Assembly (NCBI GenBank): GCA_963575645.1
Contig: OY754469.1
Span: forward strand, 47,822,753-47,886,752
Source of the DNA: Xanthostigma xanthostigma
Taxonomy: Eukaryota > Arthropoda > Insecta > Raphidioptera > Raphidiidae
DNA length: 64,000 bases
Reading direction: 5' to 3'
Shown: one piece after another, positions 1 through 64,000 of the stretch
Layout of the letters: each line of letters opens with the position of its first letter
How positions within the stretch are numbered: position 1 is the first letter of the stretch
Program-made: the position numbers and the translations under genes
The notes under the pieces: generated by a model
The model's input: the letters and a program-made list of their open reading frames with translations, nothing else
The model's database searches: none
What the model was told of the DNA's origin: nothing

Positions 1-131
1 CAAGCACGCATTTCTTACGTATACAGATTGCTCGGAAAGTTTCTTCCAAAAAAAATATAGCGTTTAGAAATCTATTTACACTATAATTTATTTGTAGTTG
101 AGATACAGAATATATATGTTTGTCTATTTTG

Positions 132-245
132 AAGCGGACGAGCGTAACGCCACACTTGAAGCGGTGGAGCGTAACGACTCACCAATTGATTGTACTACTC
201 ATAAAATTTCCGTACCGGACCTTGTAACTCAAAATCGTTTAGTAA
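132..245 (+). repeat. Dispersed repeat, 'GAAGCGGACGAGCG' family, copy 1
   Basis: Starts at GAAGCGGACGAGCGTAACGC and runs to a CTCAAAATCGTTT end. An inverted copy with the same order of motifs lies at 19773-19880. There are no terminal inverted repeats and no coding content that I recognise. Both copies can be read in a short open frame, but I see no known domain, so I treat it as non-coding. Confidence 0.7.
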
Positions 246-1349
246 GCTCCAAAAAACAATCCACATAAAGGATCCCACACAAACCTTATGGGACTTGGTT
301 CTCGGTTAAATGAAAATGGTTTTATTTTATAGTTTAAAGGTCACTAAGAAAAAGTGTCAATGGGCGTATAGCCTAAAAACCAATAGATTTTTAGGTGCTG
401 CAGATATGTTTAGAGAGATTTTAGATATAGGGATTACCATTGAATTCACAATCTTAAAAAATCTCAAGCTCTAGAAATATTTTTTCGAGTGCGCTGAATC
501 CGAATATGACATTATTATTTAATACAGGCTGACACCTTCCAACATTATCTAGTTTTCGACTCAAAAATTAAAGAGAAAAATAGTATTATTAAATTTTATC
601 AAATTTTCGCACTATCAATTCTTCGCGTATGTTAACCGGGCTTTCGAATTAATTAAATAAAATTAAGTAAACTTTGAACGGCTGTTTCTCTCTTATTCTT
701 GAGTTTTGATAAAAAAGTTACTTAAAAGATTTGTTCGTCCATTTGATTTCTACACGCTGTTAAAAAAGGAATCAACTTAAAAATCACCTGAATAGCATTA
801 CAAAAATGGCTGTGTCTTAACAATAATAATAGCAAATTTTAGCTAGATCAAACTTATTTAATATAAGTAGTTACTTTTTTATATTAAACGAAATTTTCCA
901 TAAATTACTTATAATAGCTTTTACGATTTTTTTTATATAAAAAAAACAAATCATTTCTTTTAAATTCAGTTTTATAATGTTTTTTTGTGGAGAAATTAAA
1001 AATAACGCACGTATGAATTTGAACGCATTGTAAGCTCGAACAAGCCAGTTTTACCAATTGTAGCACAGAAAAGTAGCACGCGATTGTCGGGCACGCTGTC
1101 GTAGGCTCGTAGCCGAGCGACCAGAAGCCGACTTACAAGTTAATCTCAGCGGCAATAACCGTTTTAACTGAAGGCGTCGTTGGCGCCGCTTTATACGCCC
1201 TACAATTGCCAATTCTCTGCGCGAACGCTTAAAATATAACCTAACACGTTACACGCACTACATATTATTATTATACACACAACACACCACGTCAAACTGT
1301 AGAACAAGGCACAGAGCCTTTTAAAACTGGATTCCGTATTGTAGTCCGG
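246..1349. other. Unclassified A+T-rich stretch
   Basis: No gene or repeat recognised. A more GC-rich patch at about 1060-1250 has no long open frame. Confidence 0.4.
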
Positions 1350-1462
1350 TCAAAATAGACAAAAAAATAGTGGTAGGTTTACAATAATTCGCATAGAGCT
1401 GAAAATTACTGCAGGTCTTACGTACACTATTACAAATGAAATATCGAAAATCCCCATCAATT

Positions 1463-1491
1463 GCACATACCGCTAAACTAGCGGTATGTGC
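1463..1491. repeat. Short perfect hairpin
   Basis: GCACATACCGCTA, three bases (AAC), then its exact complement: a 13-bp stem. It lies at the left edge of the sequence inserted in the 1350-2866 MITE, so it may be the terminal hairpin of that inserted element. Confidence 0.8.
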
Positions 1492-1700
1492 TTTATTATC
1501 GCTTTGTGCGTCAGAGCTGACTTTCGTTCATATAAGAAGTTATATTTAAGTTAATTTCACACGAAATCCATTCAAATTGAAGCTTTTTGAAAAGAGGAGA
1601 TTCTAATCTATAAAATAGAACCATTTTTAATTCAATTTGAGTTCATAAATACTATTAAAATTGTAATTGAAAATCACAAACAGCAGTTGTCGGTTGGTCT

Positions 1701-1742
1701 GTACGTATGTACGTACGTATGTACGTACGTATGTACGTACGT
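1701..1742 (+). repeat. TACG/TATG microsatellite
   Basis: About 3.5 units of a 12-base motif built from GTACGTATGTAC. It produces a Tyr-Val-Arg-Thr repeat when read as protein, which is a by-product and not a gene. Confidence 0.85.
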
Positions 1743-1997
1743 CACGACTCTACAGATCGCAATTTTGGTCGGATTGCTTTGGGTTATATTTTATTCACTT
1801 TGTTTACTATCAGACCAGAACCCTATTTAAATTCACTAAAATGTGTTCAGTAGTTTAATTTTTATAAACAGTTTTATTTTTTATTATTTTTGACAGCTAA
1901 TATAGTTTAAAAACAATATAATAATTGCTATGAAAATATAGTGTAATCCATAAAACAAGTGCTACACTTGTATACCGTGATAACACCACTGCCCTAT

Positions 1998-2090
1998 TAG
2001 GCAGCCGTGGCGTAATGGTTATGCCGTTGGATTCCCAAGGGCAAGGTCCTGGGTTCGATTCCTTACGGTATCATTGACTTTTTTCTTTTT
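1998..2090 (+). repeat. tRNA-like Pol III unit (SINE head or tRNA pseudogene)
   Basis: TGGCGTAATGG at 2008-2018 fits the Pol III A box in every position and GGTTCGATTCC at 2052-2062 fits the B box. A T-run from 2079 would end Pol III transcripts. The sequence does not fold into a proper anticodon arm, and the acceptor ends pair poorly. It is therefore a tRNA-derived SINE head or a decayed tRNA rather than a working tRNA gene. Confidence 0.55.
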
Positions 2091-2866
2091 TTTTTCTTTT
2101 TATTTTGTTTTATTTTATTCCACTTGATATTAATTATATATTATATTATGTATAGTTCTTAATTTTTTTTATTTTTGCAAACTTAAAAAAAATATTTTTT
2201 CAATTTTTAATTATTTATTTCTTTAAATTTTTAAATCTTTTTAAATTTATTAAAAATATTTTTTAATTGTTATTTTTTTATCATACAGTGGAAAACTTGC
2301 GGGATGTGCACTTTTGGTTTTGCCAACTATCCTACATTTGCTAAAAAATTTATTCAAGGTCGAAGGTTTTTTGCACATTCCTTGTAAACGGTAAGTGTTA
2401 TCTAAAAATAGGTCAGACAAAAGTTGTAGATCATGCAATTGTCTACAAGAATTGTTCTTATACTTTTTTCCCTACGAATCACCCATTCTTTTGAAATGGT
2501 GATTTCATACATCGAAAATACTAATATGCATATTAATATTACGTACGTACATAGACATTTTTGTCTCATATCTCAGGAATAGTCATTCGTAGGAAAAAAA
2601 TGTAAGAACAGTTTTTGTAGACAATTGCATGATCTACAACTTTTGTCTGACCTTTTTTTTTTAGATAACATTTACCGTTTACGAGAAAAGTGCAACAAAC
2701 CGATACTTTTGACTTTTGAACTTGAATAAATTTTGAAGCAGATGTAGGATCGGTGAGAACTTTTGATATTTTATTTGTAATGGTGGACTTAAGACTTGTA
2801 GCAATTTTCAGCTCTATGCGAATTATAGAAAATTGAAATGTTTATTTTGACTGGACTACTGCTTCG

Positions 2867-3280
2867 ATCAATCTTATTCAATGCAGTAGACTCTGTTATT
2901 TATTTGCATGTCGGGGCATATTTTCAAGAAGGAATTATAATGAATACATAAAATGAACAATGAATCTGCTTTTTTTTTTTTTTTTATAAAAATATTAATG
3001 TTTTACGTGCTCGGCTACGTTTAAACAGCAATGTTGGTATTACAATAATACCTCCCTTCGCACGGACAACCCACCCCATAAGCAGACACACCGGCTGTAC
3101 AGACAAAAATACAGGGTGTTCCGGGAGGCATCTGTTATATCAAGATAGGTGTCATACGGAAAGGTTAGCAAGTTATGACTTGTTAAAAAAAAATTTGGAA
3201 TAAAAACCGGCCACGTGCGGGTTGGGCACACACATGATATATAGTAGTATTTGTAAGACTTATTTATGGGCAAGGGCGTA
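2867..3280. other. Unclassified spacer
   Basis: No gene seen. A poly-T run at about 2970-2990 and an ACAGGGTGTTCCGGG motif near 3111 hint at the edge of an unrecognised DNA transposon, but no partner end was found. Confidence 0.3.
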
Positions 3281-3447
3281 GATATTTTTTTTCTGGAGGG
3301 GTCAAGAAAACATTGTAATTTTGTACAAAATATTTAATAAAAACTATCGAGCAACACATTTACAGAATTTAATTAAAATCGGTTCAGCGGTTTCGGAGAT
3401 TAGCGCGGCCAAATTTGTGACACGAGAATTTTATATATATAGATAGA
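3281..3447 (-). mobile_element. Helitron 5'-end fragment
   Basis: Read on the minus strand: a TATATATATAAAATTC start followed by a GCGCTAATCTCCGAAACC block. The same block occurs on the plus strand at 53944-54010 in an element that ends GCCGCTAG, a Helitron-type 3' end. Only the first 160 or so bases are present here. Confidence 0.5.
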
Positions 3448-3741
3448 TATGATTCTTAAAATAAAAATATGATGAAATGAAATAAATATCATGCATCCCT
3501 ATAATATATTTTAGCTCTATTTGAATAGTATAATAAGGTGTCTCTGAGTTAACTAATCTAATTTCTTTGTAATTTACGCAAGGCATAGAATATGAACGGC
3601 AAGTTTTTAATTATAAGTTTCCGTCTTTTGTACTGGGAATACAATACCATTAAAATATAAATGAAATACAAAAAAAACTTATAAACAAAATAATAATATT
3701 TGTGTTGCTTAAAACCAGTATAAAGCAAGATGTGCACTAAA

Positions 3742-3924
3742 TCCATATACTTTTATACGGAGCATAGGAATAAAATCGCAATCGAATTATTAGGGTGCAA
3801 ACATATACTTCTGTCTTTTTTTACGCCGTAAGCACTGGCGTATCCAGGAGAGCAAAACAAGCACGGGGGACCCGGCTTAAGAAATTTCTAATTTGCCCCC
3901 TCCTGAGCCAAAAAGCTGGGTATG
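3742..3924 (-). repeat. 'GCGTATCCAGGA' dispersed repeat, copy 1
   Basis: One of three copies, with 10778-10922 and 47308-47500. Shared blocks include CTCCTGGATACGCCAGTG and TTCGATTGCGATTTT. No terminal repeat pair or coding frame is found, so the class is unknown. Confidence 0.7.
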
Positions 3925-3965
3925 CTAAGTCTTATATGCCTACCTACATAAATAAATAATAAAAT

Positions 3966-4332
3966 TAATTTTCACAAATCATTTTTCTTATGATATTGAG
4001 GATGTACTTAGTCATTTACAAATGAACGTGATTGATCTCCAATCTAATGACACTCTCAAGAACTCTTTCTTTGAAATCAAAGATCTTGTTAAATTTTATG
4101 TCAGTTCGCCATCTAATTTTGACGAATTGAAAAGGTTTGCTCTGCAATTGATTACAATTTTTGGTAGTACTTATGCGAACAAACCTTTTCGATTCTCAAT
4201 TACAGAAAAAATAAATATGCTTCTCGTCTCACAGATGAGCATTTGAGAGCTATTCTACGAATTGCAACTACAAACCCAGAAGCTAACATACAACAAATAG
4301 CCACTCAAATACAACCACAAACGTCACACTAA
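3966..4332 (+). pseudogene. hAT transposase C-terminal fragment, frameshifted
   Basis: The first frame reads DIEDVLSHLQMNVIDLQ, then LKRFALQLITIFGSTY. A frame change follows at about 4172, and the second frame continues CEQTFSILNYRKNKYASRLT, DEHLRAILRIATT and a stop at 4330-4332. This is the C-terminal dimerisation region of hAT transposases of the type also found in ZBED/SCAND3-like host proteins, where the signature is FGSTYxCEQTFS followed by RLTDEHL. The DNA-binding BED finger and catalytic acidic residues are absent, because everything upstream is missing. A small deletion at the STY/CEQ junction breaks the frame. The reading stops about 185 bases before a hAT-like terminus at 4503-4517, as expected for the 3' end of such an element. 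It is not functional. A second, more truncated copy lies on the minus strand at 36402-36570. Confidence 0.85.
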
Positions 4333-4517
4333 TTTTTGTAAAAGAACAGTTCTATTTTGAAGTTCTCAGTTAAATTTTTAATAAAATTCAAATAAAATGT
4401 TTTTGAATTTTTAATGTCACAAATACCTATTATTAAAATTATGAACAAGTGCGGCCCGCCTTTATTTCAATTTGCCACTATGTGGGCCCTTACTTGCCAA
4501 AAGGTTGTCGACCGCTG
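4333..4517 (+). mobile_element. hAT element 3' non-coding end with terminal repeat
   Basis: Follows the transposase stop codon and ends GGTTGTCGACCGCTG. The reverse complement CAGCGGTCGACAACC is a typical hAT start (CAG...). The same end is seen as CAGCGGTCGGCAACC at 36227. The 5' end is missing. Confidence 0.75.
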
Positions 4518-4537
4518 ATATAGATTATAGAACATAG

Positions 4538-4651
4538 TAGTACCAAATACCAATATCACACGAATAGTGTGAACCTAGTACCAAATACCAATATCACACG
4601 AATAGTGTGAACCTAGTACCAAATACCAATATCACACGAATAGTGTGAACC
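4538..4651 (+). repeat. Three perfect 38-bp tandem units
   Basis: Units start at 4538, 4576 and 4614. They appear identical, so the expansion is recent. Each contains TCACAC-GAATA-GTGTGA, a 6-bp stem with a 5-base loop. Confidence 0.95.
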
Positions 4652-4887
4652 TAACAGATGCAGACACTGAAATATTGTTACATCTAATACTGTCGTCGGA
4701 ATCTGATATCTAAAGTGTGTACAATAAGACACGGTGTTAGATCAAATGGTGTCTTTGAGCTTAACCATGGATCTAGGTACATATTATAGCAGTAATGCAG
4801 TAGCGGCGTTTGTCCGTGACAGCTTACCGTCATATCAATACTTATTTAGAATTGTACCGGATAGTTGGTATAATCAAAGCCACATGT

Positions 4888-5060
4888 GTCGAATAACCGA
4901 ATATTCGGTAAGGTCACATGCAGAAGAATAGAATATTCGGCAAGGTCCCAAGTCGAATAACCGAATATTCGGCAGCCATATTCGAAAAGGAATAACCAAA
5001 CATCCAGCGCAAAAGCACAAGTCGAATAACCGAATATTCGGCAAGATCACATGCAGTTTA
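4888..5060 (+). repeat. Array of CCGAATATTCGG palindromes
   Basis: The 12-base perfect palindrome is intact at 4897-4908, 4961-4972 and 5030-5041, with a shortened copy at 4930-4940. Each is followed by a variant of CAAGGTCACATGCAG. A further half-unit, TTCGGCAAAGTCACC, appears at 5664, just beyond the Helitron at 5069-5663, so that Helitron landed inside the array. Confidence 0.8.
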
Positions 5061-5068
5061 TTCAAATA

Positions 5069-5663
5069 CAAGTGTGACCTGTGCGAATTATTCGCAACTA
5101 AATAAGTATAATAATTATCAATTTACAAAATTAATTTTTAAATATGATTGCAGGTATTCAATTCTTTTCTAATTTTGCACACTGCTTATAACGTTCTTCT
5201 TTTTTTGTTGTATTACAATATGAAGCTCAGATGACAGATCGAAGAAATATTTTACTAAAATTGTCATATAGAGGCGCAAGTAGCAAAAGCGTTGAGCTAA
5301 GCCGTCAGATGGCACCATGCAGCATTGCTGTGACGTTGTTCAGCGTTGCTTGCTGTTTCAGCCGTCAGATGGCAGTATGCAGTATTGTGTCTGTTGTATT
5401 TCAATATGAAGGTCAGATGACAGATCGAAGTGTTGACGTTGTTTCAAAATTAAAGCCGTCAGATGGCAGACGTTGTTCAGCGTTGCTGTATTTTAATTAA
5501 TTTACAAAAACAAAAGCAATAATAATTTTTTTAGTCGTCCATGTCAGTAGAGCAAGCAATTATCTGTAGAATGATATTATATAATTTATGTGGAGAAATT
5601 GTGTGGTTTTTTTCTAAAAAGGGAGGCAAACATCTTAACCTTAGCGTATTAATATCTATATGA
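5069..5663 (-). mobile_element. Non-autonomous Helitron, family HelE, copy 1
   Basis: On the minus strand it starts TCATATAGATATTAATACGC after an A. It ends with a GTGCGAAT-type hairpin, about 10 bases of spacer, and CTTG before a T. The last four bases deviate from the usual CTRR. The interior has a direct duplication: GTATT(A/T)CAATATGAAG followed by a CAGATGACAGATCGAAG block occurs twice. Four copies are in this window. No Rep/helicase is encoded. Confidence 0.8.
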
Positions 5664-6425
5664 TTCGGCAAAGTCACCCGTCTAAATAATCGAATGGCGT
5701 CTCGTCAAACGGTCATTACGATTACTGCGGTTGCTAACCGGTTAAATTAACTTTAACCGGTGTACGTCTGAGTCAATTAGTGATTCTTCTTATCTCCACC
5801 ACTGTTACAGAACATGGCTACATAATACAGGCTCTACCGTTGTCGTCGTATTGTTATCACTCGACGAAATGGGCTGCCGGTGTAGGAGAATGAGAGCGAG
5901 AGTCATATTGGCGACTGGATTCGAGAGCGTGAGCGAGATAGAGAGAGAGCAAACGTATGGTTTTGCTATCATGTGCCGCTTTGACAATGGCGTCAAGTGT
6001 CTGTGAGACATTGAATGAGTCCCGATAGTATGTGTGTGCAATGAAGGGGGCGGAAGGGAGCAGTGAGTCTCTATTGTTGGGGCGCGTCATCCCCCGCGGT
6101 TATAACAACAACTAAACCCACCCTTCTCCCCCCCGTCCATGTATGTGTTATGTTTTGTGTGCCGTGAGTCGGTCGCGAACGACGCCTGAATGTCTGCGAC
6201 TCGGTGTTGCGATAATACGATCAGAGACTGAAATACTGAAATAACAGAACAACATAGTCTTCGACGGCCGCCGAGTTCAATTCTCTAAGGGGGCGGGATG
6301 CTGCTTATGATTTTTTTTTTTGTTGTCGCTTCTCGCTGAGAATCATAGACTCGTGTATCAAATGTCTTGACTGAAACTTCTGAAGGTTTCTTGTCGTTGA
6401 ATATTCATATATCTACAGTATAATA
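5664..6425. other. Unclassified, relatively GC-rich spacer between two HelE copies
   Basis: No recognised gene. It starts with the leftover half-unit of the CCGAATATTCGG array. A patch at 6040-6220 is rich in C runs and CpG. The flanking HelE copies are in opposite orientation, so the segment sits inside a natural inverted repeat. Confidence 0.4.
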
Positions 6426-6967
6426 TCATATATATTAATACGCTAAGGTTTAGAAAAAACCTCACAATTTCTCCACATAAATTATACATATCATTTTACA
6501 GATAATTGCTTGCTCTACTGACATCGACAACTAAAAAATTTATCATTGCTTTTGTTTTTGTAAATTAATTAAAATACAGCAACGCTGAACAACGTCTGCC
6601 ATCTGACGGCTTTAATTTTGAAACAACGCCAACACTTCGATCCGTTATCTGACCTTCATATTGTAATACAACAGACACAATACTGCATACTGCCATCTGA
6701 CGGCTTTAATTTTGAAACAGCGAACAACGCTGAACGGCTTAGCTCAACGCTTTTGCTACTCGCGCCTCTATATGACAATTTTAGTAAAATATTTCTTCGA
6801 TCTGTCATCTGAGCTTCATATTGTAATACAACAAAAAGAAGAACGTTATAAGCAGTGTGCACAATTAGAAACGAATTGAATACCTGCAATCATATTTAAA
6901 AAATAATTTTGTAAAGTGATAATTATTATACTTATTTAGTGCGAATAATTCGCACAGGTCACACTGG
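6426..6967 (+). mobile_element. Non-autonomous Helitron, family HelE, copy 2
   Basis: Begins A|TCATATATATTAATACGC. It ends with the GTGCGAATAATTCGCAC hairpin, AGGTCACA and CTGG|T, matching the A|TC...CTRR|T rule at both ends. Slightly shorter than the 595-bp copies because of an internal deletion in the CAGATGGCA repeat region and loss of the GGAGGCAAACATC block. Confidence 0.85.
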
Positions 6968-7980
6968 TATGTGAATATTATACCTAAAATATAACCAATA
7001 TAATCTCAAACTGTCTGCCCTTGTCGTGTAATATTATTACACCTCAAGAGCAGAAAGTTTGAGATTCTTGTTCGACTCGGGCATCAAGACGCGCAGTTCT
7101 AGGCTCTCAAATGTTCTGCCTGTGCGATGTATACTATTTTCTTCATATTTCATGTTCAAAATTTTTTATTGTCTGTCAGCTTGGGAGCGTTCACAAATTA
7201 CGTGAGGCATTTAGAGGAGGCGGGGGTCAAGTCGAACCTCACCCAATCCAACGTGGGCAAATATCACGTAATTTTTTTCCGCAAGAAACAGTGTAAAATT
7301 GCGAGAAAACTGGGTTAAATTAAGTGAAAAACGTATTTTGAAAAACCTCACGTGAAATTTGGGGAGGGGGCTCGAGCAAAATCTCACGGCATCTCACCAA
7401 AGGGAGAAGAAGGGGGTCGAAAAAAAAAGCAAGCACTCCGGGAGTGCCGGCAGAAGTGAAAACTTGAATATTAACGTCTTACGAATTTTCGATCAAAATG
7501 GTTTGTATCATAGATTGCATTTTTATGTACGATATTACAACGCTAGATGTCTAACGTTGTGTAAATAAAAGTTTTCGTCTTACGCATTTTCGATCAGGAC
7601 ACGTGACCCTGACGCGAGTTAAACATTTTTTACCCATTACAAAAAAAAGTGTACAACGCCGCTAAAGAAGTTTTCACTTCAAAAACGCCAAATTTGCCGC
7701 ACGTATTTTGTGAACTCTCCTTTGTTGGTTTTGATCGGAACCCGCAGGAGATTTTTTTTTTCTGAAACGGTTCTGTCCATGACTTAATGACTCGGTTCCG
7801 TAATAAAAAGGAACCATATTTTTCACCGCAACCCGGTAGGCGGTCAGACAATCACATTTGCCCGCTCCCCGGATCATAATATGAGAATGCGGCGTATATG
7901 ATACGGACAATAAGCATGTGCTATGCGTACTGTTATGTCAGCAATGCTCCTCACTGTACCTATATTGTGCGTTCAAAGAT
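6968..7980. other. Unclassified spacer with short inverted repeats
   Basis: AATCTCAAACTGTCTGC near 6991 is inverted as GCAGAAAGTTTGAGATT near 7049. GCACTCCGGGAGTGC near 7432 is a perfect palindrome. The stretch starting GGGAGCGTTCACAAATTACG at about 7184 resembles the edge of a widespread class of insect DNA transposons, but no matching end was found. No coding region is supported. Confidence 0.4.
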
Positions 7981-8720
7981 AGAGCAGGGCCAGTGTAGTG
8001 GCGAGGGCACTAGACTCGCATTCGGAAGGTACCGGGTTCGAATCCCGGCGAGGGCAGATGTGGCTGGGACTTTTTCCTGCTGCCTCTCGTCCGAAAAACG
8101 ATAATTCATGAACCGACCATCATCTTCTTGAGGTTTTCCAGGGTTTCCTTTAGTAATTCAAGATAAATATAAGAGATGGTTCCTTATTCAAGGCCATGGT
8201 CGATTACCTGACAAACTCCTATGTTCAAAATTTGCCTACCTTATCCTAATGTCCTAAAATTCTTTCATTCGCCCATTGCTGTTAATTAATAATAATAATG
8301 CACCATTACTATTTTCCATCTATCACACTTCCCGTTATTTTAGACTTCCGCTTAATTAATAGCAATGGGCGAATGAAGGAATTTTAGGACATTAGGATAA
8401 GGTAGGCAAATTTTGAGCATAGGAGTTTGACAGGTAATCGGCCATGGCCTTGAATAAGGAACCATCTCGATATTTATTTGGAATTATTGCGGGAAACCAT
8501 GGAAAACCTCAACAAGATGGCCGGTACAGGAATTACCGTTTTTCGGCGAGAGGCAGCAGGAAAAAGTCTCAGCCACATCTGCCCCCGCCGAGATTAGAAC
8601 CCGGTACCTCCCGAATGCAAGTCTAGTGCTCACCGCTCGGTTCATTGCTATTAATTAAGTGGAAGTTTAAAAATGTAGAAATATAACGGGAAGTGTATGA
8701 TTATTATTTTTGCAATATTA
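7981..8720 (+). mobile_element. tRNA-derived SINE, interrupted by a second SINE
   Basis: The tRNA-like head has GGTTCGAATCCCGG as B box and the family's GATGTGGCTGGGAC junction. The body runs to 8289, then resumes at 8643 with the tail AAGTGGAAGTTTAAAAATG and AACGGGAAGTGT. The gap is exactly the minus-strand SINE at 8290-8642. Compared with the full copy at 57451-57855, the order of blocks is the same. Confidence 0.85.
8290..8642 (-). mobile_element. tRNA-derived SINE inserted in another SINE
   Basis: On the minus strand it runs from a partial head (GCACTAGACTTGCATTCGG, B box GGTTCTAATC) to an ATTATTATTA tail at 8290-8299. It is flanked by 16-base near-identical duplications, CATTGCTGTTAATTAA at 8274-8289 and CATTGCTATTAATTAA at 8643-8658. 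This is the length expected for LINE-driven target-primed insertion. The A-box half of the head is shortened. Confidence 0.85.
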
Positions 8721-9144
8721 GTAAATATATACTATAAAAAATAAGTATAATAGCGTGCTAGATGATCGATTAGCAGAAGCAACCGCACGAAAGACAATCA
8801 TTCGAACATTCTGAAGCTCACTTTAATGTATATATATATTTATAAAGTGACCCATTCCTGACTTTAAGTTGGGCGTTAAGTTCAGTGGCCTTCATTCTAC
8901 AGTATATGTGATATTATGTTATGGCACTAAGTTCTCATACATGTGGCTGAGGCCGCCATTTCGTGGAATGAGAAGGATACACTGGCAAGGATGGATAAAT
9001 ATTTGTAGGTTATACAACCAAAATAAACATGGTAGGTCCGTTTTCTCGCTATGTCCTCATCGTTTTAATAAAAATGTAATTTTTGCTCCGTTAAAGAAAA
9101 CGTTAAAATGTTGCCACAAAATAATCCATAATAGTGATTGTATA
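8721..9144. other. Unclassified spacer
   Basis: Contains a (TA)n tract at 8826-8840. An open stretch at 8869-9165 runs into the neighbouring Helitron and has no recognisable domain. Confidence 0.3.
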
Positions 9145-9740
9145 TCATATATATTAATACGCTAAGGTTAAAGATGTTTGCCTCCCTTTTTAGAAAAAAC
9201 CTCACAATTTCTCCACATAAATTAATATCACTTTACAGATAATTGCTTCCTCTACTGACATCGACAACTAAAAAATGTATTATTGCTTTTGTTTTTGTAA
9301 ATTAATTAAAATACAGCAACGCTGAACAACGTCTGCCATCTGACGGTTTTAATTTTGAAACAACGTCAACACTTCGATCTGTCATCTGACCTTCAAATTG
9401 TAATACAACAGACACAATACTGCATACTGCCATCTGACGGCTGTAATTTTGAAACAGCGAGCAACGCTGAACAACGTCACAGCAATGCTGCATGATGCCA
9501 TCTGACGGCTTAGCTCAACGCTTTTGCTACTTGCGCCTCTATATGACAATTTTAGTAAAATATTTCTTCGATCTGTCATCTGAGCTTCATATTGTAATAC
9601 AACAAAAAGAAGAACGTTATAAGCAGTGTGAAAAATTAGAAACGAATTGAATACCTCTGCAATCATATTTAAAAAATAATTTTGTAAAGTGATAATTATT
9701 ACACTTATTTAGTGCGAAAAATTCGCACAGGTCACACTAG
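9145..9740 (+). mobile_element. Non-autonomous Helitron, family HelE, copy 3 (best ends)
   Basis: A|TCATATATATTAATACGC start. 3' hairpin GTGCGAA-AAA-TTCGCAC, eight-base spacer AGGTCACA and CTAG|T end. Both ends obey the Helitron rule with insertion between A and T. A frame of about 94 codons stays open on the minus strand and is partly shared with the other copies, but it has no known domain and spans the internal duplication. Confidence 0.9.
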
Positions 9741-10349
9741 TTGTCCAATTATTAATGTCAATGATTGTACCATAGACTTATGAAGTATAGACTAGTGAGT
9801 ATGGAGTACGCAGATAATAGGAGAACCATCTCTGTGTTAGTAAACTGTTCCTCGAATAGCATCAAAATAAGATGGCACCGCTGTTCCAAAAAGACTATTA
9901 CATGTATGTTATATTTTTAATATATATGAGTTTTTTATTGTACAAACTTTTGCGTACGGTAGGTTTGATTGAAATCTATCAAAAATCATTACACAATGAG
10001 ACATTCTGGTGACATTTTGGGGCAACTGATACACACAGTATTTGTTGTCCGTTGTGCTCCAAACGACAAAGCCGGATGTCCATTGAAGATCGTTCAGTCT
10101 TCAGACAGCCCATTATGTGTGCTTCACAAACTCTACATCACACAAAGGGTAAAACCACATATGTCGGAAAATCTCAACATATAGCCGATGTAGAGATCCA
10201 TTCAAAGACAAAAGAAGGAGACACATAAGTCTCCACCAGCTGCATGTTGAGATTTTCCGACTTGTTTTCCTCTTGTTAAGTTATTCACTTCATTTTTGTA
10301 CAGTCGGGTTTCTTGTTTTTTCAGTTAATTATTTTTTTTTTTATTTTAG
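9741..10349. other. Unclassified spacer with an 18-bp inverted repeat
   Basis: GTCGGAAAATCTCAACAT at about 10162 is exactly inverted as ATGTTGAGATTTTCCGAC at about 10244. The segment between and before them is open for 71 codons (9969-10184) but has no recognised domain. Confidence 0.4.
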
Positions 10350-10417
10350 AAAAAGAAAAGTACAACAAAAAATGTGTGCTTCTGCTACAAGGCCATTTAG
10401 CACGCAGAAAAAACATG
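10350..10417 (+). CDS. Possible isolated internal exon (unidentified)
   Basis: A T-rich tract ending TTATTTTAG precedes it and GTAAGTAATT follows, giving consensus splice acceptor and donor around 68 bases. Two of three frames are open; one reads KEKYNKKCVLLLQGHLARRK, the other MCASATRPFSTQKKHG. I recognise neither. In A+T-rich DNA such borders can arise by chance, so this is weak. Confidence 0.25.
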
Positions 10418-10500
10418 GTAAGTAATTATTATATTATGTAAGATTATGTTAATTTCCTTTTTTTTATTAAGTTTGAACTCTATTTTGCGTATATGTAAAA

Positions 10501-10773
10501 CTAGCGGTCCTGCCCGGTTTCATCCGGGTGCAAAAAAACGAATGGGGGAGGAGAGACATCTTAGTTTAACGTTCAAATTTCATGATGATCGGAGTTACCG
10601 TTCAAAAGTTTTTGTCGGACGGACAAATTTTGAGTTAGATACAACATTTTTCATTGATGGTCCGCTCCTATTGGTCGTAACGTGATATTATATAGCCTAT
10701 AGCCTTCCTCGATAAATGGACTATCCAACAAAAAAAAAGTTTTCAATTCGAACCAGTAGTTCCTGAGATTAGC
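10501..10773 (-). mobile_element. Non-autonomous Helitron, family HelA, truncated
   Basis: On the minus strand it ends with the CCCGGATGAAACCGGGCAGG hairpin and CCGCTAG|T. It matches 32439-32769 through the blocks CCGATCATCATGAAATTTG and CCAATAGGAGCGGA. The 5' end is lost at AGATTAGC, where it meets the repeat at 10778. Confidence 0.85.
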
Positions 10774-10777
10774 ATAC

Positions 10778-10922
10778 TTAAGCCGGGTCTCCCGTGTTTG
10801 TTTTGCCCTCCTGGAAACGCGCCAGTGTTTACGGCATAAAAGAAGTATATTTTTGCACCCTAATAGTTCGATTGCGATTTTACTCCTATGCTCAGTATAG
10901 AATAAAAGTACATATATGATTT
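10778..10922 (+). repeat. 'GCGTATCCAGGA' dispersed repeat, copy 2
   Basis: Shares AAGCCGGGTCTCCCGTG, TTTTGCCCTCCTGGA and TTCGATTGCGATTTTA with 3742-3924 and 47308-47500. It abuts the broken 5' end of the HelA copy. Confidence 0.7.
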
Positions 10923-12134
10923 TACTTTATCACAAATTCGATATAAACAGTTTTTCCTTTTGACCCCGGATATACATACCTATATGTAGTATGACTATAT
11001 GAAGTGACATCTAGCGTCTTTTAACTGAAGCTCCAAGGCAGCTGACATTGCTCTTACATCCGTTCGCGCTATCAGCGAGATCAAAGTCGTTTAGATTGTG
11101 TGACTGTGTGTGTGTGTGTATTTCTTAGGAGTACTCCCGTGCCTTGCTTCAGAACAACGCTTTATTTATATGCACTGTATTTTTATTCTAACGCTTTATC
11201 TCGGTCGAATTTGAATCCGTACTCTGGAGTCAAACGGAACATTGCAAGCAGATCCGGCCAGTAACGTAATACAGTGTAAACTGTAAAGTAACGAGAAATA
11301 GGTCATACGCATAAAACTCCAAATTGGTTAAAATTTTTATTTCGAAATATATTTTAGTTCTTGATCATAACGTAATGGTTATTTTATTAATCTAATCACT
11401 GAAAAAAATACAAATAATAAAAAAGAAATGAAGAAAATAAGCGCTACTTTCGAATTTTCAAAACGCATCGTGACGTCAGAGTATATATCAACAACAGTTT
11501 TCATGACGACTGTGTCGTCTCATAGTAAGATTATGTCAGTATTTAGAGAAAACAACAAATAAACTTCATTTAGAACATTGACAATTTGAGATCAAGGTTG
11601 GCATGCATCGTATATCATGACGTCACATAAGCCCGCGAACATGGCCGATTATTTAAACTGTCTATTTTTGAATGTGGAATTTAATATTTTTTTTCTTATG
11701 ATAATATTACATTTTTAAATGATTATCAATTTTTTTCCGTATTATGGTTGACTAAATAATCTATTAAAAATATAAAAAAAAATCATGCATATGACCTATT
11801 GTGTACACGTATATATTCGTTACTTAAAGAACCAGTACCCGTTACTTTCGTATCGTTACCTTACTCATTACTTTTCATACGACATACAATCGTGCATCAA
11901 GAAGTGTATGTTCTGTGGCATCAAGCATGTACCCATCCCATCGAGGCGCGTCGCATCGTGATACGGTATGACTTCGTTCGTATAACGTATAACCGCATCA
12001 AACGAGTCGAACTGACTCCATGATGTCAGTTCGATACGACAGATGCGAGTAACGAAATGAATTTGTAAGTAACGATTCGGTACTTCGAGTCAGACGATGT
12101 ACCTTTTACTCAGTAATGAATCCATACGGTCTGT
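10923..12134. other. Unclassified spacer
   Basis: A short (TG)n run lies at about 11103-11118. TGACGTCA-type motifs occur at about 11470 and 11620. No gene or repeat family is recognised. Confidence 0.3.
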
Positions 12135-12575
12135 TATAGTTCTACTATATAGCGACACTCAAAGGACTGTGCACTTTGTGGCGTTATTGAGAGTTGTCGT
12201 TAAGCGCAGAGAAGAAATAATCCATTAATATTTTTTTACTATAATATGTATTTACTCATGATATGAATATGATAACTTATCGATAAGCAGCTGATCTAAA
12301 CATATGAAAGATAATCCCAACAAACAAAAGAACGAATTTCTTAGAATCTTCAGTACGCATGATGCCGACAACAAAGCAACAAAATAACAAACAAGTACTG
12401 TTATTGCTTAATGATGACGTATTGTTGTCGTTATTTAGAGTGGGTGTGGCGTTATTTAGAGTGTATCATTGTATGTGCAACAAGGTAAACCAACTAGAGT
12501 TAAGTAATTTCGACGTTTTAAGGAGTTTGTCGTTATATCGAGTGACGTCAAATGGAGATTACATAATCAAAAAAT
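12135..12575 (-). mobile_element. pogo/Tigger-like MITE, degenerate ends
   Basis: Matches the intact copy at 21869-22281 in reverse: TATAGCGACACTCAAAGGAC, GCACTTTGTGGCGTTATTGA and GATGCCGACAACAAAGCAAC. The terminal CAGTGTAAAC has decayed at both ends. A 72-codon frame is shared with the other copy but is interrupted there, so I do not call it a gene. Confidence 0.75.
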
Positions 12576-12595
12576 AAGTTTTTAGCCGTGTTTTA

Positions 12596-12905
12596 ACTCT
12601 ATCTATAGGTACCAATATTACAAAGAGTTAAAACTTTTGTAAGTTTGGATGTATGAGGTAATCTCTGAAACTACTCATCCGATTCGCATAAATTTTTTCA
12701 CCAATATTTACAATGGACCTTCAGAATAAACGTTGAAATAAAAGCGCTTTTCTAGTAACTAAATTTCGCCCTGTTATCTAGATGTCGCTTTCAACTAAAG
12801 TCATGTTTAATCTAACGCACACAAACATAACTGCATCCCATAAAAGTGACGCGGAAATTGCACAGTTTTATTCCCTTAAAAACGCACCATTTGATCTTTC
12901 GCATT
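12596..12905 (+). repeat. Dispersed repeat fragment with a partner at 38228-38360
   Basis: CTAGTAACTAAATTTCGCCC near 12753 recurs near 38239 on the same strand. Both continue with AACTAAAG(T/C)C and, about 95 bases on, a CCCATAAAA block. The upstream part (GGATGTATGAGGTAATCTC) has the style of a transposon leader. Class unknown. Confidence 0.6.
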
Positions 12906-13391
12906 TAAAAAAATTACTTAATCAATTTTTATATATTATGTAGAAATTAGAAAAGTTGTGTTTACTATAATTGCCCAAATTATAATTTATAAGTACGGAC
13001 CTGTTGTTAGGGTAAAGTCAGTTATTTGTGAAACCCGCGCCAACATATTAATGCGAATTTACATTTTCAATTAAACATATTAGGGATGTGTGAAAACTGG
13101 ATTTTCCTTGTAGTTTCAAGTAATTAATAGCATTCGATTAATAAGTAGTATGCGAAGAACGTTTTAGATACTGAAAGAGATTTAAACATTTTTTCAATAT
13201 CTAAACTTTCCCTTCCTGTAAAAATCGACTTGAGTCGAGTCGAGAAGTAACGGAGGAAAAAGTTTTTAGATAGATACTGAAAAATGATAAAAACTTTTCC
13301 ATACTGAAAAATATAAAAAAAAACCTTTTTCGATTTTCTCTCTGTGCAAATCTACTCGAAAATTAAGTATTTATTCACTATATTTAAGTCT

Positions 13392-14116
13392 AAAGGCCGC
13401 TGCACACGAGGCCAGAAACACTGCTTGGAGTTCTGCTGGCCGGTAGGCTGGGTACGAAGCTGGAAATGACGTCACTGCGGGCTCGTCTGCAGCTCACAAG
13501 ATAGGTTTTAAAATTAGAACAGGGACTATTTTCCTTGCTAGGTGTGAGCAAGAACCAATTAGGAAGCAGTATCTTGTCACGCGGGCGACTTGAACAAACG
13601 CTTACAAACCAACACGGCGTCATTCTGCTCACAGTCAGACAACAGACACGTTTTGCTCTGTGTTTATATTCGAACTGTCACTGCGCGCGCACCAGACAGC
13701 CTCGAATCTAGGACTTTTTCGAACCGGGGCAGAAACTTGATAATGGCATCCCCTCCCTCCAGCGTTTGAGATAAATTACTCAAAAAAAAAATCACAAATA
13801 TATAATGGTTGACATTTTTCGTGAACGGGAAACCGTCAGAAAACAAGCAGATTGAGTAAATCGGAAAAAGGACAGATTGGGTGTGGTTTTCAACCATATT
13901 CTATCATGATTTTGGCGTCCCCTGAAACTGCCGCCCGGGGCGGGTGCCCCGGTTTGCTCTCCCCTAGATCCGGGACTGGCACCAGATCTATCCACAAAAC
14001 AAGCTTGAAAAGAAGTCTCGTGTGAAGCAATCAAGAAAAAGCAGCGCCAGAAAACCAGTGGGCAAATCTAGCAAGGAATCTAGCAGCGTTTCTAGCCTCG
14101 TGTTCAGCGGCCTTAA
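13392..14116. mobile_element. DNA transposon, 'GGCCGCTGCACACGAGGC' family, full copy 1
   Basis: The terminal inverted repeats are AAGGCCGCTGCACACGAGGC at 13393 and its near complement ending 14115 (GCCTCGTGTTCAGCGGCCTT). The left 240 bp matches the right halves of the copies at 26706, 27992 and 41150. The interior from about 13640 to 14060 is unique to this copy and contains GCCCCGGTTTGCTCTCCCC-type GC-rich sequence. No transposase frame was found. Confidence 0.75.
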
Positions 14117-14144
14117 GATAATCAGAAGCAATGAAATAACTCAC

Positions 14145-14246
14145 CGAGGAAGATATCCTCGTCGTCGACGTTGGCGTGATGTTGAGCTGCTAACGCGGCC
14201 ATGCCGTGATAGAGCGTGAGCAGCGTGCAGTACGGACTGCGGGTGT
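14145..14246 (-). CDS. Candidate internal coding exon, unidentified protein
   Basis: On the minus strand a pyrimidine-rich tract and ...CACCTGCAG precede the segment and GTGAGTTATT follows it, giving good acceptor and donor sites. The 102 bases keep one frame open and read TRSPYCTLLTLYHGMAALAA, then QHHANVDDEDIFL. The composition is GC-rich and unlike the surroundings, and the peptide looks like ordinary structured protein with an acidic end. I cannot name the protein. Both borders fall after the first base of a codon, so the exon is phase-symmetric. The same frame stays open further upstream to about 14333, so a longer exon with an earlier acceptor (AG at about 14356) is possible, but that reading has a stop codon in this frame near 14339. 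No adjoining exon could be paired with certainty. Confidence 0.5.
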
Positions 14247-15203
14247 CTGCAGGTGCTATTGGGGGGGCGCTCAGTGCGGGGCGCAGACAGTGTGGGGCGG
14301 CGGCTGTGACGAACTGTCCACACAACATCCCCCCGCGCTAGGGGCACCGCGAGCCACGCTTACCTAAAACAATGCAACAAACATATATTAGATATCGTGT
14401 CCATCGAGATCATAATTAATAAGAAATATCGCAGGATTGTGGACAAAAAGTTAGATCTATTAATGTACGAAGTTTCGTCTGTAGATTTAGACTTTTTTAA
14501 GTACAGTATGAAAATTCAAAACAATAATTATGAATTACTAACCATAGCAATTAACAACAGTTAAGGTACATAAGACAAAAACATGGTAACAAGTTTATGT
14601 ATAAATTTTTAAACAATAAAAAATAAATACAAATTCGAAAGTTAGTTCAACTTCATAACATAGTTGTACTGATTACTTAAATTTTGAGTGTCTGTTCTAT
14701 AATTAATAGAATTGTTTTTTCTAATAAAACACATTTCACTGATATTACGTTTCTTCCAATTTGACTCTTTATCTAGTATTTGAACTTCGTTAAATAGAAA
14801 TTTATGTCCAGTGTCGAAATGATGAGATGACAACTAAATTAATAAATTTATGTTTCTACAGTCCATTCTGTGCTGGTAAATTCTATGTTTTAGTAACTGC
14901 TTTGTTTGCCCCACATAGCACTTACTACATTCACAAGGTATTTTATAAATTATATTAGATTTTTCTTATTAATGCAACAAACATTTATGTATATTGTTAT
15001 TAAAAACAGAAAATCTATTTGATTACTTTTTGGAAGGTCGATATGACCATCAAGCCACAAGGGCGTAGATATGGGGATCATAATAATAAAAAAATAAAAT
15101 TGAAAATAACACGAATACCTGGCTAAAAAATTAAATTTAGAAATACTTAATTAAAAAAAAAATTTTAATTAGTTTGGGAATTAATATTTAGCTTGACACC
15201 TTT
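14247..15203. other. Unclassified spacer
   Basis: 14247-14355 continues the GC-rich island beside the candidate exon. TCGCAGGATTGTGGACAAAA at about 14430 also occurs at 61269 and, inverted and diverged, near 60215, so it belongs to a dispersed repeat. The rest is A+T-rich with no coding signal. Confidence 0.35.
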
Positions 15204-15766
15204 CTGTGATGCGCCGGATCGTTAAAAATGTATATCCGCGGATACGGATCTGAATACGGATATTTGGTTTCAAGTTCCGCGGATACGGCAACGGATCTTA
15301 ACTTTCTTAGAGTACGCGGCGGTAAATATTGCACATCGTCCTTTGGAAAGAGACTATCTGTTATTGACCTCTTTAAGAGTTAACTCTCATAACAGATTGT
15401 CTCTTTCCAAAGATCGATGTGCAATATCTCATTATAAAGATAGTTTTTTAGTACCTTTGAGTTATGTACTATTGGTATGGTACTCACTACGATAAATGTT
15501 TGCAAAATACGATTTTAAAAAATAAAAAATAATCTGAATGGAATTTAACAGTTTTTCATTATTACCTAATCACCTATACCTATATATATAAAAAAAAAAA
15601 ATATACGCGTCGACTTGAGAACCTCCTCCGTTTTTGTTTTTCGTCGGTTAAAAATGTCATCTATGAATTGAAAATTAATAAGGTAAAAGATCCGCCAAAA
15701 ACTAACGGATACGGATCTTTCTTCTCCCTCGGATATCCACGGATACGGATATCCGGCACATCACTA
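15204..15766 (+). mobile_element. hAT-type MITE, family hN1, copy 1
   Basis: Left end TGTGATGCGCCGGATC, right end GATATCCGGCACATCACTA. An internal hairpin pairs TTGGAAAGAGACTATCTG with CAGATTGTCTCTTTCCAA. Repeated GCGGATACGGAT motifs lie near both ends. Compared with 41571-42086 and 45776-46305 it carries a small extra insert near 15590-15650. No clean target duplication. Confidence 0.8.
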
Positions 15767-16282
15767 GTATTAATATAATCGCGCAGTGCGATAGTATCAA
15801 ACTTTTGGCCTTTGTGGTGTAATATACTATTGCAATCTTGTAAGTGGCCGTTGATACGTACATTTTGTGACAAATTTAAAAAAAAAACAAATCGAATTAT
15901 GTCGCAAGTTGCCAACTGTAAAATGAAATTCCTCACGTTCAACATTATTTAATGGTGACGTTAAAATATAAGTTCGGCTTGACAAGTCCAGTCAGCCATG
16001 GAAGTGTAGACTTTATTGTTTTCAACTACACAAGAAGTAATAACTGAATTATATTATGTGCCGTCAGGAGTAGAATGGCTGTTTTCCAGACAAGAGTAAT
16101 TTAATATATAAAATGGAGATCAAAATAAGAATGCAGGGCGCAAGCATAAAGCAAATGCCAGACGTTGATAAGTTAGTGCACATTTTATATACGAATGACT
16201 GCGCTCAGATGCTCAAATCAAGATGGTGCAACGAGTGTCATCTGGATTCTAGAATACAGTAGAACCATATATTATATATTAA
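15767..16282. other. Unclassified spacer
   Basis: No gene or known repeat identified. Confidence 0.3.
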
Positions 16283-16400
16283 TCTATACTAATATACAGG
16301 GTGACATATAGGAAACGGACGCTAGTACACAGCTGTCAGTGGTGGAAAATTGTTGCGGTTTAAAAAGTTCCCTTCGAAGTGACCTACCGTTTTAGATAAA

Positions 16401-16628
16401 ATGGAGCAGTGGACGATACAGCAGCGAGTGTTCGCGTACGATACGTTCGTTCGAAATGATGAGTCTGTTATTGCAACACAGCGGATCTTTCGTCGCCATT
16501 TTAATATCGGTCGTAATGGCGCAATTCCAAGCCGTAATACGATCCTGCGATGGATTAAAGGTTTCAGATTAACAGGAAACATTGATGGAGTTAAAAGATG
16601 CCATTACAGAAGAGGTGCATTTGGTTGA
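16401..16628 (+). pseudogene. Transposase N-terminus with DUF4817 helix-turn-helix
   Basis: Reads MEQWTIQQRVFAYDTFVRND, then VIATQRIFRRHFNIGRNGAI and PSRNTILRWIKGFRLTGNID. This is the DUF4817 domain: an N-terminal MExWTxxQRVFAV motif, RxFRRHFNIGRN, and a closing helix with W(I/V)K. In insects it begins Tc-type transposases, where it binds DNA ahead of the DDE catalytic core. Here residues 1 to about 65 are recognisable. After NIDG the frame runs into out-of-frame sequence and stops. The catalytic domain is missing, so the product could bind DNA at most. The start codon at 16401 follows the left inverted repeat by about 80 bases, as expected for such elements. Confidence 0.85.
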
Positions 16629-16731
16629 ACCAGAGCTGTTAGCGAAAGTTATGGATAACTTTCGGTACAGACTTGAAGTGTGCATTCAAGAGAATGGCCG
16701 CCACCTGAATGATATAACTTTTCATACCTAA
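16588..16731 (+). pseudogene. Transposase C-terminal tail joined by deletion
   Basis: In a different frame from the DUF4817 part the sequence reads ELKDAITEEVHLVEPELLAK, then VMDNFRYRLEVCIQENGRHL and NDITFHT before a stop at 16729. This matches the C-terminal end of DUF4817-bearing transposases, where NFxxRLxxCIxxxGxHLxDIIF is the usual ending. The two ends overlap by about 40 bases in different frames. A deletion therefore removed roughly the middle 250 residues with the DDE catalytic centre, and the junction is out of frame. No working enzyme can be made from this copy. Confidence 0.8.
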
Positions 16732-17079
16732 CTACCTATATTAAATCAAATGGTAGGTATTGATCTGTCGTTTTTTAAAACAAATTATTTTTTTCATCAA
16801 AAACAACTGATTAACGTCCGTTTCCCATATGTCACCCTGTATAAAGCTGAAGAGTTTGTTTGTTTGTTTAGTTGAACGCGCTAATCTCAGGAACTACTGG
16901 TTCAAATTGAAAACATTTTTTTTTGTTGGATAGCCCATTTATTGTGGAAGGTTATAGGCTACGACCAATAGGAGCGGAGCATCAATGAAAAATGTTGCAA
17001 AATGTATCTCAAAAATAAGCTTCTATTCAGGTGAAATTCCCTAACTAAATATACTCATATTAGCGTTGTAAGTTCGCAA

Positions 17080-17152
17080 GCCCGGCTGGCTCAATCGGTT
17101 GAGCATGCGACTGTCAATATCAAGGTCGTGGGTTCGAGCCCCACGTTGGGCG
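17080..17152 (+). tRNA. tRNA-Lys-like gene or pseudogene with GTC in the anticodon position
   Basis: 73 bases fold as a cloverleaf. The acceptor GCCCGGC pairs with GTTGGGC, the D stem GCTC/GAGC and T stem GTGGG/CCCAC are perfect, and the T loop is TTCGAGC. The body matches eukaryotic tRNA-Lys(CTT) almost throughout. The anticodon loop CTGTCAA places GTC (Asp) at 17113-17115, and the anticodon stem TGCGA/TATCA has two mismatches. A T-run from 17160 could terminate Pol III. It lies inside a HelA Helitron. A decayed copy is most likely, but the acceptor and T arms look intact. Confidence 0.6.
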
Positions 17153-17417
17153 AATATGTATTTTTTTTTTATTTTCTATACTGCTTTCTTCTAAGGCTTA
17201 CATTTAAATTAATTTTAATTTTATTTAATTAATTTAAAAAAAAGTATAAATATTGCTTTTTATCAACAAAAACTTTTGAGCGGTAACTCCGATCATCATG
17301 AAATTTGGACACAACATTCATCTCGGTAAAATAAGATGAATGTGTGTACTCATGTTCCTCCCTTCCCCATTCGTTCTTTTACACCCGGGTGAAACCGGAC
17401 GGGACCGCTAGTTAAAT

Positions 17418-17586
17418 AAATGAATCATTACCTATCTACTCAATGTGCGGTGAGTGAACGCAACAAAGCGTATCGAAAATATATCTGCGTCTCTTTCTTC
17501 GATGTAATTCCCTGATTTCTCCGATGTTTGGATTGGTTGATGTACTTGCATTTTCAATCTGAATAAAGTATCTCTGTTTCAAAAAC
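17418..17586 (+). repeat. Dispersed repeat pair, copy 1
   Basis: TACCTATCTACTCAATGTGC through ATCTCTGTTTCAAAAAC. A near-identical copy lies at 47113-47280 on the same strand. Neither has inverted ends, and the class is unknown. Confidence 0.75.
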
Positions 17587-18496
17587 TGTGGAATATTATA
17601 TTCATAGTGCAAAGGTACAACTGTAATTTTTAACAGGCTATAAGAATATCAATTTCAATCTTATACATACAATACACAAGAGAAATTTCAGGAAATGTCA
17701 ATCGATATTGACTTATTATTGTAAATAAAATATTTATTATTGAAAAATAGGTCAACAAAGGACTGTTCAATTTAATTTTCGAAGGAAATTCGCATTTACA
17801 CAATACAATGAATTTCTTTTCTTCGAGAGAAAACTATATTTCATATTACATCAACAAAATATTTTATATATTATTTCGCTGAATGTAACAATAGCATTTA
17901 TTAAATCAATATAGAAGAAATGAACAAAGGCAATTTCTGAAACTGTGTTTACGGGATAATTGAACTATCGTTGTCGGAACCCCTCTAATATCGCGAAAAT
18001 GGAAAATTCCAACATTGTCAAATTATCGATAATTTTCTATAACGTGTTTTAACTTTAAGCATTTTCAGGTTATAATTAAAATACCGAAAATAAAAAAAAA
18101 CGTAGTTGTAAAAATTAAATTATGATATAGCGGTTACTCAACAATAATCGTTCCCACCAACAGATACAGGTATCACGTGAACACAACATGTTGGACTAGA
18201 GTACACAAGGTAATTGATTGGTTGTTCTGCTGTCTTGAGTTTCAAGACACATTCCAGATGCTGATCATGCAATTTTATTGCTCTAACGGCTTACCAGATT
18301 GAATTGTAGTTAATTTTTTATCTCAAACTTAAATAGGCACTTTAAATAATTTTTTTTTAAATAAATATTGAAGGAGATTTATTTGGTTGAGGAACAATTG
18401 AGAAATAAGCTTTACCAGAGTATCGCTTGTGGCCAACGTTTCGAAAAATATATTTTCATCATCAGGGCCTATGAACATGTATAATATTCGTTACAT
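17587..18496. other. Unclassified A+T-rich spacer
   Basis: No gene seen. CCAACGTTTCGA...TTTTCATCATCAGGGCC at about 18433-18470 resembles a short motif common in insect repeats, but nothing more can be said. Confidence 0.3.
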
Positions 18497-19216
18497 TTAA
18501 GGAGGTTGAGCCGTTTTACGAATATAATGAAAAAAATCTTAAATAAAGTTTGTTTAATAGATTTTTTTATGACAAAATTTTCTGTAAAATATCCAAAATC
18601 AGGAGATTTATAAAGTTAAAAATTTAAAAAAAACTTTTACATGTAGTCATGGAAAATATGTCAACCTAGCATGCAAACGGTACATTTTAATTTTTTGCAA
18701 ATAACCAAATAATGTCAGCAGTTCCGAAAACTAACTATGTAAAGCATCGATGTCTAACGCATATTTTACTATTTTTTCCAAATTAATTAGGAGACTTTTA
18801 ATCAATAAAAAAAAATTATTAATCCTTAGCACTTTTCGATTATGGACTTTTATTCTTGTCAATTTTAACAATTTTAACTGAATTTTCAACTTTTTAATGA
18901 TTTAATTTTTATTTTTATTACTTCTAATTTCTTTTTTTAATTATTTATATTACTGCAAAAAATATCTAAAAATACAGATATTTACATAAATTTATTTTTT
19001 TTTACCTAACTGTACAAAAAATTCAAAAGTTAGTCCATTAAGTAAAACATAATGAAACAATTAATTAATTAAAAAAAATTATTTATTTATGCCTTTATGA
19101 CAATAATTTATTGGTATCATCGACTTATAACCTTTTGTAAAATTTTTTTATGGAAAAGTTCCCATTTAGAATTCGACTTACTTTTTATTGGGACTGTAAC
19201 GCATCAACCTCGTTAA
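18497..19216 (+). mobile_element. TTAA-flanked MITE, family T1, copy 1
   Basis: TTAA at both edges, then GGAGGTTGAGCCGTT and the inverted AACGCATCAACCTCG. The very A+T-rich interior matches 48182-48877 over its whole length, and a fragment occurs at 33936-34037. A TTAA duplication is typical of piggyBac-group elements, but the terminal bases are not the usual CCC, so the superfamily is uncertain. Confidence 0.85.
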
Positions 19217-19720
19217 TATTATCTACTGACAATTAAAAAATAAAAATACAAATAAAAAAACAACCTATCAACATTTTATAATAAATTTATACGGTTCATT
19301 ATACATTACTTTTAACAAGAATGTTTACATTTTTACAAAAGTTAAATTTGTAAAAGTAGTGAAATTAAAATTTTCCGCTCAACAACACATGAAATATCAT
19401 CATTAATAAAAACGTTTATATAGACTGGTTTTAATTGCCGTATAATAATATATCGACTACATAAATATCCCGTAAATCAATATTTTCTGTTTACAAGCGC
19501 CAGTTGATTGAAGTCCTGTTCATGATATCCGTCCAACCCCAGATACTGTAGCATGGCGCTACAGCGGGATGTTACTCATTTCTGTCCTACAATTCCACAA
19601 CAGCCGTTCTTTAACATTTTTCATAGATGCAGAAACATTAATCCCACCAAAAAAAGGCTGGAGTTCGATACAAAGACAAAGTGGGTTTGCCGCAAAAAGA
19701 TGTGAGATTTAAGACGGTGC
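19217..19720. other. Unclassified spacer
   Basis: No gene or repeat recognised. Confidence 0.3.
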
Positions 19721-19880
19721 TCAAGGGCGTAGATATTTTGGAGGGATGGGGAGTTTACTCCTCAAGAAACGATTTTGAGTGATAAGACCCGGTACGGAAA
19801 TTTTATGAGTAGTAAAATCAATTGGTGAGGCGTTACGCTCCACCGCTTCAAGTGTGGCGTTACGCTCGTCCGCTTCAAAA
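19721..19880 (-). repeat. 'GAAGCGGACGAGCG' family, copy 2
   Basis: Inverted copy of 132-245. A 105-codon frame on the minus strand crosses this repeat and the adjoining 50-base tandem duplication, so I reject it as a gene. Confidence 0.7.
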
Positions 19881-19882
19881 GA

Positions 19883-19985
19883 TATATCTGTAGGATTTAA
19901 CGTGCGAAAGAATAAGATGGAATACAAAAGAGACAAACATTTATATCTGTAGGATTTAACATGCGAAAGAATGAGATGAAATACA
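19883..19985 (+). repeat. Two tandem units of about 59 bp
   Basis: TATATCTGTAGGATTTAAC followed by TGCGAAAGAAT occurs at about 19883 and again at 19942, with few differences. Confidence 0.8.
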
Positions 19986-20059
19986 TTACACAGCGTATCT
20001 AAGGAGTAAACTCCAGTCGTGCGTCGGAGCTGACACACACACAGTTTTTTACTCTATAA

Positions 20060-20595
20060 CTGCGAAGTGCGAGTAGTGTTGCCAGGCGTCCGGATAAAAC
20101 CGGACAGAGTTAGGCTTTTTAATTGCATGTCCAGGCCAAAATAAACGGTGTCCGGTTTTTGTTAAGCTTTTTACATTTCACGCAGGCGAATATGAATAAT
20201 AATCTTTATTAACTTAAAGAAAAGAAGTTCTGTTTTGTTTAGATTGTTTTTTATTTTGTTTTGGGAAGTAAAAGCAGGTACATAAGACTTATTTGTGCAA
20301 TTGCCTTTCATTAGAATTTAAGAAGAATTTAAAATGTTGATAAAAATGTCTATCTAAAATTTAATTTTGACTGATGATTTTGGCTGATTAGTAATAGAGT
20401 ACTTGAACTGATTTTGCATTTGATGTTATTTATATTTCATTAGAATTTAACAAGATTCATGGTAATAATCAAAAAAGCTTGATTTTACATACATTTTTTT
20501 TTAGACAAAATTCTCAATAATTTAGGCTGCCCGGCCTTTTTACCTAAATGTCCGGCTATTTGGTTTGGCGATCTGGCTATAACTGCGAGGCTGAT
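20060..20595. mobile_element. Probable hAT-like fragment ('GTTGCCAGGCGTCCGG')
   Basis: GTGTTGCCAGGCGTCCGG near 20076 and the inverted-style end near 20550-20580 resemble hAT termini rich in CCGG. CTATAACTGCGA occurs just before (20054) and just after (20577), a possible but overlong target duplication. No transposase is seen. Confidence 0.4.
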
Positions 20596-21868
20596 TGCGA
20601 CGTTTCTATATTTATGGAAGAGAGACAGTGGGTAAACATTTATCCCGGCGTCGCGTGTCGACCGAACATACATCACCGGCAGGAACAATGTGAACGAGTA
20701 GCACGGTTCTGACAACGGCGTTTTATTTTATTTACCGGCGTCAAAATTCACTCAATAATTCTTATTGCTACACACACACTCGCATTTTGCGACACACACA
20801 CGTATGCATGTAGCAGGGTTGCCAACCCCTAAAAATCTTTCCCCCCAAACATAAGTTTCAATATCCAGAAAGGCTTGGCCATACCAATAAAAATTGTATT
20901 TTGATCGCCTGTATACAGAACCAACATCCTCTGTTTTTAGGGAAAATTATTTTATTTATTTTTGACGTGATAACGTCTTATAAATTGATGAATCACTAAT
21001 CTTATAAATTGATAAAACACCGGCTGCATGCACGAAAAAGTGTAACGTTCCTAACGTTCCGCCTGACCCTGTGCGTGCTTTTCTCGAAAACGGCCCTAAC
21101 GATTTGGATGAAATTTACTGAAAAGGGATTTTGGGGGGCAAAAAATCGTTTTAGCGAGGTCTCATCTCTCGAAAAAATCGTTTTCATACAAATTTTATCA
21201 TTATAAAAATCAATTTTTTGACGTATGAAAATACTTAAATATTGTAAGTAGGTTTTGGAATTTTATATAAACAATGAAACAATTGTTTTCAAAATATTAT
21301 GACAGTTAATCTTTGAGACTTAAAATAAATACGAAAGAAAGAAAGTTAAAAAAAACAATTATATTATAGGTGGTGAGTAATTTTAATAAATAAAATTAAC
21401 CTAAATTTGAAGCAAAAGATGCAATATCATAGATTCGAATTATTATAATTATTATATAAATTTAGGTTATGTATTACGGAATACGTTATCACGTAAAACT
21501 ATCGTCCGTAAACCGACTTTACAGACAACCAATTTTTTTTCCCTACATTTTTGGATTGAACAGCAGTTAATAATGTGCCAATATGCAGTCATTCTCGACC
21601 GATGCAAGAACTAGGTTATGGACAGACCGACGTATTTCAGTATTGATAATAGGATTGACTTTGAATGTATGTTATGATAAAGCAGTCGTGACTCGCGTGC
21701 TACCGCAAAAAAAAGCGTGGGCCCCAACTCGCGTCATTCAGCTGGTCGATTCCAGACAGAGTGGCGCTGTTTGTCTCCGGCGTCGTGGTGCTGCCGTCGT
21801 GACTACCTGCGAACCTATGACGGAACAGTACACACGAAACGTATATACCGAATGTACACAATATTATA
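20596..21868. other. Unclassified spacer
   Basis: A GC-rich patch at 21690-21830 stays open for 97 codons (21583-21876), but no domain or splice pattern supports a gene. Confidence 0.35.
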
Positions 21869-22281
21869 CAGTGTAAACTCCATTTAATTTTAACGTAACT
21901 CGATATAACGACAAAGTCCTAAAAAGGTCGAAATTACTTAAATCTAGTTGGTTTACCTTGTTGCTCATGCAATGATATACTCTAAACAAGGACACACCCA
22001 CTCTAAATAACGACAACAATACGACAATAAACAGTACTTGTTTGTTATTTTGTTGCTTTGTTGTCGGCATCATGCGTACCAAAGATTCTAAGAAATTCGT
22101 TCTGCTTATCGATAAGTATGAAAGTTTGTTGGTCAGTTGTAAATTTTATATATTATGAGTAAATACATATTATAATAAAAAAATAATACTGGATTGTTTC
22201 TTCTCTCCGTTTAACGACAACTCTCAATAACGCCACAAAGTGCACAGTCCCTTGAGTGTCGCTATATTAGAGTTTACACTG
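21869..22281 (+). mobile_element. pogo/Tigger-like MITE with intact ends
   Basis: Inverted ends CAGTGTAAACTC and GAGTTTACACTG, flanked by TA on both sides (21867-21868 and 22282-22283). The sub-terminal TATAACGAC and CTCAATAACGCCAC motifs are typical of this group. 413 bp, no transposase. The degenerate copy is at 12135-12575. Confidence 0.9.
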
Positions 22282-23400
22282 TATATTAAGTTTATTGATT
22301 ATGCTCATTGTTTACAGTGACTGTGACAAGTCAGAAACTTTGTACAAGTTTTATTAATTATTCTTCATAGTTTTGTGTTTGTATTTACAGCGGTACCACA
22401 CATGCCCTACTTTTGGTCGAATTGCTCGAGATATCGCAAACAACTTTACGATAACAAAGGGAACCAACCATTAGCTCGGAATCGGTATTGCTTACATACG
22501 ACTTAAAACAAAGGTTTAGATTAAGTTATGGCGTTATTAAGTTTTTTTTCAAATAATAGAAATAAATGCTTATATCTCTGAAAATTTTTCGAAAAAATCG
22601 ATTTTTGCAAAAAATTTTCATTATTTTTCAAATTTTCAAAAACGCTTTTGTTTGGATTGCAAAGGGCTACGCTTTCACCAAGTATCGCTTGAAGATTATT
22701 TTTTTTTCAAAGAGATACAAGCGTTTCAAAAAACAGCGATTTTTAACGGTTTTTAATAATTGCCACTTTATTTTCCAATTTTTTAACATCGGACCAAGCT
22801 AGATCGATCCGTAATAATTAATTCTATAACTTTTGTATTAAACTTTTCTTAATCCAAAGAATATTTTTTTTAAACCCAAAAAACCAACTTTGGCCCCAAT
22901 TTTCGGTAAGACCCATTACTGTCAGTTGTTTTAAAAATACAGCATTGAATTCTACGGAAAATTTCCGATTTTTTTACATATTCAAAATATGTAAAAAAAT
23001 CGCTTTTGAAAAATTAACTTTACGTTCAAAATAGAATGATTCAGCTTGTCTTTTTCAATAAGTGTGGTTAATATAGAACGAGCCAAAAATTGTTTAGTGC
23101 CTTAAAAAGTTGCAGATTTGCATAGCGCATGAAAACATGAAAATATTTACGATATTGTGAAAAATATATAAATATCTCAGATATGCTTAATATTGACGTG
23201 TCTTATACAAAAAAGTACGCTGAATCTATTGGGCCTAAGCGCAAATTCGTATCTCGATTAGTTTAGAATTTAGACGGGTTAAAAAGTATAAAAAAAAACA
23301 ATTAAAATTGAAACTAAAAGAGATATAGATATGTATGTGCTGTTTCCATGTTTTACTTCAACGACAGCGTTAAACACTTTTTTTAGTGCAAACACACTGT
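22282..23400. other. Unclassified A+T-rich spacer
   Basis: A local inverted repeat at about 22960-23010 (ATTTCCGATTTTTTTACATA / TATGTAAAAAAATCGC). No gene seen. Confidence 0.3.
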
Positions 23401-23600
23401 ATATTGATTATAGCGAGTTGGCGTCGCGGTGCGAGGGGGGCGCCTCACCTACGTATTTATAAAACAATATACACGATGTGAGTGCGGGGTAGGGCGGCGG
23501 TAAAGGGGAGAAAGCGTCGTTCTTTGGGCCCGGCTCGACCAGCTGCTTACCGATTGACGAACGGCCGACACGAAGACGCCAGCCATTATAGTTAATTTCA
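23401..23600 (-). other. GC-rich island with a possible first exon
   Basis: On the minus strand ATGGCTGGCGTCTTCGTG begins at about 23587 and reads MAGVFVSAVRQS up to a GTAAGC donor near 23551. The island is clearly richer in GC than its flanks. No protein family is recognised and no partner exon is seen. Confidence 0.2.
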
Positions 23601-23636
23601 TTGTTAAGAATATCATGATACTGTGTCAACATGAAT

Positions 23637-24392
23637 ATATACTTATGTTACGGTCTATACTCGAATTCGGTCAATGAGCGAAATAAATGCGCAAAACTAG
23701 TTTTGCCCAACGAATATTGCCCAAACCCGAGATATTACATTTATTGAGTGTTATAAAATGAGCAAAACTAGTTTTGCGCATTTTCAATTGGACAAAACTA
23801 GTTCTGTCCATTTCTAGACGGACAATACTAGTATTCTTCTTTGCGTTTTTTAATTAACTTGTCCACATCAACGATACTTATTATATCAAAGTGATTTATT
23901 CTTTTATATTGTTTAGCAGACAGAGGTTTTAATTCAGCTTTCAACAAATTTGCTTTTTTAACCTCACTTAGTGTAGTAAGGTAATTATGTTTCGTCATAA
24001 AATTATGTTTCAGAAGCCTCCAATAGCCGAACTAGTTGAGACTCGAATTCACCTTGCATTTTTACTTAATTATTACACGGAATATCCCACCATTATATTA
24101 ATTATAACATTCAGGAGAACAATTCAATAGGTAAAAAAGAACATAACCTACTTTTATTCGGGTTCGGACGTTGATTGAATGAAACAATCAGAACTAGTAT
24201 TGTCCGTTCAAAAATGGTCAGAACTAGTTTTGTCCAATTGAAAATGCGCAAAACTAGTTTTGCTCATTTTCACTCAATACCCGTTTAAATGTAAGATTTC
24301 GGGTTTGGGCAATATTCGTTGGTCAAAACTAGTTTTGCGCATTTATTTCGCTCATTGACCGAATTCGGGTATAGACCGTAACATATACACTG
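23637..24392. mobile_element. Foldback element FB-A, arms of about 200 bp
   Basis: GTTACGGTCTATACTCGAAT at 23647 is mirrored by the end at 24382. The arms then pair for about 200 bases with few mismatches. Each arm carries four ACTAGT palindromes, most inside AAAACTAGTTTTG. Just outside, CAGTGTATATGTTAC is intact on the right edge (24378-24392) and decayed on the left. About 330 bp of unrelated loop sequence contains no coding frame. Confidence 0.9.
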
Positions 24393-25194
24393 CTGTGTAA
24401 AAGAAACTACGACATATTCTTTCGAGTTCTGTTATCATGAAAAAAAACAGCCTTGTCGAATTTTTCGTAAACTCTATATAGCGACAGTCAATTTTTAGTT
24501 AATTTAAAGAAATTTTTGTTGCACTCCCAATATACCAGAGCTACGTACTCCCCTAGTCGTCATTAATGTAGTTGATAGTTGACATGTATTTCGTTAATGA
24601 CATACATTTGTAAAATGTGACAATATAATAAATTGTCTGAATGCATTTGAAAAATTGACACAGCAGTGGAAATTACACACAAACATGAAAAATGTTTTAA
24701 GACTTTTTGAAACGTAGTTGTCGAGTATTTTCCATTATATTATTTTTTATTTGCAAGAATAATTTCAAAGAAAAACTTTTCACTTTGGGAAAGATGCAAC
24801 TTTATACTTTCTAACAACGTTTCAAATTTGTGTATATACAGAAAACTGGTTTAAGGCAAAAACACACCTTAAATCACCTTAAAGCGCGATGGTTTACGTG
24901 ACTTATGACGTCACTCTACTCATATAGTACAAGATCACGATTTCATTTATCGAGTTTTATAATGAAATTTGAATTTTGATTATATAATGTATTAATAAAG
25001 AAAAATTGATTTGGTTGACATTCAATTTCCTGGCACAACTATTTGTAATAAAAAAATTAAAGTTGTTAATTTTATTTTTGAAATGTAGTTATCGAGTTTA
25101 TAGGGTTTTCTATATTTTCATATAGATAATTTTATTGCGAACACGTGGAACATATATAGGTAACCACAGCAACGAATAACAATTAATATAGTAT
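24393..25194. other. Unclassified A+T-rich spacer
   Basis: No gene or repeat family recognised. Confidence 0.3.
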
Positions 25195-25760
25195 TTAAGG
25201 TAGTTTGGGAGCCGCCATCCTAAGTCAAATAAATGACTTCTTCCTCAAATAATTACCCAAATCATGCTATAATAATTAATAGAAATTACATAAAAATTTA
25301 TTTGATTTAATTTAATGCGAATTATAATTAAATAATTATATTAAGGTAATTAATAAAATATTAATTGATCAGTACTCAGCTGTCACTAGTCACTGTCACT
25401 ACAACAACAGAGATAGAGGCAACATGTCAGTATTAAAAAATTAATAAAATCAAAAGTACGTGGTAAATTATTCTGAAATTTTTGCAGTGTGTATTTCAAA
25501 CATCGTTTTATCCATTAAAAAGTTTTTTTGTGGGGTCAAGTATGTCAATTTTTTACAAACCCTCAATTTCCGGAGTTATTGAACAAGGACACTCATAACG
25601 GCTCGTGTATTTTTGCATAACTTTAAATAATTATATTTCTGAAACGATGTGATAAAAAAATCTGATTCTTTTTCTGTAGGTGTCTTTAATTATAATCTTT
25701 TGAATAAATATACAAAAATGTAGGGTCAAGTTTAAGTCATTTGGCTACCAAACTACCTAA
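25195..25760 (+). mobile_element. MITE family T2 (TTAA-type), copy 1
   Basis: TTAAGGTAGTTTGGGAGCCG at the left and GGCTACCAAACTACCTAA at the right form inverted ends. The whole unit recurs at 44458-45029, where TTAA is present on both sides. There is no coding frame. Confidence 0.8.
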
Positions 25761-26370
25761 TACTAAATAAATAAAATTTAAATTAACGACATTAATTTTT
25801 TATTATAAATAGCTGTGCCAAGTAATTGAATTGCAACTAAATCAATTTTCCTTTATTAATACATGATAATATAAAAATTCTAGAATATTCGATGGATGAA
25901 GATCGAGACAAATCGGGATCTTATAGACTATCACCATCATAGCAGATTGGCTTTACGCGGTATTGCAGCGGATTTAGATAAATCCATCACTGAATATTAC
26001 TATTATCTACTCCACAGATTTGCCATTATACGAACGCAAGCAGGTTGGATGAGTTATCCCGGGATATCCCCAGGAGGTGGAGGTTGCGTGATTTCCGTCT
26101 GCCTTATTTGTATACCACATTATATTTACAGTTGATGCTTGGAGCCAGACTGGCGGGCTGCACTGTGATACGTATAGAGAAAATACATTGCTTGTATAAT
26201 ACGCATCATTAGCTAAACATTTTTAATCAAAGTCAACTGTATAAAAGTTGCAAAACAGTTCATCGAACGCTAAAAGTTAGCATCGACTGATTAATGGTCG
26301 AGATACCTCAACTCTTATAGTATAGCGATTGGCAAACTTTTACCAGTGATGCACCGAAGCGTAATAATAA
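25761..26370. other. Unclassified spacer
   Basis: Nothing recognised. A 79-codon open stretch at 25896 has no known domain. Confidence 0.3.
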
Positions 26371-26657
26371 TGTTGCGTGCTCCCTGTTGGGACGATAATG
26401 TGTTCCATAGAATGTTCCAGACCACGACAACATCAATGGAAAGCAGGTAAAAACACGACCTTCTTAGAATTGCCTGGAGAAGGCAATGCATGTAAAAAGA
26501 AAGGTTGAGATGCTTCTAGAACATTCGACAGGCGGGGGACGAAGCTATAAAATGCGAGCGGAGTGGTTGGCGAGTCAGTCAGTTGGTTAGTTGCAGCGCG
26601 TACGTACAGTAGATTACAAACAGCTGTGAAATAAACTGTTCAGTCGGTACAGTAACA
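26371..26657 (+). mobile_element. Probable solo LTR of an LTR retrotransposon
   Basis: Begins TGTTGCGTGC and ends CAGTAACA (TGTT...AACA). Inside, in the order expected of an LTR, are a TATAAAA box at 26546-26552, a GC-rich start region, and AATAAA at 26630-26635 about 20 bases before the end. No primer-binding site, gag or pol follows, so it is best read as a solo LTR. I did not find a clear 4-5 base target duplication, which lowers confidence. Confidence 0.5.
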
Positions 26658-26705
26658 CCGAGGTAACTGCTAAGATAGAAGATAAATGAGCTGTGTAAAC
26701 CATTG

Positions 26706-26940
26706 AGTGCAATTACGCCATGTCGGTTTGTGGGCGTTTGTTCAAGTCGCCCCCGTGACAAGATACTGCTTCCTGATTGGTTCTTGCTCATACCTAGCAA
26801 GGAAAATAGACCCTGTTCTAATTTTAAAACCTATCTTGTGAGCTAGCAAGCGAGCCCACAGTCAATTCCAGCTTCGTACACAGCCTATCGGCCAGCAGAA
26901 CTCCAAGCAGTGTTTCTAGCTTCGTGTGCAGCGGCCTTTA
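26706..26940 (+). mobile_element. 'GGCCGCTGCACACGAGGC' family, half element (copy 2)
   Basis: Matches the left 240 bp of 13392-14116 in reverse and ends CGTGTGCAGCGGCCTTTA. The opposite inverted end is missing. It starts about 50 bases after the solo LTR. Confidence 0.75.
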
Positions 26941-27991
26941 GTTAATAACGATTGAAATCTAGGATATTTAGTAAGACAAAAATTCTCTACTATTGATGCT
27001 CTTCCACGATCGACGCCATTTTTAGTCTCGCTATGAAGAATTTGAATTAGTGAGTTGAAGAGGAAGGCAAAATATATTACGGAGAAAACTTTTAAAAGAA
27101 CTCGGCATAACGAACAAATTTGTAAACATAGTAAACTAAGCCCATCAAATTTATACGCATGTATAGCATAGGACAAGCAATGCATCACGCTTCGGGTTCA
27201 CTGGGACACATCCGACGTCCCAGTAGGGTATTCAAGACCCCTATTTGTTATATGCATATTGTATATATATAGTACGCAGGATGGAAAATCGTGGAAAAGA
27301 GATAATAAGGGTAAGTTTTATAATATATTAGATTACAGTATATTGACTTTCTTATATGAGTAAAAGTGTATTTTTAACATATATTTTTTTAGATGTCTCA
27401 AGGAGAATTCCTTCTATGGATAACAATATATAAAAAGAATAATCTTGGACAAGATATTTTTAAAATGAAGTTTTATTATCCACGGCTTTAATATCGATTT
27501 CAATGGGAATCATAACTAATCCGGGCGAAACCGGTACAAAACTACACAAAAAAAATGCAAATAAAGACTTTTCTCAGGGAGTAGTGGGGAGTGATAAAAA
27601 ATGTAAACTAAAAAGTTCGAAAATCTCTCGTAAATACAGTAGGTACTTATACAATCTTTGAATGACTTTGAAACGACTTGACCGATTTATTTCAAAATCT
27701 AATCAGGTCTCAATAGACCCTTTCGAATGCGGCAAACTCGATTTCAAAAAGTTTAGTCTCTCCAAATGTATCGTAAAAACACGCCGTTCATCCCAAAATA
27801 GTCAGAATAGCTTCCTAGGACTCCGAAACTTTGAGATCTGATGGTAACTCGATTTTCGAAAATCGAATAACTTTTCACTTTTTGAAAACTTTCAATAAGG
27901 GGAAGTTAAAAAATAGGTAAATAGGTTGATCGCTTCATTTTTGATGATCGGATTTTCGATAGCAACCTGCAAAAGTGCAGTTGTGGCTTAA
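26941..27991. other. Unclassified spacer with Helitron-like scraps
   Basis: A CCGGGCGAAACCGG hairpin at about 27521-27535 resembles the 3' hairpins of the Helitrons elsewhere, but no CTRR end follows. No gene recognised. Confidence 0.3.
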
Positions 27992-28217
27992 AATGACACC
28001 ACGTTGGTTTGTGGGCGTTTGTTCAAGTCGTCCACGTGCAAAGATACTACTTCCTGATTGGTTCTTGCTCATACCTAGCAGCGGACCTAGCAAGAAAATA
28101 GCCCCTCTTCTAATTTTAAAACCTATCTTATGAGCTAGCAGGCGAACCCGCAGTGACGTCATGTCCTGTTTCGTATCCAGCCTACCGGCCAGCAGAAGTC
28201 CAAGCAGTGTTTCTAGC
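27992..28217 (+). mobile_element. 'GGCCGCTGCACACGAGGC' family, half element (copy 3)
   Basis: Same half as copy 2: GTTTGTGGGCGTTTGTTC through CGTGTGCAGCGGCCTTTA. Two copies keep the same half, which suggests a fixed deletion breakpoint or a sub-family. Confidence 0.75.
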
Positions 28218-28767
28218 CTCGTGTGCAGCGGCCTTTACTCGCAGGTAGGGTTAATGCGACCATATGAATTGTACAACTTGTACAACAGAGAACAGGATAC
28301 ATAATACGACATTCTGCACCAGTTTATTACGTCTATAATGTAATGCACAAAGTTTGACGTGCTGTCCCTTTGTATGTGTTGTACTGTATTAAGTTCCACA
28401 AACTTCTGTAAATTGGATTCGGATGGCACTCCTTACACTGCGTTATTGGATTAGACGATCTCGCCGTTATACGACAGACATAACGACGGACGTATATATA
28501 TCGGAAACTTCAACTGACAACGTTACGTAGAGGTTTCGATGTTATTTTTTTTATAATGGGCGTATAGATAAGAATGCAACGGGCCGCTATATCAAATTTC
28601 AAATAATATAAGAGACCCCGAGTTCCGTCAGCACTGTCAGGATTGCACAAACACTACAATAGAACCTTTTTTTGTGGGTTAACGTTTTTTGATTTTTTTT
28701 TTAGCCAGATAGCAAAAAAACATTATTTGTTTCAGGATATTTGTATCCATTCCCTGAGCTATAGATA
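28218..28767. other. Unclassified spacer
   Basis: No gene or repeat recognised. Confidence 0.3.
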
Positions 28768-29505
28768 CATTGTAACAATTATTATTATTTTATTCAACAC
28801 ATTTATTAATTTAAGTTTGTAACATGAATATTATTTAATTCAACATATTTATTAACGTAATTTTCTAACATGATTATTATTTAATTTAACATATTTATTA
28901 ATTTAAGTTTTTTAACATGAATACTACTTCCTAGTTCATACGCTCCGCTGCCATCTTTCCTCTGTTTCTCTACATGACCACCAGAGTATATATTTCCATT
29001 GTAACAATTATTATTATTTTATTCAACATATTTATTAACGTAATTTTGTAACATGAATATTATTTAATTTAACATATTTATTAATCTAAGTTTTTTAACA
29101 TGAACACTACTTCCTAGTTCATACGCTCCGCTGCCATTTTTCCTCTGTTTCTCTACATGACCACCAGATATATGTCCATTGTAACAATTATTATTATTTT
29201 ATTCAACATATTTATTAACGTAATTTTGTAACATGAATATTATTTCATTTAACATATTTATTAATTTAAGTTTTTTAACATGAATACTACTTCCTAGTTC
29301 ATACGTTCCGCTGTCATCTTTCCTCTGTTTCTCTACATGACCACCAGAGTATATATTTTCATTGTAACAATTATTATTATTTTATTCAACATATTTATTA
29401 ACGTAAGTAATTGTAACATGAATATTATTTAATTCAATACATTTATTAATTTAAGTTTTTTAACGTGAACACTATTTCCTAGTTCATACGCCCTACTGCC
29501 ACTAC
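28768..29505 (+). repeat. Minisatellite, about 180-bp unit, four copies
   Basis: Units begin CATTGTAACAATTATTATT at 28768, 28997, 29177 and 29360. Each carries AACATATTTATTAA(C/T) sub-repeats and the conserved block CTTCCTAGTTCATACG. The first unit is 46 bases longer because it has one extra sub-repeat. The last is truncated near TACTGCCACTACACTC. Confidence 0.95.
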
Positions 29506-30419
29506 ACTCAAAAAAAGTTGACAGCTGACCAAGGAGGATTAAAATAGAATATAGCATACGTTCTAGATACGATACGACATGTAGAGCTTATCGATTTGTC
29601 TGTGGCAAAATGATTGTGAATGTGGTGGAGGTGCCGGTCGATGTGGTGGAAGAGCGCGCATTCATGAATTTTAGTAAAATTGGTCGATTAATAAAAAATA
29701 TGCCAGTGATACAAAAACTAAATAAAAAAAAATGTCAGTGAATACATTTTTTTCGCACTCGATATTGAACGAATGTCTTTTCTGTACTATAAAAATTAAG
29801 TGCTAATTTTTATTAGAAAAAGTGAAGTGGATTATTTATTTTTTATACGAAAGGAAACCAGGAAGGCACAAGTAATTTTAAAAACAAATAAGCTTTAAAA
29901 ATCTTGTCACACACACACGTGCATACATGTACACACAATACACAGCAATAACTAAACTGTGAACAGACTGAGAACATTTTACGACCACAACTTTAATAAA
30001 CATCTCACGAAAGTTAAAACAGAGCTTCCATGATGTAAGGTGAGCCGAACGAAGCAGGGCCGGAGTAAGGTTCATTTTATCTATTAATTATTGTGAAGGA
30101 ACAACAGCTACAATGGCTTAATATAGATCACAAATTAGTAAAAAACGAACGGCAAATATCGAGATTTTTTTTTCTATTTTTTTTATATTCGCTTTAAGGT
30201 AGTTCACCGCAACAGTCATAGATAAAAGTATAGTTTAAAAGGAAGTACCAACAGTTATATATCGTTGGAATGTTCCAATATGGACGACGTAAGGTCTCCT
30301 GTTAACGACCGTTTTAGTAACGGGCCGACGTGAAACGGTTACAATTGTACACGATCCGCATAAACGTGAGCGCGTCCATTGTTATCGATATCAGTTCTAT
30401 ACTTGACGGGCGAAGAAGT
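29506..30419. other. Unclassified spacer
   Basis: A short CA-rich tract at 29910-29947. No gene seen. Confidence 0.3.
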
Positions 30420-30532
30420 GCAAGTTCGTTATCTTGCTTGTTTTGTAATTTTCTAAAGTCTTGTCCCAACACTGGCCTATTATGAACAAGGCTAATTAAT
30501 AAATCCATATCAATATCAATTTTAAACTCCAT
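30420..30532 (-). pseudogene. MADF-domain N-terminal fragment, frameshifted
   Basis: From ATG at 30532 the minus strand reads MEFKIDIDMDLLISLVHNRP, then VL. One base out of phase it continues WDKTLENYKTSKITN, and a stop follows shortly. LIxLVxxRPVLWDKTxxxYK is the first half of the MADF domain, the Myb/SANT-like DNA-binding fold of Adf-1 and of PIF/Harbinger accessory proteins in insects. The first conserved tryptophan is seen only after the frame change at about 30469. The second half of the domain, with its later tryptophan helix, is absent. A short insert-free remnant of a host gene or of a Harbinger-type transposon is likely. No inverted ends were found around it, so its source is open. 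Confidence 0.6.
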
Positions 30533-31265
30533 ATTCACAATGAGCAGCATAAGATCGATAGGTAGGTATAGGTAAAAACGTGCGCGCATATCTGTCGTCG
30601 TCAACAGACTTCTATGAAATTACGTGGTCCACTACATCGGACCGAGGGGCGACGTGCGGGTATCCGTTGAGTTTTGTTGCAACGGTTACATGCCCGTCGC
30701 GTTAACAAACATCCGCACTAACCTATGAAGCCGTTCCTGTCCGAAGACAAGCACACGGTGTGTGTGTGCTTTGAAAATCAGGAGAAGAAAACTGCTTGTC
30801 GCAGCAACCTTAACGACCTGTCTTGTTAATTGGATTGAAACTTTTTAATCCTTCTCTAACTTCCACCTATAAAATACAACACAATGATGTCGACCGTGTG
30901 CCCTGTAGGAGGATCGCGGGTCGGAGCGGGGCTAAGAGCGTCGGGTCATAAATTCAGAGCGAGTGCGCGGTCATAAATAATACAACAGTGAGACAAGTTT
31001 ACAACGTAAAAGGGCGCACTTGGTATTTTCGGTATTTGCACCAACAGTTTATACATATTGTATGTATATAATATGAAAAGTTTGTGGAATTTTCATATAA
31101 ATTATTATTTACTGCTGCCTTGTAACGCGTTGACATATCGAGAAGGGGGAAGAGGGAACAACATCGACACGACAAATTATGTACAAACGATTTGCAATAC
31201 GTCAAGTAGTGATGAACAAAACTTTTATTTTTAAATTGTCTAAAAATGTTCATATCGTAGTATTA
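30533..31265. other. Unclassified spacer
   Basis: Moderate GC at 30600-31000. No coding or repeat signal recognised. Confidence 0.3.
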
Positions 31266-31562
31266 GTCCACAGCAAGCCTGGGCAAATGGCGACACGCGG
31301 GCCGGTTCCGGCCCGCAGTAGAATTTTGTCCGGCCCGCGAAGCATTTTATAAATGATTTATTAAGAGCAAAAACAGTTTGCCAATATAATTTGGCGCATA
31401 AAAAAAATTAGGAAAATAGTAAATAGCAAAACGAAAAAAGACCTTTTTTGTAGCGGAAATAAAAGGGCCTTTTTTTTGCTCTCCAATTTTTTGGCCCACG
31501 CTCAAATTTACATCAGTAATGTGACCTGACGATCAAAAGATTTGTCCGCCCCTGGTCCACAG
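31266..31562. mobile_element. hAT MITE with perfect 8-bp target duplication
   Basis: GTCCACAG occurs at 31266-31273 and 31555-31562. The element between them (31274-31554, 281 bp) starts CAAGCCTGGGCAAAT and ends TTTGTCCGCCCCTG, an imperfect inverted pair. GGCCCGCAG and GGCCCGCGAAG near the left end are typical of hAT elements of the Charlie type. Non-coding. Confidence 0.9.
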
Positions 31563-32438
31563 GAACTTTTTTCGGTTAAATTAATCGTAGGATTCAACTT
31601 TTAGAAAACACAATCCGCCACGTTTACTATACTGTGACGTCATTCTTGTAGTAGAGAAACGAGTACAAATAAGGCTTCGGTATCGTTTACATGACGCTCG
31701 TTTAGTGTTTAGTCACGCGTGTTTATGTAGGCATGTGTGTATTTACTACAAGTCTGACGTCATACTTCAAACCGTCATGGCAGAGAACGTCTTCTGATAT
31801 GCCAAAAAATTGCAATTGTATAAAATTGTAATAATAAATATGCATCGTGTTTGTCTGGAAAACATAATTTGTTATCAGAATTTGAGGACAAAAAACGCAT
31901 CGAAATTTTTGGAGAATATAGTTAAAAAAATACTCGACTAATATAGATATCAGAAATAAAAATATAGGTCTGTATGTGTTTTGTGTCACCAACTTCAAAG
32001 GTTGGTCTGGACTACTACCAATCCATATTTTTAATTTACTATTGTTGAATGTAATATTTTTTGAAGAAAATTTATGGTTCGAAATTTGCAAAAGCAGTGT
32101 AACGAATATTATGTAAATGATTAAATTTTTTCGCTGAAAATAAATTTCCATTTTCTTATAAACGGCTGCATATTTATATTGCGATATAACAAAATTTATA
32201 GGGTAGAACCCGGAGGTAAAAATAATGGAAAAAGTTAATATGTATTCGGAAATGCGTTATGGCAGGCCTACAAAGGATTTGTTGAAACACAATTCTAACC
32301 AATAAAAACTTTTTTGTATGAATTGCAATTATATGTGTCACGTTGCCTTCAAAACGTATTTTATTTGCGTAAAAATTTACAAATTTTCTTTAATAGAATT
32401 TATAACACGATATATATACTTCCAGGTATATTATGTTA
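31563..32438. other. Unclassified spacer with a long but unsupported open frame
   Basis: The minus strand is open for 142 codons at 31723-32151. The peptide is rich in Ile, Phe, Asn and Tyr, as translated A+T-rich DNA is, and has no domain. I do not call it a gene. Confidence 0.4.
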
Positions 32439-32769
32439 TCTAGACTAATATATATAAAGCTGAAGAGTTTGTTTGTTTGGTTGAACGCGATAATCTCAGG
32501 AACTACTGGTTCGAATTGAAAATTTTTTTTTGTTGGATAGTCCATTAATCAAGGAAGGCTATAAGCTATATAATATCACGCTACGACCAATAGGAGCGGA
32601 GCAAAATATAACTAAAAATTTGTCCGTCCGACAAACACTTTTGAACGGTAACTCCGATCATCATGAAATTTGGACACAGCATTCATCTCGGTAAACTAAG
32701 ATAAATGTGCGTATTCATGTTCCCACATCTGTTCTTTTGCATCCGGGTGAAACCGGGCGGGACCGCTAG
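32439..32769 (+). mobile_element. Non-autonomous Helitron, family HelA, complete copy
   Basis: A|TCTAGACTAATATATA start and GGGACCGCTAG|T end. The 3' hairpin CCGG-GTGAAA-CCGG sits about 10 bases before CTAG. 331 bp, uninterrupted. It serves as the reference for the copies at 10501 and 16283. Confidence 0.9.
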
Positions 32770-33686
32770 TATATTATGTGTCGAGAGAATGACTTAAGAA
32801 CATCACAATTAGATTAATTTTTTTGCCTATCTAGCACCATTCATAGATATTATATCAAGATAAAGTTATGTAGGGATAGACGAAAAGGAACGAAATAACA
32901 GTAACAGGTATTTAGTAACTGTTATTAAATAGTCGATTAAGACCTGTAATAAAATAACCTGTTACGAAATAACCGGCGATTTAAAACGCCCAGTATAAAA
33001 TATACATAGAATTACAGATGTGCTATCTTAGGTACTAAAATAATTATTCGCTGGGTGCGTGAAGTCCGCAATTTTTCATGCCCTTATAACATTGGGTCAA
33101 ATGAGCATTTTTCAAATAACTGTAATAACAATTGAACGAAACCTTTAATTATCGAATTTTACAATTCCGACCCACAAGTGGGGAATGGTACTAGTTTAGG
33201 TCAAAAATCACTTTTCAAAATTTTACATTATTTTTTCGTTTTGTGGTGCTTTAATCCAAAAAACATTTTTGGAAAAACTCTGTGTGTCTGTTTGTTTGTG
33301 AGCACTATACAGGTCAAACGGATGAGCGGATTGAAACCAAATTTTGGGAGGATGTTTGGTATGCAAATATGAAGAGCCCTATTGTTTTTGGGGAAAATCG
33401 GCGCATGCGCAGAAAAGATATATGCTATAACGGCGTTTTTTATATAATAATGGTATACTTTTCACAACGGCTTATTATTCTATTTATTATTTCAAGAAAG
33501 TTTCGTTAAAATTTTTTTTTTCTAAACTTTATAGTTCTGGAAATATTTTGAAAATAAAAAAAAATCAGCTGTTCTTGTTTTGTAGATCTGTCAGAAATAA
33601 ACTAGTTAAGCATGCTTTGATTAATTTTTACATGACGTTGAACATAATATGTAAATAACGATCAATTGCAAATATCATATTGAATA
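32770..33686. other. Unclassified spacer with Helitron-like leader
   Basis: The block CGGATGAGCGGATTGAAACC near 33319 has the style of Helitron leader sequences. No ends were found and no gene is supported. Confidence 0.3.
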
Positions 33687-33740
33687 CTAGCCATTACCCG
33701 CGTCATCTCACGCGAATTCAGAAATTTTATTTTTATTACT
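33687..33740 (-). mobile_element. Helitron 3' end, separate family
   Basis: On the minus strand ...GACGCGGGTAATGGCTAG|T. CTAG at 33687-33690 is preceded by A on the plus strand, as the rule requires. The 5' limit is not visible. Confidence 0.5.
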
Positions 33741-33935
33741 CATGCGGGAAAAGTGGTATCTTTACGCATGCTGTTACGGTTGAAAAGTAGCTATTTTCAT
33801 TTGCGTGCGGAAACTTTATTTGTCGCACTGAAATTATTGTTTGCCGCACGCAAATTCAGAGAAAAAAAAACAAAATAACAACGGTGTTAATGTCAACGAA
33901 ACAAACTGTCATTTGAAGCAGATTTGAGGTTAAAA

Positions 33936-34037
33936 TTTTCGATTATAGACTTTTATTCTTGACAATTTTAACTGAATTTTCAACTTTTTAATGATTTAAT
34001 TTTAATTTTTATTACTTCTAATTTCTTTTTTTAATTC
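33936..34037 (+). repeat. Fragment of TTAA MITE family T1
   Basis: TATAGACTTTTATTCTTG and the following 90 bases match the interior of 18497-19216 and 48182-48877. The ends are missing. Confidence 0.8.
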
Positions 34038-34076
34038 GTAATAAAATTTTAATTTCAATTTAATTTAATTCGTAAT

Positions 34077-34136
34077 AAAAAATAGTATGTGCAACTCGTG
34101 CGGCATTGTCGCACTTGTTGCACAATATACTATTTT
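34077..34136. repeat. Imperfect hairpin
   Basis: AAAAAATAGTATGTGCAAC pairs with GTTGCACAATATACTATTTT across a 24-base middle that itself contains GTGCGGCATTGTCGCAC. Confidence 0.7.
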
Positions 34137-34137
34137 T

Positions 34138-34368
34138 TTATTATACTGTCTTTATTTTGAAGTTGGAACGGTGCCGTCGCCCAATTGGCTGGAATTTTTT
34201 ACAATGCATTCGCAAATAACAGTAACAGCTTTGGCCGTCTATAACGCACATCCTTGCTGTCGATTGCAACACCTCTCTATATTTGAAGCGGTCCTTGCGG
34301 TCGGGATATTATCCACTTCCATTACAATTTCAATCTGGATTCCTGTCGCGTCCCCGGGATCCCATCAG
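34138..34368. other. Spacer upstream of a CpG-rich island
   Basis: Continuous with the open frame that enters the candidate exon at 34369. Composition becomes balanced here, but no motif is recognised. Confidence 0.3.
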
Positions 34369-34454
34369 GCGCGGGATAACAGGCCGAGACGTCGCCCGAC
34401 CGGTGTCGGTGGGGGAACGGGCTCCGGTCTGGAGACGGTGCGGGACGCGGAGCG
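34369..34454 (+). CDS. Candidate GC-rich exon, unidentified
   Basis: CCCCGGGATCCCATCAG precedes and GTAAGGAGG follows, giving plausible splice borders around 86 bases. The segment is very GC- and CpG-rich in an A+T-rich region. One frame reads ARDNRPRRRPTGVGGGTGSG, then LETVRDAER, a basic then glycine-rich low-complexity peptide. The upstream sequence is open in the same frame back to 34087, so a longer first exon is also possible. No domain is recognised. A CpG island that is not coding would look much the same. Confidence 0.3.
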
Positions 34455-35196
34455 GTAAGGAGGAGGCGGCACGCGTGTACCTCCTCTTTCGACTAATTAC
34501 CAACTCGACAGATCCTTTGTCTTTATGTACACCTAACTTGACTTTGCTCGAAATTGGCTGTCGTACAATTCATATTTTATTTCACGAAAATACTTAATAA
34601 TGATGTCGCAATGGGCTAGATTCATTCTTCAGCTAAAAAAGCTTAAAAATAGCTGCCCCCCACACTAAAGCATCGCTCAAAAAAATCTGAAAAAGTCATG
34701 AACTGTGAGATTTGGGCTTTTGAATGAAATTTTGTTTTGTCATAAATGGAAAGATCGTATATAAGTTTTATAACAAAACTATTTTTCTTTTTTTTATTTT
34801 CGTTATAATTCAAAAGTTATATCAAATTAAAAATAAATTTTTGTACCCAGTTCTGAGAACGCGCCGACATTTCCCGAACATAATGTGACGTCATAATGTT
34901 TTAGTCAATACACATGTAGAAGCCATTGATAGTATACTGCGTATATACATTTTACCATTATGACGTCACAACTGTCAAAAACAATTTTAGTACGTTTGCA
35001 GTCACGTGATTTTTTTAAATATTTTATCAATTTTAAATTGCTTATAATTAATTTAAAAAAAGTTTTTTGAAAGTTTTTCGCATCGATTATCAATATTATT
35101 TATAATAAAGTTTTAAAATACAATAAAAAAATCGATAATTATTTTTTTTCAAAAGCCTAATTAGATGTATAATGAAAATTATCAGGATTGAAATGC
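34455..35196. other. Unclassified spacer
   Basis: No gene or repeat recognised. Confidence 0.3.
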
Positions 35197-35690
35197 TCTA
35201 GCGCCAGTTTCGGATTAACCTATAAGCAAATTAAGCAAATGCTTATAGAGCATCACGTCTCAGGGGGGCACCAAGTAGCACCACTCAGAAATGAAAAGTA
35301 CCTCACTAAACCGTGTCAACAATTTTTTTTTCTTTTTGTTGTTTTCAAAAATTTTATCAATACTGGTATGTCTTTAGAAGAGTTCAAAAAAAATAATTTA
35401 TTTTTGAAAATGAAAACGAAAAAAACGTTATTTCTTAAGGGTTTAATTTTTCAAATTTTAAAGTTTCGAAACTTTTTTTTTTTAATTGTATAAAAATGCC
35501 TAAGGTTCGATTTTCTAGACAGCCAAATTTTCAATGAGAGCATTGATTGTAAAATTCAATTTTTTTTCCTAAAAATCTAACTGTTTTCTATCAATTTGAC
35601 TTTTTTATAAGCTGAACATATTAGAGATGGGGCCCATAAGCAAGAAATGCTTACGGCATCAAGGAGTCTTAATCCGACACTGTCTAGCGC
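35197..35690. mobile_element. hAT element with perfect 8-bp target duplication
   Basis: TCTAGCGC at 35197-35204 and again at 35683-35690. The element (35205-35682) begins CAGTTTCGGATTAA and ends TTAATCCGACACTG. The 478-bp interior is A+T-rich. A loosely open frame (35188-35493) has no hAT transposase motif, so it is non-autonomous. Confidence 0.9.
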
Positions 35691-36226
35691 GATCAAACGG
35701 CATAAATAATGTTATTGTTTATTTCTTTATAACTACAGAACCTAAACTTGGTGTTACTGATCGATTTTTTCAATCTATTCTCAACAAAAACTAATAGATT
35801 CGAATCCCACTTTCGAATTCTACGGACGTCAATGGTTCGCTGTGTTTGTAACGATGACACAACATTAAGGTTAAATTAAAAGAAAGCTGTATTATTAGTT
35901 AAGAGCTGGCTACGGAGGGGTAGAGGTGACTCGGTGCATTAGAAATTCCACTTAGCCTTCTGGCGTTTTGCAGGTAATCTAGTTTTGAATTACAGAATAA
36001 GTACAGAAATTGCCAGAAGTGCACTGAGTCACCTGCAAAATTTTTCGCAACATTAGCGCCTTCTGTTACTTGTACTATCTTCTATTATTCTGCAAATTTT
36101 CAGCATTACACCTGATCAATTTACGTAAAGAATTGCATATTTAACCCCCTACCCTCGCGTTACTCTTCCAGGGTGCCTTCTGGCAGCTCGCCTCACGCTA
36201 TGTCGGTAACAATCGAACCTGCAATC

Positions 36227-36585
36227 CAGCGGTCGGCAACCTTTTGGCAAGCAAGGGCCACATAGTGGCAAATTGAAATAAAGGCGGGCCGCACTTGTTC
36301 ATAATTTTAATAATAGGTATTTGTGATATTAAAAATTCGAAAACATTTTATTTGAATTTTATTAAAAATTTAACTGAGAACTTCAAAATAGAACTGGTCT
36401 TTTACAAAAAGTAGTGTGACGTTTGAGGCTGCATTTGAGTGGCTATTTGTTGTATGTTAGCTTTCAGGTTTGTAGTTGCAATTCGTAGAATAGCTCTCAA
36501 ATGCTCATCTGTGAGACGAGAAGCATATTTATTTTTTCTGTAATTGAGAATCGGAAAGGTTTGTTCGCATAAGTAAATACTACCC
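36227..36585 (-). mobile_element. hAT element 3' part, copy 2
   Basis: CAGCGGTCGGCAACC at 36227 is the terminal repeat. The non-coding end and transposase tail match 3966-4517 in reverse. The 5' part is cut off near 36585, just inside the 21-bp inverted end. Confidence 0.8.
36402..36570 (-). pseudogene. hAT transposase C-terminal tail, copy 2
   Basis: The minus strand reads CEQTFPILNYRKNKYASRLT, DEHLRAILRIATT, then NLKANIQQIATQMQ and a stop at 36402-36404. It keeps the frame that copy 1 (3966-4332) uses after its frameshift. It has a few substitutions (P for S in CEQTFS, LKA for PEA) and is three residues longer at the end. Only the last 55 residues survive. The DNA-binding finger, the catalytic core and most of the dimerisation helix are gone. 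Both copies come from the same hAT family but were truncated separately. Confidence 0.85.
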
Positions 36586-36601
36586 CTCCGTAGCCAGCTC
36601 G

Positions 36602-37033
36602 CCGACTATATCCGTCAACAACAAATTGTATACGATTATTAACTTCCAAGATCAACGTTCTTTAGTCGTACGGTCAATGATTAACCGTTCAGATGGACGG
36701 ATTGAGCTGGCCGAGCAGCTTTCGTTTGTTCTACTGCCTGACGCTTTGATGCGTTGTTGTGCTATAGCGGCCGAGAGCTACAGACGAATGTGTGTGGGGA
36801 CTGGGGGCTTGACGTGGGGGTGCAGCGTGCATTACGTCAGCAAACACAGTACAGTCGCAGCCCCTTGTGTCTGTTTAGGCTGCGCTAGAGAATGCAAAAG
36901 TCTGCTTCACAATATAATGCTTAGGGGGGCACGCCAAGTAGGAAAATAAAATTAGAAAAATTGTTCATAAAAGAAAAATTATACTCCCTTTAAAAAAGAC
37001 CACTAAAAAGCGTGGAATAAAACAAAAAAAAAA
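36602..37033. other. Unclassified spacer
   Basis: Balanced base composition and open for 107 codons at 36626-36949, but no domain, splice pattern or repeat supports coding. Confidence 0.35.
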
Positions 37034-37319
37034 TATAGTTTAAAAAAACCTAAAAAACACGCTTTATATCGAACTAAAAAGTAAAAAATATTTTTTTTAA
37101 AATAAGCTTAAAACAATAATGAATAAAAAATACTAGTGTTACTGTGAAAAAAGCGTGGGGCGCTTTGATCCACATTTTCGTACATCGAGCGCCCCACGCT
37201 TTTTTCACAATAATACTAGTATTTTTTATTCATTATTGTTTTAAGCTTATTTTAAAAAAATATTTTTTACTTTTTAGTTCGATATAAAGCGTGTTTTTTA
37301 GTTTTTTTTAAAACTATAT
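37034..37319. repeat. Long hairpin HP1, arms of about 130 bp
   Basis: The left arm 37034-37163 pairs almost perfectly with 37189-37319 across a 25-base loop. The innermost stem is GTGAAAAAAGCGTGGGGCGC. It is a sister of 62946-63246, with the same loop flanks and stem tip. At sites where the two copies differ, both arms of each copy have changed together. No coding frame. Confidence 0.95.
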
Positions 37320-37383
37320 TTATTTTCCACTTTTTAGTTCGATTTATTGTCAAAAATTTGCCGAAAAATAACAAATTTTTTAT

Positions 37384-37475
37384 TTCGGCGTGGACGGGAT
37401 TAGAACCTACGACCGGTGAGTCCGAGAGTTGACGTCAGCGAAGACTAGCGCCTTAGACCGCTCGGTCAACGATTG
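37384..37475 (-). repeat. tRNA-Leu-like Pol III unit
   Basis: On the minus strand TGACCGAGCGGTCTAAGGCG has the D-arm pattern of long-variable-arm tRNAs (Leu). GGTTCTAATCC at 37397-37407 is a near B box. The A box differs from consensus by one base. It lies between the two hairpins HP1 and HP2. The lack of a clear anticodon arm points to a SINE head or a pseudogene. Confidence 0.5.
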
Positions 37476-37594
37476 CTCTTGCAGTAGTGGCATAACATAC
37501 TAACAGTAATAAAGCACTTGCTGTAGTCCAAACGAGGTTACAAACAAACATACATACAAACTTACAAGTGAAACTAAATATAAAGCGTGTAATA

Positions 37595-37835
37595 AAAATG
37601 TGTTCCGAGAACGCATTACAGAAGTGAAACTTCTAGTTGCAAATCATACGATTGCATTTGGACAAGTGGAAAAAATGTGTTACGAGATAGTTTCCCGTTC
37701 AGATATTTCGTCTGTACAAGTTATTCTGAACGTGAAACTATCTCGTAACACATTTTTTCCACTTGTCCAAATGCAATCATATAATTTGCAACTAGAAGTT
37801 TCGCTTCTGTAATGCGTTCTCGTAACACATTTTTA
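37595..37835. repeat. Long hairpin HP2, arms of about 108 bp
   Basis: 37595-37702 pairs with 37726-37835 across a 23-base loop (ATATTTCGTCTGTACAAGTT...). The arms are nearly identical, with a few mismatches and one-base gaps. It starts about 10 bases after TATAAAGCGTGT, the motif that also closes the repeat block at 63720. Confidence 0.95.
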
Positions 37836-38227
37836 ATTTTTTTCGCAGGTTTACTGCAAATAATAAATAACTTCATGGGTTGAAAAATTATTCGTATATT
37901 TTTTTTAAATAAAAAAAAGTTTATATATAATAGGATTACTAAACAAAAATTAATTTTTTCGCTTCAAAAAGTTTAACACATTTTGCATTATTTTTCGATA
38001 TTTAATTTTATATAAAAAAAATGCAGGAGCCGCCGTAAGACGCCTGGCAGACGTGAAATATAAAATGCTTAAGTTACAAAGCCTATGGACATTATACGGA
38101 CACTTTCTGAAGCTCTACGCACACTCCCTAAAGCCCAATGGACACTGCAACTTTAAGTTACTAGCAGCGCCACTCAAGTGACTAAATTCGTTCAACAACA
38201 GGCACGTTAAAATCCAGTGCATATACA
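37836..38227. other. Unclassified spacer
   Basis: Nothing recognised. Confidence 0.3.
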
Positions 38228-38360
38228 CAGCAAGCGTTACTAGTAACTAAATTTCGCCCTGTTAACTGGATGTCGCCTTTAACTAAAGCCGTATGTTCAA
38301 TCCAACGCCAGACAAACGAAACGTCGTCCCATAAAACCGTCGCGCCAATTGCACGGTTTT
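38228..38360 (+). repeat. Partner of the 12596-12905 repeat
   Basis: CTAGTAACTAAATTTCGCCC, AACTAAAGCC and CCCATAAAACCG in the same order as at 12753-12850. Confidence 0.65.
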
Positions 38361-39393
38361 ACTGCTATTAAATGTTTCACATCAAAGATAGGAAAAATCA
38401 CAACGAGACTTTACGTATAATATGCAGTTTCTTGGCGAATGAACAGATATAATGTGAATCAGGCTTTACTGATGGTGTGATGCGTATTCCAGTCACGTTA
38501 TCACCTCTAGACCCGGCTGCCGTCTTCTCTACAACCTGCTTGGCCTCAATCTTCTCGCTGAACCCATCGCGTTGTTGGTTTTTTTTCTCGTGCAATACTG
38601 TACTTCCTACTACAGTTATGTGCCGATTAAGTGTACGACACGTAAGTAAGCAATACGATATTGAACCTGTGTACTGATTACTTCTGAGCGAACGTTCGAG
38701 ATTAAAATCAAAAGTTGGTAAACTGGTTGATAGGACCGAAACTGTATTGGATGCACGTAACCACTTACTAAGTGTCTATTTTACTGTTTTGCTCATGGCC
38801 ATATTCAAGTGGTTATTTATTCGGTTCATTTGTTTTATTTCTCCGAATAAATAGCGATAATTCAATTCACCAAGAATAAAATTAAGTTTACTGCAAGTAT
38901 AAATCTATTCTGTCCAAATTCACGGGTATAAATATTTATTCGCCTGAGAAAATAATAATGGCCGCCACATACATCATAATACCTAACCTATAAACGAGGA
39001 GTACTGTATCTGCAGTTTACTCTTGTGAATTTGTTTATGTGTATATAGTTGTAAACATTAAATTTAGTAGAAATTTTGTGTGCAATTGGGTTAGGATAAA
39101 ACATTATTATTTTAATGGCGTTTTTTTTTTGACGTTTACACTAACGCCATCGGTCGGATTTTTGGGCGAAGGTCACAATATTCAACAAAAATACCAAGGA
39201 GTATAGTGCAGTGTGTATTTATTCTTCAACTAACTATTTTACCTGTCAATTTGGTTTTTAAATTGAAAATAAACTTTATTGTAACGAATTTTGTTCCAAG
39301 GTTAGTAATTTCTATCTTTAATAGTGTTCAATGAATATGGCCATCAAAGAAGTGTATTATGGTTTGAAACCGAATCAAAATCTATTTTCAGAC
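38361..39393. other. Unclassified spacer
   Basis: No gene or repeat recognised. Confidence 0.3.
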
Positions 39394-39466
39394 AATGTCA
39401 CAGTCGAGACTTAAACCCGAAATTTCTACTATCGCGGCAGTTTGTATTCCAGAAGTGACATTGTTT
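39394..39466 (-). repeat. tRNA-like unit of the 'ACAATGTCAC.GTCG' family
   Basis: ACAATGTCACAGTCGAGACT matches the tRNA-like block present at 42656, 60464 and 60920. The copy is degenerate. Confidence 0.5.
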
Positions 39467-39516
39467 GAAAATAATTTTTTTTTTTTAATTTTTATTGTAA
39501 CTGTTATAATATAGTA

Positions 39517-39655
39517 TAGGAATTACCATTTCTTGGCGAGAGGCAAGAGAAAAAAAGTCCCAGTCACATCTGCCTCTGCCGGGATTCGAACCCGGTACCT
39601 TCCGAATGCGAGCCTAGTGCTCTACCCACTACGCTACAACGCTCAGTCTACTAGT
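39517..39655 (-). mobile_element. tRNA-derived SINE, head only
   Basis: On the minus strand GTAGCGTAGTGGGTAGAGCA, GCACTAGGCTCGCATTCGG and GGTTCGAATCCCGGCAG are the A-box arm, anticodon arm and B box of the family seen whole at 57451-57855. It stops about 140 bases in, after GGTAATTCC. Confidence 0.8.
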
Positions 39656-39952
39656 TGAAAAATAGTAGCAGAGTAACAGTATTTGCAGTGCTGTGAAAAC
39701 TGCAATCAGCAAAATTGTGAGGTGCGAACGTGTAAAACGCTAATCCAAAATAATAGCTATAGATGTTATACATGCTGAAACTGATATTTAGGCTACATAT
39801 CAGGATTAACACGGCTTTTTACACTTAATTTGAACTGAAATGGACATTTTGAATGTGTGCAAACATTAATATTGAAAATAAAAGCGTCCTTTTAATAGCC
39901 TTAATCATTAAACGTATAATATTATTTAATCCCATTATGTATTATGTTTCAA

Positions 39953-40812
39953 CAATGTATATATGTTATCGTAAAAACCCGTTTTTAGTTAGAACGCGTA
40001 TTTACTAGTTAAAACTAGTTTTCACTAAACGCCCTCGTTAAAACTAGAATTTACTCTTGGTAAAAATGAATATCAGTTAAAACTAGTTTTAACTAGTCAA
40101 AACGCGTTTTAACGGCACCAAGCAGTTAAAACTGATTCCACTCGAAATGCCACGATAATTTGCCCTGCAATAACAAGTAAAGACCAATAAAACTGTAATT
40201 AAAATTGTCAATATGGCTGTTTGATCTTCATAAGGAAAAATGTTCTTTTACTGTGTTATGTTACTAACTTTAAATATTAAATTTGTTTGGGATGTTTCAA
40301 TTCGTAAATAGTTAAATAAATATTGTATTAAATAATATGTTGTCATATAATGTTTCTTTTAGTACTAATTGTTTTTGTTCGCTATTAATGTCTTTGTTAA
40401 ATGTGTAAGACTTTAATAAAAGTTGCCAATATGGATGTTTGATCTCCATAAGGAAGCTGGAAGAATGATATTTTTATATTACTAATTAATATCAACGTTG
40501 TTCAGATGTTACTATTCACAAATGTTCTCAATAAATATTTTAATAAATAATATGTAATAATGTTTATTTTTTAATCAAGCCTTCATTCTATTAAATAAAT
40601 CCTCTGAAACACAATTTTCTAGTTACTACTAGTTTTGTCTAACGCTCACAGTTAAAACTAGTTTTACCTAAAAATCAATCTTCTTATTCAGTAAATTCTA
40701 GTTGTTACTAGGAAATTCTAGTTTTAACGAGGGCGTTTAGTGAAAACTAGTTTTAACTATAGTAAATACGCGTTCTAACTAAAAACGGGTTTTAACGGTA
40801 ACATATACACTG
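39953..40812. mobile_element. Foldback element FB-B
   Basis: GTAAAAACCCGTTTTTAGTT at the left is mirrored on the right (AACTAAAAACGGGTTTTAAC). The arms pair for about 110 bases and carry repeated AAAACTAGTTTT motifs. The right edge is GTAACATATACACTG, identical to the right edge of FB-A, and the left edge CAATGTATATATGTTATC is a decayed form. The loop holds two diverged copies of an AATATGG(C/A)TGTTTGATC block. Non-coding. Confidence 0.9.
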
Positions 40813-40946
40813 TAACACCAAGATTATGAATCATTAGGAATCTAAGGTAATTTTTCAATAATAGAAATAATATCAAAATTAGTTAAAAAAATTATCGAAT
40901 TCAATCTAGTTATCGAATTTCATCTAACCATCAACACGACACTACA

Positions 40947-41373
40947 GTCCGCTGCACACGAGGCTGGATTTGCCGCTAGGTTCCTTGTTGTTTTCTAGCG
41001 GCTGGTTTTCTTAATTGCTATTATATGCAGCTCGCTTCACACGAGACGTCTTTACAAGCTTACTCTGCAGGTAGATTGGGTACCCGCGCAGTGTTAGAAC
41101 GGTAACAAAACTGCATGTTTATTGTCTCTTAACAGAGCACACACTATGGCATAGTGTTTGTTTGTGGGCGCCCACGTGACAAGATACTGCTTCCTGATTG
41201 GTTCATTCTCATACCCGGCAGCGGACCTAGCAAGAAAAATAGCCCCCGTTCTAACTTTAAAACCTGTGAGCTAGCAGGCGAGCCCGCAGTGACGTCATTT
41301 CCAGCTTCGTACCCAGCCTACCGGCCAGCAGCAGTCCAAGCAATGTTTCTAGCCTCGTGTGCGGAGGCCTTTA
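40947..41373. mobile_element. 'GGCCGCTGCACACGAGGC' family, full copy 4
   Basis: Ends AGTCCGCTGCACACGAGGC and GCCTCGTGTGCGGAGGCCTTT are inverted. The right 220 bp matches the half elements at 26706 and 27992. At 427 bp it is shorter than the copy at 13392 and has a different left interior. Confidence 0.8.
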
Positions 41374-41570
41374 GGCTCTCTTCCAAACTCTCCGCGATAA
41401 CGGTAATATTATCGTCACACAGTCTTACGCAATAGTTCAAAAACCGATGCACGCAGTTTCGTTTCTGCTACTGCGCAAGACTGTGACGATATTACAGTTC
41501 GTAGAGAGATTGGAACAGAGCTTTAATCGCACAAAAAGCTGCATATGTGCACCGACCCTTCAATAGCAGC

Positions 41571-42086
41571 TAGTGATGTGCCGGATCGTTAAAAATGTGC
41601 ATCCGCGGATACGGATCTGAATACGAATATTTGGTTTCAAGATCCGCGGATACGGATCTTAACTTTCTTAGAGTACGCGGCGGTAAATATTGCACATCGA
41701 CCTTTGGAAAGAGACTATCTGCTATGGGAAAAAGTTATTGACCTCTTTAAGAGTTAACTCTCATAACAGATTGTCTCTTTCCAAAGATCTATGTGCAATA
41801 TCTCATTATAAAGATAGTTTTTTAGTACCTTTGAGTTATGTACTATTGGTATGGTACTCACTACGATAAATGTTTGCAATATAAAGGTGCCAAATACGAT
41901 TTTAAAAAATAAAAAATAATCTGAATGGAACTTAACAGTTTTTCATTATTACCTAATCACCTATATATATAAAATTTCATCTATGAATTGAAAATTAATA
42001 AGGTAAAAGATCCGCCAAAAACTAACGGATACGGATCTTTCTTCTCCCTCGTATATTCGCGGATACGGATATCCGGCACATCACTA
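41571..42086 (+). mobile_element. hAT-type MITE, family hN1, copy 2
   Basis: Starts TAGTGATGTGCCGGATC and ends CCGGCACATCACTA. The flanks ATAGCAGC and ATAGCGAC match at 6 of 8 bases, an aged 8-bp target duplication. The internal hairpin TTGGAAAGAGAC / GTCTCTTTCCAA and repeated GCGGATACGGAT motifs are as in the other two copies. Confidence 0.9.
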
Positions 42087-42655
42087 ATAGCGACTACCAG
42101 TTGACGTAGAGGACATGGACATTGGACAACTTGTTGTGTATACCTACAGCTAAATGCATATTTAATATTTTGTAGCATGTTAAGGAGAGATGATATGTAT
42201 TTCGCCTGATCAACGGGCAAGTTTATTTAAATAATAATCAGCTAATTAATGCAGCCTGGCTTCGCGTGTTGACGAATTTATGATCGAGCGACACGCATTA
42301 ATTGTGAGCCGACTCTTTCGACTGCATTAGAACCCGTGTAACCTTCAGCGAAAGCATAATGTTCAGTAGCGTACAAAAAGGGTGTGTAATTAGGCTTGCC
42401 AAAACACTTTACTATTATTTCTTGTTCGTTAAAATCTTGTTTTACTAATTTTGGTAATGCGCGTCATGATTCCCCCCTCCTAAACGACTGGACCGATTTT
42501 GACGCTATTTTCACTGCAGATAGCTAATGCTATAAGGAATAACTTTAGGCTATTAAAAATTGTATATCGTCAAAATACATTCATATTGAAAAAAAAATTA
42601 ATGTTAATAATTTAACATTGTTACAGTTACAATATATATAAAAAAAAACTACTTT
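42087..42655. other. Unclassified spacer
   Basis: Nothing recognised. Confidence 0.3.
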
Positions 42656-42740
42656 CCAACAATGTCACTGTCGGGATTTTAACTTTAAACTTCCACTCAC
42701 CGCTTCCCACTGCAACGACTTAATATCACAAAGGCTGCCT
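42656..42740 (-). repeat. tRNA-like unit of the 'ACAATGTCAC.GTCG' family
   Basis: CAACAATGTCACTGTCGGGA matches 60464 and 60920 but is more diverged downstream. Confidence 0.5.
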
Positions 42741-42888
42741 GTCGCGCGGGCTCAGAACACGTGAGCGGGCTATTGCGGTTGGTTGTGTCTCAACGCGCTT
42801 TAAAAATTGTTTTCAAGCAGTTAGATCATACTTTTTTGTTTGCTTAGGTATTTTTTATTTGTTCTTTTATATATAATACTAGCTGACC

Positions 42889-42960
42889 CCGCGAACTTCG
42901 TACCGGCTAACAGTCAAAGAATGTCGTGTTAACTTTTAGCTACACTTACTTTAGGATTTT
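42889..42960 (-). mobile_element. Helitron 3' end, 'CTAGCTGACCCCGCGAAC' family
   Basis: On the minus strand it closes ...GTTCGCGGGGTCAGCTAG|T, with CTAG at 42889-42892 and A before it on the plus strand. This terminus type is widespread in insect genomes. The 5' limit cannot be placed. Confidence 0.55.
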
Positions 42961-43831
42961 TATTAACGTAATTTGTTTTTTTCTTTCTCAAATCGAAATA
43001 GCAATTGAAAAAAATTGTAACAATGTGCCAACAAATACAAAAATTCCAAACAATGAAAAAAAATAATGTTAATGTATTTCAGTTACATTTTGATGATACC
43101 AGAATTTTTTGAGCGATGACTCGCATACACCGATACACGTGACAAAAATGGTGTGTGATATAACTGTGGGTGATTATATACGATTGTAAATTATTTGACG
43201 GATAGTAAAGAGTTTAATTTAAGTTCAAAGCGTCATTAAAAATATAAACCGATTTTCGCCGCTGTGTATTTAGAATGTTGTGCTGATTGTGCTGTTTTTT
43301 TTTTTTTTGAGAAGATATGGCTCAACTGGAAATATCTATAGCAAGAAGAAACTAAAAAATATATAATATATATTTATTCAACTCATGCGCGTTATTCATG
43401 TTTTATCATGCCTAAAAACCGAACCCTAAATAGCCATTTACCGACTGGTGACAATTACTTGTCATACTCAATGAAGATTCCTACTAGATCGGCCATTGTG
43501 GAGTAATGATAATAAACGTAACTATTTTCTGAGTCGTAACGAAATAGTAGGCAACAACAACTCCGTTGTTACCCATTGAGACTAAAATTGAGAGGCCGAA
43601 TGTTTTCGACATGGAGTTTATTCATAACCGGCTAACCTCAAACCAAAACATTGAATCGTGCTGTTTAATGCTGTTAGTATTGACAGTTTTTTTTATAAAG
43701 AAATAAATAGATATTTAAAACATCTCATTATAATTAGAACATGAATAACGCACAATTGTTGAATAAAATTATGGGCGCAACTTGTAGGCTAAGTCATGAC
43801 CTGTCAGCGCCTGACACGCCATGAATGACAT
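42961..43831. other. Unclassified A+T-rich spacer, possibly Helitron interior
   Basis: No gene seen. Part may belong to the Helitron that ends at 42889. Confidence 0.3.
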
Positions 43832-43908
43832 AGGCCTAGTTTATATGAGAGGCGTTCAACGCGCGTTGGCCCAACGCGCGTTGAACGCCTCTCATATAAA
43901 CTAGGCCT
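43832..43908. repeat. 77-bp perfect palindrome
   Basis: Two exact 38-base arms around a single central C at 43870. The arms begin AGGCCTAGTTTATATGAGAG and end CGCGCGTTGG. No mismatch was found. Confidence 0.97.
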
Positions 43909-44457
43909 TAGACTACTAGTTACGCCAATCACTAATGTATAGCCGAAAGCTCCACTACTTTTATCGCTATCGTTTTTCATCACAACCGCGTGCGCAGCTG
44001 CGGAGAGCAGCGAGTATTAAATAAAGTTAGTGAATATTATCTGGACGAGAGACATGAATGCCTTTTTCACTGAACGTCACTGAATATATATACAAAGTGT
44101 AGGTACAAGTGTGATTTATTTAATGTTTTAATCTAACTGACGGCTTGATGAAAATAAAAATATATTATGCACAAGGATAGAACAGATATGCAAAAAGAGT
44201 TTACAACTAAGTATAGGGAAAAATTATGTGCGTGCAACTTCACGCAAACATCGACTCTAAAACCAGTCTATACAAATTATATTAAGGTCATGGTCTATAA
44301 ATCTTAAAATTTTGGATTGCATAGAAAAAAATACGTTTTTTTTCAAAACTGTCAATAGGATTTGCTGAAAATCAAACCTTCGTTCGCGTGAATGCATCAG
44401 CAATTAAACAACAGTGTAAAATAGCATATCGGAGCAGACACACACACTTTTTTTCTA
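43909..44457. other. Unclassified spacer
   Basis: Nothing recognised. Confidence 0.3.
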
Positions 44458-45029
44458 TTAAGGTAGTTTGGGAGCCGCAATCTCAAGTCAAATAAATGAC
44501 TTTTTTTTTGTTCCTCAAATAATTACCCAAATCATGCGATAATAATTAATTAATAGAAATTCACATAAAAATTTATTTGATTTAATTTAATGCGAATTAT
44601 AATTAAATAATTATAGTAATGTATAATATTAATTGATTAGTACTCAGCTGTCATTAGTCACTGTCACTACAACAACAGAGATAGAGGCCACATGTCAATA
44701 TTAAAAAATTACTGAAATCAAAAGTACGTGGTAAATTAGTCTGAAATTTTTGCAGTGTGTATTTCAGACATCGTTCTATCCATTAAAAAGTTATTTTTGT
44801 GGGGTCAAGTTTGTCAATTTTTTATAAACCCTCAATTTCCGGAGTTATTGAACAAGGACACTCATAACGGCTCGTGTATTTTTGCATAGCTTTAATTAGG
44901 TAATTATATCTCTTAAACGGTGTGGTAAAAAAAATCTGATTCTCTTTCTGTAGTTATTATAATCTTTTGAATAAATATAAAAAAATGTAGGATCAAGTTT
45001 AAGTCATTTGGCTACCAAACTACAATTAA
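44458..45029 (+). mobile_element. MITE family T2 (TTAA-type), copy 2
   Basis: TTAA at 44458-44461 and 45026-45029. Inverted ends AGGTAGTTTGGGAGCCG and GGCTACCAAACTAC. Matches 25195-25760 over its full length. Confidence 0.85.
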
Positions 45030-45463
45030 GTATAATATACGAGACCCGTAAAACGTATCAAAAATTACTTATTGAACAAAAATACAGTCTATTTAAACGG
45101 TTCAATTTAAATAATCAAATAAAAGGTTTAAAAATGAATTTAAATATCGCGTTATTACGATTGCATTTGGTTGCAAAAACATCGACACTAATATTTACAA
45201 AATCATTTCGTGTATGTAAACAGTTCATATAAACAAATTTAATTACCCCACCGACTTTTGTATTTTGGGGTTGCATTCAATTATAATATGAATGTTATAA
45301 ACAACTAAATATAAAACAATTATGTATGTTTTCAGTGTAATCACAAATGTAATTACGAATGTGTATGCTAAAAATTAATACAAATTACACCAATTTACAG
45401 TGGCCATACAGACATGCCGGCATCTGCGTGCCAACAGGGAGATATTCAACGTATTTTCTGGGA
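45030..45463. other. Unclassified spacer
   Basis: Nothing recognised. Confidence 0.3.
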
Positions 45464-46327
45464 AAACCGAGCGGGGTGGCGTAGCGGCGAGAGCACTAGA
45501 CTCGCATTCGGGACGTACCGGGTTCGAATCCCGGCGGGAGAAGATGTGGCTGGGAGTTTTTCCCACTGCCTCTCGCCGAGAAACGGTAATTCCTGTACCG
45601 GCCATCTTGTTAAGGTTTTCCATGGTTTCCCTCAACAATTCCAGGAAAATATAATTTCCTAAAAATTCCTTCATTCGTCCATTGCTATTAAATAAGTTGA
45701 AGTTTAAAATTTGTAGAAAATAACGGGAAGTGTAATAGAAAAAAAAGTAATGGTGTGAATGGCGTCTGTTATGACTAGTGATGTGCCGGATATCCGTATC
45801 CGTATCCGCGGATATCCGAGGGAGAAGAAAGATCCGTATCCGTTAGTTTTTGGCGGATCTTTTACCTTATTAATTTTCAATTCATAGATATGAAATTTTA
45901 TATATATAGGTGATTAGGTAATAATGAAAAACTGTTAAATTCCATTCAGATTATTTTTTATTTTTTAAAATCGTATTTGGCACCTTTATATTGCAAACAT
46001 TTATCGTAGTGAGTACCATACTAATAGTACATAACTCAAAAGTACTAAAAAACTATCTTTGTAATGAGATATTGCACATCGATCTTTGGAAAGAGACAAT
46101 CTGTTTTGAGAGTTAACTCTTAAAGAGATCAATAACTTTTTCCTATAACAGATAGTCTCTTTCCAAAGGTTCATCTGCAATATTTAACGGCGCGTACTCT
46201 AAGAAAGTTAAGATCCGTATCCGTATCCGCGGATCTTGAAACCAAAAATCCGTATTCAGATCCGTATCCGCGGATATACATTTTTAACGATCCGGCACAT
46301 CACAAGTTATGACATAAAAGTCGAGAA
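45464..46327 (+). mobile_element. tRNA-derived SINE interrupted by a hAT MITE
   Basis: The head GAGCGGGGTGGCGTAGCGG, B box GGTTCGAATCCC and body run to GGCGTCTGTTATGAC at 45775. The sequence resumes at 46306 with GTTATGACATAAAAGTCGAG, the same order as in 57451-57855. The MITE lies between. Confidence 0.85.
45776..46305 (-). mobile_element. hAT-type MITE, family hN1, copy 3, nested in a SINE
   Basis: Flanked by a perfect 8-bp duplication, GTTATGAC, at 45768-45775 and 46306-46313. Ends TAGTGATGTGCCGGAT and TCCGGCACATCACAA. 530 bp, opposite orientation to copies 1 and 2. This copy fixes the family's boundaries and its hAT assignment. Confidence 0.95.
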
Positions 46328-47112
46328 GCGGACGGGGGGCGGTGCAGGTGAGACGCGATTGGAAATGGCTGAGAGATAGACATACCGGCATAAGCTCAAT
46401 ACGACAAACCAGTTTAACCTATAGGCTGAACTAGTTTGTTCTAGTAATTTTTTTTTTGTGGTAGAAAAGGTCATGATGAGAATTTTTCTGGTTCAATCTG
46501 GGGTTCGGCTTCATGTGGTTACGCCACTGGAATTACGTCACCCACATACAGTGAGCCTCAGAGATAACTAAACACAGACGCGGGGCGGAACATCCGTTTT
46601 TGTGGAATGAAGCATTAAACAAGTGTAATTACATTTAAATTGACATAGCTCTGAATTCATTGCGGCTTTAATTATATCAAACTGTTAACACCGTCTGTCT
46701 GCTTGTCTGTACACTGTGTACCTAATATACCCCTATATTAGCGTTATTTTCAAGCTGAAATGCATTGTAATTTCAGATGCAATTACACACTGAATTACGG
46801 CAAAATCGCGATTTATTCGAAAATTATTTCAGCTTTTCTTACTACAACACGCTTCCTGTTTGGTTCGTATCACGAAGCCTATTTAAAATGAACCCAATCG
46901 AGTATTCTAAGAGTGATTTTTAGTGGTTATTTGTTACAATTTTGGTTGAAGTTTTTAAGCTATCCAATTAAAAAACAAACAGTATCTATAAATTTTTTAC
47001 ATGTCGTCAAAACGACATCTTTCGGAAAATAAAAAGGTTTGTTCATTTTCTCGTTAGAACATTTAAACCATATACTTTTATTATATACCGACATATATCT
47101 ATTAATTAACTA
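46328..47112. other. Unclassified spacer
   Basis: Nothing recognised. Confidence 0.3.
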
Positions 47113-47280
47113 TATGAATAATTACCTATCTACTCAATGTGCGGTGAGTAAATGCAACAAAGCGTATCGAAAATATATCTGCGTCCCTTTCTTCGATGTA
47201 ATTCCCTGATTTCTCCGATGATAGGATTGGTTGAGGTACTTGCATTCAATCTGAATAAAGTAGGTATCTCTGTTTCAAAA
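47113..47280 (+). repeat. Dispersed repeat pair, copy 2
   Basis: Near-identical to 17418-17586, from TACCTATCTACTCAATGTGC on. Small insertions and a deletion near the end. Confidence 0.75.
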
Positions 47281-47307
47281 ACGTTGTCTATTTCTATGAC
47301 GTTAACA

Positions 47308-47500
47308 TGGGCGTACCCAGCTTTTGGCCCAGGAGGAGGCAAATTAGAAATTTCTTAAACCGGGTCACCCGTGCTTGTTTTGCCCTCCTGGATACGCCAG
47401 TGCTTACAGCGCAAAAAAAGACAGAAGTATATGTTTGCATCCTAATGGTTCGATTGCGATTTTCTTCCTATGCTCAGTATAGAATAAAAGTATATGAGGG
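47308..47500 (+). repeat. 'GCGTATCCAGGA' dispersed repeat, copy 3
   Basis: The longest copy, starting GGGCGTACCCAGCTTTTGG. See 3742-3924 and 10778-10922. Confidence 0.7.
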
Positions 47501-48181
47501 AAACGCACTCGAAAGCGAGGATTTTAAAATAAAAAATTCCGCGTAAAATAGATCGAGTGAATCAATTATTAAATACCTGCGTTTTAATGGCGAGTTTTGC
47601 TTTGAAGATTAATGAGATATCAATAATTTATTCCGAAAAGTAAAGCAGCGAATTTGCGGCGTCAAACTTTTTCATCTCGTTCATTCTCGCGTGGTTGCGA
47701 GGACAGGACAGGATGGGGCGTTCAGACTGCACTGCATGTAACAAATGAAGCAAGGGGTAATATTTACACTCACTGTGAATATCAATGGGATCGAATCGGT
47801 GGGACGCGAGGCGCTCGTTCAATGGGACGGGATTGGATAACGGAAGGGCGCATTGCAGGAATCAACGGGGACGCTGTCACCACCTGCTGCGACAACCCTC
47901 TCTCGCTCAAATATTACCATGGCACAAAAATCATACCAGTCGGAATTACCGTAAAGTTTCGACCTTGAAAATTCACAGGCGATTTTGCATCAAAATTACG
48001 AGAGCTAGGACATAGAGCAACGGAACATTTTTTGTGTAAAATTGCAAGCTCAACAAATGTCGTCTGGAACTATTTTTCGCATGTCTTATAGTTTGTCGTT
48101 TATAATTACGAAAAACCGATAATTCTACCAGTCTTTCGATTTTGCCAAAAATAACCCTACGGATTTTTGCGTATTTTTTCC
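47501..48181. other. Unclassified, locally GC-rich spacer
   Basis: 47650-47960 has balanced composition and overlapping open stretches in two frames, but no motif, splice pair or repeat match is visible. Confidence 0.35.
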
Positions 48182-48877
48182 TTAAGGAGGTTGAGGCGTT
48201 AAACGAAGATAATGAAAAAAATGTGAAATAAAGTTTTTTTAATGGATTTTTCATGACAAAATTTTTTGTAAAAAATCCAAAATCATTAGGCGATTTATAA
48301 AGTTAAAAATTAAAAAAAAACTTTCACGTGTAGTCTTCTGCAAAATATGTCAACCTAGCATACAAACGGTACATTTTAATTTTTTGCAAATAACCAAATA
48401 ATGTCAGCAGTTCCGAAAACTAACTATGTAAAGCATCGATGTCTTACGCATATTTTAATATTTTTTCCAATTTAATTAGGAGACTTTTAATCAATAAAAA
48501 AATTATTAAACCTAAGCACTTTTTGACTATGGACTTTTATTCTTGACAATTTTAACTGAATTTTAAACTTTCTAATGATTTAATTTTAATTTTTATTACT
48601 TCTAATTTCTTTTTTTAATTATTTACTGCAAAAAATGTGTAAAATACGCATATTTACATATATTTATTTTTCTAATCTAACTTTGTACAAAAAAATCAAA
48701 AGTTAGTCCAAGTAAAATACTGAAATAATTAATTAATAATAAAAAAAATTATTTATTTATGCCTTTATGACAATAATTTATTGGTATCATTGACTTATAA
48801 CCTTTTGTAAAAATGTATTATGGAAAAGTTCCGATTTAGAATTTGACTTACTTTTGATTGGGACTTAACCTCCTTAA
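48182..48877 (+). mobile_element. TTAA-flanked MITE, family T1, copy 2
   Basis: TTAA at 48182-48185 and 48874-48877, inverted ends GGAGGTTGAGGCGTT and GGGACTTAACCTCC. Interior as in 18497-19216. Confidence 0.9.
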
Positions 48878-49606
48878 ATATTTATTATGAGAAGTATAGT
48901 CGTCCCTACCTTTAAAAAATAAGCTAATTTATTTTTTAGAATTATTTAATAATATGAGACAAGTTATTTTCGATATAGGTCATTTTGTGGTTTGGTGCCA
49001 CGGTCTTTTGATAAATCCGGCACTGACAAGTTCTTACAACACGTGAACTTATGACCTTGTGCTTATTGCGCTGGACTCTACCTGATTGTGTGCGTTATAC
49101 CATGGCATTTGCTATAAGCTATTAAACAGTGAACATCGACAAGAAGTTGTCTTACGGAAGGATCAGATTCTATGGATATTGATGATATTTGAGTTCGGCG
49201 GGAGAACACCAATAACGATATGACCTTGTGCTTTAGTACTTGTCTTGTTCCTTTATCTACTTACACCTACCTACACAGTAACACGCCCCTTTTAGCACTC
49301 TCTGCGCTTTACACAAACGACACTCTTTTTTGTCATTCGAATCAAATCGAATATTTATAACACGGACTATGCAAAGACATTTCTACATAACCATGAACGA
49401 AAATCGCTCAATAAATCTTATAAGAGAACAAGGTCACTTGTATATAGAAATTTTCAACGGTTTTTGTTCAGCTTTATAAATCCACTATACACAATAAAAA
49501 TAGGGTAGTATTTAAACGAGTGACTGTAAATTACAATTTTGGGTGACAAAAATAATCAATTTGGGTTACTGTATTACTAAGTGAGCGACTGACTACGCGT
49601 GACGAG
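48878..49606. other. Unclassified spacer
   Basis: Nothing recognised before the inverted repeat at 49607. Confidence 0.3.
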
Positions 49607-50176
49607 AAAATAATAGTTGGGTGACTAAATTACTAAGTGAGCGACTAAATTACTAAGTTGTTAAGAGTTAATTGTTTGAATATAACTGCGTTTTCTAAAA
49701 AATATATATTTAATTGACTGTCGATTAAATATACATGTTATAGAAAACGCAGTTCTATTCAAACATTTAACTATTTAATTTGCATACCCCATTATCGTTC
49801 ACCCCGGAATTGTTTTTTTAAAAACTCCACATTTGCCCCTTTCCGTTTCAATGCGAGATAATTCGCATACCCGTTTATAGTTCACCCCGGAATTACAATT
49901 CCATACCCGTTTATCGTTCACCCCGGAATTATTTTTTAAAAAAACTCCACCTTTTCCCCTCGCGTTTCACTGCGAGACAATACGCATACCCCTTTTTCAA
50001 AAAAAAAAAAAACGGTGGTTTTCAATCTTCATGAAAATGTGAGTTTTAACTTTTAAGTTGTAGTCTCAAAGTAAAAAAAAAAATAAAAAGTAAAAACAAA
50101 AGAAAATATCTGCTTCAAAATTACCGAAGGCATTCTAGTCGCTCACTTAGTAATTTAGTCACCCAACTATTATTTT
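49607..50176. mobile_element. Foldback element with nested hairpin and minisatellite core
   Basis: A 41-base arm at 49607-49647 (AATAATAGTTGGGTGACTAA...) is inverted exactly at 50136-50176. Inside, GAATATAACTGCGTTTTCTA near 49678 pairs with TAGAAAACGCAGTTCTATTC at 49741. This is followed by two to three diverged tandem units of GCATACCC(C/G)(A/T)TTATCGTTCACCCCGG type at 49782-49996. Non-coding. Confidence 0.75.
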
Positions 50177-51301
50177 AATACCTCAAGTTATTAAAACAGT
50201 ATCTCATCATCAGTCACCAAGTTTTTTTTTTATTCGACCGTTTTATAATTCCCCATAAAAATATCCAAGGAATGATAATGAGAATGACCGAAGTTTTATT
50301 ATCAAATGGTTTTTCAGTTTTTCAATGAAATTAATCGCTCGATGCCTTTGTCACTTGTCGGTTTCCTGCTTTAAAGTTTAAAGTACAGTCGAGTACGCTA
50401 TTGTCAAGTTGTTATTGTTATTTTAGTTTTGTTAAGTTGCGAGTTTGTAGTTTTTCCAAGCCCGCATTCGCATCTAACTTCCGAGTCTTTTAGATTCGTG
50501 GCGCGTATTATTATACGTACTTTCGATCGAGGTATGAAGAAAATGATTTTATTGTTATTTTAAAAGAATGAAAATGTTTTGGTACCACTATTCCATAGAT
50601 GCATGTATGCATAGCGGAGAACGTATAGTAAATTGGCAATTACGGTGATAACAAGCAATCGTTTAGCTGGCAGTGGAATGGTCCGGCCAATGAGTTCTAA
50701 ATTGCAAACCATAAAGAGTGTGTTTAACGGCGTGTTTGTACCTACGTACGTACGAGTGCAAGCCTAGTACAGCAACCTCTTGTAAAGTCGACGCTCTTCT
50801 AATCAAAGCTTTGCCTCCAACGCTCTATTGTTTTCAATCGAACAAAATGACCTTAGCCAGGGCTAGTTTTTACGTTAGTCTGTATTGCGATGAAGTTTGA
50901 ATAAAATCCCACTCCTATTAGTCCAAGCTCCCGCATGACAGAAAAAGTTACCCCTACGAACACCTCAAAATTATAAAGTGAAAATGGCTGAAAAACATGT
51001 AAGAAACATGTTACGCCCGCCAGACTAGTAAAAATTTGTTAATTGTTATTTTTTATGAATTTTTGAAATAAAAAAAAACATGATTTTTTTTCCAAAACAC
51101 CTGTTTGAAATTTATACAATTTGTAGTAAATAATGTACCATTTTTGAAAAAATTTGTCTGGCTGACAATTTTTGTTAATATATTTGTCAGACTTCATTTG
51201 TTATAATTTTTTTTCTAGTTAGCAATGATTGTACCATATTGTTTCATTAAAGTAATCGTAATAATAATCGTAGTAATCGTTGACTTAAGGCAAGTTTACT
51301 G
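50177..51301. other. Unclassified spacer
   Basis: No gene or repeat recognised. Confidence 0.3.
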
Positions 51302-52075
51302 TATATACAGAGTGTCCCATTAAGAATGGGACATAGAACAACCGCAGATTCTCCAATTCAAAATAAAATGATTAAGCGAAATATGCTTAGATAAAATGTT
51401 ACTCGCTCTACCAGTGGCGTACGGCAGGAGTAAGTAATGCGTACCCCTTCTAAATGTTACGCCGCTGTCTAAATTTTAATTTTGACTATAATTTTAATTT
51501 TTTTGATATTTTCTAAGTCAATAATGTACACTTGTTAGTTTGTTGTAAAGTCATTGGTTTTCGAGATATTCGCAGTTAAAGATAGATAGACATGTACTTT
51601 TTATTTGTATTATTATTAATAATATTCATTTTTACAATTTTGTCTTAAAAAAACTGCGAATATCTCGAAAACCAATGACTTTACAACAAACTAACAAGTG
51701 TACATTATTGACTTAAAAAATATCAAAAAAATTAAAATTATAGTCAAAATTAAAATTTAGACAGCGGCGTAACATTTAGAAGGGGTACAAGCATTACTTA
51801 CTCCTGCCGTACGCCACTGGTAGAGCGTACTGAACTAATTTTTTTATTGTTAGGTGCATTTTATGATATTTAACAAGTGTCCGATTTGAGTAAAATTATA
51901 CGGTGTATTAAAAAAATTATGGACATTAATAATTTTTCAGTTTTCAACTTCAACACCCTGTATTTCGGAAACGAGTAACATTTTATCTAAGCATATTTCG
52001 CTTAATCGTTTTATTTTGAATTGGAGAATCTGCGGTTGTTCTATGTCCCATTCTTAATGGGACACCCTGTATATA
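51302..52075. mobile_element. Inverted-repeat element with about 104-bp arms, outer layer
   Basis: TATATACAGAGTGTCCCATT at the left and AATGGGACACCCTGTATATA at the right begin arms that pair to about 51405 and from 51973. AAGAATGGGACAT within the arm also makes a small local stem with GTCCCATT. ACAGGGTGTCCCATT is a common start for IS630/mariner-related MITEs. No transposase. Confidence 0.85.
51404..51827. mobile_element. Second inverted-repeat element nested in the first
   Basis: CGCTCTACCAGTGGCGTACG pairs with CGTACGCCACTGGTAGAGCG. The arms extend about 180 bases each to a loop near 51595-51645. It is flanked by TACT on the left (51400-51403 region) and TACT on the right (51828-51831), a possible 4-bp duplication. 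Confidence 0.85.
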
Positions 52076-52404
52076 CAGATGCCACAGCATTCCTATCACG
52101 TATAGACTACTCCAATGCTAGACGAAATATTGCTGAACAGTCCGCGCCGAGTAAAGCAATTCGAAATCGTACATTTATGCACAAAATGCTCTTATAATTA
52201 GAGATATTGATTTTTAGTTTTGCACGAGTCTAGGCGCAGTGAAGTGTCGGATTATGATGCAAAGGCACTCTAACCTCCCATGTACCATTATCCAGTCTGT
52301 GGCCCCGGGGTTGTGAGGAGCCACCCGGGCCCTTTCGGCCCAGTCCGACCCTGAATGTTACAAAACATAAATTTGGACAAAATAAAATATCTGCAGGTAC
52401 TTAC
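52076..52404. other. Spacer with a GC-rich patch
   Basis: 52290-52360 contains GGCCCCGGGG and GGGCCCTTTCGGCCC. There is no open frame of note. Confidence 0.3.
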
Positions 52405-52486
52405 TCAGAGCTGGCGACAAACGAATGAAACAAACAGGCGTTCCTGTAACGTATTGAAGTCGCACGCCATTCTACTTCAGAGACAC
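52405..52486 (-). CDS. Candidate exon, unidentified
   Basis: On the minus strand GTTTGTTCCACAG precedes and GTAAGTACC follows, both strong splice matches around 82 bases. One frame is open throughout and reads VSEVEWRATSIRYRNACLFH, then SFVASSE. In another frame ATG at about 52470 opens MACDFNTLQERLFVSFVCRQ and a Leu, closing with a stop at the exon edge, which would fit a non-coding or uORF-bearing exon. No domain is recognised. It lies on the same strand as the candidate exon at 14145, 38 kb downstream, but nothing links the two. Confidence 0.4.
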
Positions 52487-52960
52487 CTGTGGAACAAACA
52501 ACAAACTTAATATGCACACAATATATAATGTTTGCACACACAATAGCACAATGTTCCTCGCGAAGGCACAATGTTCCTATGCGCATGCCATAATTGTAAT
52601 CGTTAAAGTTTGTTAAAATTAATGTCGTTAAGTCTATTAATAAACGGTGTCCATAAAATTTTATCAACGTCGTAAAACAACTTGCAATATTCTAACAACT
52701 ACATTACCCGGTGTCTATATTAAGCGCCATATAAAGTGTTTATAGCAGTATTAGGCAATTCTAAGGTCGCGTGGAACCTAAAACTTATACATACATTGAT
52801 ACTTTTAACAATGCACGATATTCTGCTACAAAACACTGATTTTATCCGTGCAGTAGAGCAGTGTATCTCAAACTTTTTGATTTATGAAGGGGATCAAAAA
52901 CTAAAAAATTCAACAAAAAATATAGACAACGATAAAGCAGATACAATACGTAATAATATC
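52487..52960. other. Unclassified spacer
   Basis: No gene recognised. Confidence 0.3.
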
Positions 52961-53573
52961 TATATACGCTAGAAAAGTATCTTTTGGCAGGCGACTTTTG
53001 CGCCCTCTCGTGATTTTTTTTGTAAATCTGGTTCAGTCAAAACCTAAGTGTCATAATAAAAAAATAGAGAATAGTTACTTCTTACCACAAAAAGTGTCAT
53101 ATGTTATACGTGCATTTTAATAAGGATTAATTGTCGAATAAAATGGGGAAAAAGCTATCAAATCGGAAGTGCTGTGTTGTTGATTGTAAAGATACACCAA
53201 CTAAACATCCAGAATTACAATTCACCCGTTTTCCTGGATTTTCTTATGAATTAGAGAGGAAAAAAATGGACTGCAGCAGTACGTCGTCAAGGGTAATTAA
53301 ATTTTATTTTACGTCTGTAATCATTATTAAATACATGAAAATTATCATAATTATTATTTTGTTAACAAAAATAAGATTTAAAAAATTTAGAAATTAAAAA
53401 TGTATATCATTTATCTAGTTTTTTTAGTGACATTTTGCGTAAATATTTTTTTATAATTAAGAATAACGCTGGTTTCTATGTGTTTGTAAGTTTTGGGTGA
53501 ACCATTTTAGGAAAAAATCAAACATGACATTGTGCGAAGGTCGCGTGTCAAAGATACTTTCCTAGCGTATATA
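52961..53573 (+). mobile_element. P-element-like non-autonomous transposon carrying a THAP fragment
   Basis: TATATACGCTAGAAAAGTAT at the left and ATACTTTCCTAGCGTATATA at the right form imperfect inverted ends of about 42 bases, extending to the GGCGACTTTTGCGC / GCGAAGGTCGC blocks. 613 bp. The only coding trace is a THAP zinc finger, as in P-element transposases. No catalytic domain is present. Confidence 0.75.
53143..53292 (+). pseudogene. THAP zinc-finger N-terminus, frameshifted
   Basis: From ATG at 53143 the frame reads MGKKLSNRKCCVVDCKDT, then LQFTRFPGFSYELERKK. One base out of phase it goes on KWTAAVRRQ, so a run of seven A at 53263-53269 has gained one base. The motifs are the first half of a THAP domain: the cysteine pair (C10 or C11 and C15), FxRFP in place of FHxFP, and RKKW(x)AAVRR. 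THAP domains bind DNA in P-element transposases and in host proteins derived from them. A GTAATT donor follows at 53293, consistent with an intron in the parent gene. The later Cys-x2-His pair is not found nearby. The product would not fold as a zinc finger. Confidence 0.7.
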
Positions 53574-53577
53574 CCGG

Positions 53578-53915
53578 GTGTTTTTTTGGACGTTTTTCTT
53601 TAAAAAACGGGTTGAATAAAAAAAAAATTTGAACGAAAATCGGGAAAATCGTTTGGACATAATAAGCACCTCCACATATAGCAGGGGGACGGGGTCACTT
53701 TTGTTTTTTTAAATGGAAACCCTTCTTTTTTATCATCCATTTTTTTAGGTGAAATTAACTTACATTTTTTTTTGCAAATCGCTAATAATGACTGGTAACA
53801 CATTTATTGTCTCCAAACGATTTCCCCCTCGAAAACCAACAGCTTCCGTTCGAACTTTTTTGTTATTCAACAAGTTGTTTTTTTTTAAAGAAAAACGTCT
53901 AAAATTTTCAAAAAA
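53578..53915. repeat. Imperfect inverted repeat
   Basis: ACGTTTTTCTTTAAAAAACG near 53591 is inverted near 53878-53900, and TTGAATAAAAAAAAAATTTG pairs with CGAACTTTTTTGTTATTCAA. The arms are about 55 bases, loosely paired. ACCGGGTGTTTT at the left edge is a style of MITE terminus. Confidence 0.6.
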
Positions 53916-53917
53916 AA

Positions 53918-54668
53918 ACACGTATAAAAATCGCTTGTCACGATGTTCGTCCGCGCTAATCTCCGAAACCACTAAACCGATTTTAATTAAATTTTGTAAA
54001 TGTGTCTTGCTTAGTCAAACTTAGACTATATAGGATAGTTTTTATTAAATATTTTGTATACAAAACTGCGGTGTTTTGTCAAAAAAAAAACTGTTTTAGT
54101 AAAGTGTAGCGGCATCTGATTGAACTTGCTAAGAGCTATTAGTTCAGAAGCAAACAAAAATGTTTTAGTACCAAGTAGCGACATCTGTTATAATTCGCTC
54201 AAAGCAATTAGTTCAGAAGCAAATCTGGTAGAATTTGTTCAAAGCTATTAGGTCAAACGCCGGGCCGCAAACGAAAAAAAATAGAGCAATGGGTTGTCTC
54301 TAATATTATATAATTTTAAAGTAAAAATGTCATATTATTATGCCATGACTATGCTAATATTAGCCACGTTGGATTTTATATGTATATTTCTTAAAATGCA
54401 TATTTCTCCTATTTTTAGAACGAAGTGTTAATAAAATTGATATGTGTTTTGTTAGTCACAGACACTATGCAATAATAATTTTTATAAATTATAAATCATG
54501 TACTCATGTATGTTATAGTTATGTAAATGATAGGTTAAATTGTAAAACAGCTTCTATAGCTGAACTTATGCCTTTTGGTCTTTTAACCAATAAATATTAT
54601 AAAAAAAATATATATATTTTGTAGAATTGTATCTATCGCGCCCGGGTGAAACCGGGCCGGGCCGCTAG
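53918..54668 (+). mobile_element. Helitron, 5' partly degraded
   Basis: The GCGCTAATCTCCGAAACCAC leader near 53953 matches the fragment at 3281-3447. The 3' end has a strong hairpin GCCCGG-GTGAAA-CCGGGC, then CGGGCCG and CTAG|T at 54665-54668. The hairpin is related to that of HelA. The interior is A+T-rich and I see no Rep/helicase sequence. Confidence 0.75.
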
Positions 54669-55036
54669 TAGTATAATATATTACATCACACACTTGAAAT
54701 AAATATCAACATTTATTTCATTTAAAGTCAAAACGCGACCGACTGTAAATAAGCGTTTATTACTGAATAGCTATCAGTCCGGTAAGTGGTTTCTTGTGTT
54801 CTCTTATGCTGCGTCGGTCGCCCGACCTCGCGCCGTAACAAAATGGGTTCCGGCCGTGCCGCGGAACGGGATGTCCAAACGCGCTCTTCCCGCTGCAGCA
54901 GGAATACAATGCATATTGCCGTGTATCGCACATCTGTTCGTGCCATCAAAGGGACAAAAGGATTACGTTTATTGTTATGCTAATGAAAAATAATAACCTG
55001 TACTGCCAGTGTTATCAATAACGTACTTATAAACCC
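54669..55036. other. Spacer with a GC-rich island
   Basis: 54800-54960 is GC-rich and open in three frames. GTAAGTGG at 54781 could be a plus-strand donor. No domain identified and no matching acceptor. Confidence 0.3.
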
Positions 55037-55280
55037 CTTTTCACTGCGCAAAACAAACGCCATCGCATCGACACGACTCCGTAATTGTTTTTAAAAGAAC
55101 TCCCCCCCAGACGCCCACACCTTTTCACTGCGCAAATAAAACGCCACCGTATCGACACGATCTCGTAATTGTTTTTAAAAGGACTCCCTCCAGACGCCTA
55201 CTCCTTTTCACTGCGCAAAAAACGCCATCGCATCGACACGAACCTGTCATTATTTTTCAAAGAACTCTCCCAAACGCCTT
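55037..55280 (+). repeat. Three tandem units of about 83 bp
   Basis: Units start CTTTTCACTGCGCAAA at 55037, 55121 and 55204. Each contains CGCCA(T/C)CG(C/T)ATCGACACGA and ends in an ACGCC(T/C) box. The array stops about 45 bases before the LINE coding sequence, so it could be part of the LINE's insertion flank. Confidence 0.9.
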
Positions 55281-55324
55281 GATTGATTTTTAAAAATCAA
55301 TTTTCCGCACTTAAAACGGCTAAT

Positions 55325-56206
55325 GTGCTGGGCCCTACTCTCTTCATTATCTTTATTAATGATTTACCAGACGCTATAAAACAAACAACTTTGCTATTTG
55401 CTGACGATACAGCAGTCATATGTGAGGAAGGAGATGGGGATCTACTCCTTAAAAACATTGAAAATTGCATATCAACACTAAATGAGTGGTTCAGTAAAAA
55501 TGGTCTAAAATTAAACATGGACAAAACTGAAATTATTAAATTTGGAAACTATTTCATCATGCCTGCGCCAGATCAATTAGTGGTGAAGAAGCAAGTAAAA
55601 TTTTTAGGTCTGGAAATAGACGATCAGCTTAACTGGAAAAGTCAAGTTGATAATATATCTGCTAAATTATATAAATGCATATATCTTATAAGATATTTAA
55701 AAAACAAATTAAATTCAGAAATACTTATTAATGTTTATTATGCTCATTTTCAGTCTATAATGAGATATGGTCTAATATTTTGGGGCAACTCTGTAAGCAT
55801 TAAAAAAATTTTAATAATACAAAAATTATGTGTTCGAATCATGGCAGGCGTTGCTCCTCGAGAACATTGCCGCCCTCTTTTTAAAAAATTAAACATCCTT
55901 ACGATTATTGACCTCTTTATTCTAGAATTCTCTAATTTCGTCAGATTAAATCCTGCTCTTTTCAAATCAAACAATATAATACATAGGCACAACACTAGAA
56001 ATAAAACATCCACTCTGAAAAACGATCAACATCATATGCAAGTGACGAGTCGTGGAGCACGCAATGCCATGATTCGAATACATAATAATCTGCCACAGAA
56101 TGTTAAAAGTATTGATATTAACAAAAAATCCCTTTTTAAAAAGGAAATAAATAAATTTTTATTGCATAACAACTTTTATGATTTAAATGAATTTTTTAAT
56201 AAATAA
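55325..56206 (+). pseudogene. Non-LTR retrotransposon reverse transcriptase, 5'-truncated
   Basis: The reverse transcriptase copies element RNA at the nicked target site. Recognisable similarity begins at VLGPTLFIIFINDLP (the QGSVLGP...FxNDL motif, lacking its first residues). LLFADDTAVI follows, with the catalytic FADD about 75 bases downstream. Then come LNMDKTEIIKF, VKFLGLEIDDQLNWKSQVD, the thumb-like region ending YYAHFQSIMRYGLIFWGNS, and a C-terminal tail closing FYDLNEF. The length is about 294 residues of some 900 expected. The endonuclease and the N-terminal RT motifs are absent. The frame is intact up to the stop at 56204, so the copy is fairly young. The clade is jockey/CR1-like. 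A short 3' tail with (ATT)n follows. Dead on arrival by 5' truncation, as is common for LINEs. Confidence 0.92.
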
Positions 56207-56270
56207 TGTTGTAATACATTTTATTGTTGACGCCATTAATGTATTTTAAAAAATACTTTCTTATAAAGTG

Positions 56271-56303
<33 letters not shown>
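56207..56303 (+). mobile_element. LINE 3' untranslated region with (ATT)n tail
   Basis: About 65 bases after the stop, then GTTATTATTATT... at 56271-56303. Short simple-repeat tails in place of poly-A are usual in CR1/L2- and some jockey-group LINEs. Confidence 0.85.
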
Positions 56304-56306
<3 letters not shown>

Positions 56307-56660
56307 ACATCGAGTTATCGTACTCTAACCCTGACGTGATATTTTGCAAACCCTGCACTTCCTTATGTGTTCACGGAAGCCTCCTAGGATTCCTCTGTCC
56401 ATCGTTCACTGTTATATACATTTACTTTATTAGTCATACATAGTAATTCCGTCAAAGCAGCAACGTCTAGTCTGTACTCTGTTGTGTGGTATTAGAGTTG
56501 GGGTATAAATAACTTGACGATGAAAAAATCACTGTGACCAGCCGTCTAAAATGATCACTGTGATCTGACAAGAGTTAACTTGTAGGTAGGAGCGTAATTA
56601 GCCGTCTATAATTAATTTACTATATGGATCTATCTATAGTATAGGTACATATTATAATAA
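56304..56660. other. Unclassified spacer
   Basis: Nothing recognised. Confidence 0.3.
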
Positions 56661-57015
56661 TAATTCTTTATTTTTAAATTACAAAGAACATAATAGCGTC
56701 AGTGTAAGATCAAATTACTAAGAGATAAAATCATTTAAATTATAAAAACAATTTTGAATTAAATAATGACTCAAGGGCACTTTAAATTCCCTAGAGGATA
56801 CAATTTTTTTTGAATGAGCATGGTAATCTGTTGTAGATTTTAGTAGCCATACAGACAGGGCCACGTTGGTAAGCCACTAATAAAGCCTTGGGCAAAAGTA
56901 AATTATGTTTCTTACGCGTTAAGTATTTGTTACAAAATGTAAGAATATAGTGACGGATAGACAATTCATTAGACCGTATCATCTGGATTCGCGTTTCGCA
57001 AGACCAGTTCATCAT
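56661..57015 (-). pseudogene. Second LINE fragment, RT C-terminus and tail
   Basis: The minus strand reads LLLPKALLVAYQRGPVCMAT, then KIYNRLPCSFKKN. After a frame break it continues FKVPLSHYLIQNCFYNLNDF and IS, with a stop at 56718-56720. This is the typical end of jockey/CR1-type reverse transcriptases: the YQRGxVxxAxKIYNxLP block followed by FKxxLxxxLxxNxFYxLxDF. It resembles, but differs from, the end of the LINE at 55325-56206 (FLLHNNFYDLNEF), so it is a separate family. Upstream RT motifs are absent. An A+T-rich tail with AATTATTATTATA follows on the minus strand near 56661. Not functional. Confidence 0.75.
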
Positions 57016-57435
57016 TGGAATATGTCTTTTACACCTGCTCCAAACCTAGGCCTGAGTGTACAATTTCGCAATAAAATATTCTTGATACATTTTATACATT
57101 ACATAATTCATTTTGTGTAAATTAACATTTTGACGGACACTTAAAAATTCAGTTTTGTTCCAATTTTGACACTATAGTTTTTAAATTTTTTCATATGTTT
57201 GAATTACTTTTAAAAGTTGTTATGTTGTGACAATATTGCCTTAGTAGATATTTGTACGGTGACACAGAGCACACAGGGTATGTATTCTACACTGGAAAAT
57301 AGACTGCTACACTCGTCTGGCTATAAAACGTTCCGTAGTATACGACGGCTTCAGCCGTCGTGTCAAAGTTTTGAAGTTTTGCTTATGACGGTCTAAGCCG
57401 GTTTGTCCGTCAAAGTGTTAAGTGGACAAAAACTA
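57016..57435. other. Unclassified spacer with a 20-bp palindrome
   Basis: ACGACGGCTTCAGCCGTCGT at 57342-57361 is a perfect inverted repeat with a two-base centre. Confidence 0.6.
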
Positions 57436-57450
57436 AAATTCTTAACTACT

Positions 57451-57855
57451 ATCGAGCGGGGTGGCGTAGTGGTGACAGCACTAGACTCGCATTCGGGAGG
57501 TACCGGGTTCGAATTCCGGCGGGGGCAGATGTGGCTGGGACTTTTTCCTGTTGCCTCCCGCCGAGAAACGGTAATTCCTGTACCGGCCATCTTATCGAGA
57601 TTTTCCACGGTTTCCCTCAATAACTCCAGATTAACTATCGAGATGGTTCCTTATTCAAGGCCATGGCCGATTACCTGTCAAACTCCTATCTTAATGCACT
57701 AAAATTCCTTCATTCGCTCTTTGCTATTAATTGAGTGGAAGTTTAAAAATGTAGAAAATAACGGGAAGTGTGACAGATGAAAATAGTAATGGTGCGAATG
57801 GCGTCTGTTATGACATATAGTCGAGACATGGATGTTAAAACGCATTATTATTATT
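57451..57855 (+). mobile_element. tRNA-derived SINE, complete reference copy
   Basis: 405 bp flanked by a perfect 15-base duplication, AAATTCTTAACTACT, at 57436-57450 and 57856-57870. The A box TGGCGTAGTGG (57462-57472) and B box GGTTCGAATTC (57506-57516) fit Pol III. The anticodon-like loop contains CTCGCATT, so an Ala-type (CGC) parent is possible but unsure. The body has TGTGGCTGGGACTTTTTCCT, AACGGGAAGTGT and AATGGCGTCTGTTATGAC. The tail is (ATT)n at about 57843-57856. Confidence 0.93.
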
Positions 57856-57870
57856 AAATTCTTAACTACT

Positions 57871-58529
57871 TAATAAAGATTTAATATCTACACCTTTTTA
57901 CCGAAGCTCAGATTTTGCATTTTGCACGAGCTTTCGTAAATATCTGCTTTCAATATTTACAAAATTTTACCAATGTTTATACAACTCGTATAATCCACGG
58001 AAAATAATAAGAATATTATTTTTTCAATTTTAAAGCGAATTTTTTTTCAAATACCAATTAGATACTAATTATTTTAATCAATTTTTATATTTTTTAGATC
58101 AGCTCTGAAGAAGCTACAAATCCGGACCGAATCGTTAATGTATTAATTATTATTTTTTGTTAATATATTTGTCTGAAAAATTGGTCAATAATTTTATTTA
58201 TTGAATAATAAGAAAACGCTAAATCTCGACGTTTCCCATAAAAAATCCCATTTAAATACCAATCCCAATTTGTCTGTAACCAAGCTCCTAATATTCACAA
58301 TATTTTAATGTTTTGGTTAATATTTATAGCTTAATTTCACTGTATTCTGATCATTTTGATATACGGAGGAGAAGTCCCGTTAATAGAAGAAGAGCTTACA
58401 CCCTTTTCATACTGTGTTACCTGGATGTGGCGTTCGGCTGAGCATTTATTAGACTATTTGTCACAAGCCGTCTGTCTGGAGCACCAGCGCCATACCGTAA
58501 TACGGTGATCTACCTCTACACCGGTGTAA
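57871..58529. other. Unclassified spacer
   Basis: Nothing recognised. Confidence 0.3.
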
Positions 58530-59553
58530 TAGTGATGTGTCCACATGACTCTTTATTGGGAGCTGGCTCCGTGCGCTCCGCTCAGAGCGAGTCGTTCAAA
58601 GGAGCGACACTACTACTAGCCAGTACGCACTATACAAGAGTGCAGACTGTGAACTGTCATCATGCATGCTCAGGAGTCACGTAGCATTGCACAGCACAAT
58701 ACACACATTTAGCTCTGAGCTCAATTTAATATGATTCTGATCTTATATTATTCGCATTTCGGATAAATTATATAAAGTATAATAAAAGCTTAACAATAAT
58801 AATGTTTACTGTTACAATATTATATCTTTGTCAACGACGTCAATGTGAATGGTTTAAGTCACTGTAAGCTTAGTACTATTACACTTACAGTGTGTCATTC
58901 AACATTAAATGACTACAGCAAAGATAACTCCGTACGTGTAAAATTCACTAGTGCCTCTGTGCTGTGTGCGCTCTGTAAATGTGCGAATGCAACAGTACAG
59001 AACAGCTCAGCACAGAGCAATGGCGCTCGAAATGAGTCATTCACAAAAAAAAGAGCGACTCGCTCCGCTCCGAAAATGGAGTCGGGTGTGAACTGTCATC
59101 ATGCATGCTCAGGAGTCACGTAGCATTGCACAGCACAATACACACACTCAGCTCTGAGCTCATTTTCATATGATTCTGATCTTATATTATTCGCATTTCG
59201 GATAAACTATAAAGTATAATAAAAGCTTAACAATAATAATGTTTATTGTTACAATATTATATCTTTATCAACGAAGTCAATGTGAATGGTTTAAGTCATT
59301 GTAAGCTTAGTACTATTACACTTACAGTGTGTCATTCAACATTAAATGATAACTCCGTACGTGAAAAATTCACTAGTGCCTCTGTGGCCTGTGCTGTGTG
59401 CGCTCTGTAAATGTGCGAATGCAACAGTACAGAACAGCTCAGCACAGAGCAATGGCGCTTGGAGTGAGTCATTCACAAAAAAGAGCGATTCGCTCCGCTC
59501 CGAGAAAGGAGTCGTTCATTATGAACAACTCGCTCAGGAGCGACACATCACTA
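58530..59553. mobile_element. hAT-type element with internal 439-bp tandem duplication
   Basis: Ends TAGTGATGTGTC and GACACATCACTA, flanked by CGGTGTAA and CGATGTAG (6 of 8 identical), an aged 8-bp duplication. Inside, GTGAACTGTCATCATGCATG begins at 58649 and again at 59088, and the 439-base units stay in register nearly to the right end. GCTCCGCTC / GAGCGAGTCG motifs cluster near each end and in the unit junction. No transposase frame. Confidence 0.85.
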
Positions 59554-59947
59554 CGATGTAGGTGTATGTAATGAGAGCAATGCTAGACATTCACTATTAC
59601 CTGGAAGATTTGTGTGCTGCAATTGTAATATAAGACGAGAAATGCCTACCCTCCCATACATGTACAACACTACGTCTTGGCTTCCCGCGAATACAGAAGG
59701 GACTTAATTTCTTACCGCATTCGTTGAATTTGTAACAAAATTAATTCTAAGATTACTATGAGTGCGTTGAAACTCACGCGTCTAAAATGATGTGTAAACA
59801 CTAATATATATGTTGGTTCTGATCTTAACTATATACAAATCTTTGATTAACGTCTGATTAGAATTCTTCGATAAATAAAATTATCGACCAATTTTTGTCT
59901 GAAAAATTGTGGTCGATAAGTTTATTTATTAACTATATACACATATA
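59554..59947. other. Unclassified spacer
   Basis: Nothing recognised, apart from an inverted pair at about 59885-59935 (ATTATCGACCAATTTTTGTC / GAAAAATTGTGGTCGATAAG). Confidence 0.4.
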
Positions 59948-60320
59948 TCTTTACATATATAAAATTCCGATGTCTGTAGTTTTTCTCCCAAACGGCCTGA
60001 CCGATTTTGATGAAATTTTTTTTCTGAATTTATGAGGTCACCTAGATTGTTCTTAGCTATAGTTGAACCCGGTAAGTGGCAATGTCTTTTTAATTTTTTT
60101 ACAAAATTTTTTTTAATTTCTCGCATAAAAAAACATTTTTTAAATTTGCACATTTGTACTTGAAAAAGTCTAAATCTATAGACGAAACGTCGTACACTAA
60201 ATAAATAACTTTTTGTCCACAATCCTACGATTTTTATTAATAATTATAATCGCAAATTTTTAGCCTCCCGGCACCTCTCAATATTGTACAAATCCGGGCG
60301 AAGCCGGACCGAGCCACTTA
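59948..60320 (+). mobile_element. Non-autonomous Helitron, family HelH
   Basis: A|TCTTTACATATATAAAATTC start with a leader containing GGCCTGACCGATTTTGATG. The end is TCCGGGCGAAGCCGGACCGAG then CACTTA|T. The hairpin CCGG-GCGAAG-CCGG is proper, but the last bases (CTTA) deviate from CTRR. 373 bp. Confidence 0.65.
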
Positions 60321-60360
60321 TATATGCAATTAATTTCATCCAATTATCACCAAAAATATT

Positions 60361-60539
60361 TATTGTTTATAGTAGCTACTGTTTGCTACAATTGTTAAGA
60401 AACACCCATTGTTACAATGCTATCAACATAGAAAAATTAGTTTATTTTTTTTTCAAACAATGTCACCGTCGGGATACGAACCCCGAATCTTTCCACTCTC
60501 GCGGCGGACTGTGTTACATTACACTACAGTGACACAAAC
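60361..60539 (-). repeat. 179-bp duplicated unit with tRNA-like block, copy 1
   Basis: TATTGTTTATAGTAGCTACT through CTACAGTGACACAAA. Almost identical to 60817-60995. The right half, read on the minus strand, has GGTTCGTATCC (near B box) and TAGTGTAATG (near A box), suggesting a tRNA-derived origin. Confidence 0.85.
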
Positions 60540-60816
60540 TATCAAACTATCATTCTAATATTTATAGCATTGGTAACTGATTTTTTCACATCATGCGAGA
60601 GCCAATTATATTAGTTAACGCTAGATGTGAACCATTACAGTAGTGAGAGCTATGAGTGAATCAAAGGTGAAATTGTTTCCTTACATTAAATAATCCCAAG
60701 TCATAGACGTCTTTTCTATATCGTCAGGAAATAATAGTGGAAACTTCTTGTTTCTTATGGATGAAACAATCCTTTTAATATTTAGAGTAGTTTAGTTACA
60801 GTTAGTAATTATAATA
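60540..60816. other. Spacer between the two duplicated units
   Basis: 277 bases with no recognised feature. Confidence 0.4.
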
Positions 60817-60995
60817 TATTGTTTATAGTAGCTACTGTTTGCTACAATTGTTAAGAAACACCCATTGTTACAATGCTATCAACATAGAAAAATTAGTTTA
60901 TTTTTTTTTCCAAACAATGTCACCGTCGGGATACGAACCCCGAATCTTTCCACTCTCGCGGCGGACTGTGTTACATTACACTACAGTGACACAAA
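60817..60995 (-). repeat. 179-bp duplicated unit with tRNA-like block, copy 2
   Basis: Differs from copy 1 by about one base (an extra C after the T run). The flanks differ on both sides, so this is a local duplication rather than one long repeat. Confidence 0.85.
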
Positions 60996-61717
60996 ATTGA
61001 TTTTTTTAAATTATTCTAGTACTACAAAATAGCACATCACCTGTATATGTATTATTTTATATGTTCTAATACAAGCCAGCGTCGTTGCTTTAGCTGTGAA
61101 ACGTTTCTTAGCTGTGGAATGTTGAGAAATGAGACCTTATATCTACTGCTCGAAGCTCTTCGCTTCTTACCTACATCAACAATAAAGCCAAATACACACT
61201 TTCAACTGAAAATGCAATTTCAGAAATGGTGAACGTGAAGTTGATATTAACCAGTAAATGAGTAAAAATCGCAGGATTGTGGACAAAAAGATAGATTTAT
61301 TAAGGTATGACGTTTCTTCTATAGATTTAGACTTTTTCAACCTTTTCCACAATCCTGCGATTTTTCTTATTATTATCTCGATGGACACGATATCCTCCAA
61401 ATTCGTGTATAAATCATTTGTTTGTGTCCCTGTTACTATATGTTATAATTAGATGGATTTACGTAGTTGGTACTAGGGGTTTCCCCAGAAGCCATCAGGG
61501 TAAGGAAAAAAATCCTTTTTTTATGTAAAAATTTCGTGGGCAGAGGTTGTCACCTTGCAAAAAGACAATGAACTTTTTATAAGTTTCCCTAGCTGCATAA
61601 TCGGTATCGAACCTCCTTAGCCAAAATTTTAATTAAATTAAAATCTCACGGCTAAATTTTTTATATGTTTGTAAACACCGCCCATTGACGGTGGAGGAAT
61701 GAACTATTAAATAAAAA
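60996..61717. other. Unclassified spacer with a short hairpin
   Basis: AAATCGCAGGATTGTGGA at about 61265 pairs with TCCACAATCCTGCGATTT at about 61346. Confidence 0.5.
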
Positions 61718-62312
61718 CTAGTATGACCTGTACGAATTATTCGCACTAAATAAGTACAATAATTATCACTTTACAAAATTATTTTTTAAATATGATTGCA
61801 GGTATTCAATTCGTTTCTAATTTTGCACACTGCTTATAACGTTCTTCTTTTTGTTGTATTACAATATGAAGCTCAGATGACAGATCGAAGAAATATTTTA
61901 CTAAAATTGTCATATAGAGGCGCAAGTAGCAAAAGCGTTGAGCTAGGCCGTCAGAAGGCATTATGCAGCATTGCTGTGACGTTGTTCAGCGTTGCTCGCT
62001 GTTTCAAAATTAAACCCGTCAGATGGCAGTATGCAGTATTGTGTCTGTTGTATTACAATATGAAGGTCAGATGACAGATCGAAGTGTTGACGTTGTTTCA
62101 AAATTAAAGCCGTCAGATGGCAGACGTTGTTCAGCGTTGCTGTATTTAAATTAATTTACAAAAACAAAAGCCATAATAAATTTGTTAGTTGTCGATGTCA
62201 GTAGAGCAAGCAATTATCTGTAAAATGATATATAATTTATGTAGAGAAATTGTGAGGTTTTTTTCTAAAAATGGAGGCAAACATCTCAACCTTAACGTAT
62301 TAATATATATGA
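61718..62312 (-). mobile_element. Non-autonomous Helitron, family HelE, copy 4
   Basis: On the minus strand A|TCATATATATTAATACG to a GTGCGAATAATTCGTAC hairpin and CTAG|T. 595 bp, with the same internal duplication as the other copies (CAGATGACAGATCGAAG at about 61873 and 62069). Confidence 0.88.
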
Positions 62313-62945
62313 TGATGTAAAGTTAATAGTCAACGATTACGATTAATAAAAAAAAGTAATAATCGCAGATTAATCGCGATAGTTTCATCACTATTGTCAA
62401 AATGTATTCCAAAATAATTTCAACGAACCGAGTAAATTCATAAAATGAGGTATGCACACCGCGGTTGATTACATAGCTACCATTGTCTGAATGTCCCCAT
62501 TACAGAGTCGGGACCTGGGATATTGCGAGACTGAAAGAGAAGCGGGTCGTTAGAGCGAGAGGAAACATACGCTTCCCATTGATATGTCAAAGGTATTTAG
62601 ATTCAATGTTACAATTTCTTCACATAGGTATAATTGATAGCACTTCATGCGAGATGAATCAAGAATTTTGAAAATATTGCCTCGTCTCAAAATATCGTCA
62701 TTTTTATTTGTTTCAAAAACAAAATCGTGGTTTTTGGTAGAAAATCTTCAACATTATATCACACACTTAATAAATACATACGTTTAATTTAAATTCCACT
62801 TTTTTGACCGCAGAAAACGAAACATTTTGTTTTGTTCTGCGGATCGCAATATTCCAGCGATATAGGTATCTTTCAAGTTTCTAATATGAACCAATTATGA
62901 GTTAGATAACTTTTTTTGCTATTCCTGAATTATAAAAAATAAATA
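62313..62945. other. Unclassified spacer
   Basis: Nothing recognised. Confidence 0.3.
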
Positions 62946-63246
62946 TATAGTTTAAAAAAACTAAAAAAACACGCTTTTGTAGCACATCGAACTAAAAAGT
63001 GAAAAATAATTTTTAATATTAGCAGAAAATATCTAATATTGAACAAAAAATATTAGTATTATCGTGAAAAAAGCGTGAGGCGCTTTGTGCCATATTTTTC
63101 GTATATCGAGCGCCTCACGCTTTTTTCACAATAATACTAATATTTTTTGTTCATTATTAGATATTTTCTGCTAATATTAAAAATTATTTTTCACTCATTA
63201 GTTCGATGTGCTATAAAAGCGTGTTTTTTAGTTTTTTAAACTATAT
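62946..63246. repeat. Long hairpin HP1b, arms of about 135 bp
   Basis: 62946-63083 pairs with 63110-63246 across a 26-base loop. Innermost stem GTGAAAAAAGCGTGAGGCGC. Sister of 37034-37319, but with its own arm sequence (TAATATTAGCAGAAAATATC in both arms). Confidence 0.95.
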
Positions 63247-63281
63247 TTATTTTTTACTTTTTAGTTTGATGTGCTATAAAC

Positions 63282-63690
63282 TTTAAATTCAATCTGTCAG
63301 TTTAAGTGGATCAAAATCAAGCCCAAAGGAGTCGGTTACAAACATACATACAAACATAATTATTTAATTCTGACGATCCTGATAAGGATAATGAGATAAA
63401 CTTATCAAATTATTGTATTGTCACCGGTTCTTAATAAGTGTACAAAGTTTAAATTCAATCTGTCCGTTTAAAGTGGGTCAAAATCGATCCCAAAGAAGTC
63501 GCTTACAAACACACATACAAACATAATTATTTAATTCTGGCGATCCTGATCAGGATAATGAAATAAACTTTTCAAATGATTGTATTGTCACCGGTTCTTC
63601 ATAAGTGTACAAAGTTTTAATTAAATCTGTCCGTTTAAAGTGGGTCAAAATCGAGCCCAAAGGAGTCGGTTACAACATAAGCGTGCGTGC
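63282..63690 (+). repeat. Tandem repeat, unit 166-167 bp, about 2.4 copies
   Basis: Units begin TTTAAATTCAATCTGTC at 63282 and 63448, and TTTTAATTAAATCTGTCC at 63615. Each contains GTCGGTTACAAACATACATA, TTAATTCTG(A/G)CGATCCTG and TATTGTCACCGGTTCTT. The block ends with a CATACATACATACAGGTGAA tract and TATAAAGCGTGT at about 63717, as after HP1. Confidence 0.92.
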
Positions 63691-63734
63691 ATACATACAT
63701 ACAGGTGAAGCTAATATAAAGCGTGTAAAAATGA

Positions 63735-64000
63735 AATAAAAAAAACAGTTGTGTGGTTTTAAGAAACCACGACGCAAGTGAAACTTTTATTGGATTGTAG
63801 ACACTTATCCATCACGATTAATTATAAACAACAATTAATATTCACATGAATACACGAATAAAAACATGTTAACACTGTACAGCACTTGCCCGCATGACAG
63901 ACTGACTATGTGTTATACATACTACACGGTCAGCTGATGCTAACCATGGGCGCCGCCATATTGGCCTTGGCTGCTCTACCGAGCGCCTACTCCGAACGCC
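63735..64000. other. Unclassified right edge of the window
   Basis: No gene or repeat recognised. The last 60 bases become GC-rich and are cut by the window end. Confidence 0.3.

Follow-up and report, generated by a model that had tools for sequence, protein, structure and literature searches.

Two hairpins at the ends of larger elements

The window, i.e. the whole stretch of 64,000 nt of Xanthostigma xanthostigma contig OY754469.1 analysed here, contains two near-perfect hairpins, HP1 and HP1b. Each forms the 3' end of a non-coding element, which measures about 560 bp for HP1 and about 800 bp for HP1b. The original prediction did not recognise the hairpin as part of a larger transposon, of which it forms one end. 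The features are listed below, with the basis of each in brackets.

37026..37164, plus strand: HP1 arm, free (3'-terminal) end (BLAST self-comparison, arm alignment)
37165..37187: HP1 loop, 23 nt, standard orientation relative to the body (sequence)
37188..37326, plus strand: HP1 arm, body side (BLAST self-comparison, arm alignment)
62938..63084, plus strand: HP1b arm, free (3'-terminal) end (inverted-repeat and arm alignment)
63085..63108: HP1b loop, 24 nt, standard orientation relative to the body (sequence)
63109..63255, plus strand: HP1b arm, body side (inverted-repeat and arm alignment)
37026..37600, minus strand: HP1 element, probably a non-autonomous Helentron-like (HINE-like) element (comparison with fetched copies; 5' motif match)
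37036..37052, minus strand: short terminal stem-loop of HP1, TAGTTT..AAACTA in many copies and altered in HP1 (sequence, copies)
37057..37069, minus strand: 3' subterminal inverted repeat of HP1, ATATAAAGCGTGT (sequence; motif match 37047-37069)
37388..37470, minus strand: tRNA-like stretch in the HP1 body, limits approximate (sequence and copies)
37578..37590, minus strand: 5' subterminal inverted repeat of HP1, ACACGCTTTATAT, adjoining the T-rich 5' end (sequence; match 37576-37595)
62926..63731, minus strand: HP1b element, 5' end at 63731, 3' end approximate (exact 5'-end match 63712-63731)

Self-complementarity detected by BLAST extends over 37026-37326 in HP1 and 62933-63256 in HP1b, slightly further than had been predicted. 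As RNA, the HP1 region (36995-37350) folds with -187.2 kcal/mol as compared to a shuffled mean of -51.5 (z = -26.9), and the HP1b region (62920-63275) with -197.8 kcal/mol as compared to -54.0 (z = -30.9; 100 shuffles in each case). Rfam matches on HP1 are all under the curated gathering thresholds.

The two hairpins were compared in a four-arm alignment, with tip-anchored arm columns and with A/T runs and gaps excluded. Specifically, 8 substitutions are paired, i.e. found in both arms, 6 are confined to one arm, and none shows the orthologous-arm pattern (left equal to left and right equal to right between HP1 and HP1b) or any other pattern. Two paired indels come in addition, one of 6 nt towards the outer end and one of 4 nt (TATC) in mid-arm. 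The arms of one copy are more alike than counterpart arms across HP1 and HP1b. This confirms the original prediction that, at the differences it listed, both arms share the version of their own hairpin. It had also been argued that independent mutation would leave mismatches; the concerted pattern is supported by the 8 paired and 0 orthologous substitutions, but each of the two hairpins does carry some mismatches of exactly that kind. A one-arm C near the tip, at first apparently common to both hairpins, falls in different alignment columns.

Read along the minus strand of the window, the order of the element is T-run, 5' subterminal repeat, GTAT microsatellite, body, arm, loop, arm, 3' subterminal repeat and small stem-loop; the latter was seen by eye, and left uncounted, at the free end of many copies. 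The limits of the HP1 element are approximate (5' end near 37595-37600, 3' end near 37026-37034). Its 5'-end motif matches 37576-37595 with 2 mismatches, and when up to 3 mismatches are allowed the window holds matches only there and at 63712-63731, while 0.06 are expected. The HP1b body differs from that of HP1 and holds two tandem units of about 190 bp, and its agreement with the subterminal repeat is limited to 10 nt (62969-62978). GTAT repeats and 60-bp units are found in element copies, and a long open frame is absent at both window copies. We take the tRNA-like stretch in the HP1 body to resemble a leucine or serine tRNA; ARAGORN finds no tRNA gene.

Foldback elements are dense in the window, which has 28 inverted-repeat pairs of at least 40 nt within 2 kb. 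A hairpin of different sequence lies at 37593-37835, directly against the 5' end of the HP1 element; its arms of 111 nt are 95% complementary and separated by a 21-nt gap, and its Rfam matches to microRNA families are sub-threshold. Further long inverted repeats lie at 51441-51788, 8173-8468 and 5097-6940. An open frame of 307 aa at 55283-56206 matches reverse transcriptase RVT_1 (E 6.6e-14) and is probably part of a retrotransposon.

Insertion and classification

The transposon whose tail the hairpin forms is common in this genome. The exact tip pattern has 1603 matches in the 623-Mb assembly (28 contigs), as compared to none for the reversed control; elsewhere, no exact match was found in viral_contigs or in genome_contigs. 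Flanks were compared in 30 copies from the fetched loci L001-L083 whose two ends both matched the motifs. At least four of the first five nucleotides past the 5' end are A (plus-sense) in 29 of the 30. A 6-nt word with three non-A letters is common to both flanks in 2 of them, the shuffled mean being 2.9 and the maximum 9. L038 and L080 are inserted in a repeat that is also present in L015 and L080 without the element; comparison of filled and unoccupied sites shows nothing but an A-run at the junction. Insertion takes place in A/T runs without target-site duplication, bearing in mind that a duplication consisting of A only would be missed by the flank-word test. In L010, L012, L016, L022 and L026 a different repeat, starting with GACGTGATAACGTC, meets the outer end of the hairpin at about the same A/T run, as if this run were an insertion hot spot.

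HINEs, which include DINE-1/INE-1, are described in the portions of PMC4067079 and PMC7492417 available to us as having 12-15 bp subterminal inverted repeats, a short 3' palindrome, a T-rich target without site modification, microsatellite and tandem repeats, and high copy number. HP1 carries subterminal inverted repeats of this length at both ends (ACACGCTTTATAT and ATATAAAGCGTGT), a short 3' palindrome (by eye), and a microsatellite and tandem repeats in the body; its T-rich target without duplication was seen in the 30 copies and at the unoccupied sites. High copy number and the lack of a long open frame at the window copies add to the likeness. Based on the subterminal repeats, the terminal stem-loop and the insertion in A/T runs without target-site duplication, HP1 and HP1b would belong to two related families of Helentron-like, non-autonomous rolling-circle transposons (HINEs), of which they form the palindromic 3' ends. 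We consider this reading, together with the rewriting of the arms by template switching discussed below, to be fairly probable. There is one clear difference: the whole 3' region is here a near-perfect palindrome of 140-200 bp with a loop in both orientations, while the 3' palindromes given for HINEs in the same portions of PMC4067079 and PMC7492417 measure 5-10 bp.

Other classes were considered and rejected. For a canonical Helitron, 5'-TC and 3'-CTRR between A and T are absent, the ends being T-run/ACACGC and ..AAACTATATTT (by eye). Lepidopteran Hel-2/BmHel-2 Helitrons are similar in their subterminal repeats, 3' stem-loop and tetranucleotide microsatellite, but the 5'-TC and 3'-CTRR ends and A/T flanks that the extract of PMC4344730 gives for them are not found here. 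A lone cut-and-paste MITE should show a duplication of fixed length, and none is seen (2 of 30 shared words against the shuffled mean of 2.9). In the case of a tRNA-derived SINE, the tRNA-like stretch is internal, with about 125 bp preceding it, no flanking duplications are seen and ARAGORN reports 0 genes. An RTE-like retrotransposon tail was an early reading that was dropped.

Variation of the arms within the families

Among the 83 fetched loci 13 had no recognisable core; the 72 hairpins placed comprise both window copies, and one of these two is L001 as well. Removal of this duplicate, of L065 (body side unclear) and of three HP1b-type copies leaves an HP1-family set of 67, from which 62 were kept for counting and 5 with more than 8 substitutions in an arm were dropped. 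It is important to note that the permutations take no account of kinship and that shared ancestry inflates the paired counts, which are 29 paired and 164 unpaired for all variants (permuted mean 6.1, maximum 12), 15 and 153 for variants in at most six arms (mean 1.1, maximum 5) and 8 and 140 for those in at most four arms (mean 0.7, maximum 4). Of the 15 paired changes, three amount to a single change that the near-identical copies L037, L051 and L057 have in common. For variants in at most two arms the counts are 2 paired and 86 unpaired (permuted mean 0.25, maximum 3), which is not above chance. Since such single-copy changes are not paired beyond chance, copying in place after insertion lacks support.

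Of the 42 copies representing the HP1b family, all except L027, L042 and the copy in the window were picked by their paired tip. The same limit of 8 substitutions in an arm removed 14 and left 28. Here 7 variants are paired and 174 unpaired, with a permuted mean of 2.3 and a maximum of 11; a count of 7 or more came up in 5 of 1000 permutations. Relative to the family consensus, HP1b of the window has two paired substitutions and, in both arms, the TATC block; in L099 TATC is present in a single arm only. L122 contains two hairpin cores at a distance of about 200 bp; the tip is paired A/T in one and mismatched in the other, making this a compound or duplicated hairpin.

Some of the differences are large. 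An identical 38-bp deletion is found in both arms of 8 copies (L037, L051 and L057 among them) and in one arm of 1 copy. Both arms are likewise shortened by 33 bp in L052 and by 8 bp in L043; the remaining listed deletions of at least 5 bases are in a single arm or unlike between the arms. The arms of L023 are 200 and 199 nt long, differ by 1 mismatch and 1 gap, and contain an extra unit of about 60 bp with the same unusual letters on each side. Alignment column 107 is T/T in 31 of 68 copies, A/A in 15, A/T or T/A in 6, and a gap or C in 16; the A/A state occurs 531 times genome-wide. In L024 and L054 the variant set of one arm is unlike that of the other and largely common to both loci, as if arms from different lineages had been joined.

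Mean difference is 3.06% from arm to arm within copies, 3.81% for the same side between HP1-family copies and 12.7% between the families. These figures, together with the paired and unpaired counts, indicate that inserted copies drift by one-arm changes and that lineages differ in pairs. As inserted copies accumulate one-arm mutations, pairing is not maintained after insertion. The variable tip base is mismatched in 4 of 50 copies listed, and paired A/T in 2, both of the HP1b type. Genome-wide, 46 copies have the paired A/T tip, 2 with the HP1 loop and 44 with an HP1b-type loop (one shortened). By our estimate, with about 4% of arms mutated, 2-3 pairs are expected by chance among roughly 1550 HP1-type copies, so in-place correction is undetectable at the tip site.

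Inversion of the loop

The loop is asymmetric and its orientation relative to the body can be scored. Genome-wide, 649 of 893 pattern-matched copies are standard and 244 inverted, a count restricted to HP1-type tips and a fixed spacing range. A pattern sample of 50 copies (C1) has 30 standard and 20 inverted loops. In the HP1b family 15 of the 42 loops are standard, 15 inverted and 12 not placed. On the tree of HP1 bodies (61 copies, 14 inverted) orientation changes 12 times, as compared to a shuffled mean of 13.0 (146 of 500 shuffles are as low), and at least 5 changes are forced by well-supported branches. For L037, L051 and L057 the orientation of the body was assigned from a weak match. 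The HP1b-family tree (30 copies) gives 10 changes, of which at least 5 are forced; the shuffled mean is 10.2, and 280 of 500 shuffles are as low. As the inverted copies are dispersed across the body tree of each family, we conclude that loop inversion is recurrent and has occurred several times independently in both.

Regarding a link between inversion and paired changes, the data are suggestive only. In the pooled HP1 sample paired changes are present in 9 of 27 inverted and 3 of 43 standard copies (Fisher p = 0.008), where the standard set includes copies picked for HP1 likeness, and of the 20 further inverted copies fetched the 10 without a readable second tip were left out. In the less biased C1 sample, which retains one of three near-identical copies, the numbers are 7 of 17 and 3 of 24 (p = 0.06). 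The excess is absent in the HP1b family (3/12 vs 2/13).

How the arms may be rewritten

The concerted change of the arms is probably due to occasional copying of one arm onto the other, which may turn the loop round as well. According to the part of PMC8794818 at hand, template switching in a hairpin rewrites an arm from its partner, and an interstrand switch inverts the loop. In the elements studied here, a polymerase copying the hairpin may occasionally switch to the other arm or strand, be it by template switching, by quasipalindrome correction or by fold-back priming while the element is single-stranded. One arm would then be rewritten from the other and the loop possibly turned round. If this took place in a copy that later transposed, the result would be a paired subfamily difference, and copies no longer mobile would collect one-arm mutations by drift. 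The hairpin itself probably serves as a terminator of transposition, by analogy with the bat Helitron Helraiser, whose 3' hairpin is reported to act as such in the excerpt of PMC4778049. Template switching accounts for the paired substitutions, the paired indels, the extended arms of L023 and the loop inversions alike. We regard arm-to-arm copying by this route as the best explanation of paired change and inversion, and, jointly with the HINE assignment, as having somewhat better than even chances of being right.

The original prediction had left two readings side by side, homogenisation of the arms and selection for pairing. Homogenisation is supported by the excess of paired variants over permuted values in both families and by the recurrent inversion. 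Selection for pairing, including a small-RNA role, gains no support, with roughly ten one-arm changes for each paired one in inserted copies (153 vs 15; 86 vs 2 for single-copy changes, permuted mean 0.25). If selection kept the stem paired, as a long hairpin RNA for small-RNA pathways or as a structural terminator, a paired change would be two successive mutations, and the 6 mismatched copies at column 107 and the one-arm TATC of L099 could be its half-states; the length of the hairpins and their strong folds fit as well. Two-step substitution would however poorly yield identical deletions of 38, 33 and 8 bp in both arms, it accounts poorly for the extension of about 60 bp on both arms of L023 and for recurrent loop inversion, and inserted copies freely lose pairing. 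The sub-threshold Rfam matches are a further point against a hairpin RNA. We think that selection is unlikely.

Also unlikely, to a similar degree, is fold-back priming of a single-stranded transposition intermediate, in which a palindromic dimer would be resolved on either side, as in the terminal hairpin transfer of parvoviruses. Such a process would produce the identity of the arms as well as the flip-flop of the loop. Rolling-circle relatives use single-stranded DNA, the hairpin is located at the end of the element, and flip-flop is seen in both families (15:15 among placed HP1b copies, 649:244 in HP1). On the other hand, the HP1 ratio is not 1:1, and none of the placed hairpins of L001-L083 has the body on both sides. 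Mismatches recurring in several copies (A/T at column 107) suggest that the arms are not rewritten in every cycle, although independent mutations are possible there. Terminal hairpins of parvoviruses occur as flip and flop, and the likeness to our elements consists of a terminal palindrome, two orientations and complementary arms. Our elements show no evidence of hairpin transfer, have a long hairpin at one end only and involve no virus. It appears quite unlikely that, in a parvovirus-like flip-flop, hairpin transfer during transposition both renews and flips the long terminal palindrome of what would be a rolling-circle transposon of animals.

Within the chromosome, crossing-over or gene conversion of the ordinary kind, unrelated to replication, could also act between the two arms. 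It can invert the loop, convert arms and leave the same end products as template switching, but we hold it to be very unlikely: 140 bp is a short arm length for crossing-over, crossing-over alone swaps the arms without homogenising them, and inverted copies tend to have more paired changes (in pooled HP1; weaker in C1 and absent in the HP1b family).

Conclusions

Most of the features described fit known kinds of element and mutation. Less ordinary are the palindromic end of 140-200 bp and its recurrent flip-flop. As far as the available text of PMC8794818 goes, the hairpin mutations explained by template switching are similar, with paired multi-base changes and loop inversion by a switch of arm or strand, but they concern short RNA stems with few loop inversions. 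In the long transposon palindromes studied here, inversion ranges from about a quarter (HP1 pattern counts) to half of the copies (placed HP1b copies). Among our literature matches, no title or abstract opening names a hairpin end that inverts in an element of the Helitron-like kind.

Paired substitutions in a hairpin are by themselves no evidence of RNA function. Hundreds of copies with an asymmetric loop form a natural assay, within one genome, of arm-to-arm copying and of the frequency of inversion.
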